Positions 1-64,000 of a stretch of 64,000 nucleotides of DNA are shown here, piece by piece. Below the pieces are notes generated by a model. That model was given only the letters and a program-made list of their open reading frames with translations, had not been told where the DNA came from and ran no database searches. Origin of the DNA: Cladopsammia gracilis (taxonomy: Eukaryota > Cnidaria > Anthozoa > Scleractinia > Dendrophylliidae); NCBI GenBank assembly GCA_022457155.1, contig JAJGOT010000468.1, positions 564,001 through 628,000 on the forward strand, given 5' to 3'. The number at the start of each line of letters is the position of its first letter. Positions within the stretch are counted from its first letter, which is position 1. Position numbers and translations under genes: made by a program.

Positions 1-312
1 TGGGGACTACCACATAAAAATGACGGGGGTGCTCGTCGTACCTTTTAGGGGCCAAAATTTGTAGTTTGGCACCGCCTACGGTATGAAAATCTAAAACGAC
101 CACCGTTAGAATTATCGCGGTACCTTTTAGGGTTTTGAGCCAAAAGAATATGACAGAAATATGACATGTGTTGTTTTGAATTGGTACCTCTCAGGGGTAA
201 AACTTCTTTTGAGCCACACCCATCAAACGAGATTCTGGTACCTTTTAGGGTGCTTTTCGAAAATTTCCGACGAGAACCCCCGTCATTTTTATATGGGGGT
301 CCCCCCGGGACT
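1..312. mobile_element. Inverted-repeat element of the GGTACCTTTTAGGG family, copy 1
   Basis: The ends are inverted: an ATAAAAATGACGGGGGTG block near position 16 is mirrored by CACCCCCGTCAT-type sequence near 275-295. The interior repeats a TACCTTTTAGGG motif about four times, at roughly 40, 120, 185 (as TACCTCTCAGGGG) and 240. It is a non-coding short DNA element, and the left end may be cut by the window edge. Related copies lie just past the 3' ends of both actin genes. The ORF through it is not a gene. Confidence 0.6.
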
Positions 313-649
313 AAACTAAAAGTGGATTTCATACAAATGTAATTGTCAGCTATTCTCTTGCTGGATACATAGTCTAGTATCGCAAGGCATTGTTCTCGGC
401 TCTACTGTATTGTTCTATCACTTTTATTTGGGCGGAGGCAAATAGTTGGCGGCCTTCAAGTGAAACTGTAATCTTAAATGAACACTTTTACTTCCATCCA
501 AAAGCGGCCAAGATCGAAACAAGAAAAGAAACTTGATGACATTTTGAGAAATGTCACGAAACAAACGGCACCGAATGATGCTACTGCTTCGAGACCTTGC
601 ATTTCAGTGGTTACAATGTAAGGTTTCTGGATCAGCTATACTATAGGTA
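313..649. other. Unassigned non-coding stretch
   Basis: No convincing ORF, RNA gene or repeat was recognised here. Confidence 0.5.
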
Positions 650-915
650 GTCTCGACCGATATGTCGGTCGACTATCGGTCGATAGTCGACCGACATATC
701 GGCCGAGTGTCGACCGATAGTCGGTCGACATATCGGTCGATAGTCGGTTGCTAGTCGGCCAACTATCGGTCGATAGTTGGTCGACTATCGATAGAGTGTC
801 GGTCGACTGTCGGCCGATATGACGCTCGCATCTCGGTCGAGTATCGGTCAAATGTCGGTGGTATGTTGGTCAAGTATCGGTCAAGTGTCGGTAGTATGTC
901 GGTCAAATGTCGGTG
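650..915. repeat. Short-period tandem repeat of TCGGTCGA(C/T)A type
   Basis: About 27 degenerate copies of a roughly 10-bp motif built on TCGGTCGACTA / TCGGTCGATAG. The motif is itself nearly palindromic (CGACCG...CGGTCG), so both strands look alike. Towards the right end it decays to GTCGGTGGTATGT and GTCAAGTATCGGTC. It abuts the TTAA-flanked MITE at 926. The ORF seen across it is a by-product of the repeat. Confidence 0.85.
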
Positions 916-925
916 GTATATTTAA

Positions 926-1743
926 AGGTCAAATGAACCTAACATTTGACATATTTTCTTTTAGTCCAATATTAGTGCAATGTGTTGAAAGAGAACCAAA
1001 TAAACATATTTTGAAGTTTAAAACTAATTGGACTTGGCATAGCAGAGATATTGGAAGTTGAAAAATGAAATGTTTTGGCCTTCATAATCGTAGAGCGATC
1101 GGAAAAATTGTCGGAAAATTGTCGGAAACCAATAGTGATGTCACTATAGGCCATTTGCACGATGACGTCATTTGACTACTACTACCAGAATTCATTTCGT
1201 TTTTCCTTTCTTATTTAAATTTTGTAATCCCAGTGCGGTTTAAATAACAATAGCCCTAATTTGCACAACAAAACAAAAAACTGAAGGATTCTGGTAGTAG
1301 TAGTCAAATGACGTCATCGTGCAAATGGCCTATTGACCACCTCAAAACAGTCAAGGATTGAAGTTGAAAGTCGGTGACTGAGCGGAAAAGAATGGTGTTG
1401 TGTTCTGCGATAAACTGCAGCAACAATTGTCCATTTTCAACAGTGAAAATCTTACACGCAAGTTAGAATACTCATGTATTCGCCAGAAGAGAAGACACTG
1501 GGAACTGGGTTGGCTGGTCAATAGTGACGTCATAATCCTTACCAATCCTGCCACTTGAAGCGCGCGGCCATTTCAGAAACGTTGTCGTGAAGTCTTCGGA
1601 AATCTTCGTACTTTTAGCTATGTGACTTATTAAAGGCTCAGGAAGGCAAATTGTTGCGTAAGGGTGCTTTATTATGCTTTCTTTTAACGTTTAAATAGCT
1701 TTAAATGGATAAAAAAAAAATAAATTTTTGGTTCATTTGACCT
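926..1743 (-). mobile_element. TTAA-flanked MITE, copy 1 (contains a nested MITE)
   Basis: Termini AGGTCAAATGAACC and GGTTCATTTGACCT are inverted and flanked by TTAA on both sides (922-925 and 1744-1747), the target duplication typical of piggyBac-type elements. The same element occurs in inverse orientation at 13010-13625 without the nested insert. No transposase is encoded, so it is non-autonomous. Assignment to piggyBac rests only on the TTAA duplication. Confidence 0.8.
1147..1331. mobile_element. Nested MITE with ~45-bp terminal inverted repeats
   Basis: TAGGCCATTTGCACGATGAC at the left end is matched in inverse at the right end, and the inverted match runs on through GACTACTACTACCAGAAT for about 45 bp. 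It sits inside the TTAA MITE. The second copy of that MITE near 13430 reads straight through the corresponding site (GTCACTATTGACC), so the insertion added only the element plus 2-3 bp (AT, TA or TAT). No coding capacity. Confidence 0.88.
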
Positions 1744-1749
1744 TTAACA

Positions 1750-2743
1750 AAGATCCAACATATAGTAGAACAATTAGTATATACCTGCGGCACAAGGCAA
1801 TAGTCCTTTTTGCGCGCTCTGATTGGCTAACTCGGAGGTGAATATCCTCTGTTATTCAACCTGTTACTACTTGCGCCTACGTGCGTATCTGTTTGACCAG
1901 TGCCCGGTTAAATCTTAACTTCGGGTTAAGTTTTAATTCTGTTATTCAAAGATGACGTAAGGCTAACAGCGGGTTAAATTTAACCCTCCTTGCCAGGGCC
2001 GGGTTGTTCAAAGCGCACTTATGTCCAGAAATGCACGTAACTCGGATCTTGGGCACTTCATATTACACACAATTATTTATAATTTCCATATGACTTAATG
2101 TTTGACAGAATTGCTTGTCTTTAGGTGAGAATTAGGTCTAGGGGACACTTCATGATGTCTATCATAAAGAGCATGAATCTCATTAGCGTGCATTTCTGGA
2201 CATACCTCAAGATGTGTAGTTTTAAACTCTCTACAATTCCATAAACATTTTGGATTCGAAATCTAATTTTTAATGCTTGTGAATTTTGATATGACGTAAG
2301 TGAAAGCCAAGAATACATGTTTCTGTTGTCATAGCAACACCGTTTACCTTACATTTGTCCTTTTTTATCAGGCCATCCTCTGCCATAGCGATGCCTTGCT
2401 ATTTCTACGGTCTAGTTGAGATCCTAACCACTAGTTAATGCAATGCCACCGATTCTGCATGAGTTGGTCAATTGAACAGTGATCCGGTATCTACGCATCT
2501 ACATTCTTATCCAGTTGGGATTATTATACTATGCTAATTAGACGCGTAAGAATTCTATGCGACAATACCCCTCTACATTATGCATGCTGGGAAATGGCGA
2601 GAATTTTTGACAGGATTCGTACCTAACCCAACATACACCGTATTTCATATTTATACTAAGTCCACAGCCACTCCGACCTACCACCGAAATTTCGCGCTTG
2701 TTGTGTTCTTCAGTGGTCGCAACTTCCAAAATATGCCGTGGTA
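1750..2743. other. Unassigned non-coding stretch
   Basis: AT-rich sequence with scattered stop codons in all frames. Minor ORFs of 60-65 codons lack any family signature or splice context. Nothing further is supported. Confidence 0.45.
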
Positions 2744-3003
2744 GGTCAAGAAATTCATCCAGAGTCGAGTCCCAAGGCTACTTCGTTTCTGGACGGCCAT
2801 TTTTCCAGTTCAACGAGCAACGAGCCAAATTCGTGAACAAAGTAAACACCTAACTCGCTTCATTGAGAAAGTGGACTCTGAACTACCTTCAAGCTTAATG
2901 ATGCTCATCAGGCAGCTACTAAAGATGAAAAATGGCTGTGAACTTACCAAAAATCTTAAAAACATGATATTGGAGCCTTTATTGCAATTCAACGAAGCAA
3001 AAT
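2744..3003 (+). CDS. Possible terminal exon or pseudo-exon, unidentified
   Basis: An open frame of 86 codons follows a plausible acceptor (GTGGTAG, then GTCAAG) and ends in TGA. It has coding-like composition (charged and leucine-rich, for example RFIEKVDSELPSSLMM and KNLKNMILEPLLQF) and no ATG at its start, so if real it is a 3' exon. I do not recognise the protein and see no partner exon upstream. It may be a chance open frame or a fragment of a decayed gene. Confidence 0.25.
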
Positions 3004-5094
3004 GATAACGTCACAATGACATTTCCAGTAAACTCGAGCCTTCAGTGTTTTAGAACAGCAGCACTTTCCATGGTAACTTTAAATATGGAGTCACAAAATC
3101 CTATGGGGCGTGTGTATGTAGAAAATCTCTCAAAAACGTAAAAAATCTCAGCAGTGAAAGGGTTAAATCATCTTAGAAAATGTGACTTACTTGTTATCAG
3201 TCTGCTGAGCAAACATTACATTTACAGGATTCTCAATAACTGTTTCAACTGAACAACTGTTCCTTTTTTGTACACATGAGTAACAAGGTGGCTCATGACA
3301 AACTTGCCTCACTAAGATCTGGAAAGTGTCCCCAATTAGTACTCGCTTGCTAAATACCTTTGACACTTAAATAAAGTGTGATCTTTTTTGTATTAAAACA
3401 CTTATTGCACAGCCATAAAAATTACACGTGATATCCCTTGCAGGGGTTATGGGTTCGACCAAGAACACTGATTTATACTGCTACCCTGATGTCTCTTCCA
3501 AGAGCACAAGTGCCATGTGAAAACTTGGGGTGTGACATGGAGTTGTCCCCAACTTTTCACATGCCTCTTCCACTCTCGGAGAGGAAACAACTGCACTGCA
3601 GGCCACAGTGTTGCAAAAGGCGCTACCTCATAGAGAAAACTATAGGAAAATGCCTTTATTTGAAATCTCCATTTTTAAAATTTGCCGTCTGCATGCCCTT
3701 CTCTCACCTCCCCCCCACCGCATTACTCCCAAGGACTCATGCTAACTTTAAACCTGGCCTCCTCATAAACTCCTGAAAAAGAAATGTCTGCCTCACTAAG
3801 TAGTGTCATTTTTAATTTTGTTTAGGAAATCAGGCATAAGCTTGAATTGTGATGGTTTTATACTGGAAGGTTCCCACTGAAAGCGTTTTCTTTCTTGGAG
3901 GCCTTGATGGGTTGGTTGCTGTTTGGTGAGACGTTGTCTATGAGATGGTGGTTAGGCACATCTCTGATCCTTACTGGTCTCATTCTGATTCACTATAACA
4001 GTACACCCTTAACTAATGAGCATGCTGATGTCAAGAAAGAGTAACTGAAATGGTGCCATGGCCTGGCATCCTTATCGCACTTCCTCATATCCAGGTACGG
4101 TGGAATTTCAGGAATTTCACACAAAGGGCCATGGGAAAAATCAATTCGTCCTTCCCATGCTCCCTTGCACCCCAAAAGCTCCTGCTCCCTGCGTAGAAAA
4201 AAAATCGGCCTTCTGGGTACGAGGCAGGTTGTACTCTTCTCTGGCCACAAGCGTCAAAGGCTTCTGTTTGTGCAAGAAAGGTTATCAAGAATGAAGAGAT
4301 GATTTCATTCAGTATAGCATGTTAGACGGCATGGTATATTTTGCTGGCAGTTTTAAATTTGATCTTCTCTGAGTTAAGATCTTAGTTCTGTCAACTACTG
4401 TTTCAACTTCCAAAATGAGGATTCGAGAATTTGGCGCGGTATTTTGTTAGATTGACTTTTAACACAGGGAACATTTTGTTGTTGACGTCATGCAAGCTAA
4501 CCACAGGAAACGCAAGCATAATGTTTGCATCTTGATGATATTTCAAAGTATAAGACATTGTATGGAATTTCGAACTGAACGTTTTAAGCAATGTCTAAAA
4601 TCAAAATTGCTGAATAAAGTCAATGAAACACTTATTGGTTGATTTTTCTATCTTTATACCGTGATAGATGGACTAGAAATCGCTCAAACAGCGTAGAAAC
4701 ACAATATAAAGATAAAAAACAACAACACCAATAAGTGTAAGTTACAACGACTCAATGTTCGACCTGGGGATTGAAAGGGTTAAAAACTCCTATATAAAAG
4801 TAAACAAGTTAAACTGTATTTGCAAAGACCACCGTAACGAAATAGAAGCACCGGATCCTGTAGTAAAGGATCTAATCAGCTATAAAATAATGAATCAAAC
4901 GATTTGATAAAAAAGCAAGGCTGATAAACGGTACGGGAACGACTATATTTGTAAAATATCCAATATTTCGAAAGGCACAGCTTTTCTTCTTCAGGGTCTT
5001 ACAGATAATATTACAGATAATATTACAGATAATAAGATATGCTTCTCTATCTTTACGTGCACCGTCACGATTAGTTATTATTTAACGAGTTCAA
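3004..5094. other. Unassigned stretch with small unrecognised ORFs
   Basis: Several ORFs of 60-112 codons overlap on both strands (3438-3776, 3993-4294, 4403-4591), without recognisable domains, splice signals or codon structure. TACAGATAATAT is repeated three times in tandem near 5010. No gene can be supported. Confidence 0.45.
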
Positions 5095-5365
5095 GAGGAA
5101 TAAGTGTCGGGGGCGATTGTCGTACCCAGTTTTATGGGTCACAATTCGTGGTTTGGTACAACTAAGAGTGTTTGAATCGAAAATGTCCACTGTCAGAGTT
5201 GTTTTAATAGCTTTTAGGGTATTAAGCAAGAAATATATACTGACAGGAACAACGTTTTAGAAATAATTGATAACTCTTAGAGTTAAAAATTAATGTGAAA
5301 ACAACCCACAAAACGGTTTTCTGGTACCTTTTAGAGGACACCTTCAAACTGTCCGTCGATCACCC
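5095..5365. mobile_element. GGTACCTTTTAGGG-family element, copy 2
   Basis: Shares GTTTGGTAC, AAGAGTGTTTGAATCG and GGTACCTTTTAG blocks with the element at 14292-14550, and more distantly with 1-312. It lies about 110 bp beyond the stop codon of actin gene A. The matching copy lies at the same place behind actin gene B, so it was probably carried along in the gene duplication. Confidence 0.6.
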
Positions 5366-5373
5366 ATCTCAGT

Positions 5374-5453
5374 TTTGGGTAAGTACCCTGGGTGTGACAC
5401 ATTGTGACCCCCCCCCCCCCCCCCCTTTGAAAATCCTAGCTACGCCCCTGAAT
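5374..5453 (-). mobile_element. Fragment of a CAGGGGCGTAGCTA MITE
   Basis: On the minus strand this begins CAGGGGCGTAGCTAGGATTT, runs into a poly-G tract (5407-5426 as C) and a GTGTCACACCCAGGGTAC block. It matches the left part of the MITE at 35633-35795. The right terminus is missing. Confidence 0.6.
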
Positions 5454-5473
5454 TAGAAAGCGAAAGATGTTTA

Positions 5474-6247
5474 CTAGAAGCATTTAAGATGAACAACGGA
5501 AGGACCACTCTCGTCGTATTCTTGTTTTGAGATACACATATCTTGGGAGGTTGATAGTGAGCCAAGGATTGATCCTCCTATCCACGCAGCAAGGTTACGT
5601 TCAGCAGGAGCAATAACTCTAACTCGACGACGAAGACTTGGAGGAGCTAGGGAGGTTATTTCCTTTTTCATTCTTTCTTCTATCCCCGAGAATAAGGTTG
5701 AGCCACCAGACAGCACTATGTCATGAAGCAAGTCTGCGATCAACTCAACACCGCATTGTCTGATCGCATTAAAGGTGATCTCGTGGATTCCTGGAGTATC
5801 CGGCTTACCAATGAAGGAAGGCTTGAACAAACACTCCGGTGCACGGAATCTCTCACTTCCAACATCGACAGAGCGACCATCAGGGAGTTCATAGCTTTGG
5901 TTAATTGTGGTGTTGGAATCAGCAATACTCAGTTCGTGCTCGAAGTCCGCAGCAACGTAACACAGTTTCTCCTTAATCTTTCGCGTTGTCTCCAGCTCAG
6001 ATGTGGTGGTATATGGGTCACCCCGCTCCATCAGTAGACTTCCAAGGTACTCGGTCACGTGGCGACCAGACAGTTCAAGGCGCAGGGTGGCAAGGGGAAG
6101 AGAGTAACCTTCATATATCGGAACTGCGTGACTAACACCATCACCACTGCCAAACACAATACCAGTTGTGCGACCGGAAGAGTAAAGAGCCAACACTTCC
6201 TGTGTTGCCATATACAAAGCTGGAACAGTGAAAGTCTCGAACATAAT
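5474..6247 (-). CDS. Divergent actin, gene A, exon 3 (C-terminal two thirds)
   Basis: Encodes residues 123-379 of an actin-family protein. Actin is an ATPase that forms cytoskeletal filaments. Recognisable blocks are [72 protein letters not shown] and the [12 protein letters not shown] end. The start follows an acceptor (TTTTTGACAG, then ATTATGTTC). The phosphate loop normally reading DSGDG is GSGDG, so the aspartate equivalent to muscle D154 is glycine. The catalytic Q137 equivalent (in MATQEV) and H161 equivalent are kept. With exons 1 and 2 the protein is 379 residues, normal actin length. Family membership is certain. Whether it polymerises or hydrolyses ATP normally is open. Confidence 0.92.
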
Positions 6248-6579
6248 CTGTCAAAAAGCCAAATATATGATTTCACTGCAGTTAGAATGGTACCCCATCA
6301 GTAAACATTTGTCAGTATATAGCCAACGTGGTTTTCAGGGTATCACTTTCTTCTGTCGCCCAAGATGATACGGAAAGAAGAGAGAACCTGAAAACGAGGA
6401 TGCCATATGACTCGGCCTGACCAATCGATGAATATCGATGATCGGAAATGAATCGAACAATCGATGGTTGTTAGATAATTGATATCGATTGGTATCGGCT
6501 AATTGATGACCATTCGATAGTCACAAATAAAATTTCCTTAATTACACAGATTGTCATCGAGCTAGATATCGATATTTGC

Positions 6580-6583
<4 letters not shown>

Positions 6584-6633
<50 letters not shown>
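6584..6633. repeat. (TA)n microsatellite
   Basis: About 25 uninterrupted TA units followed by AATTATAATTATAATAAA. Shorter TA runs follow at 6740-6780 and 6985-7002. It lies directly beside the hammerhead-bearing Penelope remnant. Confidence 0.95.
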
Positions 6634-6638
<5 letters not shown>

Positions 6639-6685
6639 TAATTATAATAAATTGGTTCAAGACTTCAGAGGTAGTTCATCGTTTT

Positions 6686-6739
6686 ATTACTACAGCACTG
6701 TTTCGTATGGTCAAATGATGGCCACACTCATCAGGTAAT
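6686..6739 (-). ncRNA. Type I hammerhead ribozyme (Penelope-like remnant)
   Basis: On the minus strand: stem I ATTAC/GTAAT; core CTGATGA; stem II GTGTGG/CCATAC with an 11-nt loop; core GAAA; a three-base-pair stem III (ACA/TGT) with loop GTGC; predicted cleavage after the A preceding GTAAT. All conserved core bases are present. Very short stem III is characteristic of ribozymes in Penelope-like retroelement pseudo-LTRs. No reading frame is left next to it and its sequence differs from the ribozymes at 7121 and 9040, so it belongs to a different subfamily. Confidence 0.85.
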
Positions 6740-7120
6740 ATCTATATATATAAATCTATATATATATATATATATATTTATATATTAGATATACACCTAA
6801 TTGCAGTAACGTTGTCATAGAAAAATGAAAAATGAAAAATGCCAAATAGGAATTAACTAGCTTAATCATCATTCACAGCGACACGCGGCACGATTAAGCG
6901 TGCAGCGGCTATTAATTCCTATAGGCCTTTTTTCATTTTCCGTTTTTACATTTTTCATTTTTCTATGACAACGTTATTGCAATTAGGTATATATATATAT
7001 ATGTTTATGGAGGAAAGAAACAAATAAACTACGCTTTCATCCCGTAAAACAGTGCTCAATACATTAATGTAGAGCGAAGTATATGTTTATGGAGGAAAGA
7101 AACAAATAAACTACGCTTTC

Positions 7121-7163
7121 ATCCCGACAAGCCTGTTTCGTGGTTGCCCACTCATCAGGGGAT
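7121..7163 (-). ncRNA. Hammerhead ribozyme, inverted left pseudo-LTR
   Basis: Exact mirror of the ribozyme at 9040-9082: stem I ATCCC/GGGAT, CTGATGA, stem II GTGG-GCAA-CCAC, GAAA, stem III ACA-GGCT-TGT, cleavage after C. It lies in the inverted left copy of the element's terminus. Confidence 0.9.
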
Positions 7164-7403
7164 TCAATAAGAATATTCTTTACCATCGCTTCTTTTATTC
7201 AAAATAATTTACATAATAACAATAACAAATCTATGCGGCGCGAAGTTTAACAGTTCAGCTGTTGCGTAGAAGGGCTTTGTTTCTATGGCGGCAAGGAGAC
7301 ACGAGTTCATTACGTTTGTTAAGTGTAGAAAGTTTCGGTCGGCAAAAGACCGAAACCAAACTAAGACCACAAGCCAAACTTCGCAAACAAACCGACCTGC
7401 AGA

Positions 7404-8948
7404 CTAATCAACCCCACGAAATCCGAGATAGGCAAAGTCAGCAAAGACATCTTCGACCGTATTAACAGCAACATCACAAAAACATGCAACTTCAACCAAT
7501 GGAAAAACACCGCATCCGTAATTAATTGGTTCAAATCTGTTCAAAACCAACAACGCTCCAGCTTCATCTGCTTCGACATTGAAGAGTTCTACCCTTCCAT
7601 CAGCCAAGACCTCCTTAACAAAGCACTCGACTTCGCCTCTAACTACGACAACATCACCGCCGACGAAAGAAACATAATCCACGCTAAAAGCTCCATCCTA
7701 ATCCACAAGAACCAACCCTGGCAAAAGAAAGGCAACACGACATTCGACGTCACCATGGGAAGCTTCGACGGCGCCGAAACATGCGAACTCGTTGGAAGCT
7801 TCCTCCTATCTCAACTCCAGCACCTGAATATTAACGTAGGACTTTACCGAGACGACGGACTAGCCATTACTAACGCTTCACCCAGAGACACAGAGAACAC
7901 CAAGAAAGAAATACGCCGCATCTTTAATAATAACGGACTACGCATCACCATAGAAGCTAACAAACAAATCATTAACTTCCTAGACGTCACATTTAACCTC
8001 AACCAAAGCACCTATCAGCCCTTCACTAAACCGAACACTAAACTTTAATACGTCCACCGCGAGAGCAATCACCCGCCCATCACTGCAAAGAACATTCCCG
8101 CCGGCATCAACAAACGCCTTTCATCCCTATCTTCCGACAAAGCATCCTTTGACCAAGCCGTCCTTCCATACCAGAAGGCACTCGACGAAAGCGACTACCA
8201 ATACACGCTAAAGTATGAACCTCCAACAACAAACAGACGGAAAAACAGACAACGCAACAACATCATCTGGTATAACCCTCCATTTAGCAAAAACACCAGC
8301 ACCAACTTTGGATACAAGTTCCTCGCCCTAATAGACAAGCACTTCCCTAAAGATCACAAGCTCCGAAAAATCTTCAACCGCAACACCATAAAAATAAGTT
8401 ACAGCTGCATGAATAACGCCAAGCAGATAATTGATAACCATAATAAGCAGATTCTAAAGTCATCCACGCAAGCCAACGACGCCGCCACAGCTAACTCTAA
8501 CACCACTCAAGACAAGAAGACATGCAACTGCCGACAAAAGAACACATGCCCACTCGACGGAAACTGCCTACAATCATCAGTCATCTACCAAGCTACAGTC
8601 ACGCGCAGCGACAACAACACAACAGAAACATACATTGGACTCACGGAAAACGACTTCAAAACAAGATACCGAAACCACACCGCATCATTCCGCCACTCTA
8701 AACACAGAAACTCAACTGAACTAAGCAAGTACATCTGGACTCTCAAAGACAACAACATCGAACACTATATTTCATGGCGCATCCTGTCTTTGCATTCACC
8801 GTACGACAGCTCAAGCAAAAGATGCAACCTCTGCCTAAAGGAAAAATTTCTAATCATTTGCCGACCGAAACTTTCTACACTTAACAAACGTAATGAACTC
8901 GTGTCTTCTTGCCGCCATAGAAACAAAGCCCTTCTAGGCAACAGCTGA
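7404..8948 (+). pseudogene. Penelope-like reverse transcriptase with GIY-YIG endonuclease, one stop
   Basis: One continuous frame of about 514 codons, broken only by TAA at 8046-8048. It starts inside the RT domain (NPTKSEIGKVSKDIFDRI), so the N-terminus is missing. RT motifs: CFDIEEFYPSI, then GSFDGAETCELVG, then the catalytic YRDDG at about 7846-7860. After the stop come a cysteine cluster (CNCRQKNTCPLDGNC, residues about 372-386) and the GIY-YIG nuclease core (YQATV...TYIGLTENDFKTRYRNH). The RT copies element RNA at a nick made by the nuclease. Truncation and stop make this copy inactive by itself. Confidence 0.9.
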
Positions 8949-9039
8949 ACTTTTAAACTTCGCGCCGCATAGATTTGTTATTGTTATTATGTAAATTATT
9001 TTGAATATAAGAAGCGATGGTAAAGAATATTCTTATTGA

Positions 9040-9082
9040 ATCCCCTGATGAGTGGGCAACCACGAAACAGGCTTGTCGGGAT
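9040..9082 (+). ncRNA. Type I hammerhead ribozyme, right pseudo-LTR
   Basis: Stem I 9040-9044 (ATCCC) with 9078-9082 (GGGAT); core CTGATGA 9045-9051; stem II GTGG/CCAC closed by GCAA; core GAAA 9064-9067; stem III of three pairs (67-69 with 74-76) closed by GGCT; cleavage expected after C9077. All catalytic core positions match the consensus. In Penelope-like elements such ribozymes are thought to process element transcripts. Confidence 0.92.
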
Positions 9083-9350
9083 GAAAGCGTAGTTTATTTG
9101 TTTCTTTCCTCCATAAACATATAGATATACAATTATGTATACAATGTGCCCTCCCGTTTATTACCATAATGGCTTTATGGCAACTCCTGAACTTGGACTC
9201 GGGATGTACGGTTACACATTGTTGGATTGCATTGTGGAGACACAAGAGTGCTCAAACTGCAATCAGTGAGCGAAGCAATATGCCAATAGTGAACACCTCT
9301 TACGAGGCTCTCCACCCAATCCAAAGAGTGCTCAAACTGTATGAACAGTG

Positions 9351-9541
9351 AAAAGGCCTACCTAAAAACGGGCTAAAACCTAAAAGCAAGCCACACGCTA
9401 TCTACGAGTATTTGTTGCATTGCACTAATAGCTGCAAATATCTATATAGGTATATAGATATTTGCAGCTATTAGTGCAATGCAACAAATACTCGTAGATA
9501 GCGTGTGGCTTGCCTGTTTTTAGGTTTTAGGTAGGCCTTTT
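9351..9541. mobile_element. Near-perfect palindromic MITE, 191 bp
   Basis: AAAAGGCCTACCTAAAA at the left and its inverse at the right, continuing almost without mismatch to a centre near 9450 (CTATATAGG/TATATAG). The transcript would fold into one long hairpin. Non-coding. No clear target duplication was found. Confidence 0.85.
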
Positions 9542-10119
9542 CGCGAGAGCCTTAGCCAACAACCCCGAAAGAAACGTTACATTGCTTTTAAAATGTTACT
9601 GAGTCAAAGGTTTCCATGTCTGCGACTTCAAACTAGAAAGTCTGTGTGGCGTTTGTGGCGAGAAGAAAGAGGAAAGTGACTGAATTATGTAATAAGAATC
9701 GATCGAAATGTTAAACAATCGATGAAAAGCGATGAAAATCGATTAAAATCGATCGTGTTGAAAAAGTCACAATATTTTTTCCTCATCGATTTCCAATAGA
9801 AATCGATTAATTGGCATCGATTGTTATCGATAATCATCGATTTCATCGATTCGTCATGCCGGGCGTATACCTAGGTACTTGGTGTATCCCCGATCATAAT
9901 GTATGGTACTTCATGTATCCCTTATTGTAATGTATTTAGATATATTGCAGTGTAATTTAGGGTCGGATTACAGCATCTAGGGTTGAAGCACTGATTTTAG
10001 TATTTAGGGTTAAGCACTAATTCCAGTATTTCCAGTGTATCGAAAGGGTCAGTTCTTATATATGGTCTGGGCTGGCAGCATATTATCTTATATCCCTTAA
10101 AAATTACAATTTCCGGCAG

Positions 10120-10194
10120 CTAGTCCTCGGTGGTACAGTGGATAGTGTGCATGGAGTAGATCATACGGCCCGGGTTCGATTCCCTATTCTGCTG
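10120..10194 (+). repeat. tRNA-derived sequence (SINE head or tRNA relic)
   Basis: Contains A-box-like GGTGGTACAGTGGATAGTG and a good B box GGTTCGATTCC at the spacing of a tRNA gene. The T-stem partner (CCTAT) and acceptor stem pair poorly, so it is not a functional tRNA gene as read. It lies 430 bp from exon 2 of actin gene A, within its intron 2. Confidence 0.5.
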
Positions 10195-10620
10195 TTTTTA
10201 TCTTCTTTTTCCACTGAAATAAAGGTACATACCGGCGTATAACTACAACCGCTGACAGGCAAAAACTGAGGCTGTTCCACCTTCAGTGGCTGAGCACATT
10301 CACAATCATTCACCGACCTGCTAACGTGTTTTTAAAAAAGTTTCTAATCAATATTTCACCGGATGAGTTTTCTTTTACGGTTATCGGGCAAAAAATGAAG
10401 ATTTGCTTTCAATTGCTCTCATGACCAATATCATATGAGAATGTTGTAATAACAGTCAACTTAGATTATATTGCCCGATCGAAATATAAATATAGAAAAA
10501 CAGCAGAGAAGAAAACAAATCCAAAACATAAAAGAAAAGCAGGAAGAGGAGAAGAAAGGACGTCGAAAGGGCTCAGACGAGTAATTTAATATGTACATTG
10601 TGTAAGACGACATTTTTTAC

Positions 10621-10731
10621 CTGAGTTGTCTTTTCTCTATTAGCTTTTGGATTCATAGCAACCTCTGTCAACATGATGGGGCTTTCCTTGGCATCTGCAC
10701 ATAACTCAATGTTAAAAATATGATGCCAAAT
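10621..10731 (-). CDS. Divergent actin, gene A, exon 2
   Basis: A 37-codon exon (IWHHIF...LTEVAMNPKANREK..Q) between an acceptor (ACATCGCAG) and a donor (CAG then GTAAAAAA). It matches the actin stretch after NWDDMEK, which includes the LTEAPLNPKANREKMTQ signature. Both boundaries are phase 0. The following intron (6248-10620, 4.4 kb) is inflated by a Penelope-like element and other repeats. The preceding intron is only 86 bp. Confidence 0.9.
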
Positions 10732-10817
10732 CTGCGATGTAGAATAATATTTCTTGTTAATAAGAGACCAGCGTATACGTATGAGGAGAAACTATTTTTT
10801 TTAGAAATCTCCATTAC

Positions 10818-11072
10818 CTTTTCCATATCATCCCAGTTTGTCACGATACCGTTTTCGATGGGATGTATAAAATCCAGATCACTCCTTTTGACCTCTGCGC
10901 TGTCGCCGATGTAACATTGTAACGATCTCTTGCCGGCGCTCGCATCATGGCGCTTAGGATGACCAACAATGGAGGGAAAAATGATGCGAGGATCATCATC
11001 TCCGGCATAACCAACCTTAGATGTACAAGAACCATTATCTATAACTATGGCGGGAACAGTCTCATCGGCCAT
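10818..11072 (-). CDS. Divergent actin, gene A, exon 1 (start codon)
   Basis: 85 codons from ATG (MADETVPAIVIDNGS) to a GAAAAG/GTAATGG donor. It contains the nucleotide-binding DNGS loop, VGYAGDD.PRIIFPSIVG, and the PIE.GIVTNWDDMEK signature that ends actin's first part. The DNase-loop region (HPKRHDASAGKRSLQCYIGD) is unlike conventional actin and lacks the MGQKD element, and KRS replaces KRG. Start chosen because it aligns with actin N-termini and is shared with gene B. The gene lies tandem with gene B in the same orientation. No obvious CArG box or TATA box was seen just upstream. Confidence 0.92.
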
Positions 11073-12045
11073 GATTTTTTAAAAATTAAGTTTTTCACGA
11101 AAATACCGAACCGCGAATACTGATACAAACTAACTGAATGGATTCAAGCCTGGAGTATCGCAACATTCTCGACTGTCAATTTTAAAATGCAGCTAAGTAC
11201 TTGTTTTCCGTCTTTTCCGCATTCTTGCATAGTGACAACTGGTTTATTTCCATAGACACAATCGGGATTGTTTCAAGCTTGTCTATTTGGTGGCATTTAG
11301 CGATATAACATGGAAATAAGCCGAGATAAGCGATATTTTGTTGTTTTGGCGGGACGTACAGTGTTCTTTTATACAAGCTTAAACTTGTTTCAACAGACCA
11401 AGCAAAACTACAATTGTAGTCGAAGTAAATGTTGAAAATTGTATGCTCATTTCTGTAGAACCCGAATTTATTTCTCAACAGAAAAGATCTTAAAAAGCCA
11501 CGTCATGCCTTCCATAGAACTACATGTTGTGTATTCACTGAGTCATAGTTGACGAATTAATTTGGCCAAAAATACCGGAAGTCGTATGTCTGATCCGTTG
11601 AGGTGCAGTGGAGCAAAAAGAGGAACTATTTTTATGACTCTTGTACGGTAGTTTGGTTCAATATCAACAAAACGTTGGTTTCACCACAAATTTCTTTCTG
11701 ATAAAAAATGGATGCGACATAGACAATTAAACTGTTTGGTGTTCAAGTATTCTTTGACTGTTTTTATACACGTCTTCAACTTTAAACACCGGCCTCAAGT
11801 ATTAAATCACGAATGAAAATTCATTATAGTATGCCATGACATGTATTGGTCCATTAACGCTTAATACTGCAGTTATTAACACCATGCACTGTCGTATGCT
11901 GATCCAATTTTTTTAAACATGATTCGCTGGCATTAATTCGCCCGTCATGTAAATGAGTTCAAACAGTAAATATTTACTTTCTGAAATAAAAATAAATATC
12001 CACAACGGAAGAAAATGATCTGTGTTCTTTCCTTCACCATTTTCT
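11073..12045. other. Region upstream of actin gene A; no further feature seen
   Basis: AT-rich, no credible exon. It should contain the promoter of actin gene A, but no convincing TATA or CArG element could be pointed out. Confidence 0.4.
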
Positions 12046-12664
12046 AACAATGGGCAAATCATGACTGACGAATCATGACCGGTGAATCATGACTGACGTA
12101 TCATGACCGGTAAATCACGACCGGTGAATCATGACTGACGAATCATGATTGACGAATCATGACCGGCGAATCATGACTGGCTAATAATGGCTGGCTTATC
12201 ATGACAGACGAATCATGACTGACGTATCATGACCGGTAAATCATGACCGGTGAATCATGACTGACGAATCATGATTGACGAATCATGACCGGCGAATCAT
12301 GATTGGCTAATAATGGCTGGCTTATCATGACTGACGAATCATGACTGACGTATCATGACCGGTAAATCATGACCGGTGAATCATGACTGACGAATCATGA
12401 TTGACGAATCATGACCGGCGAATCATGACTGGCTAATAATGGCTGGCTTATCATGACTGACGAATCATGACTGACGTATCATGACCGGTAAATCATGACC
12501 GGTGAATCATGACTGACGAATCATGATTGACGAATCATGACCGGCGAATCATGACTGGCTAATAATGGCTGGCTTATCATGACTGACGAATCATGACTGG
12601 CTAATAATGGCTGGCTTATCATGACTGACGAATCATGACCGGCGAATCATGACGGGTGAATCAT
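12046..12664. repeat. 14-bp satellite with a 126-bp higher-order unit
   Basis: Basic unit of AATCATGACTGACG / AATCATGACCGGCG type, 14 bp. Nine variant units form a 126-bp block, shown by the variant GACGTATCATGACC recurring at 12095, 12221, 12347 and 12473. Each block ends with the divergent pair GGCTAATAATGGCT and GGCTTATCATGA. The last partial block is shortened. Non-coding. Confidence 0.93.
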
Positions 12665-13009
12665 AAAAGCAGAAATCATATACCTTTAGATTTCTTGCCT
12701 TAAAGGTATCAGAATTATTCTGAAAGTGGTCATTTTTTTTTATTTTAACACTTTTAGTGGTACCAATCGATCCAGATACTACGCAGCTCTTTACACCCCC
12801 TAATTTCATTGGACCTGGGTATCACGCAGCTCTATTGTTTTCAGGGCTAGGGTGAATTGTTGTGTTGTTTGTTCCATTGTTTTCTCAGCAAATCAGAGAA
12901 GACCTTGTAAGGGTTGCGTGCTGCCCCAATCGATCACGATCACTCCAGTCACTTTCACATGGAGTCCCCCCTGGGGCTTGGAGGGGGAGGGAGGGGGTTA
13001 GGGACATAA

Positions 13010-13625
13010 AGGTCAAATGAACCAAACAATTGATTTTTTTCTTTATCCATTTAAAGCAATTTAAACGTTAAAGGAAACTACAATAAAGCATACTTACGTA
13101 ACAATTTGCCTTCCTGAGCCTTTAAGTAAGTCACACAGCTAAAAGTGCGAAGATTTCCGAAGACTTCACGAAAACGTTTCTGAAATGGCCGCGCGTTTCA
13201 AGTGGTAGGATTGGTAAGGATTATGACGTCACTATTGGCGAGCCAACCGTGTTCCCAGTGTCCTCTCTTCTTGCGAATACATGAGTATTCTAACTTGCGT
13301 GTAAGATTTACACTGTTTTCGTATTGAAAATGGACAATTGTTGCTGCAGTTTAGTGCAGAACAAGACACCATAGTTTTCCGCTCAGTCAGCGACTTTCAA
13401 TTTCAATCCTTGACTGTTTTGAGGTGGTCAATAGTGACGTCACTATTGGTTTCCGACAATTTTCCCGATCGCTCTACGATTATGAAGGCCAAAAAGTTTC
13501 ATTTTTCAATATCTCTGCGATGCCAAGTCCAATTAGTTTTAAACTTCAAAATATGTTTATTTGGTCCTCTTTCAACACATATTGGAATAAAAGAAAATAT
13601 GTCAAATTTTTGGTTCATTTGACCT
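13010..13625 (+). mobile_element. TTAA-type MITE, copy 2 (uninterrupted)
   Basis: AGGTCAAATGAACC at the left and GGTTCATTTGACCT at the right; flanks ATAA (13006-13009) and TTAA (13626-13629). It is colinear, in inverse orientation, with 926-1743 but lacks the nested 185-bp MITE. Two ORFs inside it are shared by descent with copy 1 and are not genes. Confidence 0.82.
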
Positions 13626-13629
13626 TTAA

Positions 13630-14290
13630 GCGATGAGAACATTGGCATTCCGAAAGTTCCGAATAGCAACTAATTGTGACTTATGTCTTCATTGCGTCAT
13701 TTAAAGTAGGCGAATTGTTGGTTTTTTTTGGCAGGGAAATATACAATCCGATATCGAAGACTTGTAGTTCCAAACGCAGGCTTCAAGGAACAGCAGGACG
13801 TTTTAAAGTTTAGATCAAGAAGTCTTGAAGTTATGTAATATATAAGACCCTTGACGTCATCATTTCGTTGTTGGCTAACACCGACGTGTGTGCTAAATCG
13901 GTGAAGTAGTTATCGGTGAGTAACCTTTATACCATATTTATAGCCATGTTGCTTAGCTTTCGCCAGATAACCATGGGCTCGGTGGCATTTTCCGCGTTGA
14001 ACGGCTAACCATACCCATTTTATACTTAACTTTTCAAATTCTATTTAAAATTTGAAAAACGGCTCAAGGGCTTTCATTTGAATGTTGCACTTAGGATTTC
14101 ATTTACAGAATTCAGAGTTACAACCACCTTGTACAGCATAATAAACAACACCACAGGAAAGTACTGCTGAAGAGCTTTCATTTGAATGGACAAACTTAGG
14201 ATTTCATTTACAGATTTAAAAATTAGAACCGTATTGATACACGACTCAAGATTTAACCCTGAGATTGAAAGTGTTAAGAACTCCCATATT
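13630..14290. other. Unassigned stretch between repeats
   Basis: Two partly similar segments (GCTTTCATTTGAATG.. ACTTAGGATTTCATTTACAG at about 14070 and 14173) form a local duplication of about 50 bp. No gene seen. Confidence 0.4.
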
Positions 14291-14291
14291 T

Positions 14292-14550
14292 AAGTGAGGG
14301 GGGGGGGGGGTGATCGTCTCACCTTTTGTTGGGAAAATTCCTGGTTTGGTACCACTAAGGGTGTTTGAATCGGGTTAAAAATGAGTGTAAACCACGCCCA
14401 CAAAATAGGTTCTTGGTACCTTTTAGGGGTTCCCCAGCCTGTGTTTTAACTGAGGTGTGGGGGCAACTGTAAACAGGCTAGGGGTTATCTTCAAAATTCC
14501 CGTCGAACACCCCCTTCAAGTTTATATGGGCGTCCCTCCGGGAGGGGAGA
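14292..14550. mobile_element. GGTACCTTTTAGGG-family element, copy 3
   Basis: Starts with a G tract, carries GGTTTGGTACCACTAAGGGT, GTGTTTGAATCGGG and GGTACCTTTTAGGGG, and ends CACCCCCTTCA..ATATGGGCGTCC. It lies just downstream of actin gene B, the same position as copy 2 behind actin gene A. Confidence 0.65.
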
Positions 14551-14575
14551 GGGGTTGTTAAAAAGCGTAATTTGC

Positions 14576-15340
14576 TTACTGGAAGCATTTAAGATGAACA
14601 ATGGAAGGATCATTTTCGTCGTATTCTTCTTTTGAGATACACATCTCTTGGAAGGTTGATAGTGAGCCAAGGATTGATCCTCCTATCCACGCAGCAAGGT
14701 TACGTTCAGCATGGGCATTGACTTTAACTTGCAGTGGAGTTAGGGAGGTTATTTCCTTTTTCATTCTTTCTTCTATCCCCGAGAACAATGTGGAACCACC
14801 AGATATGACAATGTTTCGAAGCAAGTCGGTGATCAACTCAACACCGCATTTTCTGATCGCATTAAAGGTGATCTCGTGGATTCCTGGAGTATCCGGCTTA
14901 CCAATGAGGGAAGGCTTGAACAAACACTCCGGTGCACGGAATCTCTCACTTCCAACATCGACAGAGCGACCATCAGGGAGTTCATAGCTTTGGTTAATTG
15001 TCGTGTTGGAATCAGCAATACTCAGTTCGTGCTCAAAGTCCGCAACAACGTAACACAGTTTCTCCTTAATCTTTCGCGCTGTCTCGAGCTCAGATGTGGT
15101 GGTATATGGGTCACCCCGCTCCCTCAATAGACTTCCAAGGTACTCGGTCACATGGCTACCAGCCAATTCAAGGCGGAGGATGGCACGTGGAAGAGAGTAA
15201 CCTTGATATACCGGAACTGCGTGACTTACACTATCACCGCTGTCAAAGACAACACCAGTTGTGCGACCGGAAGAGTAAAGAGCCAACACTTCCCGTGTTG
15301 CCACATACAAAGCTGGCACATCAAAGGTCTCGAACATAAT
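14576..15340 (-). CDS. Divergent actin, gene B, exon 3
   Basis: Residues 123-376 of a second actin-like protein, very similar to exon 3 of gene A. Acceptor TTTCACCAG then ATTATGTTC. Blocks: [77 protein letters not shown]. Two normally invariant sites differ: the catalytic glutamine equivalent to Q137 is arginine (YVATREV), and the second glycine of DSGDG is serine. The segment after ITSLTP is three residues shorter than in gene A, and the C-terminus ends KCFQ. The Q-to-R change would be expected to impair ATP hydrolysis, which is an inference. Confidence 0.92.
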
Positions 15341-15593
15341 CTGGTGAAATGAAATGGATGCATATATTTAAAACTCACTGCGATTAAAATAGGACTCATT
15401 CAGTAAACGTTTGTGAGTACAAACTACGTCGTCTCCGGGTTATTTCTGCCCAACATGTTCTCCTCGTTGAATTTACGATTATCGTTAAGTGTCAAATTGC
15501 TCTGAATTTACGATTATCGTTAATTCAGAACACTGTTTCCCAGGACATTTCAGAAAAGAAGAAATAAAAAAAACCACGTTATTTGGACTGCGG

Positions 15594-15655
15594 GATTCGA
15601 ACCCGGAACTACCGCTACTAGGAACGTCTTCTTACCACTAGACCACCGAACAACA
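15594..15655 (-). repeat. tRNA-like sequence inside the inverted-repeat element (left)
   Basis: Minus strand: A-box-like TGGTCTAGTGGTAAGAAG and B box GGTTCGAATCC. The acceptor stem does not pair, so it is probably a tRNA relic or a pol III promoter module. Confidence 0.6.
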
Positions 15656-15897
15656 AGGCGATGGGAAATTATATCTGCAAGATATTTATTTGAGTCTTGC
15701 ATAGAATATCATTGATCTACAGTGATTAGGTCGAAGCGCTGATTTCAAATGGTTAGCTTTTTGTTGAGGTTTGGTGATCAAGCTTTTCCATTTACTTTCT
15801 AAAATTATTTTCAAGCGAGTGATTTTATAGGCTTACCATAGGGTGTAGAATAAGCGCATGAATTTTATTATGTTAAAAAATTGGGGTTTGCTCAATC

Positions 15898-15973
15898 AGC
15901 AGCGTGGTAGTCTAGTGGTTAGAAGAGAGGATAAGTCAGCGAAGGGTCGTAGGTTCGAGTCCTGTCCGGACAC
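15898..15973 (+). repeat. tRNA-like sequence inside the inverted-repeat element (right)
   Basis: Plus strand: A-box-like TGGTAGTCTAGTGGTTAGAA and B box GGTTCGAGTCC at tRNA spacing. Acceptor pairing is weak. It is similar in type to, but not a copy of, the left one. Confidence 0.6.
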
Positions 15974-16137
15974 TAAGGATTGTTCTTCTTCAACAAAAAT
16001 GTTGATTTCCCAGAATTCCTTTCAGACTGTCAGTGTTCTGAATTAACGATAATCGTAAATTCAGAGCAATTTGACACTTAACGATAATCGTAAATTCAGA
16101 GAGGAGGACGGGTTGTTCTGCCGCTCCATTTGCGGGG

Positions 16138-16226
16138 CATTCTCGTCCCCAGAGCCGCTTGGTCCTCTGCTCTCGTACTCAGGTTCCGGCGGTTAAGAGG
16201 GCCAAGCGGCTCTGGGGACGAGAATG
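16138..16226. mobile_element. Short palindromic MITE with 9-bp target duplication
   Basis: CATTCTCGTCCCCAGAGCCG at the left and its inverse at the right, flanked by a perfect TTTGCGGGG duplication (16129-16137 and 16227-16235). 89 bp, hairpin-forming, non-coding. A 9-bp duplication is typical of Mutator-like elements. Confidence 0.9.
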
Positions 16227-16890
16227 TTTGCGGGGGGAAAAAGGCAGCACCTGGAAACGAGTTGCGAGTTGTTTGTTTGTAAAATTTTGACGGGAACTTC
16301 GCACGCGCGTCACGTTTGACCCCCGAGATTAATTATAAATGGCTCATTGACGTGATACAGATAATAGATTTCTTGACCCCAAAGTTCTGACAATGGCCAA
16401 ACTGTCAACATGGATCCTTCTACAAAGAAGTCTGTTGGGCTCGTAACGCAATTACAGATTATGCAAGACCCGTAGGGTTGTAGTATAAGATGAATTGCAC
16501 GAATAAATGGAGACGAAATAAAGGCAAAGCATTGTTATATTGAGGCGACATTTATGAAGTGCAATCATTTCTTCCCCACGAAGAACGATTGTGTGACGAT
16601 AGAGTGGTGAATAGGCCACAATTCACCTTGATAGTATAAACTAGTATAGTGAAGCCTAGAGGACAAAATATTTATTCATTTCTTTTCTTTATGTCTTCTT
16701 AGCCTTATTATCAGGTTGAATTTTGATATATCGAAAGTGGCCTAATAACGGATGATATAAACGGATGTATATTTGTCATTGCAAGCATTAGTAGGTAGCC
16801 CATGCATCAACGCGTTTGAAACACTTACCATTATTAAATACAGTATTTACATATGACACAAGTAAATCTACAAATGAAATTTGTATGTAC

Positions 16891-17001
16891 CTTAGTTGTC
16901 TCTTCTCTGTTAGGTTTTGGATTCAATGGAGCTTCTGTCAGCAGGACAGGACGATCCTTGGTATCCGCACAGAACTGTTTGTTTAAAATATGATGCCAAA
17001 T
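16891..17001 (-). CDS. Divergent actin, gene B, exon 2
   Basis: 37 codons (IWHHIL...LLTEAPLNPKPNREETTK) bounded by acceptor TTGCCATAG and donor AAG/GTACAT, phase 0 at both ends. Intron positions are identical to gene A, as expected of a tandem duplicate. The downstream intron (15341-16890) holds an inverted-repeat element with two tRNA-like sequences and a small MITE. Confidence 0.9.
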
Positions 17002-17075
17002 CTATGGCAATATAGAATAAATTCCCCTGTTAGCAAGAGCCCACGGGAAGAAAGCCTTCAATAAAACTCACTAAC

Positions 17076-17330
17076 CTGATACACGTCATCCCAGTTTGTA
17101 ACGATGCCGTTTTCGATGGGATGTATAACATCGAGATAACTTCTTTTGAACTCAGCGTCGCCGCCGATGAAACAGTGTAACCAACTCTTGCCAACCCTCG
17201 TATCATAGCGTTTTGGATGACCAACGATGGAGGGGAAAATGATGCGAGGAGCATCATCTCCGGCATAACCAACCTTAGATGTACAAGAACCGTTATCTAT
17301 AACAATGGCGGGAGCCTCACCACTGGCCAT
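17076..17330 (-). CDS. Divergent actin, gene B, exon 1 (start codon)
   Basis: 85 codons from ATG (MASGEAPAIVIDNGS) to donor CAG/GTTAGT. Same length and intron site as gene A. VGYAGDDAPRIIFPSIVG and PIENGIVTNWDD are retained; the exon ends VYQ instead of MEK. The DNase-loop region is again divergent (HPKRYDTRVGKSWLHCFIGG). The predicted protein is 376 residues. Intron 1 is 74 bp. Confidence 0.92.
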
Positions 17331-18040
17331 GATGATTTTTGAAAACTAATATTTTCACAATAACACCCGTGAATAACCTCTTAGTTAGCATGCGTGACTT
17401 TACTCTCGCGCATCGCATATTCGCAGCTGTCAATCATGAAGGGAACCGTAATGTTTCTTGTTTTCCGTCCATTCGTATTACGCATAGCAGTTGAAAGTTA
17501 CTCGTAATGTTCATATGAAAACAATTATAGGCGAACAGATACCGTTGATTTCCGAAAGTAACGACCCTCGTCACTTTCGGAACACGAACTCTACGAGTAC
17601 TGAAATCTGGATTTTAAGGGTTTAGATTGTTATTTACTCATGCGCATAGCGTCATGAGTCAAGGTTTCGGTAAGGTCCTTGTTTCCATTTTTAGCTTTCG
17701 TCCCGCTTTTTGTAGTCACAAATTGCCTTTTCTCTTAAATTTCCCGTATCCCGCGGCAGGACTTTCACTGGTCTGATTGGTTGACATGCGACCTCATGAT
17801 TTTCGGCGTGCCCGTAATTCAAATAGCCGAGTCAAGCCACTGGCATTTGGACTTCACCGGAAAAGAAATTACATTTTTCGATGGGAATTTATGTTGATAT
17901 CAATTTGTGATTGAATTTTTCTTTCTGTTGTCGCTAATTTTAGAGAAATGCTTATAAAACGTGTTTAAGTTCAGTTGTAAATTCAGTCGTAATAAATGAT
18001 ATCTTATAATATGTAAACAAAACAAGACTTACATGTCACG
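17331..18040. other. Upstream region of actin gene B with a dispersed-repeat fragment
   Basis: Positions about 17868-17940 (CATTTTTCGATGGGAATTTA..., then a TTGTGATTGAATTTT block) match, in inverse, the interior of the dispersed repeats at 39.1-40.2 kb and 45.5-46.8 kb. Nothing else identifiable. Confidence 0.5.
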
Positions 18041-19222
18041 CAAAATTCGTTGAGAGGAAAGGGGTGCGTGACCCAGTTAAAATAAACCATAAAACGTTCT
18101 TATGCAAGCCCATGAGTACAGGCTACCAGCTAGCCTCTTGTTTGGCCTCTAGGACCTTGCTGTTTCTCTTATACATTAATGACTTACCTAATTGTTTATC
18201 AAATTCGCAACCAAGAATGTATGCTGATGATACTCACCTAACATATGCTGACAATGATATCTGCTCTCTTGAGGCTTCTTTGAATCAGGACTTGTTAAAT
18301 ATAAACAATTGGCTTATTGCCAACAAATTGACTCTCAATATGACAAAAACTGAATTTATGATAATCGGATCAAGACAAAAATTGAATAGTCTATCCGTTC
18401 TCCCAGATTTTGAAATTAACGGTACACAATTAAACAGAGTTGATTTTACCAAGTCTCTCGGTGTGTTAATTGATGAAAATCTAACATGGAGTAATCATAT
18501 CAACGCTATATCTAAAAAAATCTCTTCTGGTATTGGATCTATTAAACGAATAAGTTACTGTGTTCCTCCTGCAACTCTGCATAATATCTATTATGGGTTA
18601 GTTCAATCGCACTTCGACTATTGTAGTGTTGTTTGGGGTAACTGTGCCAAAACATTATCTGACAAATTACAGAGACTTCAAAATCGTGCTGTCCGCGTCC
18701 TTACTCATTCTAGTTATGATACTGACACCAACCAACTACTTAAAGAATTAGGTTGGGACAATTTAGAAACTCGACGTCAAAAACTAAAGGCGGAGATGGT
18801 CTATAAGTCCTTAAACGACCTCGCACCGAATTATTTGTCCTCTAAATTTATTCAGCGGAGTGATGTGATTACTTCTTACAATTTGCAGGATTCTGATAAT
18901 AAGCTTGTAATACCATTGCCACGTACTAATTATTACAAAAATAGCTTTGCCTATAGTGGTGCAGTCCTCTGGAACAGTCTACCCTCAGCTGCTAGGCAGG
19001 CAACATCTCTGACTAATTTCCGACGATTCTTAATTAATTCCGACACGGCATTCATGTAAAACAGGCTTTATTTTAATTTACTTTTCTTTAATAGTTAGTT
19101 ATATTTTTAAATTATAGAAGATTAATTTACATACATAGTTTTTTATTAAGTTGTAGTTTATATGAAATTGTTAACGCCTGATGTATTTACCGTGTTTTTT
19201 AAATAAAGATGATGATGATTGG
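18041..19222 (+). mobile_element. 5'-truncated non-LTR retrotransposon
   Basis: Contains the RT frame and an AT-rich 3' UTR, ending in AAATAAAGATGATGATGATT near 19201-19220. A short GAT-repeat tail is consistent with CR1/L2-like elements. The 5' boundary is approximate. Confidence 0.65.
18064..19059 (+). CDS. 5'-truncated LINE reverse transcriptase (C-terminal part)
   Basis: 331-codon open frame. The first ~33 residues are probably not native. FLLYINDLP is followed by the catalytic YADDT (about residue 69), NKLTLNMTKTEFMIIGS, the thumb-like region LGVLIDENLTWSNHI, and a C-terminal region with SYDTDTNQLLKELGWD and AVLWNSLP of the type seen in CR1/L2/Jockey-like elements. The 5' part (endonuclease and early RT) is missing. 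The ORF itself is intact to its stop, implying a young insertion. The exact clade is uncertain. Confidence 0.85.
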   Translation: MRDPVKINHKTFLCKPMSTGYQLASCLASRTLLFLLYINDLPNCLSNSQPRMYADDTHLTYADNDICSLEASLNQDLLNINNWLIANKLTLNMTKTEFMIIGSRQKLNSLSVLPDFEINGTQLNRVDFTKSLGVLIDENLTWSNHINAISKKISSGIGSIKRISYCVPPATLHNIYYGLVQSHFDYCSVVWGNCAKTLSDKLQRLQNRAVRVLTHSSYDTDTNQLLKELGWDNLETRRQKLKAEMVYKSLNDLAPNYLSSKFIQRSDVITSYNLQDSDNKLVIPLPRTNYYKNSFAYSGAVLWNSLPSAARQATSLTNFRRFLINSDTAFM

Positions 19223-19404
19223 TTTAGTATTGAAATATCTGAGTAAAGGATGATAAAAATATTATTTTTGTGGAAGTGTTTGGAATAATGTTTTGTTGTT
19301 ATTGTTTTTGTTTTTGTAGGTTTCGTAGTAGATGGCCATGGAGAGAGCGTAGGTTGTTTTAAATCAGTAGAAATAAGATCAGATAAGCATCGGCGTACTG
19401 GAAA

Positions 19405-19510
19405 AATTTTGTCGGGGGGTGGGGGGGGGGCTGAACGTAGTTTGCATAGGCGTACGAGGGGGAGGGGCTGGGGTGGCTGCAGCCCCCCCCCCCCCCCCCC
19501 CCCCCCCGTC
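19405..19510. repeat. G-tract and C-tract pair
   Basis: A run of G (19413-19432) and a 27-base run of C (about 19480-19507) flank GGCTGGGGTGGCTGCAGCC. Probably the end of a G-rich DNA element. Both overlapping ORFs are low-complexity artefacts. Confidence 0.6.
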
Positions 19511-19926
19511 GTAAAAAATATAGTATTATTTTCTCCCAAACTGGTCGACCATTCGGGCACCACAGACACTAAAATTACTGAATTATTTTGTGATTATTTG
19601 TTTTTACTTCGTAACTCACATTACTCATTTAACTTTCTAACCGAGCTCTATACTACATCGATCATAGCTCCATTAGTAAACATGGGTAAATTTGTAATTG
19701 TTATTCCTCCTCCACATACTAAGTTCTATAGCTTGAATCATTTGTCTCTCAGTGTGGCAGGTCATCAGAATAACACAAAAATTAAATCCATCAATGCAAC
19801 TGCACTAAAAAATAGGAACTTCGCAATTTTTGTGTGATTACCTAAACTAATGTGCTCTACATATGAGCATTCATCGATTTCAAGTAATTGCTTCAGAGCT
19901 TGAATGCTATATTTCTTAGCACTCGA

Positions 19927-20036
19927 TAGCCTGCGAGCAAGCGCTCGGGCTCGGGCTCGGGCTCGTGTTCGTGTTCGGGAGAGGGAGAGGGAAACCCGAA
20001 TCCCGAACCCGAGCCCGAGAGAATGTTCGCAGGCTA
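19927..20036. mobile_element. 110-bp MITE with TAGCCTG ends and 9-bp target duplication
   Basis: TAGCCTGCGAGC at the left and GTTCGCAGGCTA at the right, flanked by AGCACTCGA on both sides (19918-19926 and 20037-20045). The interior is GGGCTC/GAGCCC-rich and folds back. It shares TAGCCTG ends and the duplication length with the MITE at 42515. Mutator-like by duplication size. Confidence 0.9.
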
Positions 20037-20466
20037 AGCACTCGAGAAAAAAAAAACTGTTCAGGCTAATTGAATGCTTGGGTTCCTTAATGCATATTTA
20101 AACACTTTACAAAGAGTCGGATCTCTTTACGTTTTTTCTTTTGCACAAACTAAGTAAAACACTTTGAATGGACTTTTAATTTTCCGGATTGTAAAACAGG
20201 CTCTGTTTGCACACCTCACAAGTTAGTAAGTTTCTACCATCATAAAACGTTTACACTTTACTAAACCATCGAAAGCTTATCTCGGGCGGCATTTGTTTAT
20301 TCTTAAAATGGGACAGTGGCCAATATTTATTTAGAAAAACTGGAGAATATTTGCAAATCGAATGCTAAGTGGTAAGACATACAAGCTAATTGGTAACTAC
20401 CAGCTGTTATTTTAAACAACCGGGTTCAATTGGTGTTGGTTCACTACGCAACTTCAAGGCGCTAAC

Positions 20467-20520
20467 ATGAGATTGGGAATATTGGTACTGTTCCTAGACA
20501 TTTTTTGCACCATAATGCAG
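20467..20520 (+). pseudogene. Secreted glycine-rich protein gene: first-exon copy 1 (signal peptide)
   Basis: 18 codons, MRLGILVLFLDIFCTIMQ, ending at a CAG/GTTTGT donor: a start methionine followed by a hydrophobic signal core. It is paralogous to the exon at 24032-24073, and the flanking intron is similar too. Its partner exon 2 (20628 onward) is split by a MITE and its donor reads TTAAGT instead of GTAAGT. This duplicated 5' end is therefore probably dead, or usable only as an alternative first exon splicing to a later acceptor. Confidence 0.6.
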
Positions 20521-20627
20521 GTTTGTATTTCGCCTTTTACTCGCTTTGAATTCCGCTTCTTTTGTTAGGCAGAAGTGTTATTTACAACATGTAGTTTGTA
20601 AGTCACGTATTGTTTTTCCCATCATAG

Positions 20628-20911
20628 AATTTCTTTCCTGGCGTGCGTTTCTCAAAGCTACCGAAAACTTTTCGGGTCCGAAAAGCTATGTTATGTGCAA
20701 AATGTTTACCAACAAATATCTAATTTTTGTTGCTTTTGAAAGCTAAACAATAAAATCTTACGTTTACTGCACAAGTTGGGTTGGTTTGCTTACAAACAAC
20801 TTCAACATCATTCGTTGGAAACTGAATTTAAAAAACAGCTTTCGGGCCCGAAATGTCTTCGGGAGTTTTGAGAAACGCATACCAGGTGCTAATGCAACTT
20901 CAAACTTTAAG
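20628..20911 (+). pseudogene. Broken second exon of copy 1
   Basis: AATTTCTTTCCTGG (20628-20641) and GTGCTAATGCAACTTCAAAC (from 20885) together correspond to exon 2 of copy 2 at 24176-24209, interrupted by a 240-bp MITE. The donor position is mutated (TTAAGT). Confidence 0.65.
20642..20884. mobile_element. MITE inserted in an exon
   Basis: GCGTTTCTCAAAGCTACCGA at the left and an inverse GGGAGTTTTGAGAAACGC at the right, with a further inverted TTTCGGG(T/C)CCGAAA block inside each end. The flanks CCTGG/CCAGG may be a short target duplication, but this is not certain. Confidence 0.8.
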
Positions 20912-21597
20912 TATTCCCTTATACCCTTATATTTATACATATACTATATATGTACCACAGGCTAACCCTAGCTAACCTTCAAAGTATGGCTTATAATCCT
21001 CTGGGATTTTTTAAGAAATTTTAATCACTCACAAAACAAATCGTCGCAAACTTCGTTTGATATATTCCAGCTAATGGGCATAATGATGAATATTAAACGA
21101 GTTTTTAAGTGATTGGTTCGACGTCAGATTTTCTAGATGGATTGAGAAACAGTAACTAGATAAAATATGTTCAAAAGAGAACTATTTTTGATAACACGCG
21201 GCTAATAATGATAGCAACGATTTGTAATATAACATTTCCGATGTTGAAAATGTTTTTCTCTTGTTTATAAATAATTAACGACTTGCCAACAGGAGTGATA
21301 AATATAACATATAAGTGAACTAATTTATATGCTTCTTTTCGTTGAGACTGGCGTTTGCAAACAGGGATGTTATAAAAAGGTTTACAAGGCTGTGGAACGT
21401 ATAAATACAAGAGTATAAGGGAATACTTAACGGCTGGTGGTTACCCATTAGCTATTGTCTTATCAGTGAGCATTACGATCTCATCTGACCATCTCATCAT
21501 TTACCCTTAATTACTTAATAAGTTAGTAAGTTAGTTAGCTATTTTTATAATTGCATGTTTGTAAGCGAGGTGAGATTTTCAAACGTGCAGATAAAAA

Positions 21598-21630
<33 letters not shown>

Positions 21631-22258
21631 TTAATAATCGAAATTCCTTTTCCGTTTGCAAATATTCTGTTTTTCTAAAATAAATATTGGCCACTGTTCC
21701 ATTTTAAGAATAAACCGAAATGCCAAGTGAGCTAATTTATATGCTTCTTTTCGTTGAGACTGTCAGGCTTTTGCAAACAGGGATGTTCCTGTCAAAAGTT
21801 CCACCAATCTTAGGTGATGTAACAAAAATAACCGCAGCAAAAATTTCCTTGTCAGTGTTATAAAACAACTGGCTCATGCTTTAAGCTGCGCGAATATCAA
21901 GTAATGAAACATCTTTGAAGAAGTTTAGAGCATTCATAAAGCCAGTAAACCGGAAGTCGAATTGTACTTGCGAAGCAACCGCGTTACTTAGCAACGAGAT
22001 AGTAAAATAGACCCTTATGGTGACTTCTTGATAAAATTATTGTATTTGCTAATATGGTTGCCGAAATGTAGCAAAATTCGAAAAAAAATATATTTTCATT
22101 CGATAAAATATATTTTCATTCGATAAAATATATTTTCATTCGATAAAATATATTTTCATTCGATAAAATTTATTTTCATTCGATAAAATATATTTTCATT
22201 GGATAAATAATATATTTTCATTCGATAAAATATATTTTCATTCGATAAATAATATGTA

Positions 22259-22301
22259 CTTATTGACTAAGTGGGAGGGCCGGATGGGAAAATATTTGGC
22301 T

Positions 22302-22340
<39 letters not shown>

Positions 22341-22399
22341 ACGCCATGACCGAGAGCCTAATATTTTCCCATCCGGCCCGACCTAACTTAGTCAATAAG
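22259..22399. mobile_element. Palindromic element inside the foldback arm
   Basis: CTTATTGACTAAG at the left and its inverse at the right, with GGTCATGGCGTACGGAC mirrored around GAGCGCAGCGAG at the centre. Related broken copies occur at 52735-52790 and, for the neighbouring TGGTTTTGCAAAGAAAAGG block, at 53885-53905. Confidence 0.8.
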
Positions 22400-22725
22400 C
22401 ATTTTATCATATGACCAATTTGGAGACAAAATTACTTGAAATTTGAACGCGCGAGTCCATCCGCTTTTGTAGTAGGGCCGTACGCCTTTTTCCGGCCCGC
22501 TCGCGCAAATGCGGGACTTTCGTCAATGGTTTTGCAAAGAAAAGGTTCGCAGGGCCGTACGGGTCATATGATAATATATTTTCATTTGATAAAATATATT
22601 TTCATTCGATAATATATTTTCATTCGATAAAATATTTTCATTCGATAAAAAATTCGTTCGATAAAAAAATATTTTCATTCGATAAAATCACGTGGTATCA
22701 TAAGGCCTGGTCACTTGGCTTAAAC

Positions 22726-23205
22726 ATGGCGACGGATGAAGATGATTCCCTCAGCGAATCCCTGTGAAAAGACTTTTTTCAGGGCTTGTCCCCCTACTCA
22801 ACATCTGCGAGTGCAATAGTTCGAATGTTAACTTGGACTTTCCCTCAGCAGCAGCGTTATTCAATCAGTTGGACGTTATCAGTTCTTAGAAGTGTTTCAG
22901 ACGCTGTTGTAAATATGGCGAATTTTGACCAGTTCCAAGAACTTTGTTCATGCTTTTCTGAAATTCACTTGTATTGGTGGAATAGGATGGCTGAAATTGG
23001 AAGGAGAACCACAAGCATGGCCGATATGGGTCCGGTTTCTGTCGCCGTCAGTGGAGCAGGAAGACCACGATTTGTAATTGCGCAGGAACTTTTGGAAAAC
23101 TTGAGAAGCCTAGGTTGCACTTGGATACAAATAGCGAGCTCGCATGCTGCACGTTTCCCGATGGACCATTCAACGGAGAGTGGTGGAGTACGGATTAAAC
23201 TGTGA
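22726..23205 (+). pseudogene. Captured coding fragment in left foldback arm
   Basis: Starts ATGGCGACGGATGAAGATGA, then stop- and frameshift-broken. The readable part includes NMANFDQFQELCSCFSEIHL, WWNRMAEIGRRT and GRPRFVIAQELLENLRSLGC. The GRPRF..ELLENLR segment resembles the N-terminal region of integrase-core proteins common in cnidarians, before a helix-turn-helix. That is a resemblance, not an identification. Present as a mirror copy in the right arm. Confidence 0.5.
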
Positions 23206-23268
23206 AATGACGATCAACTAGACACTTATCACACTATCATAAGAGGATACATATCACGCTTCCACAGT

Positions 23269-23725
23269 TTAATCCGTACTCCACCACTCTCCGTTGAATG
23301 GTCCATCGGGAAACGTGCAGCCGATCCAAGTGCAACCTAGGCTTCTCAAGTTTTCCAAAAGTTCCTGTGCAGTTACAAATCGTGGTCTTCCTGCTTCACT
23401 GACGGCGACAGAACGCGGACCCATACCGGCCATGCTTGTGGTTCTCCTTCCAATTTCAGCCATCCTATTCCACCAATACAAGTGAATTTCAGAAAAGCAT
23501 GAACAAAGTTCTTGGAACTGGTCAAAATTCGCCATATTTACAACAGCGTCTGGTCCGTCTGAAACACTTCTAAGAACTGATAACGTCATGTCCAACTGAT
23601 TGAATAACACTGCTGCTGAGGGAAAGTCCAAGTTAACATTCGAACTATTGCACTCGCAGATGTTGAGTAGGGGGACAAGCCCTGAAAAAAAGTCTTCCCA
23701 CAGGATCATCTTCGTCCGTCGCCAT
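23269..23725 (-). pseudogene. Captured coding fragment in right foldback arm
   Basis: Mirror copy of 22726-23205 on the minus strand, longer in frame (146 codons). It differs by point changes and small indels (for example a 6-bp insertion giving VSDGPDAVV). The two arms together make the transcript a long hairpin, a possible source of small RNAs. Confidence 0.5.
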
Positions 23726-24031
23726 GTTTAAGCCAAGTGACCAGGCCTTATGATACCACGTGATTTTATCGAATGAAAATATTTTTTTTATCGAACGAAT
23801 TTTTTTATCGAATGAAAATATTTTATCGAATAAAATTATATTTTATCGAATGGAAATATATTTTATCGAATGAAAATATATTTTTTTCGAATTTTGCTAC
23901 ATTTCGGCAACCATATTCTAATGGTAAAGCGCAAGCTATTAATTTAACACTTCAATTTAGAATGTTGTAACCACGAATCCTTCCAGTTTCGGTTCATTAC
24001 GTAACTTCAAAGCGTTGACTTGAGGTTAAGA

Positions 24032-24073
24032 ATGTTGTTTTTGTTCCCCGGAATCATTAATATCGTACTCCAG
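24032..24073 (+). CDS. Secreted glycine-rich protein gene, exon 1 (signal peptide, copy 2)
   Basis: 14 codons, MLFLFPGIINIVLQ, ending at a CAG/GTTTGT donor, phase 0. The ATG used by copy 1 is TTG here (24020), so translation would start four codons later. With exon 2 it forms a hydrophobic signal peptide, probably cleaved around FFAGA/KA. The protein made with exons 3-8 would be extracellular or membrane-anchored. Confidence 0.6.
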
Positions 24074-24175
24074 GTTTGTTTTTCGTTTTGAATGGCTACT
24101 TCGTGTTTTTGTTAGGCAGAAGTGTTAATTGAAATGACAGTGTCTAAGTCACGTATTGTTGTTTTTCCCTCATAG

Positions 24176-24209
24176 ATTTTCTTTGCTGGTGCTAAAGCAA
24201 CTGTAAACT
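24176..24209 (+). CDS. Secreted glycine-rich protein gene, exon 2
   Basis: 34 bp, IFFAGAKATVN plus one base, between acceptor CCCTCATAG and donor GTAAGT. It ends in phase 1 and joins exon 3 (29676) in frame as a serine codon. The intron between them (24210-29675) contains a complete antisense Ty3/gypsy element. Confidence 0.65.
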
Positions 24210-24660
24210 GTAAGTTGTATTTTTCTTATAAGGCAAGACTGGATATTATTGTTTGATCCAATGCTTCTTGATAAACGCACATGCTTGGCAAGGCTAGGGC
24301 ATCTTTAGTATTTTAGTCATTAATATGACTTTTGTTTTCGGCTTATTGATATTATCGTTACTCGCAAATAAGTGTATTATCCACCTTTTTGTCTCCTTCA
24401 TGACACCCACAAGATTAGAACAATATATTTATCACAAAGCAATTCAAAGGGGACAGACCTCAAATAAATGTGGCTACTAAATATATCGCTTTGAAACCTC
24501 CATTGTTTAAAGTAGAATAGCTCCGTTGTTATTCCGGGCTCACTCGTCTATGAGAACCTTTGGGTCATAACTTTTTCGACCCTAAAATGATGGCTATAAA
24601 ACTTTGCGAAAACTGACAACTATTATTTAGCAATAATATGATAGAATTCGATTTAACTGG

Positions 24661-24785
24661 TTTTTTATACTACAATTAAACCGGAAAAGTGTATATAAAC
24701 ACTCACAAACCGTGCTCCAAACGTTCTGCTTTATTCCATCCCATAATAACTCATGACGTAAATCATGACGTTATCAAATACAACA
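24661..24785 (-). repeat. 3' LTR of the Ty3/gypsy element
   Basis: On the minus strand it starts TGTTGTATTTGATAACGTCA. The opposite end is T-rich (TTTTTTATAC on plus) rather than the usual CA complement. It aligns with the 5' LTR except for an indel-rich central part. Confidence 0.9.
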
Positions 24786-24799
24786 TTTCCTCTTTCCTA
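24786..24799 (-). other. Polypurine tract
   Basis: AGGAAAGAGGAAA on the minus strand immediately precedes the TGTTG start of the 3' LTR, the position of the plus-strand primer in LTR retrotransposons. Confidence 0.85.
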
Positions 24800-24862
24800 T
24801 AACAATAAACATGACAAATAAAATGAACCAGCTGAAAACACAGCTATAGGACCTTATGGCTA

Positions 24863-25297
24863 CTAAAGGTCTAACCTCTTCGGAGGTTTGCTAATACACC
24901 CGGACCGGGTCACTTTCACAGGGGTTCCCACTGGCCTCAGAACCGAGGAAGCTACATGTTTAGGCTCTGAATTAGGACTAGCTACTGGCTCTGTATTAGG
25001 CATATCTCTGGACACAGGAGCAGGGCTTTGAATTGACTCGGGGGTGGACTGTCCAGGGGGCATTGGACCCACACAGGCCCCAGGATTCTCCTGAAAAACC
25101 GGAGGGTCATAATCAACCACTTCAATTTCAGGTTTTTCCCTCTCAGTACTCAAACCTCTGGCATCATCAGGTAATAAATGATTTGCATGCACATATCTAC
25201 GATCATTGCTGGGTACTCTAACAAGATAAGTCTCAGGACCGTTCACAGCTACAATTGTACCCGGTATCCATTTCTCCTTAATTTCCCCCTCTAACAT
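24863..25297 (-). pseudogene. C-terminal tail of gypsy pol
   Basis: 144 codons overlapping the integrase frame by 20 bp in a different frame. The start, GEIKEKWIPGTIVAVNGPET, with LVRV and HANHLLPDD, resembles the GPY/F-like region that follows gypsy integrases. The remainder is proline- and serine-rich. No chromodomain can be recognised. The frame change probably marks an indel between integrase and tail. Confidence 0.65.
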
Positions 25298-26852
25298 TTT
25301 TTACTCTGACCGGTTGATACAAATCAAAGTATCTCACTTTAGGGTGATCTCCATCCCTGTACAATTTGGATGCCGTTTGTCTATTTTCTACTTTGCTCTG
25401 CAAACTAGGCTTCACCATGGAGAGTTGTGTCCTAGGTTCTCTTTTTAAAAACAGTTCTGCTGGAGTCTTACCTGTAGTGGAATGTGGAATATTTCTGTAT
25501 CGAAACAGAAGATCAGCCACCCGATGTTGTACTGACATACTCTTACTTAGGAACTTATACATACCTTTGAAGGTCTGCACATGTCGCTCTGCTAAGCCGT
25601 TGCTAGCCGGATGGTAAGGGGGACAAAGTGAATGTTTCACCCGATTCATTTTTAAAAAGGTCGTAAACTCATCAGCTATGAATTGAGGGCCATTGTCACT
25701 TACCAGTTCCTGAGGCAATCCATACCGTGCAAATAAACCTCTAAGAGCATTTATGGTAGCAGTTGCAGTTGTACTAGTCATGGGAAACACCTCTAACCAT
25801 TTATAGTGACTATCAACCACAAGGAAAAATTGTTGTCCCTTCACCTCAGCATAATCCACATGTATCCTCTGCCATGGCTCAGTACACCAAGGCCATAAGA
25901 GCAAAGGCACGGCTTTAGGAGAGCCTTGTGTACTAACACAATCCTGACACAATCTAACTTTGTCTTCTATATCCTGGTCAATTCCTGGCCACCAGACAAA
26001 CGACCTTGCAAGTGCCTTCATGCGACACATTCCAAGATGACACTCATGCAGCTCTTCCAACAACCGTTCCTGTAGTATGACAGGAATAACCACTCGTCTA
26101 CCCCATAGGATGCATCGATTGTTTAGGGAAAGTTCCTCTCTGCGACTCCAATAAGGTTTCATTTCAAGATCAGGGCATTGACCTGGCCAACCTGAGGACG
26201 TATACTCATATACCTTAACAAGCACTTTGTCCTTCGTAGTATTCTGAGCAATCTCCAATGCAGTTATGGGCAGATCACTTACCACCGTACGGTGAACATA
26301 ATTCTCATCAGGGTCAGGATCCTCCATCTCGCCAATTGACACGGGAAATCTGCTAAAGAAATCTGCATTGGCATTGTCTGAAGACTTCGTATAAACGATG
26401 TCATAGTCATAACCAGTCAACAGCAAGGCCCACCGCTGCAGTCTAGCAGCAGCCAAAGGGGGAACACCTGATTTAGGACCAAAGATGAGGGTCAAAGGTT
26501 GATGATCAGTCACTAACTTAAATTTCCTCCCATAAAGGTAAAGATTAAATCTTTTGACACCAAAGATTATGGCCAAACCCTCCTTTTCTATTTGGGCATA
26601 ATTTTTTTCTGCACTATTCAGAGTGCGAGAAGCATACTCGATGGGCCTCTCAGTGCCATCCTCCATCTGATGACTCAAAACTGCCCCAATGCCATGGGAA
26701 CTGGCATCAACATCTACAACGTAGTATGAGGGGTTTGTTTGGGTCATAGTGGACCAAGACCTGCTCACTGGAAAGACCTTCTTTGGCCCACAGAACGGCA
26801 TCCTCACAACTTTCACTCCAAAACCATTTAGTCTTGTTACTAAGAAGTTCAT
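25278..26852 (-). pseudogene. Gypsy RNase H and integrase
   Basis: 524-codon frame. RNase H: VDASSHGIGAVLSHQ, IEYASRTLNSAEKNYAQIEK, LVTDHQPL. Integrase: zinc-binding HECH...CQDC, then core D of IHVDYAEV, D of LVSDNGPQF, and E of SNGLAERHVQTFKG, so the DDE triad is complete. It overlaps the RT frame at its upstream end in another frame, showing a frameshift. Its first ~30 residues read out of frame with RNase H. Confidence 0.9.
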
Positions 26853-27519
26853 AGAGTGGATGCAACTTAGATGAAAAATCTTTGATGAACTTTGAATAGT
26901 AGTTAATCATTCCCAAAAATGATCGCAGTTCAGAGACATCTTTAGGTCTGGGGGCCAATTGTATGGCATCTAGTTTGCTCTTTACAGGACTTATTTCCAG
27001 CTTGCTTAAAATGTGTCCCATATACTTTACCTCAGTTCTGAAGAATTGACATTTCTTTCCATTTAGCTTGACATTGTGTTTAGCCAACCTGCTAAACACC
27101 TCCTTCAGGACTGTTAAATGTGGGGTTGCTCCCCCAGAAGTAGCAACTAAGATATCATCAACTCTTACCATCACTCCTGGAACTCCAGACAAAATTGAAT
27201 CCATGACTCGCTGGAACTGAGCTGTGGCTGTTTTGACGCCAAAACACAAACGTTGAGATTTGAACAAACCTTTGCATGTGTTTATGGTCAATAGCTCAGA
27301 TGACTCTTCATCTAGAAACAACTGATTACTTTTTTAGTAAAAAGCACTGGCTAAATCAATAACTGAAAATGTGTCTGGGGTCGAGCCATCCTGAGAAAGC
27401 ATAGCAAACATATCCTGTACATTAGGCAATTTGTATATGTCATCATTGATGCATACATTTACTCCCTTGTAATCCCCACACACCCTCAGCGTACCATCGG
27501 CTTTGGGGACATGCACCAC
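26707..27519 (-). pseudogene. Gypsy reverse transcriptase, two open segments
   Basis: First segment (27334-27519): MVHVPKADGTLRVCGDYKGV and DTFSVIDLASAFY. Second segment (26707-27321): NTCKGLFKSQRLCFGVKTA and the catalytic site VRVDDILVA, then LGMINYYSKFI and PLYELLS. The site is normally YVDD; the R in place of Y is unusual. A stop and a frame change separate the segments after SAFY. Confidence 0.88.
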
Positions 27520-27574
27520 TGGACTAGCCCATTTGCTAGGTTTGGTTACTGAACAAAACTAACTTTGTATTCCC

Positions 27575-27900
27575 CTAACAATTCATTGAATTCAGCGGAT
27601 ATGTTTCTGATTTGGGAACTGAATTGTCAGTGTCCCTTACTTGTTCAGTAACTTGGAATACAGTTTCCCAATTTAGCTTTATCTTACTCAACCAATCTCT
27701 CCCAAACAGAGCTGGCCATTTTCCTTGGACTACAATTAGATCAAGGATCTTTTCATCGGCAGCATACTTCACACCAGAATAACTACGTAATATAACACCT
27801 GCTTTCTTAAGTGGATAACCAGACAATAAAGTATTGTATACATACTCTGAAACAGTTGTACGAGAAGCTTCCGTATCAATTTACATAGCTAAATTAGAAT
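27575..27900 (-). pseudogene. Gypsy protease region
   Basis: Around 27850-27890 the minus strand reads IDTEASRTTVSEYV, the aspartic-protease active-site region with DTGA changed to DTEA, and with a stop just before it. WPALFGRDWLSKIKLNW follows downstream (frame 27575-27826). Confidence 0.7.
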
Positions 27901-27994
27901 GACCTACTTGCACAGTGACTACATACGGTTTAACAGTATCAGTGTCATTACAACGTTCAGTCCCAGTTCTAAACAGACCAAAGGCATCAGCACT

Positions 27995-28861
27995 TTATTC
28001 ATCCTCAGGGCTGCTGTACATGTACTGGCTCTCCTCACAGACTTCGTCATCTGAATCACAGGTATTCATATTTGCATTCTTGGGCCTACGTTGACCAGGA
28101 CTTTCTGACAATTTGGCTTTACACACAGGACGGATGTGTCCTTTTCGCTGACAGTGGTGACAAGTTGCATCTCTGAATTTACAAGACTCAGCGGAATGTC
28201 TAGTGCTTCCACACGATTTGCACTTTTCAAAATTTCCACCACTTAGCTGACTGCCACGGTTTCCAGTTGCTTTCGTCTTTCCCTTATACGGACTGAACTC
28301 CTGTACTTTGTTCTCTGCAACCATCGACTCGCCCATGTGCTCTTTGTTAGCTTTTCCCGCCATTTCATCCGCAACGGACCGATCGTGAGCAACTCCGTAG
28401 GTTAAAGCTCTTATCGACAAAAGGTGGCGCTGAGTTCGAGACATCTGATGCAATCCAGACACCAACCTGTCACGAAGGGCTTGAGGCAAGAACGGACCAA
28501 AGTTGCAAGTGGAGGCCAATTTCTTCAATGTAACCACACAGGCAGAAACGCTCTCGTCACCTCCTTGCGAAGCAGTTCAGAATTTTTGCCGTTCGGCAAT
28601 CACGATCGGAGCCGGCTCGTAATGTCCTTGTCGACTCTCTTTATGTTCCTCATATGTCTTTCCGTTAGGATTCTCAGGATCACAGAGATTCTTCAACAGC
28701 TTATAAGCGTCAGGCCCAATCACGGCCAGGAAAACATTGACTTTCCGGTCATCAGCAATTTCATTCGCCGCCATGAACGCCTCCATTCTACCAACATAGT
28801 CACCAAAACGCTCGATATTCTCGTCAAAGGGCCCTAAATTTCCCACTAGGCCGGCAGCCAT
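27995..28861 (-). pseudogene. Gypsy gag with two zinc knuckles
   Basis: Two open segments (28577-28861 and 27995-28537) separated by a frameshift. The N-terminal part reads FDENIERFGDYVGRMEAFM..KVNVFLAVIG, typical of gypsy gag. The second segment contains two CX2CX4HX4C knuckles (CKSCGSTRHSAESC and CHHCQRKGHIRPVC) and an acidic C-terminus. Confidence 0.88.
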
Positions 28862-28897
28862 TCTTTACGGACTCTTTACGCGTCGTTGAGTAAGAAC

Positions 28898-28914
28898 AAA
28901 ATCCTCGTCGCCAG
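28898..28914 (-). other. Primer-binding site of the gypsy element
   Basis: CTGGCGACGAGGATTTT on the minus strand directly follows the 5' LTR. TGG is the expected complement of a tRNA CCA end. The priming tRNA was not determined. Confidence 0.7.
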
Positions 28915-29043
28915 TTTTGTATACTACAATTACAAATATGTAATAATCACAAAGATGTAATCTCAAAACGTGCTCCAAACGTTCTGCTTTATTCCATCCC
29001 ATAATAACTCATGACGTAAATCATGACGTTATCAAATACAACA
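28915..29043 (-). repeat. 5' LTR of the Ty3/gypsy element
   Basis: About 129 bp; shares GTGCTCCAAACGTTCTGC and the CATCCCATAATAACTCATGA block with the 3' LTR. Unusually short for this group. Confidence 0.9.
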
Positions 29044-29048
29044 ACTGG

Positions 29049-29675
29049 GAACAAATATTTTTAGTGATAATTGAGCTTAAGTGAACATCACTTTTTAAAA
29101 AAAAAAAATCGAACCCAGTGAAAGAGTTTGCTGTTATATTTGAGTTAAATTTCTAGAATAAGCTTACATCAGATTCCCCAAACATTTACTTCCAAAGCCA
29201 CAAATTTAAACTCCCATACTAAAATAAAATACTGAATAAACTTTAGCGAATATACTCATTGTTATTTTGCATAAGCTAAATCTTTCGTTAAACATTTCCT
29301 AAAATGGGGGGAAAATGGGGAAAAAATGGGAAATTCTTTTATCTGCGGTTCACGGTTGTTGGGATATTTTCAAATGTTTGGAACTTTTTCGTTATTCATT
29401 AGTTCAATGCTATGCTGTTTTACGAAAACTATAGATTTTACCAGTGTATACATTTTATCGTGTCTGTTATGTTTGAATGTTCGATTACGCTTCACCTTTA
29501 TCCGTGATAAAGCTTAACAATTATAACTGAACCGCCCTTCCCCCATGAAGTTTGTGTCTTATTGTCGTTTCATAACACACGAAACTTTCTTTAACCTTTC
29601 TTTCAATTATCAAAAGTACAAATTCTATACTGCACTGATTATTTCAATTGAAAGTAATTTTTATTCCTTTTCTAG
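29049..29675. other. Intron sequence after the gypsy insertion
   Basis: AT-rich, no separate feature. The small ORF at 29326 has no signature. Confidence 0.5.
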
Positions 29676-30041
29676 CCGGTAATCTCACACTAAACAGTGG
29701 TGAAGTACTTGAGATCAACACAACTGTTCCATCCTTTGTTAAGAGCCCTTATAGCGGTTGCAGTTTCACCGCATCACATCAAAACAGAAACTCCACCCAC
29801 GGTGACCATCTTGTTGCTGTTATTGAGTTCAGTGGTGACATTGAGTTCAGAAGCGGTTCAACAGTCAAAGTGTTCGGGAAGTTTGCTCTGAGTATAGCAA
29901 GTCAGAATGGAGACATTTTAATACAAACTGATATTAACATGACATGTGGCGAGAAGGTGTTCGATACAACATGTCTTGGTGGGTTTACACAGTCATCAGC
30001 AGAACAGTATGTAGGATACCCCAGTACGGATTTATACAAAG
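29676..30041 (+). CDS. Secreted glycine-rich protein gene, exon 3
   Basis: 366 bp, phase 1 in and phase 1 out; acceptor TTTTCTAG, donor AAAG/GTGAGC. Codes for an extracellular-type segment (GNLTLNSGEVLEINTTVPSF, SGCSFTASHQN, EFRSGSTVKVFGKFALSI, NMTCGEKVFD) with three cysteines and several N-glycosylation sequons. It looks like the N-terminal beta-rich domain of large cnidarian secreted proteins followed by glycine-rich repeats. I cannot name the family. Confidence 0.75.
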
Positions 30042-30401
30042 GTGAGCGATTCAAGTAGGTCGTTTGTGCTCAAGGACGGAATTAGAGCTAAACGGTGTTC
30101 AGATCTGTTAAGTCCGTGGCCTTACCGTAATTATTTAACAACAACAATATAAAGTGTTCATAAGTTAAATACTTTCTACATAGCTCAGGTTAATACTGAG
30201 AGGTGCTAATTAAGTAATATAAAATAAATATACACGGAGGAATGATGATCTGATTGGAGGGCAAAGATATCGCCGGACTGAAAATTTTAGCATGATCACA
30301 GTCAGTACAGTAAACGTAGTGGTGCTATTTCTGCGGCACCATTTCAGTCCCGACTCAGACTCAGCTACTTTCAACTAAGTGAATGTATTCCTTTTTATCA
30401 G

Positions 30402-30566
30402 GTCTTGGTCCTGGAGGACTAAAGGTAAAAGATTCGAATTTTCCTATTGGCGGCGAATGTATACTTGGTTCAAGCCATGGAGGAACAACTATGGCTAACT
30501 AATACGTGTATTCGGGTGGAGCATACGATACACAAAACATAACATCACTACTAGGAGGAAGTGGAG
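30402..30566 (+). pseudogene. Secreted glycine-rich protein gene, exon 4 with an in-frame stop
   Basis: 165 bp, phase 1 to phase 1; acceptor TTTTTATCAG, donor GGAG/GTGAGG. It reads GLGPGGLKVKD, SSHGGTTMAN, stop (TAA 30500-30502), then YVYSGGAYDTQNITSLLGGS. The glycine-rich pattern continues on both sides of the stop, so this is one exon with a nonsense change. It would truncate the protein. It may be an allele, a sequencing error or a sign of pseudogenisation. Confidence 0.65.
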
Positions 30567-30762
30567 GTGAGGTTATGTTCTTTATCACCTGCAAGTGTTC
30601 ATTTTCGTTTGTCTACATCAAACTGGTATTGTCACTCAATGAGATCAACAGCTAGGTATAAAATGAAATTTATAGTGAGAGAACGAATGAAATGAATAAT
30701 ATCTTGTAGCAAAACCAAAACCAAAAGAGGTCCTGATAACTTTTCGGACTCGGCGCTACAGT

Positions 30763-30960
30763 AGACTCCCGCTATCTCGAACACCCGCTATCTCGAATCC
30801 CCCGCTATTTCGAACTAAAAGCTGTTCCCCTTGGTTTTGCTTACTGTTTTTCAGTCATGTACTACTGCCTATCTCGAACTCGGTTATCTTGAATCCCCCG
30901 CTATCTCGAACAAAGTGCGACTTCCAGTAGTCTAAATTAACACCCCTTATCTCGAACTGT
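30763..30960. mobile_element. Terminal fragment of a pogo/Tigger-like element
   Basis: ACAGTAGACTCCCGCTATCT is followed by repeated CCCGCTATCTCGAAC motifs (five within 200 bp, some as CTATTTCGAAC or CTATCTCGAACT). A similar inverted terminus occurs at 46980-47055. No transposase. The class is assigned by analogy only. Confidence 0.5.
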
Positions 30961-31401
30961 AGTAATTATGACGTTATAAAGTAAATGACAACAGGACACA
31001 ATTATAATGGATTTTGTCTTGAGTAATTGATTATGTTCGCGCAAAGGAGTATCCCATGGTGTCCAAAACTGACCTACAGTATACCGTTCCACTTAACAGT
31101 ACAGTCATTACACTGTATTGTATTGCAGAACATTGATTCGTTTTTTATCTCGTTAATGCGCATGCGCATTAAGCGAGATTTCGGAGTCGAGTACGAAAAA
31201 GGGACAAAAGTTGTTAACAAAATTTTGTGGACTTTCGTCCGGGGGGGTTTCTTGTCCCTTCTTTATAGAAGCTATATTAGGACATTGAGGATATGGTTGG
31301 TTAAAAAGGTTAGGATTTCAAGAAGGGCGTCACATACTGCCACTAAAATGTTTGGGGAGCACCCCCGGACCTATTGTTAATTTCCCTAGGGTATTGGGAT
31401 G

Positions 31402-32015
31402 TCAGAACTTGTCATGAACTTGTCATATCTCACATTACGTTACCGCAAAGGTATTAGTCCTTCTTAAATTTCGATATCTCACGTTACCTATCAGTTTCAA
31501 TCATTTGTCGTAAAGCCATTATAGTTACTTTAAAAGGGTAAAAATAGGTCAAATGCGTTTTCTTGGGAAACGTAGTTTGAGAATTTCACGGTGTATTTTA
31601 CTAATGGAAACGTTATAAGAAAGTTAAATGGGACAGGAAAGTTTGTGTTTTAATATGAGCGGTATGGCAGAGCAAAATAGCATGAACTTTGCGTTTTTTT
31701 CTATTTATTGCTATTACGGTTTGATTGTGGTCAGAACTTGTCATGAACTTGTCATATCTCACATTACGTTACCGCAAAGGCATTAAGTTCTTCTTAAGTT
31801 TCGATATCTCACGTTACCTTTAGAAGGGTAAAAATAGGTCAAATGCGTTTTTTGGCAAACGCAGTTTGAGAATTTCACGGTGTATTTTTACGAATGGCGG
31901 CGTTTTAAGAAAGTTAAATGGGACGGGAAAGTTTGTGCTTTAATAAGAGCGATATGGCAGAGCAAAATTTGCGTTTGTTCTATTTTTGAAACATTGCTAT
32001 TACGATTTGACTATG
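31402..32015. repeat. Tandem duplication of ~325 bp
   Basis: TCAGAACTTGTCATGAACTT begins at 31402 and again at 31731. The two units stay colinear through TCTCACATTACGTTACCGCA, AAAAATAGGTCAAATGCG and GAATTTCACGGTGTATTTT to GGCAGAGCAAAAT. The second lacks ~60 bp after CTCACGTTACC. Function unknown; the ORFs across it are not conserved between copies. Confidence 0.85.
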
Positions 32016-35000
32016 CAATAGTTTGGGAAAGACGTAATAGTTTTGTTGATTTAGCTACCGTGCACAAGTGTCCGACTGAATTTGTTTTTCGGGAGGAAAT
32101 TTTTGCGGGTCGCAGAGACAGCTAAAATTTCTGGTTCTATTTGCAATTCTTCGACAACCACAAAGTGATTACAGTGGCAGTAAAGCTCACTGTCGTTGCA
32201 GATAAAAATTAAACTGATCACAGTACGCGGGTGGCGGCTTAGAATTTTAAACATGAACGCTTATCAGCATAAGTGGAAAAGCGTTATTTCCTGAATTATT
32301 CTAGTGCTCTCACGCAAGTATGAACCTACCTGCCATGATCTATCAAGAAACGAAACATAATTATTATCAATTCGCTGTTCTGACTCGAATGAGTTAAAAT
32401 TTTATATTCAAGTTCCGATGATTAGAATTTCATTGCATTCTCAAATGCTTGTTCATTTGGCTCGGATGGTTTTATGCCGGTGGATTTTCAAGATCAGTTG
32501 CTTATACGCGCCACACTGTGAAAGAAATTTCCGGGAAAGTTTAAAATTTTACAAGATTTTGGTGTATTCTCTTGCCAAATAATGCCATTTCAATGTAATC
32601 GATTTTTGTTACAGTTAGCGTAAACTTCGAGTTCTACGAAGGGTTCGAGTTTAATCAATTTTTGCATAACCGGAATTCAACTGGATAAAAATGTACGACG
32701 ATAAGTCGTGCACTTGTAATAAGCTGAGCGTGCAAGGCCTAGCCGTGTGGTTTTAACGCAATGAGAAGTTCGTAGACAATATAATAATTAAGGCCTTTAA
32801 AAATCAGTTGAAATCATTAATTCAAATGGATGGACTCAATACCTATTTAGTTTACTCTTAATTCAAAAGATAAATAGTATTGAAATATTTCTGAAGAGGA
32901 ATTTAACCGTTGCACCCCCTTAAAACTGTACTTATCTATATCCTTGGTGCACTGTATTAAATTTTTCTTAATAGGTTTTTAGAAGACTTACCTTCTACTT
33001 GCAGCTGAAAATGCTAGGCTTAAACGTAGCAGTCGCTAGACTGTCAAAAATGCCAACGAAGGTTTTAGCGAGCTCCCCGCAGCTATAAAGCGTAGCGAAT
33101 ACAAGCTAAAATTACAGCCTTTACTGAGACACTTACGATACGACCAAAAACAGATCGCTGCATTCACCCCTCTCATAAAATAAAAGTCTGTATACGGGTG
33201 AACATTTCAAGTTCGTTTACCAACAGGTTGCAACTGAACTGACTGAAAATTCTAAAAACTGACAGGAATCTTCTGCGACACCTTCTTTCAACAACCTTGA
33301 CGGGCTTTTTTAATTTCGTTCCTATTACAAATTAAGTTATCGTCTCTTTCGTAGAAAAATACGTAAACATTGGGAACATCAAACTTTAAGAGGGTATAAA
33401 GGAAAAGTAACACACATCTGAACAGGCCACCATTTTGGACGGCAATCTATCCGTTCCGATGTTAATCGCGTAACTCTTTCCTCCTTTCCGGTTCTAGATT
33501 TCTGTTCGTGAAATGACCAGATCAAACCCCCCCCCCCCCCCCCCCCGAAAATAACCTTCAGGCTGATTAGGGTATTACATTTCACAATTCCAAACCTGAA
33601 AAACTTAGAAATTACAAAAAAAAAAATAAACATAAATATATAGCGTTAAATAACGCGAAAACGGGAGGATTTTTTCCGGATATGTAATTGATACTATCCA
33701 TTAGATTATTACAATGGAACTCAATTCATTCTATAGGTGTCAGAACATTCACTGAAGCGTGATGCTTGAAGTTGTTTCTCGCGGTGAATTTGCCTGTAAA
33801 GAGCTGTAAACCCGGCGCGGCTTTTTCTCGACAGCTACAGTGAGCTTACTTTACCATTTTGTAAACAAGGCCAAACACCAGAGGAGGCTGGACACGGGCC
33901 GAAAGGTATCCTGGTAGGAGTTGTCGACCAATCAGATCATCGTATTCATTCACAGTCTTTTCTGCGAGAATTTCCCCACGAAACATTCCATGGTTTTTAA
34001 TTGTGTTTTTCTTCGAAAATGTAGTCCGTTTTTACCAGTAAAGGAGTTTTCATGAAAGGTATGTTGCTACTTTTTCTATTTACTTGTTTATATCGCAACT
34101 TTTTCAGTAGAATTCGTTATTATTAGGCTTCCTCGCAAGCCGGTCCAATATGGCGGCTTTCGTCCACGTTGTGTAGTCAACCAACGCGTTCGTTTCGTGA
34201 CGCTTTATCGCGTGGGTTCTAGCCATGAAAATCGCACCATCTTTTGTAGAAATAGTTATTCTTTTAATTTAGGACGTCGAACCCCATCGAACCTCTCACC
34301 GATTTTCTGTTATTTGCGATTTAAGTTCAGTCATTTTCGCAGGTTATCACAAGTGTGCGTACTGTAATTTCTAAGGATGCTTCGACCTTTTGAGATCAAA
34401 GTTTCTGTCTTCTGAGGAAAAACATGATATTTGATTCATATCTACACTCTAATCATGAGAGTTGAACATTGCAATTTATATATGAGCTTTTATAACCTTA
34501 ATAACTTAAGGCTTATATGTTTGTTATTGTTTTCTTTTCATATTATAATTATTGGAGTGACTTCCTAATGAAGTCTATTCTTTTTCTAGGTTCAACAGCA
34601 AAATGTGGAGCCATTCAGTCTGCTCTTTTTCCTGAAAATAGCAGCCAAACAAGAATTACATTTTTATTGCTTGGCCCAAAATATTGGGGCTTGAGGCATG
34701 GCAGTGAGGGTTTTGGACTGTCATTATCATGTCTTGTAATAAGCCCTGCTCTTAGCAAAAATCCAAAGCTCTTGAGGTCCACAATTGGGTTGACAACTGT
34801 GAATTATTGTCATTGAGTAAGCCCCCATATTGTCAGTTGTTTCATATTTTAGCAGATAATTATATATAATAAGGTGTTATTATATAAATAAAATTTTAAA
34901 CTTGTATAGACAAAATGTATCAATGATTTAATCAGTCTGTTAAATATATTTCTTTGTTGATTCCTAAGATGAATATTAATAATTTTCTATACCGATATTT

Positions 35001-35632
35001 GATGGATTGTGCTCTAACAGTAGCCTGCTAGAAATGCACAGCAGCCTCGGGTTGCTTACTTTTGTTTTCAGTTGACAATGAAAACTTATTATACTTAAGT
35101 TCTGCATGGTGGCATAGAACATACCTGCCAAGTCTCATGCCTGCGAGTCCAAAACTCCAATCTCATACCAACTCACGCCTATGGAGCAATCTCTCACTCC
35201 TGACTTACAGATTTGAGCTATCAGCCTTAACTGATCACATGATCCAATTAAAAATATAGTTATGTTAATGGAAATTTAGCACTTTTTGTAGGTTTTTATC
35301 ATTCTGAACATTACAATAATACATGTAATATTATTACAGCTGGATATTATAAAGCTCAGGACTGAGGTCCATGGAAACTTCTGAATTCTTCGGAACATCT
35401 TCGGAATAGATCGGGTTGTCTTCGAATTTGGTCTGACCGCCTTCAGAAATCCTGGCACACCCACAAAGAAAATCTCAAATAACCTTCATAGTTGGGGGCA
35501 ATTTTGGCACACTGGATATTTATTGGAGCTTTTGTATCAGTTATGAATTGCTATAATTATTTTGATTACTATTAATTGTTTTCTATTATAATATCAATAG
35601 GCTCCTGATCAACTCCATTTAACTATGGTGTG
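32016..35632. other. Long intronic stretch with no recognised gene
   Basis: AT-rich DNA with a 20-base C run at 33527-33546. A block CAGAGGAGGCTGGACACGGG (33877) reappears nearly unchanged in inverse at 42138-42165, so part of this is a dispersed repeat. ORFs at 33379, 34517 and 35062 have no domain or splice support. Confidence 0.45.
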
Positions 35633-35795
35633 CAGGGGTGTAGCTAGGATTTTTCAAAGGGGGTGTCACACTGTGTCACACCCAGGGTACTTACCAGATT
35701 GTCATGTCGGCATCCACGCTGTGTTTTACTAAAATTATCTCACAAGGGGGGGGGGGGGTCATGGGCACCCCAGGACCCCCCTAGCTATGCCCCTG
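35633..35795. mobile_element. MITE with CAGGGG(T/C)(G/A)TAGCTA ends
   Basis: CAGGGGTGTAGCTAGGATTT at the left and TAGCTATGCCCCTG at the right are imperfect inverted repeats. The inside has a GTGTCACAC block and a G tract. It matches the fragment at 5374-5453. A hAT-type origin is plausible from the CAGGGG terminus; no clear 8-bp duplication was seen. Confidence 0.7.
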
Positions 35796-36667
35796 GGTAT
35801 TCTTTGAATGATTATCAAGGATGGCAAGGGTGGAGGGGGGGGGGGGGGGGCTGGCTGTAAGCTAGCAGGTGAAATTTCTGTTTCTGTTTCCCATTTCTGT
35901 ACCAACTTCTCAAAAAGCTTCATTTACTTTTTTAATTACTCAATAAAACCATGAAATAGGATGAGGGAGCTTGTAGTAAAAAAAGTTCTGCTTAAAAATA
36001 GAAACATTTCAACACTTCTTTCCTTGCTCTACCACTAATTGGCATTTAAATTTTGGGGGAATTGTTTAATGGTTTACATAAATACCTCATTAAGAATTAT
36101 CTGTCTGAAAGGAAAGTTGTTAAAATTATTGGAACAACTACAGTTTGCTCCCGTTCAGCAACCATTCACTATTGTTGTACTTTGACTTTCATAAGCAACT
36201 ATCCTTCCTAAGTAACCACCTTTCCAAATTCTGGCTGCTTATGAGATAGGCAATTGCACATTGATTATAAATTACCTAAGACTTGTGCTCAAGTGAAAGA
36301 AAATATAGTTGTTCTCATGTGCACAGTCCTGATTGTCGTGCTCTAATTACATTCCAAGTAAGAGGGCGCAAAGAAAAATGGTTCCTTAGTACCTTTAATT
36401 GTTTTGCCACAAATTAGAGTAGAGTGCCTGAAAACACTCTGCATTTTCATTTCAAGCCTAAGAAGTTTGAATTCCTTTTTGCCTGAGGTCCTCCTAGTCA
36501 CAATTTTCTACCAGGTCTTTATAGCCAGAATTGGATTTCTTTCTAGAAGGATGGTTCTTGAATTCAGATGCAAAAATGTATGTTAGTCACTGCTTTATTT
36601 CCATTAGGTTTTTAAATCATGTTTTCCTCCTGAATTTTTTAACAAGGAATAATCTGTGTAAACTTAA
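35796..36667. other. Unassigned intronic stretch
   Basis: Includes a G run at 35837-35850. No exon or RNA gene recognised. Confidence 0.45.
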
Positions 36668-36990
36668 TATATATAGATAGGCTTAGCCTAACAGCGGAGC
36701 TCTCTGAACAGAAACGATGATGATAAGCTTAACTTAGGTGAAAGGTCGGAAGCACAAGAAAAATTAGAATTAAGATTGATGAACAGGCTATTTTTCAATT
36801 TTAGCAATTCTCAAAAACAGTAAGCTGATTACGAGACCGTCTGCGCAGAACATTTAGACTGCACAAATTCCACAAGAGCTCACTGTTTGAGAAATGTGAA
36901 ACCTCTCTCGAGTAGCAAACCGCGAAAAAAAAGCAGGAAAAAAGATTTTGCAAACCGTTTTCTCCGCTAAACACAACAGTGTTTTTTCCT
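36668..36990. repeat. Dispersed CpG-rich repeat, copy 1 (internally deleted)
   Basis: Begins TATATAGATAGGCTTAGCCT and GCGGAGCTCTCTGAACAGAA, then GTGAAAGGTCGGAAGCACAAG. It then jumps to GAGTAGCAAACCGCGAAAAA and TTTTCTCCGCTAAACACA, skipping the middle present in copies 2 and 3. Same family as 39108-40252 and 45548-46757. Confidence 0.75.
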
Positions 36991-37039
36991 TTTAAAATGT
37001 TTTATTTATCAATAACAAATCCCTAAAGTTTACAATATT

Positions 37040-37250
37040 ATCCTGAGAGGCTAGTCATTTCCGGTTACAAGGCATCCTGAGTTAAAGCTAGTCATTTCCG
37101 GTTACAATAATACAAGGTCAGTTCCGGTTTACAGTCACTTGAAAGTCTAGTCCATAAGGGATTATTTATAAAGTTCATTTCCGGTCGTTTGGTCCACTTG
37201 AAAGTCCTTTCTGGTTTACACATGATTACTTTAGTCATTTCTGGTAATGA
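37040..37250. repeat. Degenerate CATTTCCGGT repeat
   Basis: CATTTCCGGTTACAA, AGTTCCGGTTTACA, CATTTCCGGTCG, CCTTTCTGGTTTACA and CATTTCTGGTAAT occur about every 20-50 bp, with CTAGTC and CTTGAAAGTC between them. An old tandem repeat of unknown origin. Confidence 0.6.
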
Positions 37251-37349
37251 ATGATGAGTTGCCAGTAGCTAAATTATTAGAGTCACAAGCTTTGACTGTT
37301 GTATTTCACAAATATTCGGATGACACCACAAAGCAGAAAATTTCTGTTT

Positions 37350-37808
37350 GCAGTGGGGTGGGGGGGGGGGGGAGGGGTACTCCCATATATGAACTATATA
37401 GGTATGTGACGCTGTGAAGGGTATGGTTTTCAGGCAGTTTAGTCTGGGATAGGGTATAGTAATCAGAGATTTTTGGTCTAGAATAGGGTATCATTTTCTA
37501 CGAAACTGATCAGTTGCATGAAGAATTTAGTCTAGACGAGGTTTACTGGCAAATGACATTTAATAATCGGTAAGGTGTGCTGTATGACATTTTTACTGAC
37601 CCCTGGTATCTTAGACTGTGATAGTGAATGAGTTTCTGCAAAATAGTGAGTCTAGAAAAGGTCTAGGATAGGGTAGGATATTTCGGTGTTTAGTCTAGAA
37701 TATGGTTGCAAAATGCAGCGAAAATGGTCTAGTATAGGTTAAGGGTCTCAGAGTCCCAGCAGCACACCCCCGCCCAAAAATTTGCAAAGTACCCCCCCCC
37801 CCCCCCTC
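37350..37808. mobile_element. Element with G-run/C-run ends
   Basis: Left end GTGGGGTGGGGGG..GGGGTACTCCCATATATG, right end GCAAAGTACCCCCCC (C run 37791-37806). The interior repeats TAGTCTAGAATAGGGTAT-like phrases at least six times. Recognised as a repeat type; the ORF across it is not a gene. Confidence 0.65.
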
Positions 37809-38219
37809 AGTCAATTTGCAACTGTGTTGTGATGTCATTCCTTATGTCCCTTACAGTGGCCCGAGAGTTCTCGGTGCTATTGTGAAAAGTTGCTTTATTT
37901 CAAAAAACCCATATACCATAAAGTATGGTCTTAATGAAAAAGCGTGCTCGCATGTCATTCTCGTCGACAGCAGAAGTCCATTAGGTAAAAGAAAATAGTC
38001 TTAACATTAACTATAAACCTAGTATTGAGTAGTGACGATAGGGTGGGAGTGAAAACACCCCATACCCTTCCACAGGTTCAAATTTTAATGTAGCTTGGAA
38101 AGGCGTGGTAAACAGTTATCTGGTTCCACATTTGCAGTACCATTGCTAAACCAGACACCCAAGATTTGCTTTCTTGACACCCACGTCAGGCCATAAAGAG
38201 TGTCCGGACGTGAGCACCA

Positions 38220-39095
38220 AGCTCCTAACTATATGGCTTAAGTACTCTTTGCCACATTTAATTTAGTCCTTGTACCTGTCTCGTATTTGTGAAGTAGGGT
38301 AAACAATTTGTCTAAAGAAAAAATGTCGTTTACAAAACATGTGGAGTTATCCGCATATTGGCGAATTTTAAAACGCTTTCCTCAGGCTTCTGGAAGGATA
38401 AAACCTTCAATTGTATCATCCTTTCTTATACTGGTAGCCAAAACGTCTGCGCATAAAATGTACAAAAGTGGAGACCGGGGATCTCCCTGCTTCACCCCCC
38501 ACTCGAGTGGAATTTCTTTAGTCAAAAAACCATTAACTATAATTTTCATATTTGCTAGACAGTATAATGTAGATATTCAGCAAGATACCAGTTTCATTGG
38601 TAATATTTATATAATCTAGAGGGTCACGCAAGAGAATTAAATTCTCAAAAATCGTCCTACCTGGGAAGAAACAAGTTTGATCTTCTTGAAATAATCGAGG
38701 GTAACACTTTTGAAAGTTTGTTTGTAAGAGCTTTTGAACAAATTTTGTAATGAACATTGAGTAGCGAAATGGCCGGGCCACCAATTTTTGAGGTTTTTCT
38801 TGTCATATTCCTTGCATTGAATCACTGAGAGAATTATTTTCCAAACTAAATTTATAATTTCGAACAGAATAGGGGAATTTAGCGTAAAATTCTTGAGGTA
38901 ATCCGTCTGAACCGGGGGTTTTCCCAGAAGAAAGTCCACACATTGCGTGGGTAATTTCAGCCAAAGATAAAAATCCTTCGCAAGATAAAATTTCGCTCTC
39001 ACTTAATCTGTTTTCAAGTTTGTTCAAAAATTCGGTTTGGACTGTTAAATTAACAGGTTCTTGCAAGTACAAATTACGGTAAAAATCGAAATGAG
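38220..39095 (-). pseudogene. L1/Tx1-like LINE reverse transcriptase fragment
   Basis: Minus-strand segments in three frames: TEFLNKLENRLSESE and MCGLSSGKTPGSDGLPQEFY (38803-39072), then LKNWWPGHFATQ (38637-39002), then FQEDQTCFFPGRTIFENLIL (38533-38784), and further on QYADN..CFVNDIFSLDKLF near 38310, the RT active-site region with YADD changed to YADN. The order and motifs fit an L1/Tx1 RT with frameshifts. Both ends of the element are missing. Confidence 0.8.
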
Positions 39096-39107
39096 CCGGA
39101 GAAAAGG

Positions 39108-40252
39108 AACAAGCTTAACCAAGGTGAAACTAAACTAAGGTGAAAGGTCGGAAGCACAAGAATTAAGATTGACGACCGGGCTATTTTCAATTTTAGCAAT
39201 TCTCAAAAAAACAGTATTACCCGACAGTCTACACAGTACATTTAGACCGTAGAAAAGTTCACAAAAACAACTTTTCTCTGTCTAGAATAACTAGAACGAC
39301 TACTTTCCGAATAAAATACAGTTTTTGTTTGTCAAAAATTGCCCGAGAAACTGATTTGGAAATCAAAATTGCAAAAATACACAAACATGTTTGCATAAGG
39401 CGACGCGAGTGAAGACAGAAAATTTAAGTCTTGTTTTGTTTACATAAAATCGCTTTTCAATCTATGTAATGAATGAACAAACACATAAAAATGGACAACA
39501 CAATCTTCTTTCGAAAAATTTTATTCAAATCTCCATAAGTTTATGTTTAAAAGCAAAACGCGAACCATTAAGAGCTCATGATTCGAGGCCGAGATGTCTC
39601 CGATGAAAGAAATCAAAACAACTGAATTTAATTGAGCGCGTTATAAACAATTCTCCCGAAAACTAGCGAGAACACAAAAAAGTCAATCACAGATTGATAT
39701 CAACATAAATTCCCATCGAAAAATGTATTTTGTTTTACCTTTAAGTCCCTCCACTGCTTGGAAATTGTTTAAATCTCCGCTTCTTCAGTTCTGAAACCCG
39801 AAGTGACAAACATCTTCCCGCATTGCTCCCATCCTTGAAGCAAGATTTTATCTCTGAAAGCTCTTCTATTTCCACTATAGCGGCTTCTGAATATCCCTCA
39901 ATTAGTATCCCTGTCTTGAGAAGCAAACCGCGAAAAAATTCAGGAGAATAACGACTTTAATTTAAACGGTTTTCTCCGCTAAACACATCAGTGTTTTCCC
40001 AGGTGACGTGAAATTGCAATGTTGTTGGGTGGCGTCATACGCGCATGTTTTGCGACGGTCTACGCGCCTGCGAGTTATCCCTAAGCGACGGCGGCGGTCA
40101 GCGACGGCGGTCAGCGGCGGACACACAACGCGCCCGCGAAACATTCCGCTAGCCATGACCATGAAAATGACGGCCATGGTTCTATGGTTCTCTGGTTCTA
40201 TGAGTATGGAGCTGCGCAGCCAGGCCTTCGGCCCGGCGAGAGCTCCGCTATA
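39108..40252. repeat. Dispersed CpG-rich repeat, copy 2
   Basis: Colinear with 45548-46757 from GTGAAAGGTCGGAAGCACAAG through CGAAAAATTTTATTCAAATC to the CpG-rich right end (TACGCGCATGTTTTGCGACG, CGGCGGTCAGCG, CGCCCGCGAAACATTCCGCT), ending GCCCGGCGAGAGCTCCGCT. The outer AGCGGAGCTC/GAGCTCCGCT motifs are inverted, so it may be a DNA element. It contains a conserved short ORF (39741-39926). Confidence 0.8.
39734..39926 (-). CDS. Conserved short ORF/exon in the dispersed repeat, copy 2
   Basis: 61 codons, MLLKTGILIEGYSEAAIVEI.. to ..KKRRFKQFPSSGGT, followed by AAAG/GTAAAA that could be a splice donor. The same frame is open in copy 3 (46225-46443), differing by in-frame 9-bp expansions. Function unknown. 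It may be a first exon of an element gene whose other exons are lost. Confidence 0.35.
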
Positions 40253-40371
40253 ATGATTTCATTGATTATTTGTTGTTTCACATGATGTAAACTTATTACT
40301 GATTTCATTGATTATATTTGTTGTTTCACACGATTTTACAGTTTTATTATTTATTTATTTGTATAGGTAAT

Positions 40372-40524
40372 AGGATGAGTTGTAGTGATATTTGGTAATA
40401 ATACCGCAAGTAATATTTCAAAATTGTCCAAAATATCACGAGCCGCTTCGGCGAGTGATATTTTGGACAATTTTGAAATATTACGAGCGGTATTATTACC
40501 AAAATATCACGTACAACTCATCCA
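40372..40524. mobile_element. Palindromic MITE, ~150 bp
   Basis: GGATGAGTTGTAGTGATATT at the left is mirrored at the right (..CACGTACAACTCATCC), around a GAGCCGCTTCGGCGAG centre. Near-perfect hairpin. Non-coding. Confidence 0.85.
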
Positions 40525-40540
40525 ATTATTTGTTTATAAA

Positions 40541-41555
40541 ATAGGCTCAGAAATTTTCTTTCAAAAGTGTCTTATTTCGTTACGGTCAAATGAACACCGC
40601 GCCATAGTGGGAACATTTGACATTGAATGAATGACAGCGCTTCACGGTTGCGCACTGTTCTTGTCAAAAACAGAGCTAAATTTAGTTTGCCGAGGGAAAG
40701 AAGTTAAAAGTCGTCTCAAAAAGTTTTTTCAGCGTTCCTACTGCCAAAAATGAACCGTAATACATGTGAATAGGCGTGTCAAAACGGAGAATCAAAGAAA
40801 GGGCTGAAACTAGAGCTTATTTCACTTCGCATTTAAGCTTAACTGTTTTTCTGTACATTTCCAACTGTGGCATCGGATCCGGCGCTGTACTCACCTGGCA
40901 GTTGTGAAAGTAGTTCAAAGAAGAGCTTTTGGGCTGTGGTCACCCAGGAAACGCTTCTGCCACAGTTGTTCTTCGTCTTCAAAGGTGAGCGTTTTTGTTG
41001 CATTTGGCCTTTTCCCGAAGCCCTGTTCGCGAAATCCTCTCGCTTTTCCTTCAAGAACTTGTCTGCATTTCACAAAATCTCGATCCTTCGCTATGCAATG
41101 TTTGATCTCGTTTTCCCTGAGATGTCTATCTAGGGCCGACAGCATAACTCATAGGCTGTCAGGCTCATATTCAGAGCCATCGTTTTTTCGCACTTCAGCA
41201 AAGAAAACAGCGAGAGTCGCGTCCAATTCTTGTCTCTTGGGCTTCATACTTCAAAATGTCGTCTTCTCGGCCCTTGCTTTTAGCCCACGTTTTCCACACA
41301 TTGACCCACGTATTTGTGGTTTTTGTCGTATTTTTGTTTTTCGCCTTTTTAGCCAGTTGTTCAATTTCGTCACTCGAAACTTCAGGAAATCTGTCCGCCA
41401 TTTTTTGAAAAGACAAAAAATGTAAACACGTCGCTTGGTAGTCATAGCAACCGTGTTATACCACTGCGTCATTGCTGAAATACTTTGAAATACCACTATT
41501 ACGTCAGAATAGTTCTGTCATCAGCCAATCAAATGTCCCAAATTTCTGAGCCTAT
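40541..41555. repeat. 16-bp perfect inverted repeats enclosing the KIAA1958-like remnant
   Basis: ATAGGCTCAGAAATTT at 40541-40556 and its exact inverse at 41540-41555. They may be the ends of the element that carries the remnant, or coincidental. Cryptons are not expected to have such ends. Confidence 0.45.
40845..41413 (-). pseudogene. KIAA1958-like / Crypton-type tyrosine-recombinase N-terminal remnant
   Basis: Minus-strand segments: MADRFPEVSSDEIEQLAKKA and TNTWVNVWKTWAKSKGRE (41195-41416), then in another frame EYEPDS, a stop, VMLSALDRHLRENEIKHCIA, and RQVLEGKARGFREQGFGKRP (40915-41145), then DHSPKAL. I recognise this as the N-terminal part of proteins annotated KIAA1958-like (DUF3504 family, derived from Crypton recombinases), abundant in cnidarian genomes. 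A frameshift near 41190 and a TGA near 41145 disable it. The catalytic C-terminal part is absent. Confidence 0.7.
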
Positions 41556-42194
41556 ATTATAAATGTACTTATACTTCGTAACAACACAAATCTAGCATTC
41601 CGTACAACAAAATTGCCTTCGTGTATTTCAAAATTATAACATTGAAACTCAAGAGCGGTCAAGGACTATAAAATGCAACGATCGATTGTTGTGGTTACCA
41701 ACCTTGGTAATTCCGTGATTTAAGCTTATAGCTTTCGTTAAAAAATATTCCTCGGTTCGAATTCCTCGTGCAGCCTTGCTTTAATAAGTCTTTCGATCGA
41801 TCAACCGGCTTAAAACCCTGCTAAGTAACAAGAGGAATCTTATCAACCTCAATGTAGGCCGATTTGTGCTTGTTGTGGCTAAAATTTGTAGTCTGTATAC
41901 GAGTATAAAGACTATAAAGTCTTTCGATCGGCGTAGAATGATACCTCAAGTTATTCAGTTGTAAAAATAAATGGTATCTATACAAGAGTAATCGCATAAC
42001 CTTCAATTTAGGCCGATTTGTACTTCCATGGCGGCTAAAAGTCTGAAAATTTGTAGTTCCTCGAGGTCCTCACAGCTCGAAGGTTCGTTTGAAACTGAAT
42101 GAGTGTCGCTGAAAACAAAAATTCATCCCATGATGCTTTTCGGCCCGTGTCCAACCTCCTCTGGCCAAACACACGACAAATTAATCTAGCACTG
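41556..42194. other. Unassigned intronic stretch
   Basis: TCTTTCGATCGA/CG-type motifs and a TTTAGGCCGATTTGT(G/A)CTT block recur (41857, 42008). No gene. The block at 42138-42165 is a dispersed repeat shared in inverse with 33877. Confidence 0.4.
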
Positions 42195-42514
42195 GTAAAT
42201 GAGGGTGCTAATGGGGGTACCCAATTGTCAGTTAACTACTATTTTTTCGGCCAATTGTCAGTTAACAAGAGGCTACACTGGTAGCCTATACTCATGCGCT
42301 TGTATAAGAAAGTTTTATGTTTTTCTTTTTTAACTGGGTCACGCTGTCGGAAATCGGTTCATTTCAATATTTTCATTCATTGATCTTATCAAGTGATTTA
42401 GCTTGACAAGTAGGAAATTACGTATATCAGTAAGGCTTTTAAATTTGCAAAGTTAAGATAAGGTTACTTTACAGGCCATGTGAATGACCAGAGTGAATGC
42501 GTTTTCGGGATTGG

Positions 42515-42692
42515 TAGCCTGTTCCAGGCGTTCAGATAGTGGGGAAAGCGCGAATAGTTGGGGAAGGCGCGAAGAAAAGCGAGCGAAAAAATTCCCTCGC
42601 CTCGCCTCCCGCAATTTTTTTCGCTCGCTTTTCTTCGCGCCTTCCCCAACTATTCGCGCTTTCCCCACTATCTGAACGCCTGGAACAGGCTA
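42515..42692. mobile_element. 178-bp near-perfect palindromic MITE with 9-bp target duplication
   Basis: TAGCCTGTTCCAGGCGTTCA at the left, mirrored at the right end; arms pair almost perfectly to the centre (CTCGCCTCGCCTCCCGC region). Flanked by CGGGATTGG at 42506-42514 and 42693-42701. Four overlapping ORFs here are mirror images of one another and are not genes. Confidence 0.95.
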
Positions 42693-43024
42693 CGGGATTG
42701 GTGAACATTGTGACTAAAGATCTAGGGACTTTGCGATTAAATCATTCTTACTTGAGAATTGTCATGGACTTCTTGTGCCAAACAGAGGCGTTCGCGACAA
42801 CGCACCCCTTCCCTCTCAAAGAATTTTGCGTGACATAAGCCTTGTTTAGTTTACATAAAACCAGAGACAGAGAAATGTATGGAAAACTAAAACAAAAACA
42901 GGCCCCCAAAATTTGTCAGTAGAACTCTTTGCCGTGTAGCTTTAGTTTATATATTTTTTTAGAACAGCCGCTTTACGAAAATTATTCGACATTAGATTCT
43001 CATACAAAAACCATAATTTCTCAC

Positions 43025-43178
43025 CTGTCAAGATAGCTTCCAAAACCGTAATAAGGATCGTCAGTAAGATGTCTGTTTGATACAGGATCGTACACAGAGT
43101 ATGGGAAGGAAAAAAATCGAAACTCACTGATGCTTGTGTCCAATAAAATACCAACGGTGTGTCCACTTACTTTGGAGT
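43025..43178 (-). CDS. Unidentified protein, exon b
   Basis: 154 bp open frame, acceptor ATTAAGCAG and donor GACAG/GTGAGA. Reads SKVSGHTVGILLDTSISEFR, FFSFPYSVYDPVSNRHLTDD, PYYGFGSYLD. It joins the upstream exon (43312-43477) in phase (G + AC). Strongly coding in appearance. I do not recognise the protein. No downstream exon was found before the MITE at 42692. Confidence 0.5.
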
Positions 43179-43311
43179 CTGCTTAATACAGGTTTTAGTG
43201 TAATCAGAAATCTTACTCATTTAATCTAACACTGAAAAGGGCTCGTGTGGTCAAACCCGGGGTCAACCCGCGTTCGCGTGCTAGGACAAAATGACGAAAC
43301 AAAATACATAC

Positions 43312-43477
43312 CATGTATCTCACTTGTCGCACTTCCCATTAGAAAAGGTAGCTCCATTTCCAACTGAGCCTTTGTAACAGCTTTCCCGTCGATCTTCTCT
43401 AATCGGAACAACTTTAAATCAAACTCACCGAGTCCAAACTTTCCGCTTATTGTTTGATTATATTTCCATTGAATTGT
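43312..43477 (-). CDS. Unidentified protein, exon a
   Basis: Open from about 43477 to a donor CATG/GTATGT at 43311. Reads IQWKYNQTISGKFGLGEFDL, FRLEKIDGKAVTKAQLEMEL, PFLMGSATSEIH. The upstream boundary is unclear: the acceptor candidate is weak and a TGA lies just before it. Together with exon b it is either a fragment of a host gene or host exons captured between the inverted ends described at 42195-44128. Confidence 0.45.
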
Positions 43478-43788
43478 GCTTTGTCATGTCAAACGGTATG
43501 CGACTTATGTGTCATTCGAATGCCGATCCTTTGTCATCATCTCGATAAAAACTCAGAATAACTTTGACCACGCCACTCGACGCCATCACGGAGATCAAGG
43601 TCAACGCTCTACGACCCTGGTACCTTTCGCATATAATATATCGGTTAATATGTCACCTGGTCACGCAGCGAGGCAGGTAAAAGTCACAAAACAGTTTTGC
43701 TGTTAGGAAAAAACTACATGTATGTTGCTTTTATTAACAACAACAATCGTTAATTTAGTATAATTAATAGAATGTCACTTAACTGTTA

Positions 43789-44048
43789 CCGTATTTTCTC
43801 GATTAAACGCCGGCCCCCGAATAAACGCCGGGTATAATAGAGGAAGTTGTAAGTAAGCTCCCCAAACGTTTGTTTGTGGTATAATAAACTTAAGATTTAA
43901 GGGCAAGGTACAAGGCTGCCGAGAAAAACGAATAATAACCCTTTCTTAAAAAATGGCGGGCGAGAAAAAACTGCTGATACAAAGAAACGCCGGGTCCACA
44001 AGGCCAAGTTTGAAATAAACGCCGGGGGCATTTAATAGAGAAAATACG
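43789..44048. mobile_element. MITE with CCGTATTTTCTC ends and TA flanks
   Basis: CCGTATTTTCTCGATTAAAC at the left and an inverse TTTAATAGAGAAAATACGG at the right; TA on both sides (43787-43788, 44049-44050). AACGCCGG-type motifs inside each end. Tc1/mariner/pogo-type by TA duplication. Confidence 0.85.
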
Positions 44049-44143
44049 GTAACTTTTCATTTATCAGTTAACTACTATATTTTTGGGCAATTGTCAGTTA
44101 ACTGTTAACCCCATTAGCACCCTCCTAAATGCACTGGTATTCT

Positions 44144-45547
44144 GAATTTCACTTTTGCCGGAACGCAATTGGCATGAAAACAAAACGAAAAAACTCGCGA
44201 GATAATAATGCCTTTTGTCACAACATTTCACCCACGACTGAAAAACCTTAAACAAATACTGATGAAAAATGGAGTTTCGTTCAAAACCAACCATTCCTGA
44301 AAACTATTTACAAAACGCCGCCTAACACATCATTCAAGACGTAAATCACTTAACGACATACTCATAAGCCAAACTTTGAAAGCTAATATAAATGCATCGC
44401 AACCGCAAAACCACATAGCGGAGTCGGTGCAGGCCTGTCATGAACCTCATTTCAATCTAAGGGAAACTAAAAAAGTGACCGCCAGGAGTGGTGCCCTGTT
44501 TATCCGCTCCAGACCCAATATTTTCTATATAAGTGCGTCCATAGCAGACGTGACCGAAAAACGACCACGTGATCACCATTTTCCCGCCATTTTTCACGTC
44601 AAAATATACAAAACAGCAGACTTGATACTTTAGCTAACTACAAAACTTTCCGTTTCATTATTCAAGAGTAGGAACAGCAAAATACCATAAATTTTGACTT
44701 TCGTTCTATTTTCGAATACTGCTGGAGAGCTGAAAAAGAAATGGCTGATGGCGCGATGTCTGCTAAACATAGCTCAAATTGTCCTGGCATGGGGACAGGC
44801 AGCTCTAGAGAAATGACATGTTGTTACGGTCTCCTTCCATTAGATTCGGCACATGTGAAGTTCAATGTTTGAACCTGGCCTTACTTTAAAGAATATTAAA
44901 GATTCAGTCACCATTTGTTGTGTCAATTGATATATTGATAATTAATATTAATATGTTATCTGATCAGATATAAAGTCATTGCACGTGACGTATTATCGAT
45001 CACTTGATAGGTTTGTGGGCTTTTAATTGTTTTGAAATTGCGGCAATCTATTGTATTTGATTTAGAAAGTCTTTTCCATTGTCAAATATCCCAACAGAAA
45101 ATAGACAATGAATAACTGAAAATGCACTGTGTAAATTGAACCAACAACACATTTTCATCGTCAATTAGCTAGCAAGGCGGGGGAAAGTCTTTCACTTTCA
45201 CTTCACTAACATCAAAATTATTTAAATTCACACTCGTGATTATTTGTTACTCATAACTTTTTTTGACTTGCACCAGCACGAATTTTCAAACTTTCTCTCA
45301 ATCTTCTCTATCCTGCCAAGAACCATATCCAGTTGACTACTGCGCCTCGCATTTTCTACATAATGTCTGATTCTACAACGCCATCTTTACCATATTTATT
45401 TTATATTTATTTTAGATTCTTCTTTTTTTAACCTCATGTTCCAACGCATTAACGAGATGGCTTTAAGAGCCCTTTGATTTAAATCTTCATTTTCACTGCC
45501 CGAACTACAGTATTTGTTGTACATAGTCGTTTGCGTTTATTTTCTTA
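44144..45547. other. Unassigned intronic stretch
   Basis: No recognised feature. The ORF at 44376-44633 has no splice or domain support. Confidence 0.45.
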
Positions 45548-46757
45548 ATATATATAGATAGCCTGAGCCTAACAGCGTCGCTCTTTGAACAGAAAGCCGA
45601 TGATAAACTTAGCTGAGGTGAAAGGTCGAAAGCACAAGAATAAAATTGACGACCGTGCTATCTTTTAATTTTAGCAATTCTCAAAAACAGACTTACGCGA
45701 CCGTTTGCACAGTACATTAGACCGTACAAAAAATCACAAAAACAACTTTTTCTCCGTCTAGAATAACTAGTACGACTAATTTCCAAATAAAATACACTTA
45801 CTGCTTATAAAAAATTGTCAGAGAAACTGATTTGGAAATCAAAATTGCAAAAAATACACAAACATATTTGCATAATTAAGACCACACGAGTGAAGTTTAG
45901 AACTATAAAATCCAAGTGTTGTTTTGTTTTGTTTACATAAAATCGCTTTTCAACCTATGTAATGAATGAACCAACACATAAAAAGGGACAACACAATCTT
46001 CTTTCGAAAAATTTTATTCAAATCTCCATAAGTTTATGTTTAAAAGCAAAACGCGAACCATAAAGAGCTCATCGAGGCCGAGATTTCTCCGATAAAAGAA
46101 ATCAAAACAACTGAATTTAATTGAGCGTGTGTTATAAACAATTCTCCAAAACTAGCGAGAACAAAGAAAAAGTCAATCACAGATTGATATCAACATAAAT
46201 TCCCATCGAAAAATGTATTTTGTTTTACCTTTGAGTCCCTCCACTGCTTGGAAATTGTTTAAATCTCCGCTTTTTCAGTTCTGAAACCCGAAGTGACAAA
46301 CATCTTCCCGCATTGCTCCCATCCTCGAAGCAAGATTTTATCTCTAAAAGCTGTTCTATTTCCACTATTTCCACTATTTCCACTATTTCCACTATAGCGG
46401 CTTCTGAGTATCCCTTAATTAGTATCTCTGTCTTGAGTAGCAAACCGCGAAAAAATGCAAGAGAATAACGACTTTAATTTAAACGGTTTTCTCCGCTAAA
46501 CACAGCAGTGTTTTCCCAAATGACGTGAAATTGCAAAGATCCCGGTTGTTGTGTGGCGTCATACGCGCATGTTTTGCGACGGTCTACGCGCCCGCGAGTT
46601 AACCCTAAGCGACGGCGGCGGCGGCGGCGGGCACACAACGCGCCCGCGAAACATTCCGCTAGCCATGACCATGAAAAATCACGGGCATGGGTTCTATGGT
46701 TCTCTGGTTCTATGGGTATGGTGCTCCGCACGGGCCTTCGGCCCGCACAGCTCCGCT
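45548..46757. repeat. Dispersed CpG-rich repeat, copy 3 (longest colinear copy)
   Basis: Starts TATATAGATAGCCTGAGCCT and GCGTCGCTCTTTGAACAGAA; passes through the AACAACTTTTTCTCCGTCTAG block; ends with TACGCGCATGTTTTGCGACG, a CGG-repeat run (46612-46630), and GGCCTTCGGCCCGCACAGCTCCGCT. The CpG-dense right end contrasts with the AT-rich remainder and could be a promoter for leftward transcription, which is inferred. Confidence 0.8.
46218..46443 (-). CDS. Conserved short ORF/exon in the dispersed repeat, copy 3
   Basis: 72 codons; same frame as 39741-39926. TTTCCACTA is repeated four times (46362-46395), giving a VEI repeat (IVEIVEIVEIVEI) without breaking the frame. A potential donor follows at AAAG/GTAAAA. 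Confidence 0.35.
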
Positions 46758-46908
46758 AAAACACTTGTAGTTGGGTAATGGCTAGTTTTGCTGGACTTGG
46801 TATGGAAGACAATGTTTTTGTTCCACGCTAAATGAGAAAAAAAAAAATACTACATAACAATAATGTAAACCGGATTGATTGCTAATATTGAATAAAGAGA
46901 CCTTTACG

Positions 46909-47055
46909 GCAGACTCCGAGTACCGACAGGTCAATGATTTGCATAATGTACTACTGTGGTTCAGTTTTGTTGATACTACCCTCGATGTCTCGAACCCCCG
47001 CTATCTTGAACAATTTTCTGTTCCCCTTGAGAGTTGGAGATAGCGGGAGTCTAAT
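46909..47055. mobile_element. Short pogo-like terminal pair
   Basis: CAGACTCC at the left and GGAGATAGCGGGAGTCTA at the right, with CCCGCTATCTTGAAC inside. Related to the fragment at 30763. Probably an internally deleted element. Confidence 0.45.
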
Positions 47056-47506
47056 GTATATTTTAAAATCAGAATCAATAGAATGGTGTTGTGGTTTTCA
47101 GCCTGGAAACCAGCCAGACTTCCTTCGTCTACTTAAAATTCTATTGCTTAGCTCAGTTTCAAAACCAACAAAATATGAATCTTTAATGGTAACATTATTC
47201 ACATAAGATGGCTTTCAGGACCCAAAAACGTTATCGGGGCTTTTGGGAACACGTTCCTGGCAATAACCTCACTATGAAACTGAAAAAATGCATATCGATG
47301 ATTTGGCATTTATGTTAAGAAATAAAACCCCGTGAACAATAAGGTTTACGTAAAATTCTTTAAGCGTTAACACACTGAGTTAGTACACAAATTGTGTGCT
47401 CGGAGTGTAGTGAAAGTATTACAATTTAGAGTGGAGAAATTGAAAAATTGCGTTAATGGCCACAAAATTCTGAGTGATTTTTTCTGTTAAACTCCTTTTA
47501 TTTTAG

Positions 47507-47587
47507 GTTCGTGTCTGGCTAGTACCGGAGGTGTTGCTGGTGGAGGAGCCATAGAACTTGTAGCAGAGAAAGGATGGATCGCTATAA
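47507..47587 (+). CDS. Secreted glycine-rich protein gene, exon 5
   Basis: 81 bp, phase 1 to phase 1; acceptor TTATTTTAG; codes for SCLASTGGVAGGGAIELVAEKGWIAI. The donor proposed (ATAA/GTATTA) is weak but is the only one that keeps phase and joins sensibly to exon 6 (..GWIAI-N-ASIIASAQIG). The GG..GGG.I.LVA pattern recurs in exons 6 and 7. Confidence 0.6.
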
Positions 47588-49034
47588 GTATTAAACTTGT
47601 TCATAATGCATGCATTGGGGAAGTTAATTGACCCGCTAATGAGTGTTAGAAAACAATGCTCAAAGAGATTGAAAGTGACGCAATAAAATTAAGTAAGTGT
47701 AGCCTGATATGAATTCATTCCTGAAAATAAAGTACAGATAAAGTTCACACCCTCCCCACCTTTGCCACTATTGCGAACATAGTAGTCTATTAGGGCTGAA
47801 AATAAACCTGATTACTACCTCCCCCTATGCTAGCTATGCCTAATCATGTCGTCACAATTTGGATTTCCGGAGTGACATCACAATTTGTATCACCTGCATA
47901 CGAAGTCTTTTCAATAATTATACTTTCAGCGTCGTTTTCAAACAATTGTGATGGGACGAATGTTTTACGCCCAATAGGGAGGACGGCTCAAAGGCGAAAC
48001 AGAGGTCCGGGATAACGCCACAACAATATTTTCAGCTATAGTTTTATTCTGACTTACTTTGCTCTTCCCTTTTTCACAAGTTTAGTTCATCTTTTAGTTG
48101 TTTTCTTCAGCTTTCTTTAAAACCTTTTCTCGGTTCCAGTGTTACAACAACGGAAAAACAAAAAACCGGAAAAAATTGTAAATGGTAAGCGACATCTCTT
48201 TCGACTGTTTCGATTGGAAAAATGCTGATTTACAGAAGCTCTTACCATTATTCAACGGTCAACCCAACTTAATTTTTTCCCGCAAATGGTAAGCAACCTT
48301 GATCGATTACAACATATGGTTCGCTTGGCTAGCATATGATTATAGCAAGGGTTGAATGTTTCTTGCAAAACTTTTCTTATATGAAAATAGTTACTAAATA
48401 AAAAATAACTATAATCATACTAAAGGTGAAACTACAAGTTACATTTTGGTGAAGTGATATTTACGTTATCATATGTTTTTGTAACTAAAGTCACAGTTGG
48501 TAAAATGGTTTATAGAAAGGCTGCGTGTTTCAAGAGTTGTTTATTTTATTTTAAGTTACAAATTACTAATACAACATATTGGTCCCAAGTCCCATGTCGC
48601 TACTTAACTTTCAAAAAGAAAGATATAGAAGCTTCTAAAATCTTGAAAGAACACATGTAAAATATATTTCATGTTTTGTAGTTTAAATTTGTTAAAAAGG
48701 TATAACTCTTTGTTAACGTATAACATAAATCATAATCAAGTTTCTATGAAAATCACATTATTTATATTTCTTTTCTTTCTATTTGAATATTGAGTGTTAT
48801 TATATATATTTTTAAGCAATGATCTTAAAGTAGATCACTTTGGGATAAATGCTTTTAGCTTTATTTACTCAAGGAAAGGGGGGTTTACGTTTCTACTAAA
48901 TGTTCATGATTTCAAGCCAATTTCGTACATTAGTCTTATGACAAAATGATACAATAGTCTTGCCCAAACTTGCCCGCCCTATACAAACACGGACTAGTTT
49001 GCTTACAAAATCATTTACTGAGATCAAAACCATA

Positions 49035-49106
49035 TGCCTTGACCAGGATTTGAACCTGGGTTACTACGACCACAACGCAGTGTCCTAACCACTAGACCAT
49101 CAAAGC
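49035..49106 (-). tRNA. tRNA-His (anticodon GTG), candidate
   Basis: 72 nt on the minus strand. Acceptor stem GCTTTGA/TCAAGGC pairs over 7 bp (one G-U) and ends with discriminator A. D arm with GTCTAGTGGTTAGGAC. Anticodon stem CTGCG/CGTAG around loop TTGTGGT (anticodon GTG). T arm CCAGG-TTCAAAT-CCTGG is perfect. It matches the general form of eukaryotic tRNA-His. It lies within the inverted-repeat element at 47808-50012, so it may be a dispersed copy. No T-run terminator was seen directly downstream. Confidence 0.8.
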
Positions 49107-49522
49107 TGTGGATACTATAGCCGGATAAATCTAATAAGAGGGTTCCAAAATATTCAAGTTGAATCAACCGCTAAATCTCAATAAAATTAGCGCTTTTTAC
49201 TTTACTAAAATCCACAACATTCTCACAGCCGCTACATCGCTAGACTCTATGTATTTTGAGCTTCACAGCTATCACACACTATACGTTTTGATAACAATAC
49301 TTTACGAGGTCAACATGTTACGCACTGTTTTTTTTTACGCACTGTTAACCACACTACATTACGTTAATTTCTCTCACTTTCCACAGAACTAAATTTTCAT
49401 GAAAATCACACGCGCACGCTAAAACAACAAAGCCACACGTTAAAGTTCAAAATACGTTTATTGATAACAAACCGGTTACATGTACAGTCTGTTTTAATCA
49501 TTGTAAAACAGAAAGAATTGGT

Positions 49523-49714
49523 TTAGTTTTCGTCATCGGGTTGATACAAGGTAGTCTTCGATTCCTTTAGCTTTCTGTGTCTTACCGCACTGCAATCATA
49601 GCAACGAGCGACGGCCTCTTTCATGTGTTTTCTGTCTACAGGAATCTTGTGATGACATATAGGGCAAATCGTTTGATTATCATGCCAAAAGCATTTGAGA
49701 CATTTTACGACCAC
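49523..49714 (-). pseudogene. Cysteine-rich C-terminal remnant of an element protein
   Basis: 63 codons, VVKCLKCFWHDNQTICPICH, KIPVDRKHMKEAVARCYDCS, AVRHRKLKE. Cysteine/histidine pairs suggest a zinc-binding domain such as the C-terminal cysteine-rich domain of piggyBac-like transposases. This is tentative. An AATAAA signal on the minus strand lies about 60 bp further on (49458-49463). Confidence 0.45.
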
Positions 49715-49780
49715 GGTTTCATATATATTTCAACTCTTACAATGATGACATGGAGTTTGACTTTTTTTCTGAATTATTTA

Positions 49781-49960
49781 CATGCTTTCAGAGTCGCTAC
49801 TGTATGGCTCTTCATCATCACTTTCAATTTTTCGGACGCTATCTTCAGACTCATCGGCCTGACTATTCTCCTCTCCTTCGTTGTCGGTTGAATTTCCTTC
49901 ATTAGTCTCGTTGGAGGTTTCTTTTTGATCTCGATAGTCAGTCCAGAGATCCAAATTGTG
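49781..49960 (-). pseudogene. Acidic coding remnant of the same element
   Basis: Minus-strand frame reading NETNEGNSTDNEGEENSQAD, ESEDSVRKIESDDEEPYSSD, SESM, stop. This D/E/S-rich composition is typical of N-terminal parts of several DNA transposases. Only this fragment remains. Confidence 0.4.
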
Positions 49961-50013
49961 ACGTCATGATTAGGCATAGCTAATGAGGGGAAGGCGGGTG
50001 AAGGTAGTCACTT

Positions 50014-51835
50014 TCAAATATCCTCTTCGTGCCTTGTGGCACATAAAGCCTCCACAGAGTGTTTCCACCTTTCTCGGTCAGCTGCTATAGTCCGCACTTC
50101 GTTCCATGATTCCCATCCTGCTTCTTTTCTTTCTTTTTCAACTGTGCGCCTCCGGTCTTCCTCTTCTTCTTTTTCTTTCTGCTATGTTGCAGACGTTGTT
50201 TTGGTCTTGCCTTAGTATATGTCCGACCAATGCATCTTCCATCCACGCCGATTCACTTCTTTACTCATCGGTTTTATGTCTGCTCTTTCTAGTTACTCTT
50301 CAGTACTGACATGGTCCTGCCATTTGATGCGTAGGAGTCTTCTGAAGCACTTGTTATGAAACACATCCACTGCTTTGTCGTCTCCATGTCTCACACCCGT
50401 ATAGCAAGACTGGCACAGCCTCAGCTTTGTTCTTCTTGAGATGTTTTTGGAGTTTCAGATCCTCTTTAATCTGACAAATGCACCACTGGCTTTTGAGAGT
50501 CAGTTTTTCAGGTCTTTCATACCACTTCCCTCCTTACAAAATGTAGCTCCCAAGTAAGTGAACTCATCTACTTCTTCAATGCCTTGTCCATCTATCGTAA
50601 TAATTTCCTGGTTTCTTGCATTAATCCTGATCGCCTTTGTCTTTTTCATGTTGATCTTGAGTCCCACTCGTCTGACTTCTTCATTCAATCTTGTCGTCAT
50701 CCTGAATCTACTGTTTGGTAGAGGATATTAGCACCACGTCATCTGCAAAGTCCAGGTCTTCTAGTTTTGATGAGAATTTCCACCTAATACCATTCTAACC
50801 AGAACCAACTGTTCTTCTCATTACCCAATCTATAACAATCAAGAACAAAAATCCTGACATAATACATCCTTCTTTGACGCCGGTTTTTATGTAAAACCAC
50901 TCATATATTTCTCCTTGGTCTTTCACAGCACACTGGAAGTCTTCATAGAATATGTTTACCATTCTCACAATCTTTTCTGGGATTCCGTACTTCTTCTTGA
51001 TCGTCCACATGCTTTCACGGTGGATAGAGTCAAATGCCTTTTCGAAATCTATGAAGTTCAGATATAGCGTTGCTTGCCACTCGTTAACCTGCTCAATGAT
51101 GTTCCGCAGTATGAAGACCTGCTCTGTTGTCCCCTTGCCCTTTCAACAACCTGCCTGTTCTTTCCTCAACCTGCAATCGACTCCGTTTCTTACCCTATCA
51201 ATAATAATCCAGCATAGTATCTTTCCCACGACAGAGAGTTAGGTTATGCCTCTCCAATTCTTGCAATCCTTGATATTTCCTTTTTCGCTAGTTTGATGAT
51301 AAGCTCTCGCATCCAGCTCTTCGGGATCTTCTCATGCTTCCATATCTTCTTCATCAGTTAATGTATTTTCTCTGCTGAAAACTCTATGCCTGTCTTCAGT
51401 AACTCGGCTGTTATGGAGTCAATTCCTGGTGCTTTTCCATTCTGTAGTCTTTTTATTGCTGCCTTGACTTCTCCTAGTGTTGGTTCATTGGCTGCTATCT
51501 CTTCAATCATGTCGTTGACTTCGCCTTCCTGTTCGTTAGTTGTTGGCTTTGCTGGATCTTCCCTATCAAGTACTTCTTGAAAGTGTTCTGTCCATCTTGA
51601 CTGTACTTCACCTTTACCACTGATGAGGTTTCCATTCTTGTCCAGTACTGCAGCGCTCTGAGTCCGTATAGTGTTTTCATGTGTTGGCTCCTTGTAGCTT
51701 CCTCTGCTTCACTTGCGATGTCCTCCATCCATTTCCTTTAGTATGCTTTTATACTCCTCTTCACTTTGCAGGTAGTAACCTGGTTTAATTGCATGAGTGG
51801 ATGAGTGATTCATTGTTTCTTAAAATAAACCTAGT
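50014..51835 (-). pseudogene. LINE reverse transcriptase, frameshifted
   Basis: Minus-strand segments: RMETSSVVKVKYSQDGQNTF (51507-51728), KYGIPEKIVRMVNIFYEDFQ and KTGVKEGCIMSGFLF (50795-51010), LDFADDV (near 50740), NEEVRRVGLKINMKKTKAIR and IEEVDEFTYLGATFC (50500-50700), and a C-terminal region ending near 50014 with a DRERWKHSVEALCA-like block. RT order is correct, with at least four frame breaks. The 3' end coincides with the edge of the inverted-repeat element. Confidence 0.8.
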
Positions 51836-52156
51836 TTGTGCGTCAATACAGTAGTTGTACTGCTGAAACTAATGGCTTTTCAATTGAATTATAATAATTA
51901 CTATTTTATATTGGCTATAATACTTCGCATTCATCTTTGTGTAACAAGTCTGAATCTTCCTTTTTATATTTTGGGCTCATATGTGCATGAAGAACTTTCT
52001 TTCTCGCACGTTTAGTGCCCAGAGAAGTGCTAAAACGCTTTTATCAGGGGTACAGTGTGTCCCTTATGCTACACGGTGTCCACTGGAAGATTACTTTATT
52101 TTTATGTATTTAGTGAAACATTTTAAGTTTACAACGGTTCTTAATGTTTAATGTGT

Positions 52157-52402
52157 AGCCCCGGCTACACGTTCTAACATTGTTATATGACATTTTTTGG
52201 TTCAACAATGTTAGAACGTGTAGCCGGCATGTTAGATGACGTTTGTCCAACATTTCTTGTTGGAAGAAGTGTTTGATCGAAATCAAAACATTCTTCTAAT
52301 AAAAAATGTTAGACAAACGTCATCTAACATGCCGGCTACACGTTCTAACATTGGTGAACCAAACAATGTTATATAACAATGTTAGAACGTGTAGCTGGGG
52401 CT
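52157..52402. mobile_element. Palindromic MITE just upstream of exon 6
   Basis: AGCCCCGGCTACACGTTCTA at the left is mirrored at the right end. Inside, GTTAGAACGTGTAGCCGGCA and its inverse form a second nested palindrome. It ends 33 bp before the exon 6 acceptor, so it occupies the branch-point region of that intron. Confidence 0.9.
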
Positions 52403-52435
52403 TTAGTCTGTATATTGTTCAATATCGATTCTTAG

Positions 52436-52530
52436 ATGCGTCGATCATTGCATCAGCTCAGATTGGAACAGAGAGCAACAGGTATTGTTCTGGTGGATCA
52501 GGTGGACTCATTCGCCTTAAAGCTCGAAAG
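52436..52530 (+). CDS. Secreted glycine-rich protein gene, exon 6
   Basis: 95 bp, phase 1 in and phase 0 out; acceptor GATTCTTAG, donor GAAAG/GTAAGT. Codes for ASIIASAQIGTESNRYCSGG and SGGLIRLKARK. The GGSGG.I.L.A pattern is shared with exons 5 and 7. Confidence 0.75.
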
Positions 52531-53144
52531 GTAAGTAAATTATTTGAAATCCATTATTGGTAAATTTATGCACGTACTTTACATACTTGCTTGGCGATAT
52601 AATCAGTAACAAATATAATGACGATAACAAAGGGAAACTTTTCGTGCGCATATTCTATGAATAAAAAGTTAAAGTGCGTCTGGCATTTTCAAAAATATTA
52701 CAAGTAAAAAATATTAACTACTGGGCCAGACAGGAAAATATTTGGCTCGAGGTCATATTTTCCGGCCCGACCTAACTGAATCAATAATCATCAGATTTTA
52801 TTAGACGACCACTGCTGCGAGTTGTGAATAAAAAAAGAAAGATCAAAGTGCCCATTTGACTATCTCTTGTAAGTTTTCCCATCATGCAGTGCTATCATAT
52901 TATGCCCGCATATTGTTTTTGATGTTGCAATTTGGCATTTAGGTTAGAGTATGTGGTTTCTTGAGTCAAATTTCTCTTTTGTCAATTTTGTTTGGATGTA
53001 GTTGCATTGGAAATGGTGATGCGGTTTTAGTAGTTTCAACTCATCTGGATTTCCACTTGGTTTACTATTAAAATTTCTAACAAGAGCCTTAAACAATCAA
53101 TTATGTTACTGTTGTCGTCCCTATATTAAAATTTAACTTATTAG

Positions 53145-53217
53145 CCACTTATTGCGATATGGTCGAATGGTCTAAATGTTGCTCTCCGGTACAAAAGAAC
53201 CGGGTTTGAATTTTGGT
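53145..53217 (+). repeat. Degraded tRNA-like sequence
   Basis: A-box-like TGGTCGAATGGTCTAAATG and a decayed B box GGTTTGAATTT at tRNA spacing. Stems do not pair well. A relic or SINE head, not a working tRNA. Confidence 0.4.
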
Positions 53218-53389
53218 GGGACGTCCGTTTTATTTTACTTTTTACTTTCTTTTCTTTTTTTTTTCCGAACTGTTTATTGTGGCTTTTTCATTTATAGACG
53301 GAATTTAGGAACAGGGAATTCTTGGTGGAGTGTTTTTACTGGTTTATTAGTGACTTTTATGTCGTGATTTCTTAGCAAGCGCGTTAAAT

Positions 53390-53840
53390 TCCGTTAGAAG
53401 ACCAATGCAATGTAGTCTAAAAAATCCCCTGCGCCACATGTTCGTGGAAACCGGAAGATCTTTTAACACCAGACTGAAAGAACACACCAGAAATGTCAAA
53501 ATGCCCTCTAAAGGCTCTAATGTCGCAAATCTTGCTTAGTCCAAGAATCAACACATTGACTTTGAAAATGCATCAACTATTGACAAAGGCGATTACCACC
53601 ATCTTGACTCTGGAATCCTGGCACACGGCAAAAACTGTTGACGCTGACAATAACTCCGCTTCCCAATCAATGTCGCATCCTTTTAAATAAACATTGACTT
53701 TCACACGTTTAACTTTTTAGTTTATATTGTTTCGCTTTTGTTATTTTTTAACTGTTTTTAAATTATGTATGAACATTCGCTTTCTCCACACTTTCTATCC
53801 GTTGAAGACAACAGGACGGTTGTCGAAAGCGTATAGGTTT
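53390..53840 (+). pseudogene. Penelope-like GIY-YIG domain end fragment
   Basis: Frame reading MFVETGRSFNTRLKEHTRNV, a stop, then SKNQHIDFENASTIDKGDYH. The ETGR.F..RLKEH block is the second half of a GIY-YIG nuclease as found in Penelope-like elements. Downstream a GACAAC/GTTGTC hairpin followed by GAAAGCG lies near 53806-53831. A separate family from the element at 7-9 kb. Confidence 0.6.
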
Positions 53841-53930
53841 TTAAAATTTTTATCCAGAGAGCTTTTTTAACATACGGGACTGTCATCAATGGTTTTGCAA
53901 AGAAAAGGCTCGCAGGGCCGTACGGGTATG

Positions 53931-54544
53931 ATAAATGTACGTAATTATATTAAACTGATTAAAATGTATGGTCTTTGATAAGTCAAAAACTTATTTTTGA
54001 AAATAAGACTGACGATATATTTTTCACTGACAACCCGGCATTGTAGCAAATGGAGGAATCCAGGAACCCGAGACTGGAACCGCAGACCCAGTCCCAAGAT
54101 GATAGAACACCCTTGTGGCCAGCCCTAGCGACAGCCACGATTCTAGACATCCCTACTTCCGTCACTTGGAATTGAGACGATAAATAAATAATGACAAAGA
54201 CGTTAAATATAACTATAAAACATAGGACAGGGGGATAATGAGGGAGAGGGAAGCTGAGCACTACCGCAGCCACCGAAAAAGTGGTTAGAGCCAGTATGCC
54301 AGTATGCATCGCATTAAGCAGTATGAAGAAGGTCTAATTCTAAGCACTGAAAGCGAGATACTTTTTTCTGGCTGATAAGGTGGCGATGGCGAAAACACCT
54401 AAGCAATCCACTCATTACTGTGAAAGTTCAGTTTTTCTGTTTGTGACAGCAACGTTTTAAATGAGGGGAACGCTCTTAAGTCGTTCCGAAAATAGCTATT
54501 ATATGAAATTTTATTTGATTACTGTTTTCTTTTTTTACAAAAAG
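53931..54544. other. Unassigned intronic stretch
   Basis: No supported gene. The 108-codon minus-strand ORF (53983-54309) has no domain or splice support. Confidence 0.4.
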
Positions 54545-54752
54545 GTGGAGATACAGGAGAAAGGAAAACTTAATGTTGATGGAGGAAGGGCACAACAACC
54601 TAGTTATGCTTGCGAATTGGGTGGTGGAGCGGGCGGCATCATTCAGATAATATCATCTGAGGGTAGTATTGCCACTGGAACTTTATCCCTGAAACAAGGA
54701 GATAAATATGGAATTTGCGAAGAGGCTCAGCCTGGATATATTACTGTCTCTA
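54545..54752 (+). CDS. Secreted glycine-rich protein gene, exon 7
   Basis: 208 bp, phase 0 in, phase 1 out; acceptor TTACAAAAAG, donor CTA/GTAAGT. Codes for VEIQEKGKLNVDGGRAQQPS, YACELGGGAGGIIQIISSEG, SIATGTLSLKQGDKYGICEE, AQPGYITVS. The GGGAGGIIQI motif repeats the glycine-rich, beta-prone pattern of the previous exons, and two cysteines may pair. Confidence 0.8.
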
Positions 54753-56229
54753 GTAAGTCATCCCTGGAAAGGGGAGATAATAATTCTGAAAACTTGCAAC
54801 AAAAATGTCAAAAAATGGCTATATTTAATTTAGTGCCAGGTAATGCAATGACCATTTTGTAGTCATACACGCGCAATTCCTACTTGAAGCTTTAACTTTA
54901 GTTTCTAATCTTGCATCCTTAACTGACCAATCACGTTGTTGTTCTGTGACACATAAAGCTTTAATACGAGAGCGTTAATAACGCTTGGTTGTAACTTTCC
55001 TGGTAATGGTTTCCTACTACAGCCTATTTCGAATTATGTTGTTCTCCACCTCTTTATTGTTTTCGTTTCTGTTTTCCAACGCAGTTAGCTTGGGTAGGGT
55101 GCGTGTGTTTGCCATTGCAGATAAAAAGATATACCGATATTTTCCTTCAGAGCCAGGATCCATTTGCAAAACTAACCCACACAACTACACCTCCCCCGAC
55201 CATACATCAAAGATTCCTGCTATCTCCATTATCTATCTTATCTAACTTGTCTCAACCCATCAACTGGAATAAATGTGACTTCACTTCCCCCCTCCCCCCC
55301 AAAAATGATAATAATAAAAAAGAAAAACAGTTATTAACGGCAAAGGCGACCGAGCAAAGGGTTAGGTAGCCACCCCTTTGAGGCTTTGAGGTGCATGTAG
55401 AAACGTCGCATTAACGTAAAACTCCGTGGTAACTTTTACCGCACACCAGCTAAACATCTGGTTATTGCCACTTGGCTATGTTGTATCAACGTTCTTGTAG
55501 AAATCTGACTGCCTTTTCGTAAATCCAAGGTATATATGTATCGTATAATCGTCGTTTAATCTTTTACATTGTGGAAGTATAAAAACATGTTTTTACTTTT
55601 GATTTTGAATGAAGTCAGCCAGCGAATTTTGTTACAGTCAATTCGGATGTTCGTTTCCGCGTCACTTTGCAACGTTGTTACGCAATGTTGATGTTTTGAT
55701 TAGCAGTTTGCTTGGAGAAACTTGCAAGTTCAAATTACAAATTGCTTATACATCGTATAGAGTTTTCAATGAAATGTATCAGGTATTGATTCAGTACATT
55801 GAATACATATACGCCAGTTTTTAAGTGCAAAACCCTGTTACCGACTTAAGGTCACAAACGAACAAATCAGAATCTCCTACAAGTATGTGCAGTTGGCGAC
55901 TTTCGTAAATAGATTCGCAGCAACACTTGCACTTGAAACAAACTTTCAGAAACGCATTCTCTTGTACAGGCGTGTACATTTGAAAGTTAAGGAAAAGGAT
56001 TCACCATTTCTTCTGAAAAATTCTCGAGAATCTCGAGGTTCACAGCGGCCAACACTACAAACCAAGCAAACGTAACCACGCGTCGCTAAAACTGAGCCGA
56101 CGACCCTTTTCGCCCCATTTTGTACATCGGACAATTGTGATAAATCAGAGTTAGCAAGCACTATCGACTGGAAGGATTTAAAGAAAGATCAGTTGAGTAA
56201 GCAGCTACAAAGTCTTAACGACAAGAAGC
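54753..56229. other. Intron 7, no supported gene
   Basis: Contains small ORFs (54985-55369, 55609-55824) without signatures. Nothing else recognised. Confidence 0.45.
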
Positions 56230-56395
56230 CATGCTGGATTTCGGAAGTACTTGTACTTGGTTTAGAACTCTTGTAATACTCTACATATTCCAACACATCT
56301 GGAGTAGCAAATTTCAAGCCTGGTTTTCCTGCAACTGCCGTCCCATTTTGCAGGAATCTATTTACAATATTGTAGGCAGTTTTGTACGAAAAAAA
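56230..56395 (-). pseudogene. Helix-turn-helix fragment of a transposase-like protein
   Basis: Minus-strand frame TAYNIVNRFLQNGTAVAGKP, TPDVLEYVEYYKSSKPSTST, SEIQHGF. The NIV.RFLQNGTA..KPG stretch looks like the second helix-turn-helix of a paired-type DNA-binding domain in Tc1/IS630-like transposases. Truncated on both sides. Confidence 0.4.
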
Positions 56396-56827
56396 GGAAG
56401 AGATTTATATAGCGCACATATCACTTGTTTCACACTTAGGAGAATGAGATCGGACGTCAGCTCATGAAAGACGCAACTTGGGCGAAAGACACAACCTTGA
56501 ACTTTTGTTCTTGGTTTTGATAACTTAAGGGCCAGAGGGCAATTACCTTTTGTCGCTAGAAAAATTGAGGTAATATTGCTAGCCGTCGCAGTGTTGCGAA
56601 AAAATCAACTTGCGTAACAATTTTGCAAATTGTCGCGAAAATGAACATCAGGATTGACTGTAAATATCCTTTGCGCTGCCACGTTTTTGTAACATGCTGA
56701 CACTGATCAAAAGCAAAGCATGATCGAGATAAGATTCCCGTAAATGTTTCTAATCTTTATTTGGTTAGAGAATGCAGTTAATTGCCCACTGATACAGTAT
56801 AATGTCCAATGTCTTTGATATCTACAG

Positions 56828-56938
56828 ATATATCTAACAATTACCGAACATTTCCAACTGAAGGGCCGTACTCTTGGAGCCAAAGTTCTTCTCCGCCGAA
56901 TGTATCACCTTCCTCCACCGTAACAACCACCCAACAAA
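56828..56938 (+). CDS. Secreted glycine-rich protein gene, exon 8
   Basis: 111 bp, phase 1 to phase 1; acceptor ATATCTACAG, donor CAAA/GTAAGT. Codes for ISNNYRTFPTEGPYSWSQSS, SPPNVSPSSTVTTTQQ, a Ser/Thr/Pro-rich stalk suited to O-glycosylation. Further exons would have to lie beyond the window. The gene may end in a membrane anchor, which is a guess. Confidence 0.65.
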
Positions 56939-58029
56939 GTAAGTGTAATCTACAACTAAAAAAAAGTGTCTCGCAGAACATCGCGAAGCTTGCCCGCCAT
57001 TGTTTGAAGGAATCCCCGGTGAGAATAGTGATATATTCTCACCGGGGCTACCAACTAACAATGCCTCAGGATGTAATATTAAGATATGGGATAGGCCAGC
57101 TCTTCGGCTAAAGCTCCCTGGCAACTCACCGGAAGCAGAGTGTGCTAGGAAAAACCAGAGTGGAAGCACCTAAATGTAGACTTTCCTCCCAAAACTCAGA
57201 AATAGGGTAAGCATGAAGCAGACGATCATGAAGATAATGTGTCCTCCTCCCATAACTCAGAAAATCCTCCCTCCTTGTAGGTAGACTTGCCGCAAACTAA
57301 AACCGGCAAAACGGACTTTGAGAAGGTCTATCCTTGTGGTAGCACTGAATTAATGGAAGGGAGCCTTATAATAAGAAAACAGGACAGAAAAATAGTAACT
57401 GCGCTGTAAGCCACATTTGAGTACTAAACGGCTACCACCGCTACAAGGGCACAGGAAGTAAAGAGAACTGTAACTGTAACTGTAAGGCAACAGCCCTAGT
57501 TAGGATAACGTTGTAGAATCTTTTTCCCACCCCTGGACGTCGCAAGTCTGACTGTGAATGTCTGACTACCTCCAAAAACAAAAGAAACAACAAAAAGGTT
57601 TTGGTTCCATAAAGTACCGTGTTAGCGAAGACCGTAACCAATAACATGGAAACTTAATGTAATGGGGCACCGGGGCCGCCGCGCTTTGGGGTAACCCTAC
57701 ATAATACCAGCTAGCAGACAAAACGTAGGCGCTCAGCCTAATTCCGAGCATTGAGGAAAAAACATAAAAAGAAACACCGCTAAGAGATGGGTATAACCCC
57801 AAAGCGAAGCAACCCCGAAATACCCCGTCCAGGGACAGAGCAATGAAGGATATTAGACAATCCCTTCGAGGAAGCTTCGCAAAAAAGGTCACCCACGGAA
57901 ACAGACAGAATACAAACTATAGACGGACACTAAAAGATAACACAGCGTTAGAAAACAGACTAGAATTGAAGTCCACTAAGGTAGGCCTGGAAGAGCTCCC
58001 CAGGCAAACGCGTTGCTGGCGGGAAATTA
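56939..58029. other. Unassigned stretch before the minisatellite
   Basis: A short perfect inverted repeat (CCCCGGTGAGAATA / TATTCTCACCGGGG) near 57015-57047. No gene supported. Confidence 0.45.
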
Positions 58030-59161
58030 CATATAGCAGCGCAAAACACATGCTCTTGTGAAAACTCCAATTAACAGCTAAAACAAAGCAGCCGTGAAAA
58101 AGTTGCGAAAGGCCACGCAAATAAAAAATACCTTGCCAAATTATGTAGTGAAAGGGTCCATTCCACAGCGCAAACATATGTGCTAGTGACAAATTCCATG
58201 ACCAGCGCACAAATCCGTTAGTGAAAATGTCCCTTTAACAGTGTAAACACACTAGTTCGCGAGAGCTCCATAGACCCGCGAGACAAATTTGCTAATGAAA
58301 AAATCCGTTAAACAGCGCAAACATATTCGCTCGTGGACAATCCAATTAGCAAGGAAAGCATATATGTTCGTGGAAATTCGCTTGACCAGCGCAAATAAAT
58401 TTTTCTAGTGAAAAAGTCCGTAAAACGGCGCAGAACATATTCGCCAAGGGAAAACTTGATACAACCGCGTAAACACATTCGCTTGTGAGAAGAGGTCCAT
58501 TTACCAGCGCAAACAATGTTGCCAGAGAAAAAAGTCCATATAACAGCGTAAACAAGAGAAACACATACGCTCGTGAAAACTCCATACGACAGCGGAAACA
58601 CATACGCTTGTAAAATTTTCGTTAAACAGCGCGAACACATTCGCTCATGAAAAGTAGCATATAACAGCGCGAGCGTATTCGCTAGTGCAAATTCCGTTAA
58701 ACATCGTAAACATATTAGCTCATGAAAGACCATCTAACAGCGCAAACATATTCGCTCGTGAAAATTCCATTAAACAGCGTAAACGGATTCGCCGGCCAGT
58801 GAAAATTCCATCTACCAACGCAAACATATTCGCACGTGAAAGTTCCATACACACATACATATAACATATAACAGCGCAAGCATATTCGCTCGGGGAGGTT
58901 CGGTATAACAGCGTAAACATATTCGCTCGTGAAAGTTCCATTAAACATTGTAAACATATTCGCTCGTGATAATTCCATCTAACAGCGCAAACATTCGCAC
59001 GTGAAAGTTCCATGTAACAGCATAAACATACTCGCTCGTGGAAGTTCCGTATAACAGCGTAAACATATTCGCTCGTGAAAATTCCATTAAACAGCGCAAA
59101 CATATTCGCTCGAAAAAATTTTATGATGAAAAGTACCATATAACAGCGCGAACGTATTCGC
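58030..59161. repeat. 37-bp minisatellite, left block
   Basis: About 30 units of AACAGCGTAAACATATTCGC + TCGTGAAAATTCCATCT (37 bp), increasingly degenerate leftward. Because 37 is not a multiple of 3, the complement reads as shifting repeats (MELSRANMFTL.., FTSEYVYAV..) in all frames, which explains the overlapping minus-strand ORFs. It stops at ..ATTCGCTA where the Rep/transposase element begins. Confidence 0.95.
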
Positions 59162-59163
59162 TA

Positions 59164-59426
59164 CAATCTTCGACAAAACTAGTTGAGACTTTTGTACACT
59201 AACGCGTGAAAACCAGACTTACTTCGAAAATCATTAAAAATATCGTGTAAAACAATGCTTAAACCCCCCTCCCCCCATTCAATGTTGTTCATTATTTTTG
59301 TTGGACTGTAGAAAAATTATTTCAACATTTGAACAACATTGTACAGGGGGGGGGGGGAAGAAATGAATGTCATGTGCGTTGAGCTTAAAATGTCGTATTT
59401 TGTCTCAACCCTTTTGTCTGAGATTG
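59164..59426 (+). repeat. Left terminal unit (MITE-like, 263 bp)
   Basis: Begins CAATCTTCGACAAAACTAGT and ends CAACCCTTTTGTCTGAGATTG, which are inverted repeats of each other; TA flanks on both sides (59162-59163 and 59427-59428). Contains CCCCCCTCCCCCC and a G run (59346-59357). It differs from the right unit by a ~21-bp extra segment (CATGTGCGTTGAGC..) and small changes. Confidence 0.92.
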
Positions 59427-59522
59427 TAGAAATGACTTTTACTGATATTTCTAACAAACGCGTGAAGTTGTGATCTCGAAAAGGTATACAGTTTTAGTAG
59501 TGTGTGAGCTGGTGATGTTGAT

Positions 59523-61094
59523 ATGGATTCCATCTGGGAAGATTGCTTGTACGATTTTTTACGTGACCAAGTGCATGTTCCCGAGTTACCATACCAACCA
59601 AAGCAGCGTCATGGACGCCACCATGGGTGGTTATTTATGGTGTTATTCTACATTTGTTTGCGTTTGTATGCACGTATGGATCTTCTAAGAAGCTATTGTA
59701 GTAACGAATCAAGCTCAGAAAGTTCAGAAAACACGACTGTAGAGGAATCTCTGCAACGGAACGAACTTAGAAGTATTTGTCTTGTAACTTACAGTCAAGC
59801 GGATATTGTGAAATTTGGTGCGCGTGAAGATTTTGCGCTCGCTGTGGTACAAGCGTTCTCTCAAGGTAGTGCGAAGGTTGTTCAGTGGTGTTGCAGTAGG
59901 GAACAGCATCGAACTTCAGGTGAACATTACCACATTGCCATAAAGTTAGATCGTAATCAGCGCTGGTTTTCAGCCAAACAATATCTCCTTCGTGAGCGCA
60001 ATATTTCAGTTCATTTCTCGAGTAATCATCACAATTACTACAGTGCTTGGCGTTACGTCACGAAATCAGACAAACATTTTGCGGAAAGTGCGAACCATCC
60101 TAATCTAAAAGAAAAAAAGAGACCTGCCACAAACTCAGCCAGCCGTTCAAGACGCCAAAGAAAGCGTTCAATCAAACCAGCAGCCATCAGTGATACTGAC
60201 AGTGACAACGATGGTCATGAATGCAACGACTCCTCGGGCCGTAGTAAACGAAAAAAGAAACGTTTTTCAGCATATGATGTATCGGAGATTATTGTGGACA
60301 ATGATATTAAAACACTAACTCAGTTACAAGCGTTGGCGTTTCAACAGAAACAAGAGGGCAAAATCAACCTTGAGGAGTTTTTACTAAGCCGCACACCTAG
60401 GTTTGTGGCTGACGTTTTGAAATCGGCATGGGAAATAGAAGGCGCCCAGGATAAATTGAATAGAGCTCAGAAAACCCGTATGGACATCCTGGAAGAAGTG
60501 AAAAATGGAGATTGTGCTGCTCGATGCAACGGGCATTGGCTTAACTGCGCTAAGGAAGTCCTTAGAAACAACAATGTGCCTGTCACTGTGTTTAAACAAG
60601 CTGTCAGTGAACTTCTTGTGAAAGGCCGCGGCAAGTACAGAAACATAATGATAGTTGGTCCTGCGAACTGTGCTAAGACATTTATTCTAAAACCACTCAG
60701 CGACATCTACAACACTTTTTGTAACCCAGCAACTGGAAGCTTTGCTTGGGTGGGCGTGGAGAACGCGGAATGTATATTTTTAAATGATTTTCGTTGGTCT
60801 GCACAGCTGATACCTTGGCATGACCTACTGTTACTGTTGGAAGGTCATTTGGTACATTTACCTGCCCCTAAGACACATTTCGCCAAAGATATAACTTTGA
60901 CAGCTGACACCCCTATCTTCTGCACAGGAAAAAGGCCACTCACATACATTAAGAACGGCGTGGTGGATGAACGCGAGACTGAAATGATGGCTGTTCGTTT
61001 CAGAGTGTTTTATTTCAATTATCAAATCCCGCGGGATAGCCAGCGCGAAGTCCCGGCGTGTGCAAAATGTTTTGCACGGCTCGTGCTGGAGTAA
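59523..61094 (+). CDS. Rep-like protein: HUH endonuclease and SF3 helicase, intact
   Basis: 523 codons, uninterrupted. N-terminal HUH nuclease: motif 1 ICLVTYSQAD (85-94), metal-binding motif 2 GEHYHIAIKL (133-142, HUH = H135-Y-H137), motif 3 WRYVTKSD (176-183) with candidate catalytic Y178 and K181. A basic, low-complexity linker (197-248) contains RSRRQRKRS and RSKRKKKR, possible nuclear localisation signals. The SF3 helicase has Walker A GPANCAKT (379-386, A in place of the usual G), Walker B CIFLND (417-422) and motif C IFCTGK (465-470). Such proteins nick and unwind DNA for rolling-circle replication in CRESS-DNA and parvo-like replicons. It is longer than typical CRESS Reps (about 300-350). 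A hydrophobic stretch lies at 36-50. Family assignment is from motifs. Confidence 0.88.
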   Translation: MDSIWEDCLYDFLRDQVHVPELPYQPKQRHGRHHGWLFMVLFYICLRLYARMDLLRSYCSNESSSESSENTTVEESLQRNELRSICLVTYSQADIVKFGAREDFALAVVQAFSQGSAKVVQWCCSREQHRTSGEHYHIAIKLDRNQRWFSAKQYLLRERNISVHFSSNHHNYYSAWRYVTKSDKHFAESANHPNLKEKKRPATNSASRSRRQRKRSIKPAAISDTDSDNDGHECNDSSGRSKRKKKRFSAYDVSEIIVDNDIKTLTQLQALAFQQKQEGKINLEEFLLSRTPRFVADVLKSAWEIEGAQDKLNRAQKTRMDILEEVKNGDCAARCNGHWLNCAKEVLRNNNVPVTVFKQAVSELLVKGRGKYRNIMIVGPANCAKTFILKPLSDIYNTFCNPATGSFAWVGVENAECIFLNDFRWSAQLIPWHDLLLLLEGHLVHLPAPKTHFAKDITLTADTPIFCTGKRPLTYIKNGVVDERETEMMAVRFRVFYFNYQIPRDSQREVPACAKCFARLVLE

Positions 61095-61167
61095 AGTACT
61101 TGTGATGATTGGAATTTTGTAGAAGCCGATTAACTACAAACTATGAACAGATTCTGTTAAAAAAAAG

Positions 61168-61272
61168 AACGAATAACACCACATTTTAACGAATAACACC
61201 AAACTGCACTAAAACAATAGATCAACCTTCTTATATTTCATAGTCTCCCACTGTTATTCGTTGTTATTCGTT
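61168..61272. promoter_or_regulatory. Iteron-like repeats, two direct and two inverted
   Basis: AACGAATAACACC at 61168-61180 and 61188-61200, and the inverse GTTATTCGTT at 61253-61262 and 61263-61272, with ACATTTTA/TAAAATGT also mirrored. They lie between the 3' ends of the two convergent genes. The arrangement could bind Rep as origin iterons or act as a bidirectional 3' end. No canonical TAGTATTAC nonanucleotide stem-loop was found. Confidence 0.5.
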
Positions 61273-61696
61273 TAAAATGTGTCCATTTCCTTCTGTTAAT
61301 CGTGTAAATATGTAGCAATTGTGTTCTTAAACTTTTTCACGGAAAAAGATAACACAACCATGTATTTCAAAGTATTATAAATAGACATTTATTGTCGTCG
61401 CGTTACGTTATTGTTTAACACTGTGTCACGCGCGAAACATGTTACGTGACGTACCCATGATTAACGTTACATTGCTTTCAACATTTTTCAGTCCGCATTT
61501 TTTTTTCTGTACAATGTAAAATTTTCCTTAGAATGAGTTGATTATTAGTATTTTGTACGTTCACCTTTACTTTTTATAATCGCTTCCATGCGACCACTCA
61601 TTGTGTCAATAATTTTATCAATAATATCTGCAGGGAAGTTGTACATAGTTGTAATTACGCGCGTGGCAAACTGTTCATATGTCTCGTGTGTAATAT

Positions 61697-62674
61697 TTAG
61701 TTTAGTTTTAATGCTTGCTTACGTAGTTCCATTTTTATCAGATTAAAGAAATTTTCCACAGCATTTACGTCAGGCGAACGTGCTGGTATAAACAACTGTT
61801 TTGCCCTTTTCCGACGCAACACTCGGCGGACCAGCCCCGAATTTTGATTTGAGACGTTATCTTGTATGAATAATCTTGAGCCATTCTTGCCCGCCTTTAT
61901 AAACATTGCGTCCAAATTCTCTTCCAGAAACTGCGCAAATGAAGCACCGTCAAGTCCTTCGTGTTCACTGCATTGAATGACTCCCTTTCCATAGGAAATG
62001 GCCACCATTAGTCTTAAGACCCGCCCACCACTACCCTCCTTCGATCCTTTAGCAGTGCACCCTTGCTTCAGGCCCTCGCTTCTTTTACGCCACACTCTTC
62101 CTTTTGGAGCACGCGCTTGATCTGCTGGATTTGTTTTGTAGTAGAAACTAACACCATCAAGAAAAAACGCAACTTTCTCTTTCCAAACATCACCAGAGTA
62201 TTTTTTCTTCATGTCTTTTGCAAAGAGTACGCGCTTGCGCAAATCACGCGCTGACATCAATCCCTTCTTTCGCGCTTGAAGGTAAAAATACCCCTTCCTA
62301 TTCAAAAATCTACGGACAGTTCGGTCGCTGACCTTGTTTTCTGGCACTCCGGCTTGTTTCATTAGTCGTTTCGATGAAAGCTGCCCCTCTTGCTTCCTTA
62401 ACACAGCCAAACTTCGTAGCAATTTGCGTTCATCACGGGGGCATAACTTCCTTGGTCTACCACCAAAACAACATCTTCTTTTTTGTCCCTCAGATAAAAA
62501 TGATTCGTTTCGAATCCTATACAAAGTAGCTCTTGAAACATGGCATTTCTTCACGTTGTCTTCAGTTTTAAAAGCTTTATCGCGAGCTAAAAAGGCAATA
62601 TATGCCCGTCTCTTTGGCTCAATAGCGGCTGAGAATACCATGTTTTTTTCGCACATCTGATCAAAACACTGCAC
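61697..62674 (-). CDS. Tc1/mariner-type DD34E transposase, 3' end frameshifted
   Basis: 325 codons. N-terminal helix-turn-helix DNA-binding region with VSRATLYRIR (47-56), a GGRPRK linker (71-76), a second HTH around SSKRLMKQAGV and VSDRTVRRFLNRKGY, then the DDE catalytic core: D173 in FFLDGVSF, D272 in LFIQDNVSNQNS, E307 in SPDVNAVENFFN. Thirty-four residues separate D272 and E307, i.e. DD34E. CTAAA is tandemly duplicated near 61697-61705. After it the minus strand stays open for about 50 codons in a different frame, so a small insertion has probably removed the normal C-terminal tail. The catalytic triad is upstream of the break. It would recognise the terminal inverted repeats and integrate at TA. 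Confidence 0.88.
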   Translation of the reverse strand: MQCFDQMCEKNMVFSAAIEPKRRAYIAFLARDKAFKTEDNVKKCHVSRATLYRIRNESFLSEGQKRRCCFGGRPRKLCPRDERKLLRSLAVLRKQEGQLSSKRLMKQAGVPENKVSDRTVRRFLNRKGYFYLQARKKGLMSARDLRKRVLFAKDMKKKYSGDVWKEKVAFFLDGVSFYYKTNPADQARAPKGRVWRKRSEGLKQGCTAKGSKEGSGGRVLRLMVAISYGKGVIQCSEHEGLDGASFAQFLEENLDAMFIKAGKNGSRLFIQDNVSNQNSGLVRRVLRRKRAKQLFIPARSPDVNAVENFFNLIKMELRKQALKLN

Positions 62675-62852
62675 TAATTGGCTAAGCGGTTATCTGTGAC
62701 GCGCCAAAAAATGTTATTTATTGTTCTCATTGAGGATTTCATTTAGAACCAAAGACTTCAAATCAGAATACCAGTTGAATGTAATTAACTGCCGGACTAA
62801 TAGTTAAATAAAACAATGTTTCACTGAGATAAAATAAGTTTGGTTGTTTCTA

Positions 62853-63089
62853 CAATCTTGGACAAAACTAGTTGAGACTTTTGTACACTAACGCGTGAAA
62901 ACCAGACTTACTTCGAAAATCATTAAAAATATCGTGTAAAACAATGCTTAAACCCCCCTCCCCCCATTCAATGTTGTTCATTATTTTTGTTGGACTGTAG
63001 AAAAATTATTTCAACATTTGAACAACATTGTACAGGGGGGGATAAGAAATGAATGTCGTATTTTGTCTCAACCCTTTTGTCTAAGATTG
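62853..63089 (+). repeat. Right terminal unit (MITE-like, 237 bp)
   Basis: Begins CAATCTTGGACAAAACTAGT and ends CAACCCTTTTGTCTAAGATTG, flanked by TA at 62851-62852 and 63090-63091. Nearly identical to the left unit from GACTTTTGTACACTAACGCG through AACATTGTACAGGGGGG. Same orientation as the left unit. Confidence 0.92.
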
Positions 63090-63091
63090 TA

Positions 63092-64000
63092 GTGGAAATT
63101 CCGTTAAACGGCGTAAACATATTGGCTCATGAAAAGAACCATATAACAGCGTAAACATATTCGCTCGTGAAAGTTCCATCCAACAGTGAAAAACATATTC
63201 GCTTGTGAAAGTTTCATATAACAGCGTAAACATATTCGCTCGTGAAAATTCCATCTAACAGCGTAAACAGATTCGCTTGCGAAAGTTCTAGTTAAACAGC
63301 GTAAACAAATTCGCTCGTGAAAATTCCATCCAACAGCGTAAACATATTCGCTCGTGAAAGTTCCATGTAACAGCGTAAACATATTCGCTCGTGGAAATTC
63401 CGTATAACAGCGTAAACATATTCGCTCGTGAAAATTCCATCTAACAGCGTAAACATATTCGCTCGTGAAAATTTTATCTAGCAGCGTAAACGTATTCGCT
63501 CGAGAAGGTTCCGTACAACAGCGTAAACATATTCGCTCGTGGAAGTTCCGTCTAACAGCGTAAACATATTCGCTAGTGGAAGTTCCATTAAACAGCGGAA
63601 ACATATTCGCTCGTGAAAGTTCCATATAACAGCGCAAACATATTCGCTCGTGGAAATTCCATCTAACAGCGTAAACATATTCGCTTGCGAAAGTTCTAAT
63701 TAAACAGCGTAAACAAATTCGCTCGTGAAAATTCCATCCAACAGCGCAAAAGCCGCACTTCAGAAGGTTGAACTTAAAACGTGAGAGATAATGTTATAAT
63801 TTGCTAGCGAGAGCTACACAAAACAATACGAATAATGAGCGAAAACAATACCTCTGCACGTGCATTTTTATATTGTTATTGCTAGTAAAAATTCCATAGC
63901 AGCGCAAACACATTCGCTCAGTGAAAAAATTCCATTACACAGCGTGAACATATGAGCTAATGAAAAAATTGTACGAAACAAGGCCAAAAGTAAGAAGCTA
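63092..64000. repeat. 37-bp minisatellite, right block
   Basis: About 20 units of the same 37-bp repeat as 58030-59161, continuing to the window end. A non-repeat segment of about 135 bp (63752-63885) interrupts it. The units here are more homogeneous than those left of the element. Confidence 0.95.

What the first reader, a model, noticed from the sequence alone, without database searches (positions are those of the whole stretch)
59164..63089. A Rep-type replication gene and a Tc1-type transposase in one TA-inserted element
The sequence shows an intact HUH+SF3 Rep-like ORF and a convergent DD34E transposase ORF between outer inverted repeats, inserted at a TA of a 37-bp minisatellite that continues on the far side at the next expected base. 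Rep proteins belong to rolling-circle replicons and DD34E enzymes to cut-and-paste transposons, and I do not know of a described family combining the two. It could replicate as a circle and spread by integration.
Basis: partly seen in the sequence, partly recalled or inferred. Interest (0 to 1): 0.93.

Follow-up and report, generated by a model that had tools for sequence, protein, structure and literature searches.

The report
Transposon carrying its own DNA replicator
A family of mobile DNA in what looks like a coral genome joins a cut-and-paste transposase to a virus-like replication protein with its own predicted replication origin, so it probably copies itself as a circle and then inserts single copies or tandem chains back into the chromosome.

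Summary
The element spans 59164-63089, carries a HUH+SF3 Rep gene and a DD34E Tc1-type transposase, and sits at a duplicated TA. In the source genome 70 of 82 scored Rep copies have the transposase convergently behind them. (1) The ends are near-identical DIRECT-repeat units (U, about 185-295 bp), each with its own inverted repeats and a hairpin whose stem words recur in 9 U examined. (2) Ten clusters are head-to-tail arrays, mostly with period core plus one U (3689 here); the five with both ends read have one target duplication each. (3) The gap between the genes holds lineage-specific iterons: 54 hits in 13 gaps, shuffle maximum 7. This looks like a Rep origin. (4) Insertion is at C-NN-G, mostly CTAG, in 17 of 17 sites with both ends read. 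U-less array junctions carry Tc1-type footprints. Best reading: a capsidless rolling-circle replicon using a Tc1 transposase as integrase. Circles were not observed, and unequal crossing-over could also build the arrays. A degraded truffle element with Rep plus transposase is already in print (PMC3198968).

The parts
59162..59163 (.). left target-site duplication TA inside the minisatellite (site C-TA-G)
59164..59426 (+). terminal unit U1: TIR CAATCTT.. / ..GATTG plus central hairpin
   Evidence: direct repeat of 62853-63089
59264..59357 (.). hairpin of U1 (C-rich tract, CAATGTTG, loop, CAACATTG, G-rich tract)
   Evidence: CAATGTTG in 8 of 9 and CAACATTG in 8 of 9 U examined
59523..61094 (+). 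Rep ORF (HUH endonuclease + SF3 helicase); conserved start probably 59676
61127..61303 (.). putative Rep origin: iterons CGATTAAC 61127, ACGAATAACA 61169 and 61189 (+), and inverted copies 61252, 61262, 61294 (-)
61541..61696 (-). out-of-frame C-terminal part of the transposase gene in this copy
   Evidence: homologous C-terminus in another frame; relatives about 363 aa
61697..62656 (-). Tc1-type DD34E transposase ORF (319 aa; likely start at 62611)
62853..63089 (+). terminal unit U2, direct repeat of U1
62953..63039 (.). hairpin of U2
63090..63091 (.). right target-site duplication TA

Best explanation
A family of capsidless mobile elements, probably a rolling-circle replicon that uses a Tc1-type DD34E transposase as its integrase. 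SHOWN by sequence: chromosomal form U-core-U or (U-core)n-U; Rep and transposase convergent in the core; one dinucleotide target duplication in C-NN-G per insertion or array with both ends read; array junctions that lack U and keep 3-4 footprint-like bases; lineage-specific iterons between the gene ends; purifying selection on both genes between lineages. INFERRED: (1) the transposase excises U-core-U, and sometimes U alone; (2) recombination between the two direct U repeats, or replication, gives a circle with one U; (3) Rep nicks at the iteron origin and makes head-to-tail concatemers by rolling circle; (4) the transposase cuts at the outer ends of any two U in a concatemer and pastes the segment at CTAG-like sites. 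One U in the circle thus supplies both ends of the next insertion, as a single template supplies both LTRs of a retroelement.
For: Linkage: 70 of 82 Rep matches, contig-length coincidence, mirror tree. Ends: direct-repeat U at both ends in 7 of 9 window-family copies mapped besides the window (C867 and C408 show only the right one) and in all 6 single or dimer copies of other lineages mapped. U-to-U distance = core + one U: 3689 window, 3711 C1401, 3752 C838; array periods 3684-3688 in part of C782, 3737, 3752, 4130, 4153, 4160. Ten head-to-tail Rep arrays among 53 clusters, no opposite-strand neighbour within 6 kb. Five arrays (C1467, C260, C1052, C1337, C751 dimer) are bounded by U ends with one duplication each. 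Target 17 of 17 C-NN-G with matching NN. Footprints TTTCTA-CTG-TAGAAA and TTTCTA-CATG-TAGAAA in C782. Both U of one insertion share variants absent from the other 23 U aligned: C345 three, C476 one; in the C751/C838/C1255 family 0 mismatches within against 2 or 7 between insertions. Iterons: 54 hits in 13 intergenic regions, shuffle mean 1.8, max 7; 0, 0, 1, 0 in the rest of four elements. Catalytic residues: H135 78/79, H137 79/79, Y178 79/79, K181 78/79, Walker K385 79/79; DDE 38/38, 38/38, 37/38. pN/pS 0.23-0.35 between lineages with S sites near saturation; dN 0.25, dS 1.9 for window-C1401 Rep.
Against: No circle or circle-junction read could be examined. Unequal crossing-over between direct repeats can also build and homogenise arrays: in C1121 all three inner junctions lack U and carry the same CATG footprint while the U at the one outer end fetched is kept, which fits in-place amplification at least as well. 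In the window family the two U of an insertion differ by 1.1% on average (8 insertions) against 1.4% (sd 0.6%) between insertions. The compact direct-then-inverted iteron layout is clear in 8 of 13 regions; in C571, C112, C1198 and C678 the hits are dispersed and C1052 has one. The motif was derived from the same data; the unbiased 8-mer test was clear (at most 3 of 500 shuffles as good) in 5 of 13 regions, borderline (5-8 of 500) in 3 including the window (8), and not significant in 5. The 13 regions include two near-duplicate pairs. No nick-site nonanucleotide was recognised. Between close copies pN/pS rests on few changes and ranges from 0.14 to 2.0. Pattern-based scans found no relatives in IMG/VR or GTDB contigs.
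Confidence: 0.7

Rival explanations
1. A cut-and-paste composite transposon flanked by two U units whose arrays and matching ends arise in the chromosome by unequal crossing-over and gene conversion; Rep does something else, for example replicating only after excision or aiding copy-number gain, and no rolling-circle stage is needed.
For: C1121: three inner junctions with one identical footprint and an outer U kept. C782: 7 of 8 Rep rows share one TAG stop and transposase rows share lesions. U1/U2 of window-family insertions are only slightly closer than average.
Against: Rep catalytic residues are kept, both genes are under purifying selection between lineages, and origin-like iterons recur, so replication initiation seems selected. 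Arrays occur in several lineages at independent sites, the five with both ends read each having one duplication. Private variants are shared by both U in C345 and C476.
Confidence: 0.2
2. Parvovirus-like rolling-hairpin replication: U acts as an ITR (it folds on itself, with TIR stem and inner hairpin) and Rep, whose fold is nearest AAV Rep68, resolves the hairpins.
For: Best PDB fold match is AAV Rep68/Rep40. U folds as a nearly complete palindrome with a conserved hairpin.
Against: The ten arrays are head-to-tail, whereas rolling hairpin gives head-to-head and tail-to-tail intermediates (general knowledge). Iteron hits lie between the gene ends, with 0, 0, 1 and 0 in the rest of four elements, U included. 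No capsid gene.
Confidence: 0.07
3. An endogenised CRESS/parvo-like virus that happened to pick up a Tc1 element or two MITEs; the association is incidental.
For: Rep is of viral type. U alone looks like a MITE, and six solo copies exist.
Against: The same gene order and U-core-U plan in lineages at 51-69% Rep identity; mirror trees; U is not an abundant MITE, 27 of 33 units adjoin a core; both genes under purifying selection.
Confidence: 0.03

Closest known systems
Geminivirus-like transposon of Tuber melanosporum (Liu et al. 2011, PMC3198968; section 8 read)
   Same: One element with a Rep-like ORF, transposase ORFs and TIRs (37 bp); many recent copies.
   Different: ORFs reported interrupted or truncated and no obvious target duplication; the section read names no transposase family and mentions no direct-repeat end units, arrays or origin. 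Its Rep is called geminivirus-like; here the fold is nearest AAV Rep/papilloma E1. Sequences were not compared.
Teratorn (herpesvirus fused with piggyBac; review PMC10175614, passages seen)
   Same: Same logic as its proposed origin: a transposon inside a concatemer-forming replicon lets a unit flanked by two transposon copies integrate.
   Different: 180 kb herpesvirus with piggyBac. Here 3.9 kb, DD34E Tc1 transposase, HUH Rep, no capsid gene.
IS630-Tc1-mariner transposons (DD34E/Tc1, e.g. Sleeping Beauty)
   Same: DDE_3/HTH domains, DD34E, TIRs, mostly TA duplications, footprints of the 2-nt type (footprint type recalled).
   Different: Carries a Rep gene and iterons; ends are whole direct-repeat units; strong C-NN-G target; tandem arrays.
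CRESS-DNA viruses and parvoviruses (HUH+SF3 Rep/NS1)
   Same: HUH and SF3 motifs and folds; iterons as in CRESS origins (general knowledge).
   Different: No capsid gene in the window copy; chromosomal with its own transposase; nick site not identified.
Helitrons (features recalled)
   Same: Eukaryotic mobile element with a HUH protein and presumed rolling-circle step.
   Different: SF3 rather than SF1/Pif1-type helicase, target duplication present, separate DDE transposase.

Membership tests
IS630-Tc1-mariner (DD34E) | DDE_3 catalytic domain with DD34E triad | tested here: met
   DDE_3 6.1e-12; D 38/38, D 38/38, E 37/38; 34 residues between in 38/38
IS630-Tc1-mariner (DD34E) | TA target-site duplication | tested here: met
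   dinucleotide duplicated 17 of 17; TA in 12, TG 2, TT 2, AA 1
IS630-Tc1-mariner (DD34E) | cut-and-paste excision footprint | tested here: inconclusive
   CTG or CATG left at 5 U-less array junctions (3 of them identical); read from junctions, no excision assay
CRESS-DNA virus / RCR replicon | HUH endonuclease with single catalytic Tyr plus SF3 helicase | tested here: met
CRESS-DNA virus / RCR replicon | iteron-bearing origin with a nick-site stem-loop | tested here: inconclusive
   iterons present; conserved nick sequence not found
CRESS-DNA virus / RCR replicon | capsid gene | tested here: not met
   no third ATG ORF above 79 aa in the window copy
CRESS-DNA virus / RCR replicon | circular replicating DNA | not testable with these tools
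   no reads available
Parvoviridae | NS1/Rep-type helicase | tested here: met
   Parvo_NS1 in 34 of 79 members at E up to 0.1 (best 3.6e-7)
Parvoviridae | VP capsid gene | tested here: not met
Helitron | insertion without target duplication | tested here: not met
Tuber geminivirus-like transposon | sequence relatedness of Rep or transposase | not tested
   no sequence in hand

The most novel reading that the evidence does not exclude
A separate class of eukaryotic mobile element: an autonomous rolling-circle plasmid of animals, with its own iteron origin and initiator, that has adopted a DD34E transposase as integrase and a once-per-circle end unit, so that concatemers of any length become transposons. 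It alternates between a free replicating stage and a CTAG-targeted chromosomal stage, and its arrays seed tandem repeats.
Probability: 0.6. Interest if true: 0.93.

Novelty: new variant of a known kind. Interest (0 to 1): 0.88.

Why it matters
It couples two mobile-DNA strategies usually kept apart, rolling-circle initiation and DDE cut-and-paste, in a small multi-copy family with many open genes. It shows how a cut-and-paste element could gain replicative amplification and how a replicon could gain integration. It supplies a concrete case for the concatemer route proposed for Teratorn, and a source of large tandem arrays. The lineage-specific iterons make the Rep-origin code testable across about eleven lineages within a single genome.

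Tried and rejected
Pattern-based scans for relatives in IMG/VR and GTDB contigs confirmed none. Two exact hits of the 18-base TIR in IMG/VR are about what I would expect by chance (my estimate, no control run) and were not followed. PHROGs gave only weak matches for the transposase and none for Rep.

Chance nesting of MITEs was rejected. U as the Rep origin was considered because of its conserved hairpin, and dropped as first choice because the iterons lie between the gene ends and not in U. Coral CMITEs (PMC2872659, first of four parts read) are described there as piggyBac-related, so not the same. A nonanucleotide nick site was looked for by eye in the loops and not found.

The first TSD script scored 14 of 17 TSD and 13 of 17 C..G because it caught a wrong CAA or TTG at some sites; the corrected script gives 17 of 17 for both. 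Left out of that table because an end is missing, truncated or not fetched: C867, C408, C1408, C782, C818, C1121, C501. For C1326 the left U and flank are duplicated and one of the two copies was used.

Ten paper searches (one search was a rejected argument) listed no described Rep + Tc1 family that I could recognise from titles and abstracts; the one Rep + transposase element found is the truffle one. PMC6668415 was seen in passages. That is a statement about those searches of an open-access library only.
Full report
Observation. The window holds a 3926-bp element, CAATC...GATTG at 59164-63089, between duplicated TA dinucleotides inside a 37-bp minisatellite that resumes in phase. It carries a 523-aa Rep ORF on + and a convergent 319-aa transposase ORF on -. 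No other ATG ORF exceeds 79 aa, so there is no capsid gene in this copy.

The ends. The two ends are not simple inverted repeats. They are two direct-repeat units, U1 59164-59426 and U2 62853-63089, each with its own ~28-bp inverted repeats and a central hairpin. Start-to-start distance is 3689 bp, the size of a circle made of the core plus one U.

Genome. The window lies in an 878-Mb assembly. I do not know the species; the two informatively named protein relatives among the 120 listed are from the corals Acropora millepora and Porites evermanni. The Rep search scored 82 of 815 candidates, all matching; 63 of the 82 rows show no in-frame stop. 70 of 82 have a convergent transposase match within 3 kb, median gap 607 bp (115 of 126 transposase rows used). 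Of the other 12, C288 does carry a transposase with a deletion by nucleotide match and two lie at contig starts (C782:927, C751:1018). Conversely 45 of 115 transposase rows had no Rep in the truncated list; the one of these checked (C771) encodes a Rep at 43% identity. Linkage is also seen in the public protein collection: 13 contig lengths shared between the top 120 of 696 Rep and top 120 of 667 transposase relatives, null mean 1.9 and maximum 6, so about two may be chance; five shared lengths above 5 kb, null mean 0.01. For these 13 pairs plus the window the distance matrices correlate (r 0.62, 0 of 20000 permutations), with some discordant placements.

Architecture across lineages. Of nine other window-family copies mapped, seven (C345, C181, C537 twice, C476, C756, C288) are U-core-U, some with internal deletions; C867 and C408 show only the right U. 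Six more distant copies (C1401, C838, C1255, C1408, C1326, C751) have their own U pairs, 96.9-100% identical in five and 87-88% in C1326, with the same core order. Ten clusters of Rep are head-to-tail arrays of 2 to 8 copies; 43 are single; none has an opposite-strand neighbour within 6 kb. Periods are constant to a few bases in most arrays, but C782 has steps of 3423-3424 and 5300 beside 3679-3688, and C1121 3445-3501. Arrays C1467, C260, C1052 and C1337 begin and end at U ends, as does the C751 dimer. Genome-wide the window U gives 34 rows, 33 units by my count: 27 adjoin core sequence, two of them beside a transposase remnant on C1380, and 6 are solo.

Insertion and excision. In 17 of 17 insertions with both ends read the dinucleotide next to the ends is duplicated (TA 12, TG 2, TT 2, AA 1) and sits in C-NN-G. 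The inner junctions of U differ by lineage: GA/TC, CA/TG or TA/TA with other neighbours outside the window family, but C-TA/TA-G in the window family. So C and G come from the target at least outside the window family. Of six solo U, five have TA/TA and one TG/CA, all with C..G. In the C782 array two inner junctions lack U and keep 3 or 4 bases, TA-CTG-TA and TA-CATG-TA. In C1121 all three inner junctions read GGA-CATG-TCT although the U at the one outer end fetched remains. CA plus TG is what filled-in 2-nt ends of CAA..TTG termini would leave (inference).

Origin. The intergenic region between the gene ends holds repeats in direct orientation followed by the same repeats inverted. This compact layout, with 40-53 bases between in the seven regions measured, is clear in eight of 13 regions. 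The word differs by lineage: ACGAATAACA (window), ACGATTAACA (C1401), ACGGTTAACA (C838), ACGGTTCACA (C1408), ACGGTCTACA (C1467, C1270), ACGGTCTACC (C1337), ACGATTAACC (C260). In C571/C112 (ACGATTCACC) and C1198/C678 (ACGATTAACC, ACGGTTAACC) the repeats are dispersed, and C1052 (ACGAGTCACC) has one hit. The common pattern ACGRNYNACM, derived from these data, hits 54 times in the 13 regions; dinucleotide shuffles give mean 1.8, maximum 7. It hits 0, 0, 1 and 0 times in the rest of four elements and 4 times in 58 kb of window background. An unbiased 8-mer test was clear (at most 3 of 500 shuffles as good) in 5 of 13 regions, borderline (5 to 8 of 500) in 3, the window among them, and not significant in 5. 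That iterons mark Rep origins in CRESS-DNA viruses is general knowledge, not a result here. U also holds a conserved hairpin: CAATGTTG in 8 of 9 and CAACATTG in 8 of 9 U examined, between C-rich and G-rich tracts; its role is unknown.

One template for both ends. In C345 both U share three variants, and in C476 one, that none of the other 23 U aligned has. In the C751/C838/C1255 lineage U within an insertion show no mismatch (one gap in C1255) while insertions differ by 2 or 7. This fits a stage with a single U per molecule, or gene conversion. Against it, in the window family as a whole within-insertion differences average 1.1% against 1.4% between insertions.

Selection. Between lineages pN/pS is 0.26-0.35 for Rep and 0.23-0.35 for the transposase, with synonymous sites near saturation; for window against C1401 Rep, dN 0.25 and dS 1.9. 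Between close copies the counts are small and the ratio ranges from 0.14 to 2.0. The lineage comparison says both genes are maintained.

Mechanism. The best-supported reading is an alternation between a circle U-core replicated by Rep at the intergenic iterons and chromosomal U-core-U or (U-core)n-U forms inserted by the transposase at CTAG-like sites. The circle is inferred.

Novelty. A broken truffle element with Rep and transposase ORFs and 37-bp TIRs was described in 2011 (PMC3198968), and the concatemer-plus-transposon route was proposed for Teratorn (PMC10175614, passages). What I did not find in print in the ten searches made is a diversified family with open genes, direct-repeat ends, lineage-specific iterons, CTAG targeting and tandem integration.

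Noticed in passing
L069-L071 (C1121 array): Three inner junctions lack U and carry one identical CATG footprint, while the U at the one outer end fetched is kept; points to amplification of a U-less core inside the array.
   Followed up: partly
L024-L026 (C782): 7 of 8 Rep rows in the array share the same in-frame stop and transposase rows the same lesions, so a defective copy was amplified.
   Followed up: partly
inner junctions of U, e.g. L040, L043, L049: Inside the repeat unit U is flanked by a few extra inverted bases (such as TCAGA/TCTGA) that are absent at outer ends.
   Followed up: partly
L013 5142-7152: A 2-kb insertion in the Rep gene of the C867 copy with long inverted arms (712-bp alignment, 82%), a foldback-type element.
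   Followed up: no
L067 (C281 solo U): Solo U with TG on the left and CA on the right, not a direct duplication.
   Followed up: no
L023 3376-3546 and 7462-7632: 171-bp direct repeats, 100% identical, immediately outside the two U of the C1408 copy.
   Followed up: no
L029 2059-2650 and 2955-3544: Left U and its flank are duplicated (592 bp, 99%) in the C1326 copy.
   Followed up: no
C771:834557-843694 and C1342:165173-174355: More distant transposase arrays (periods about 4094 and 4122); C771 also encodes a Rep at 43% identity (L053).
   Followed up: partly
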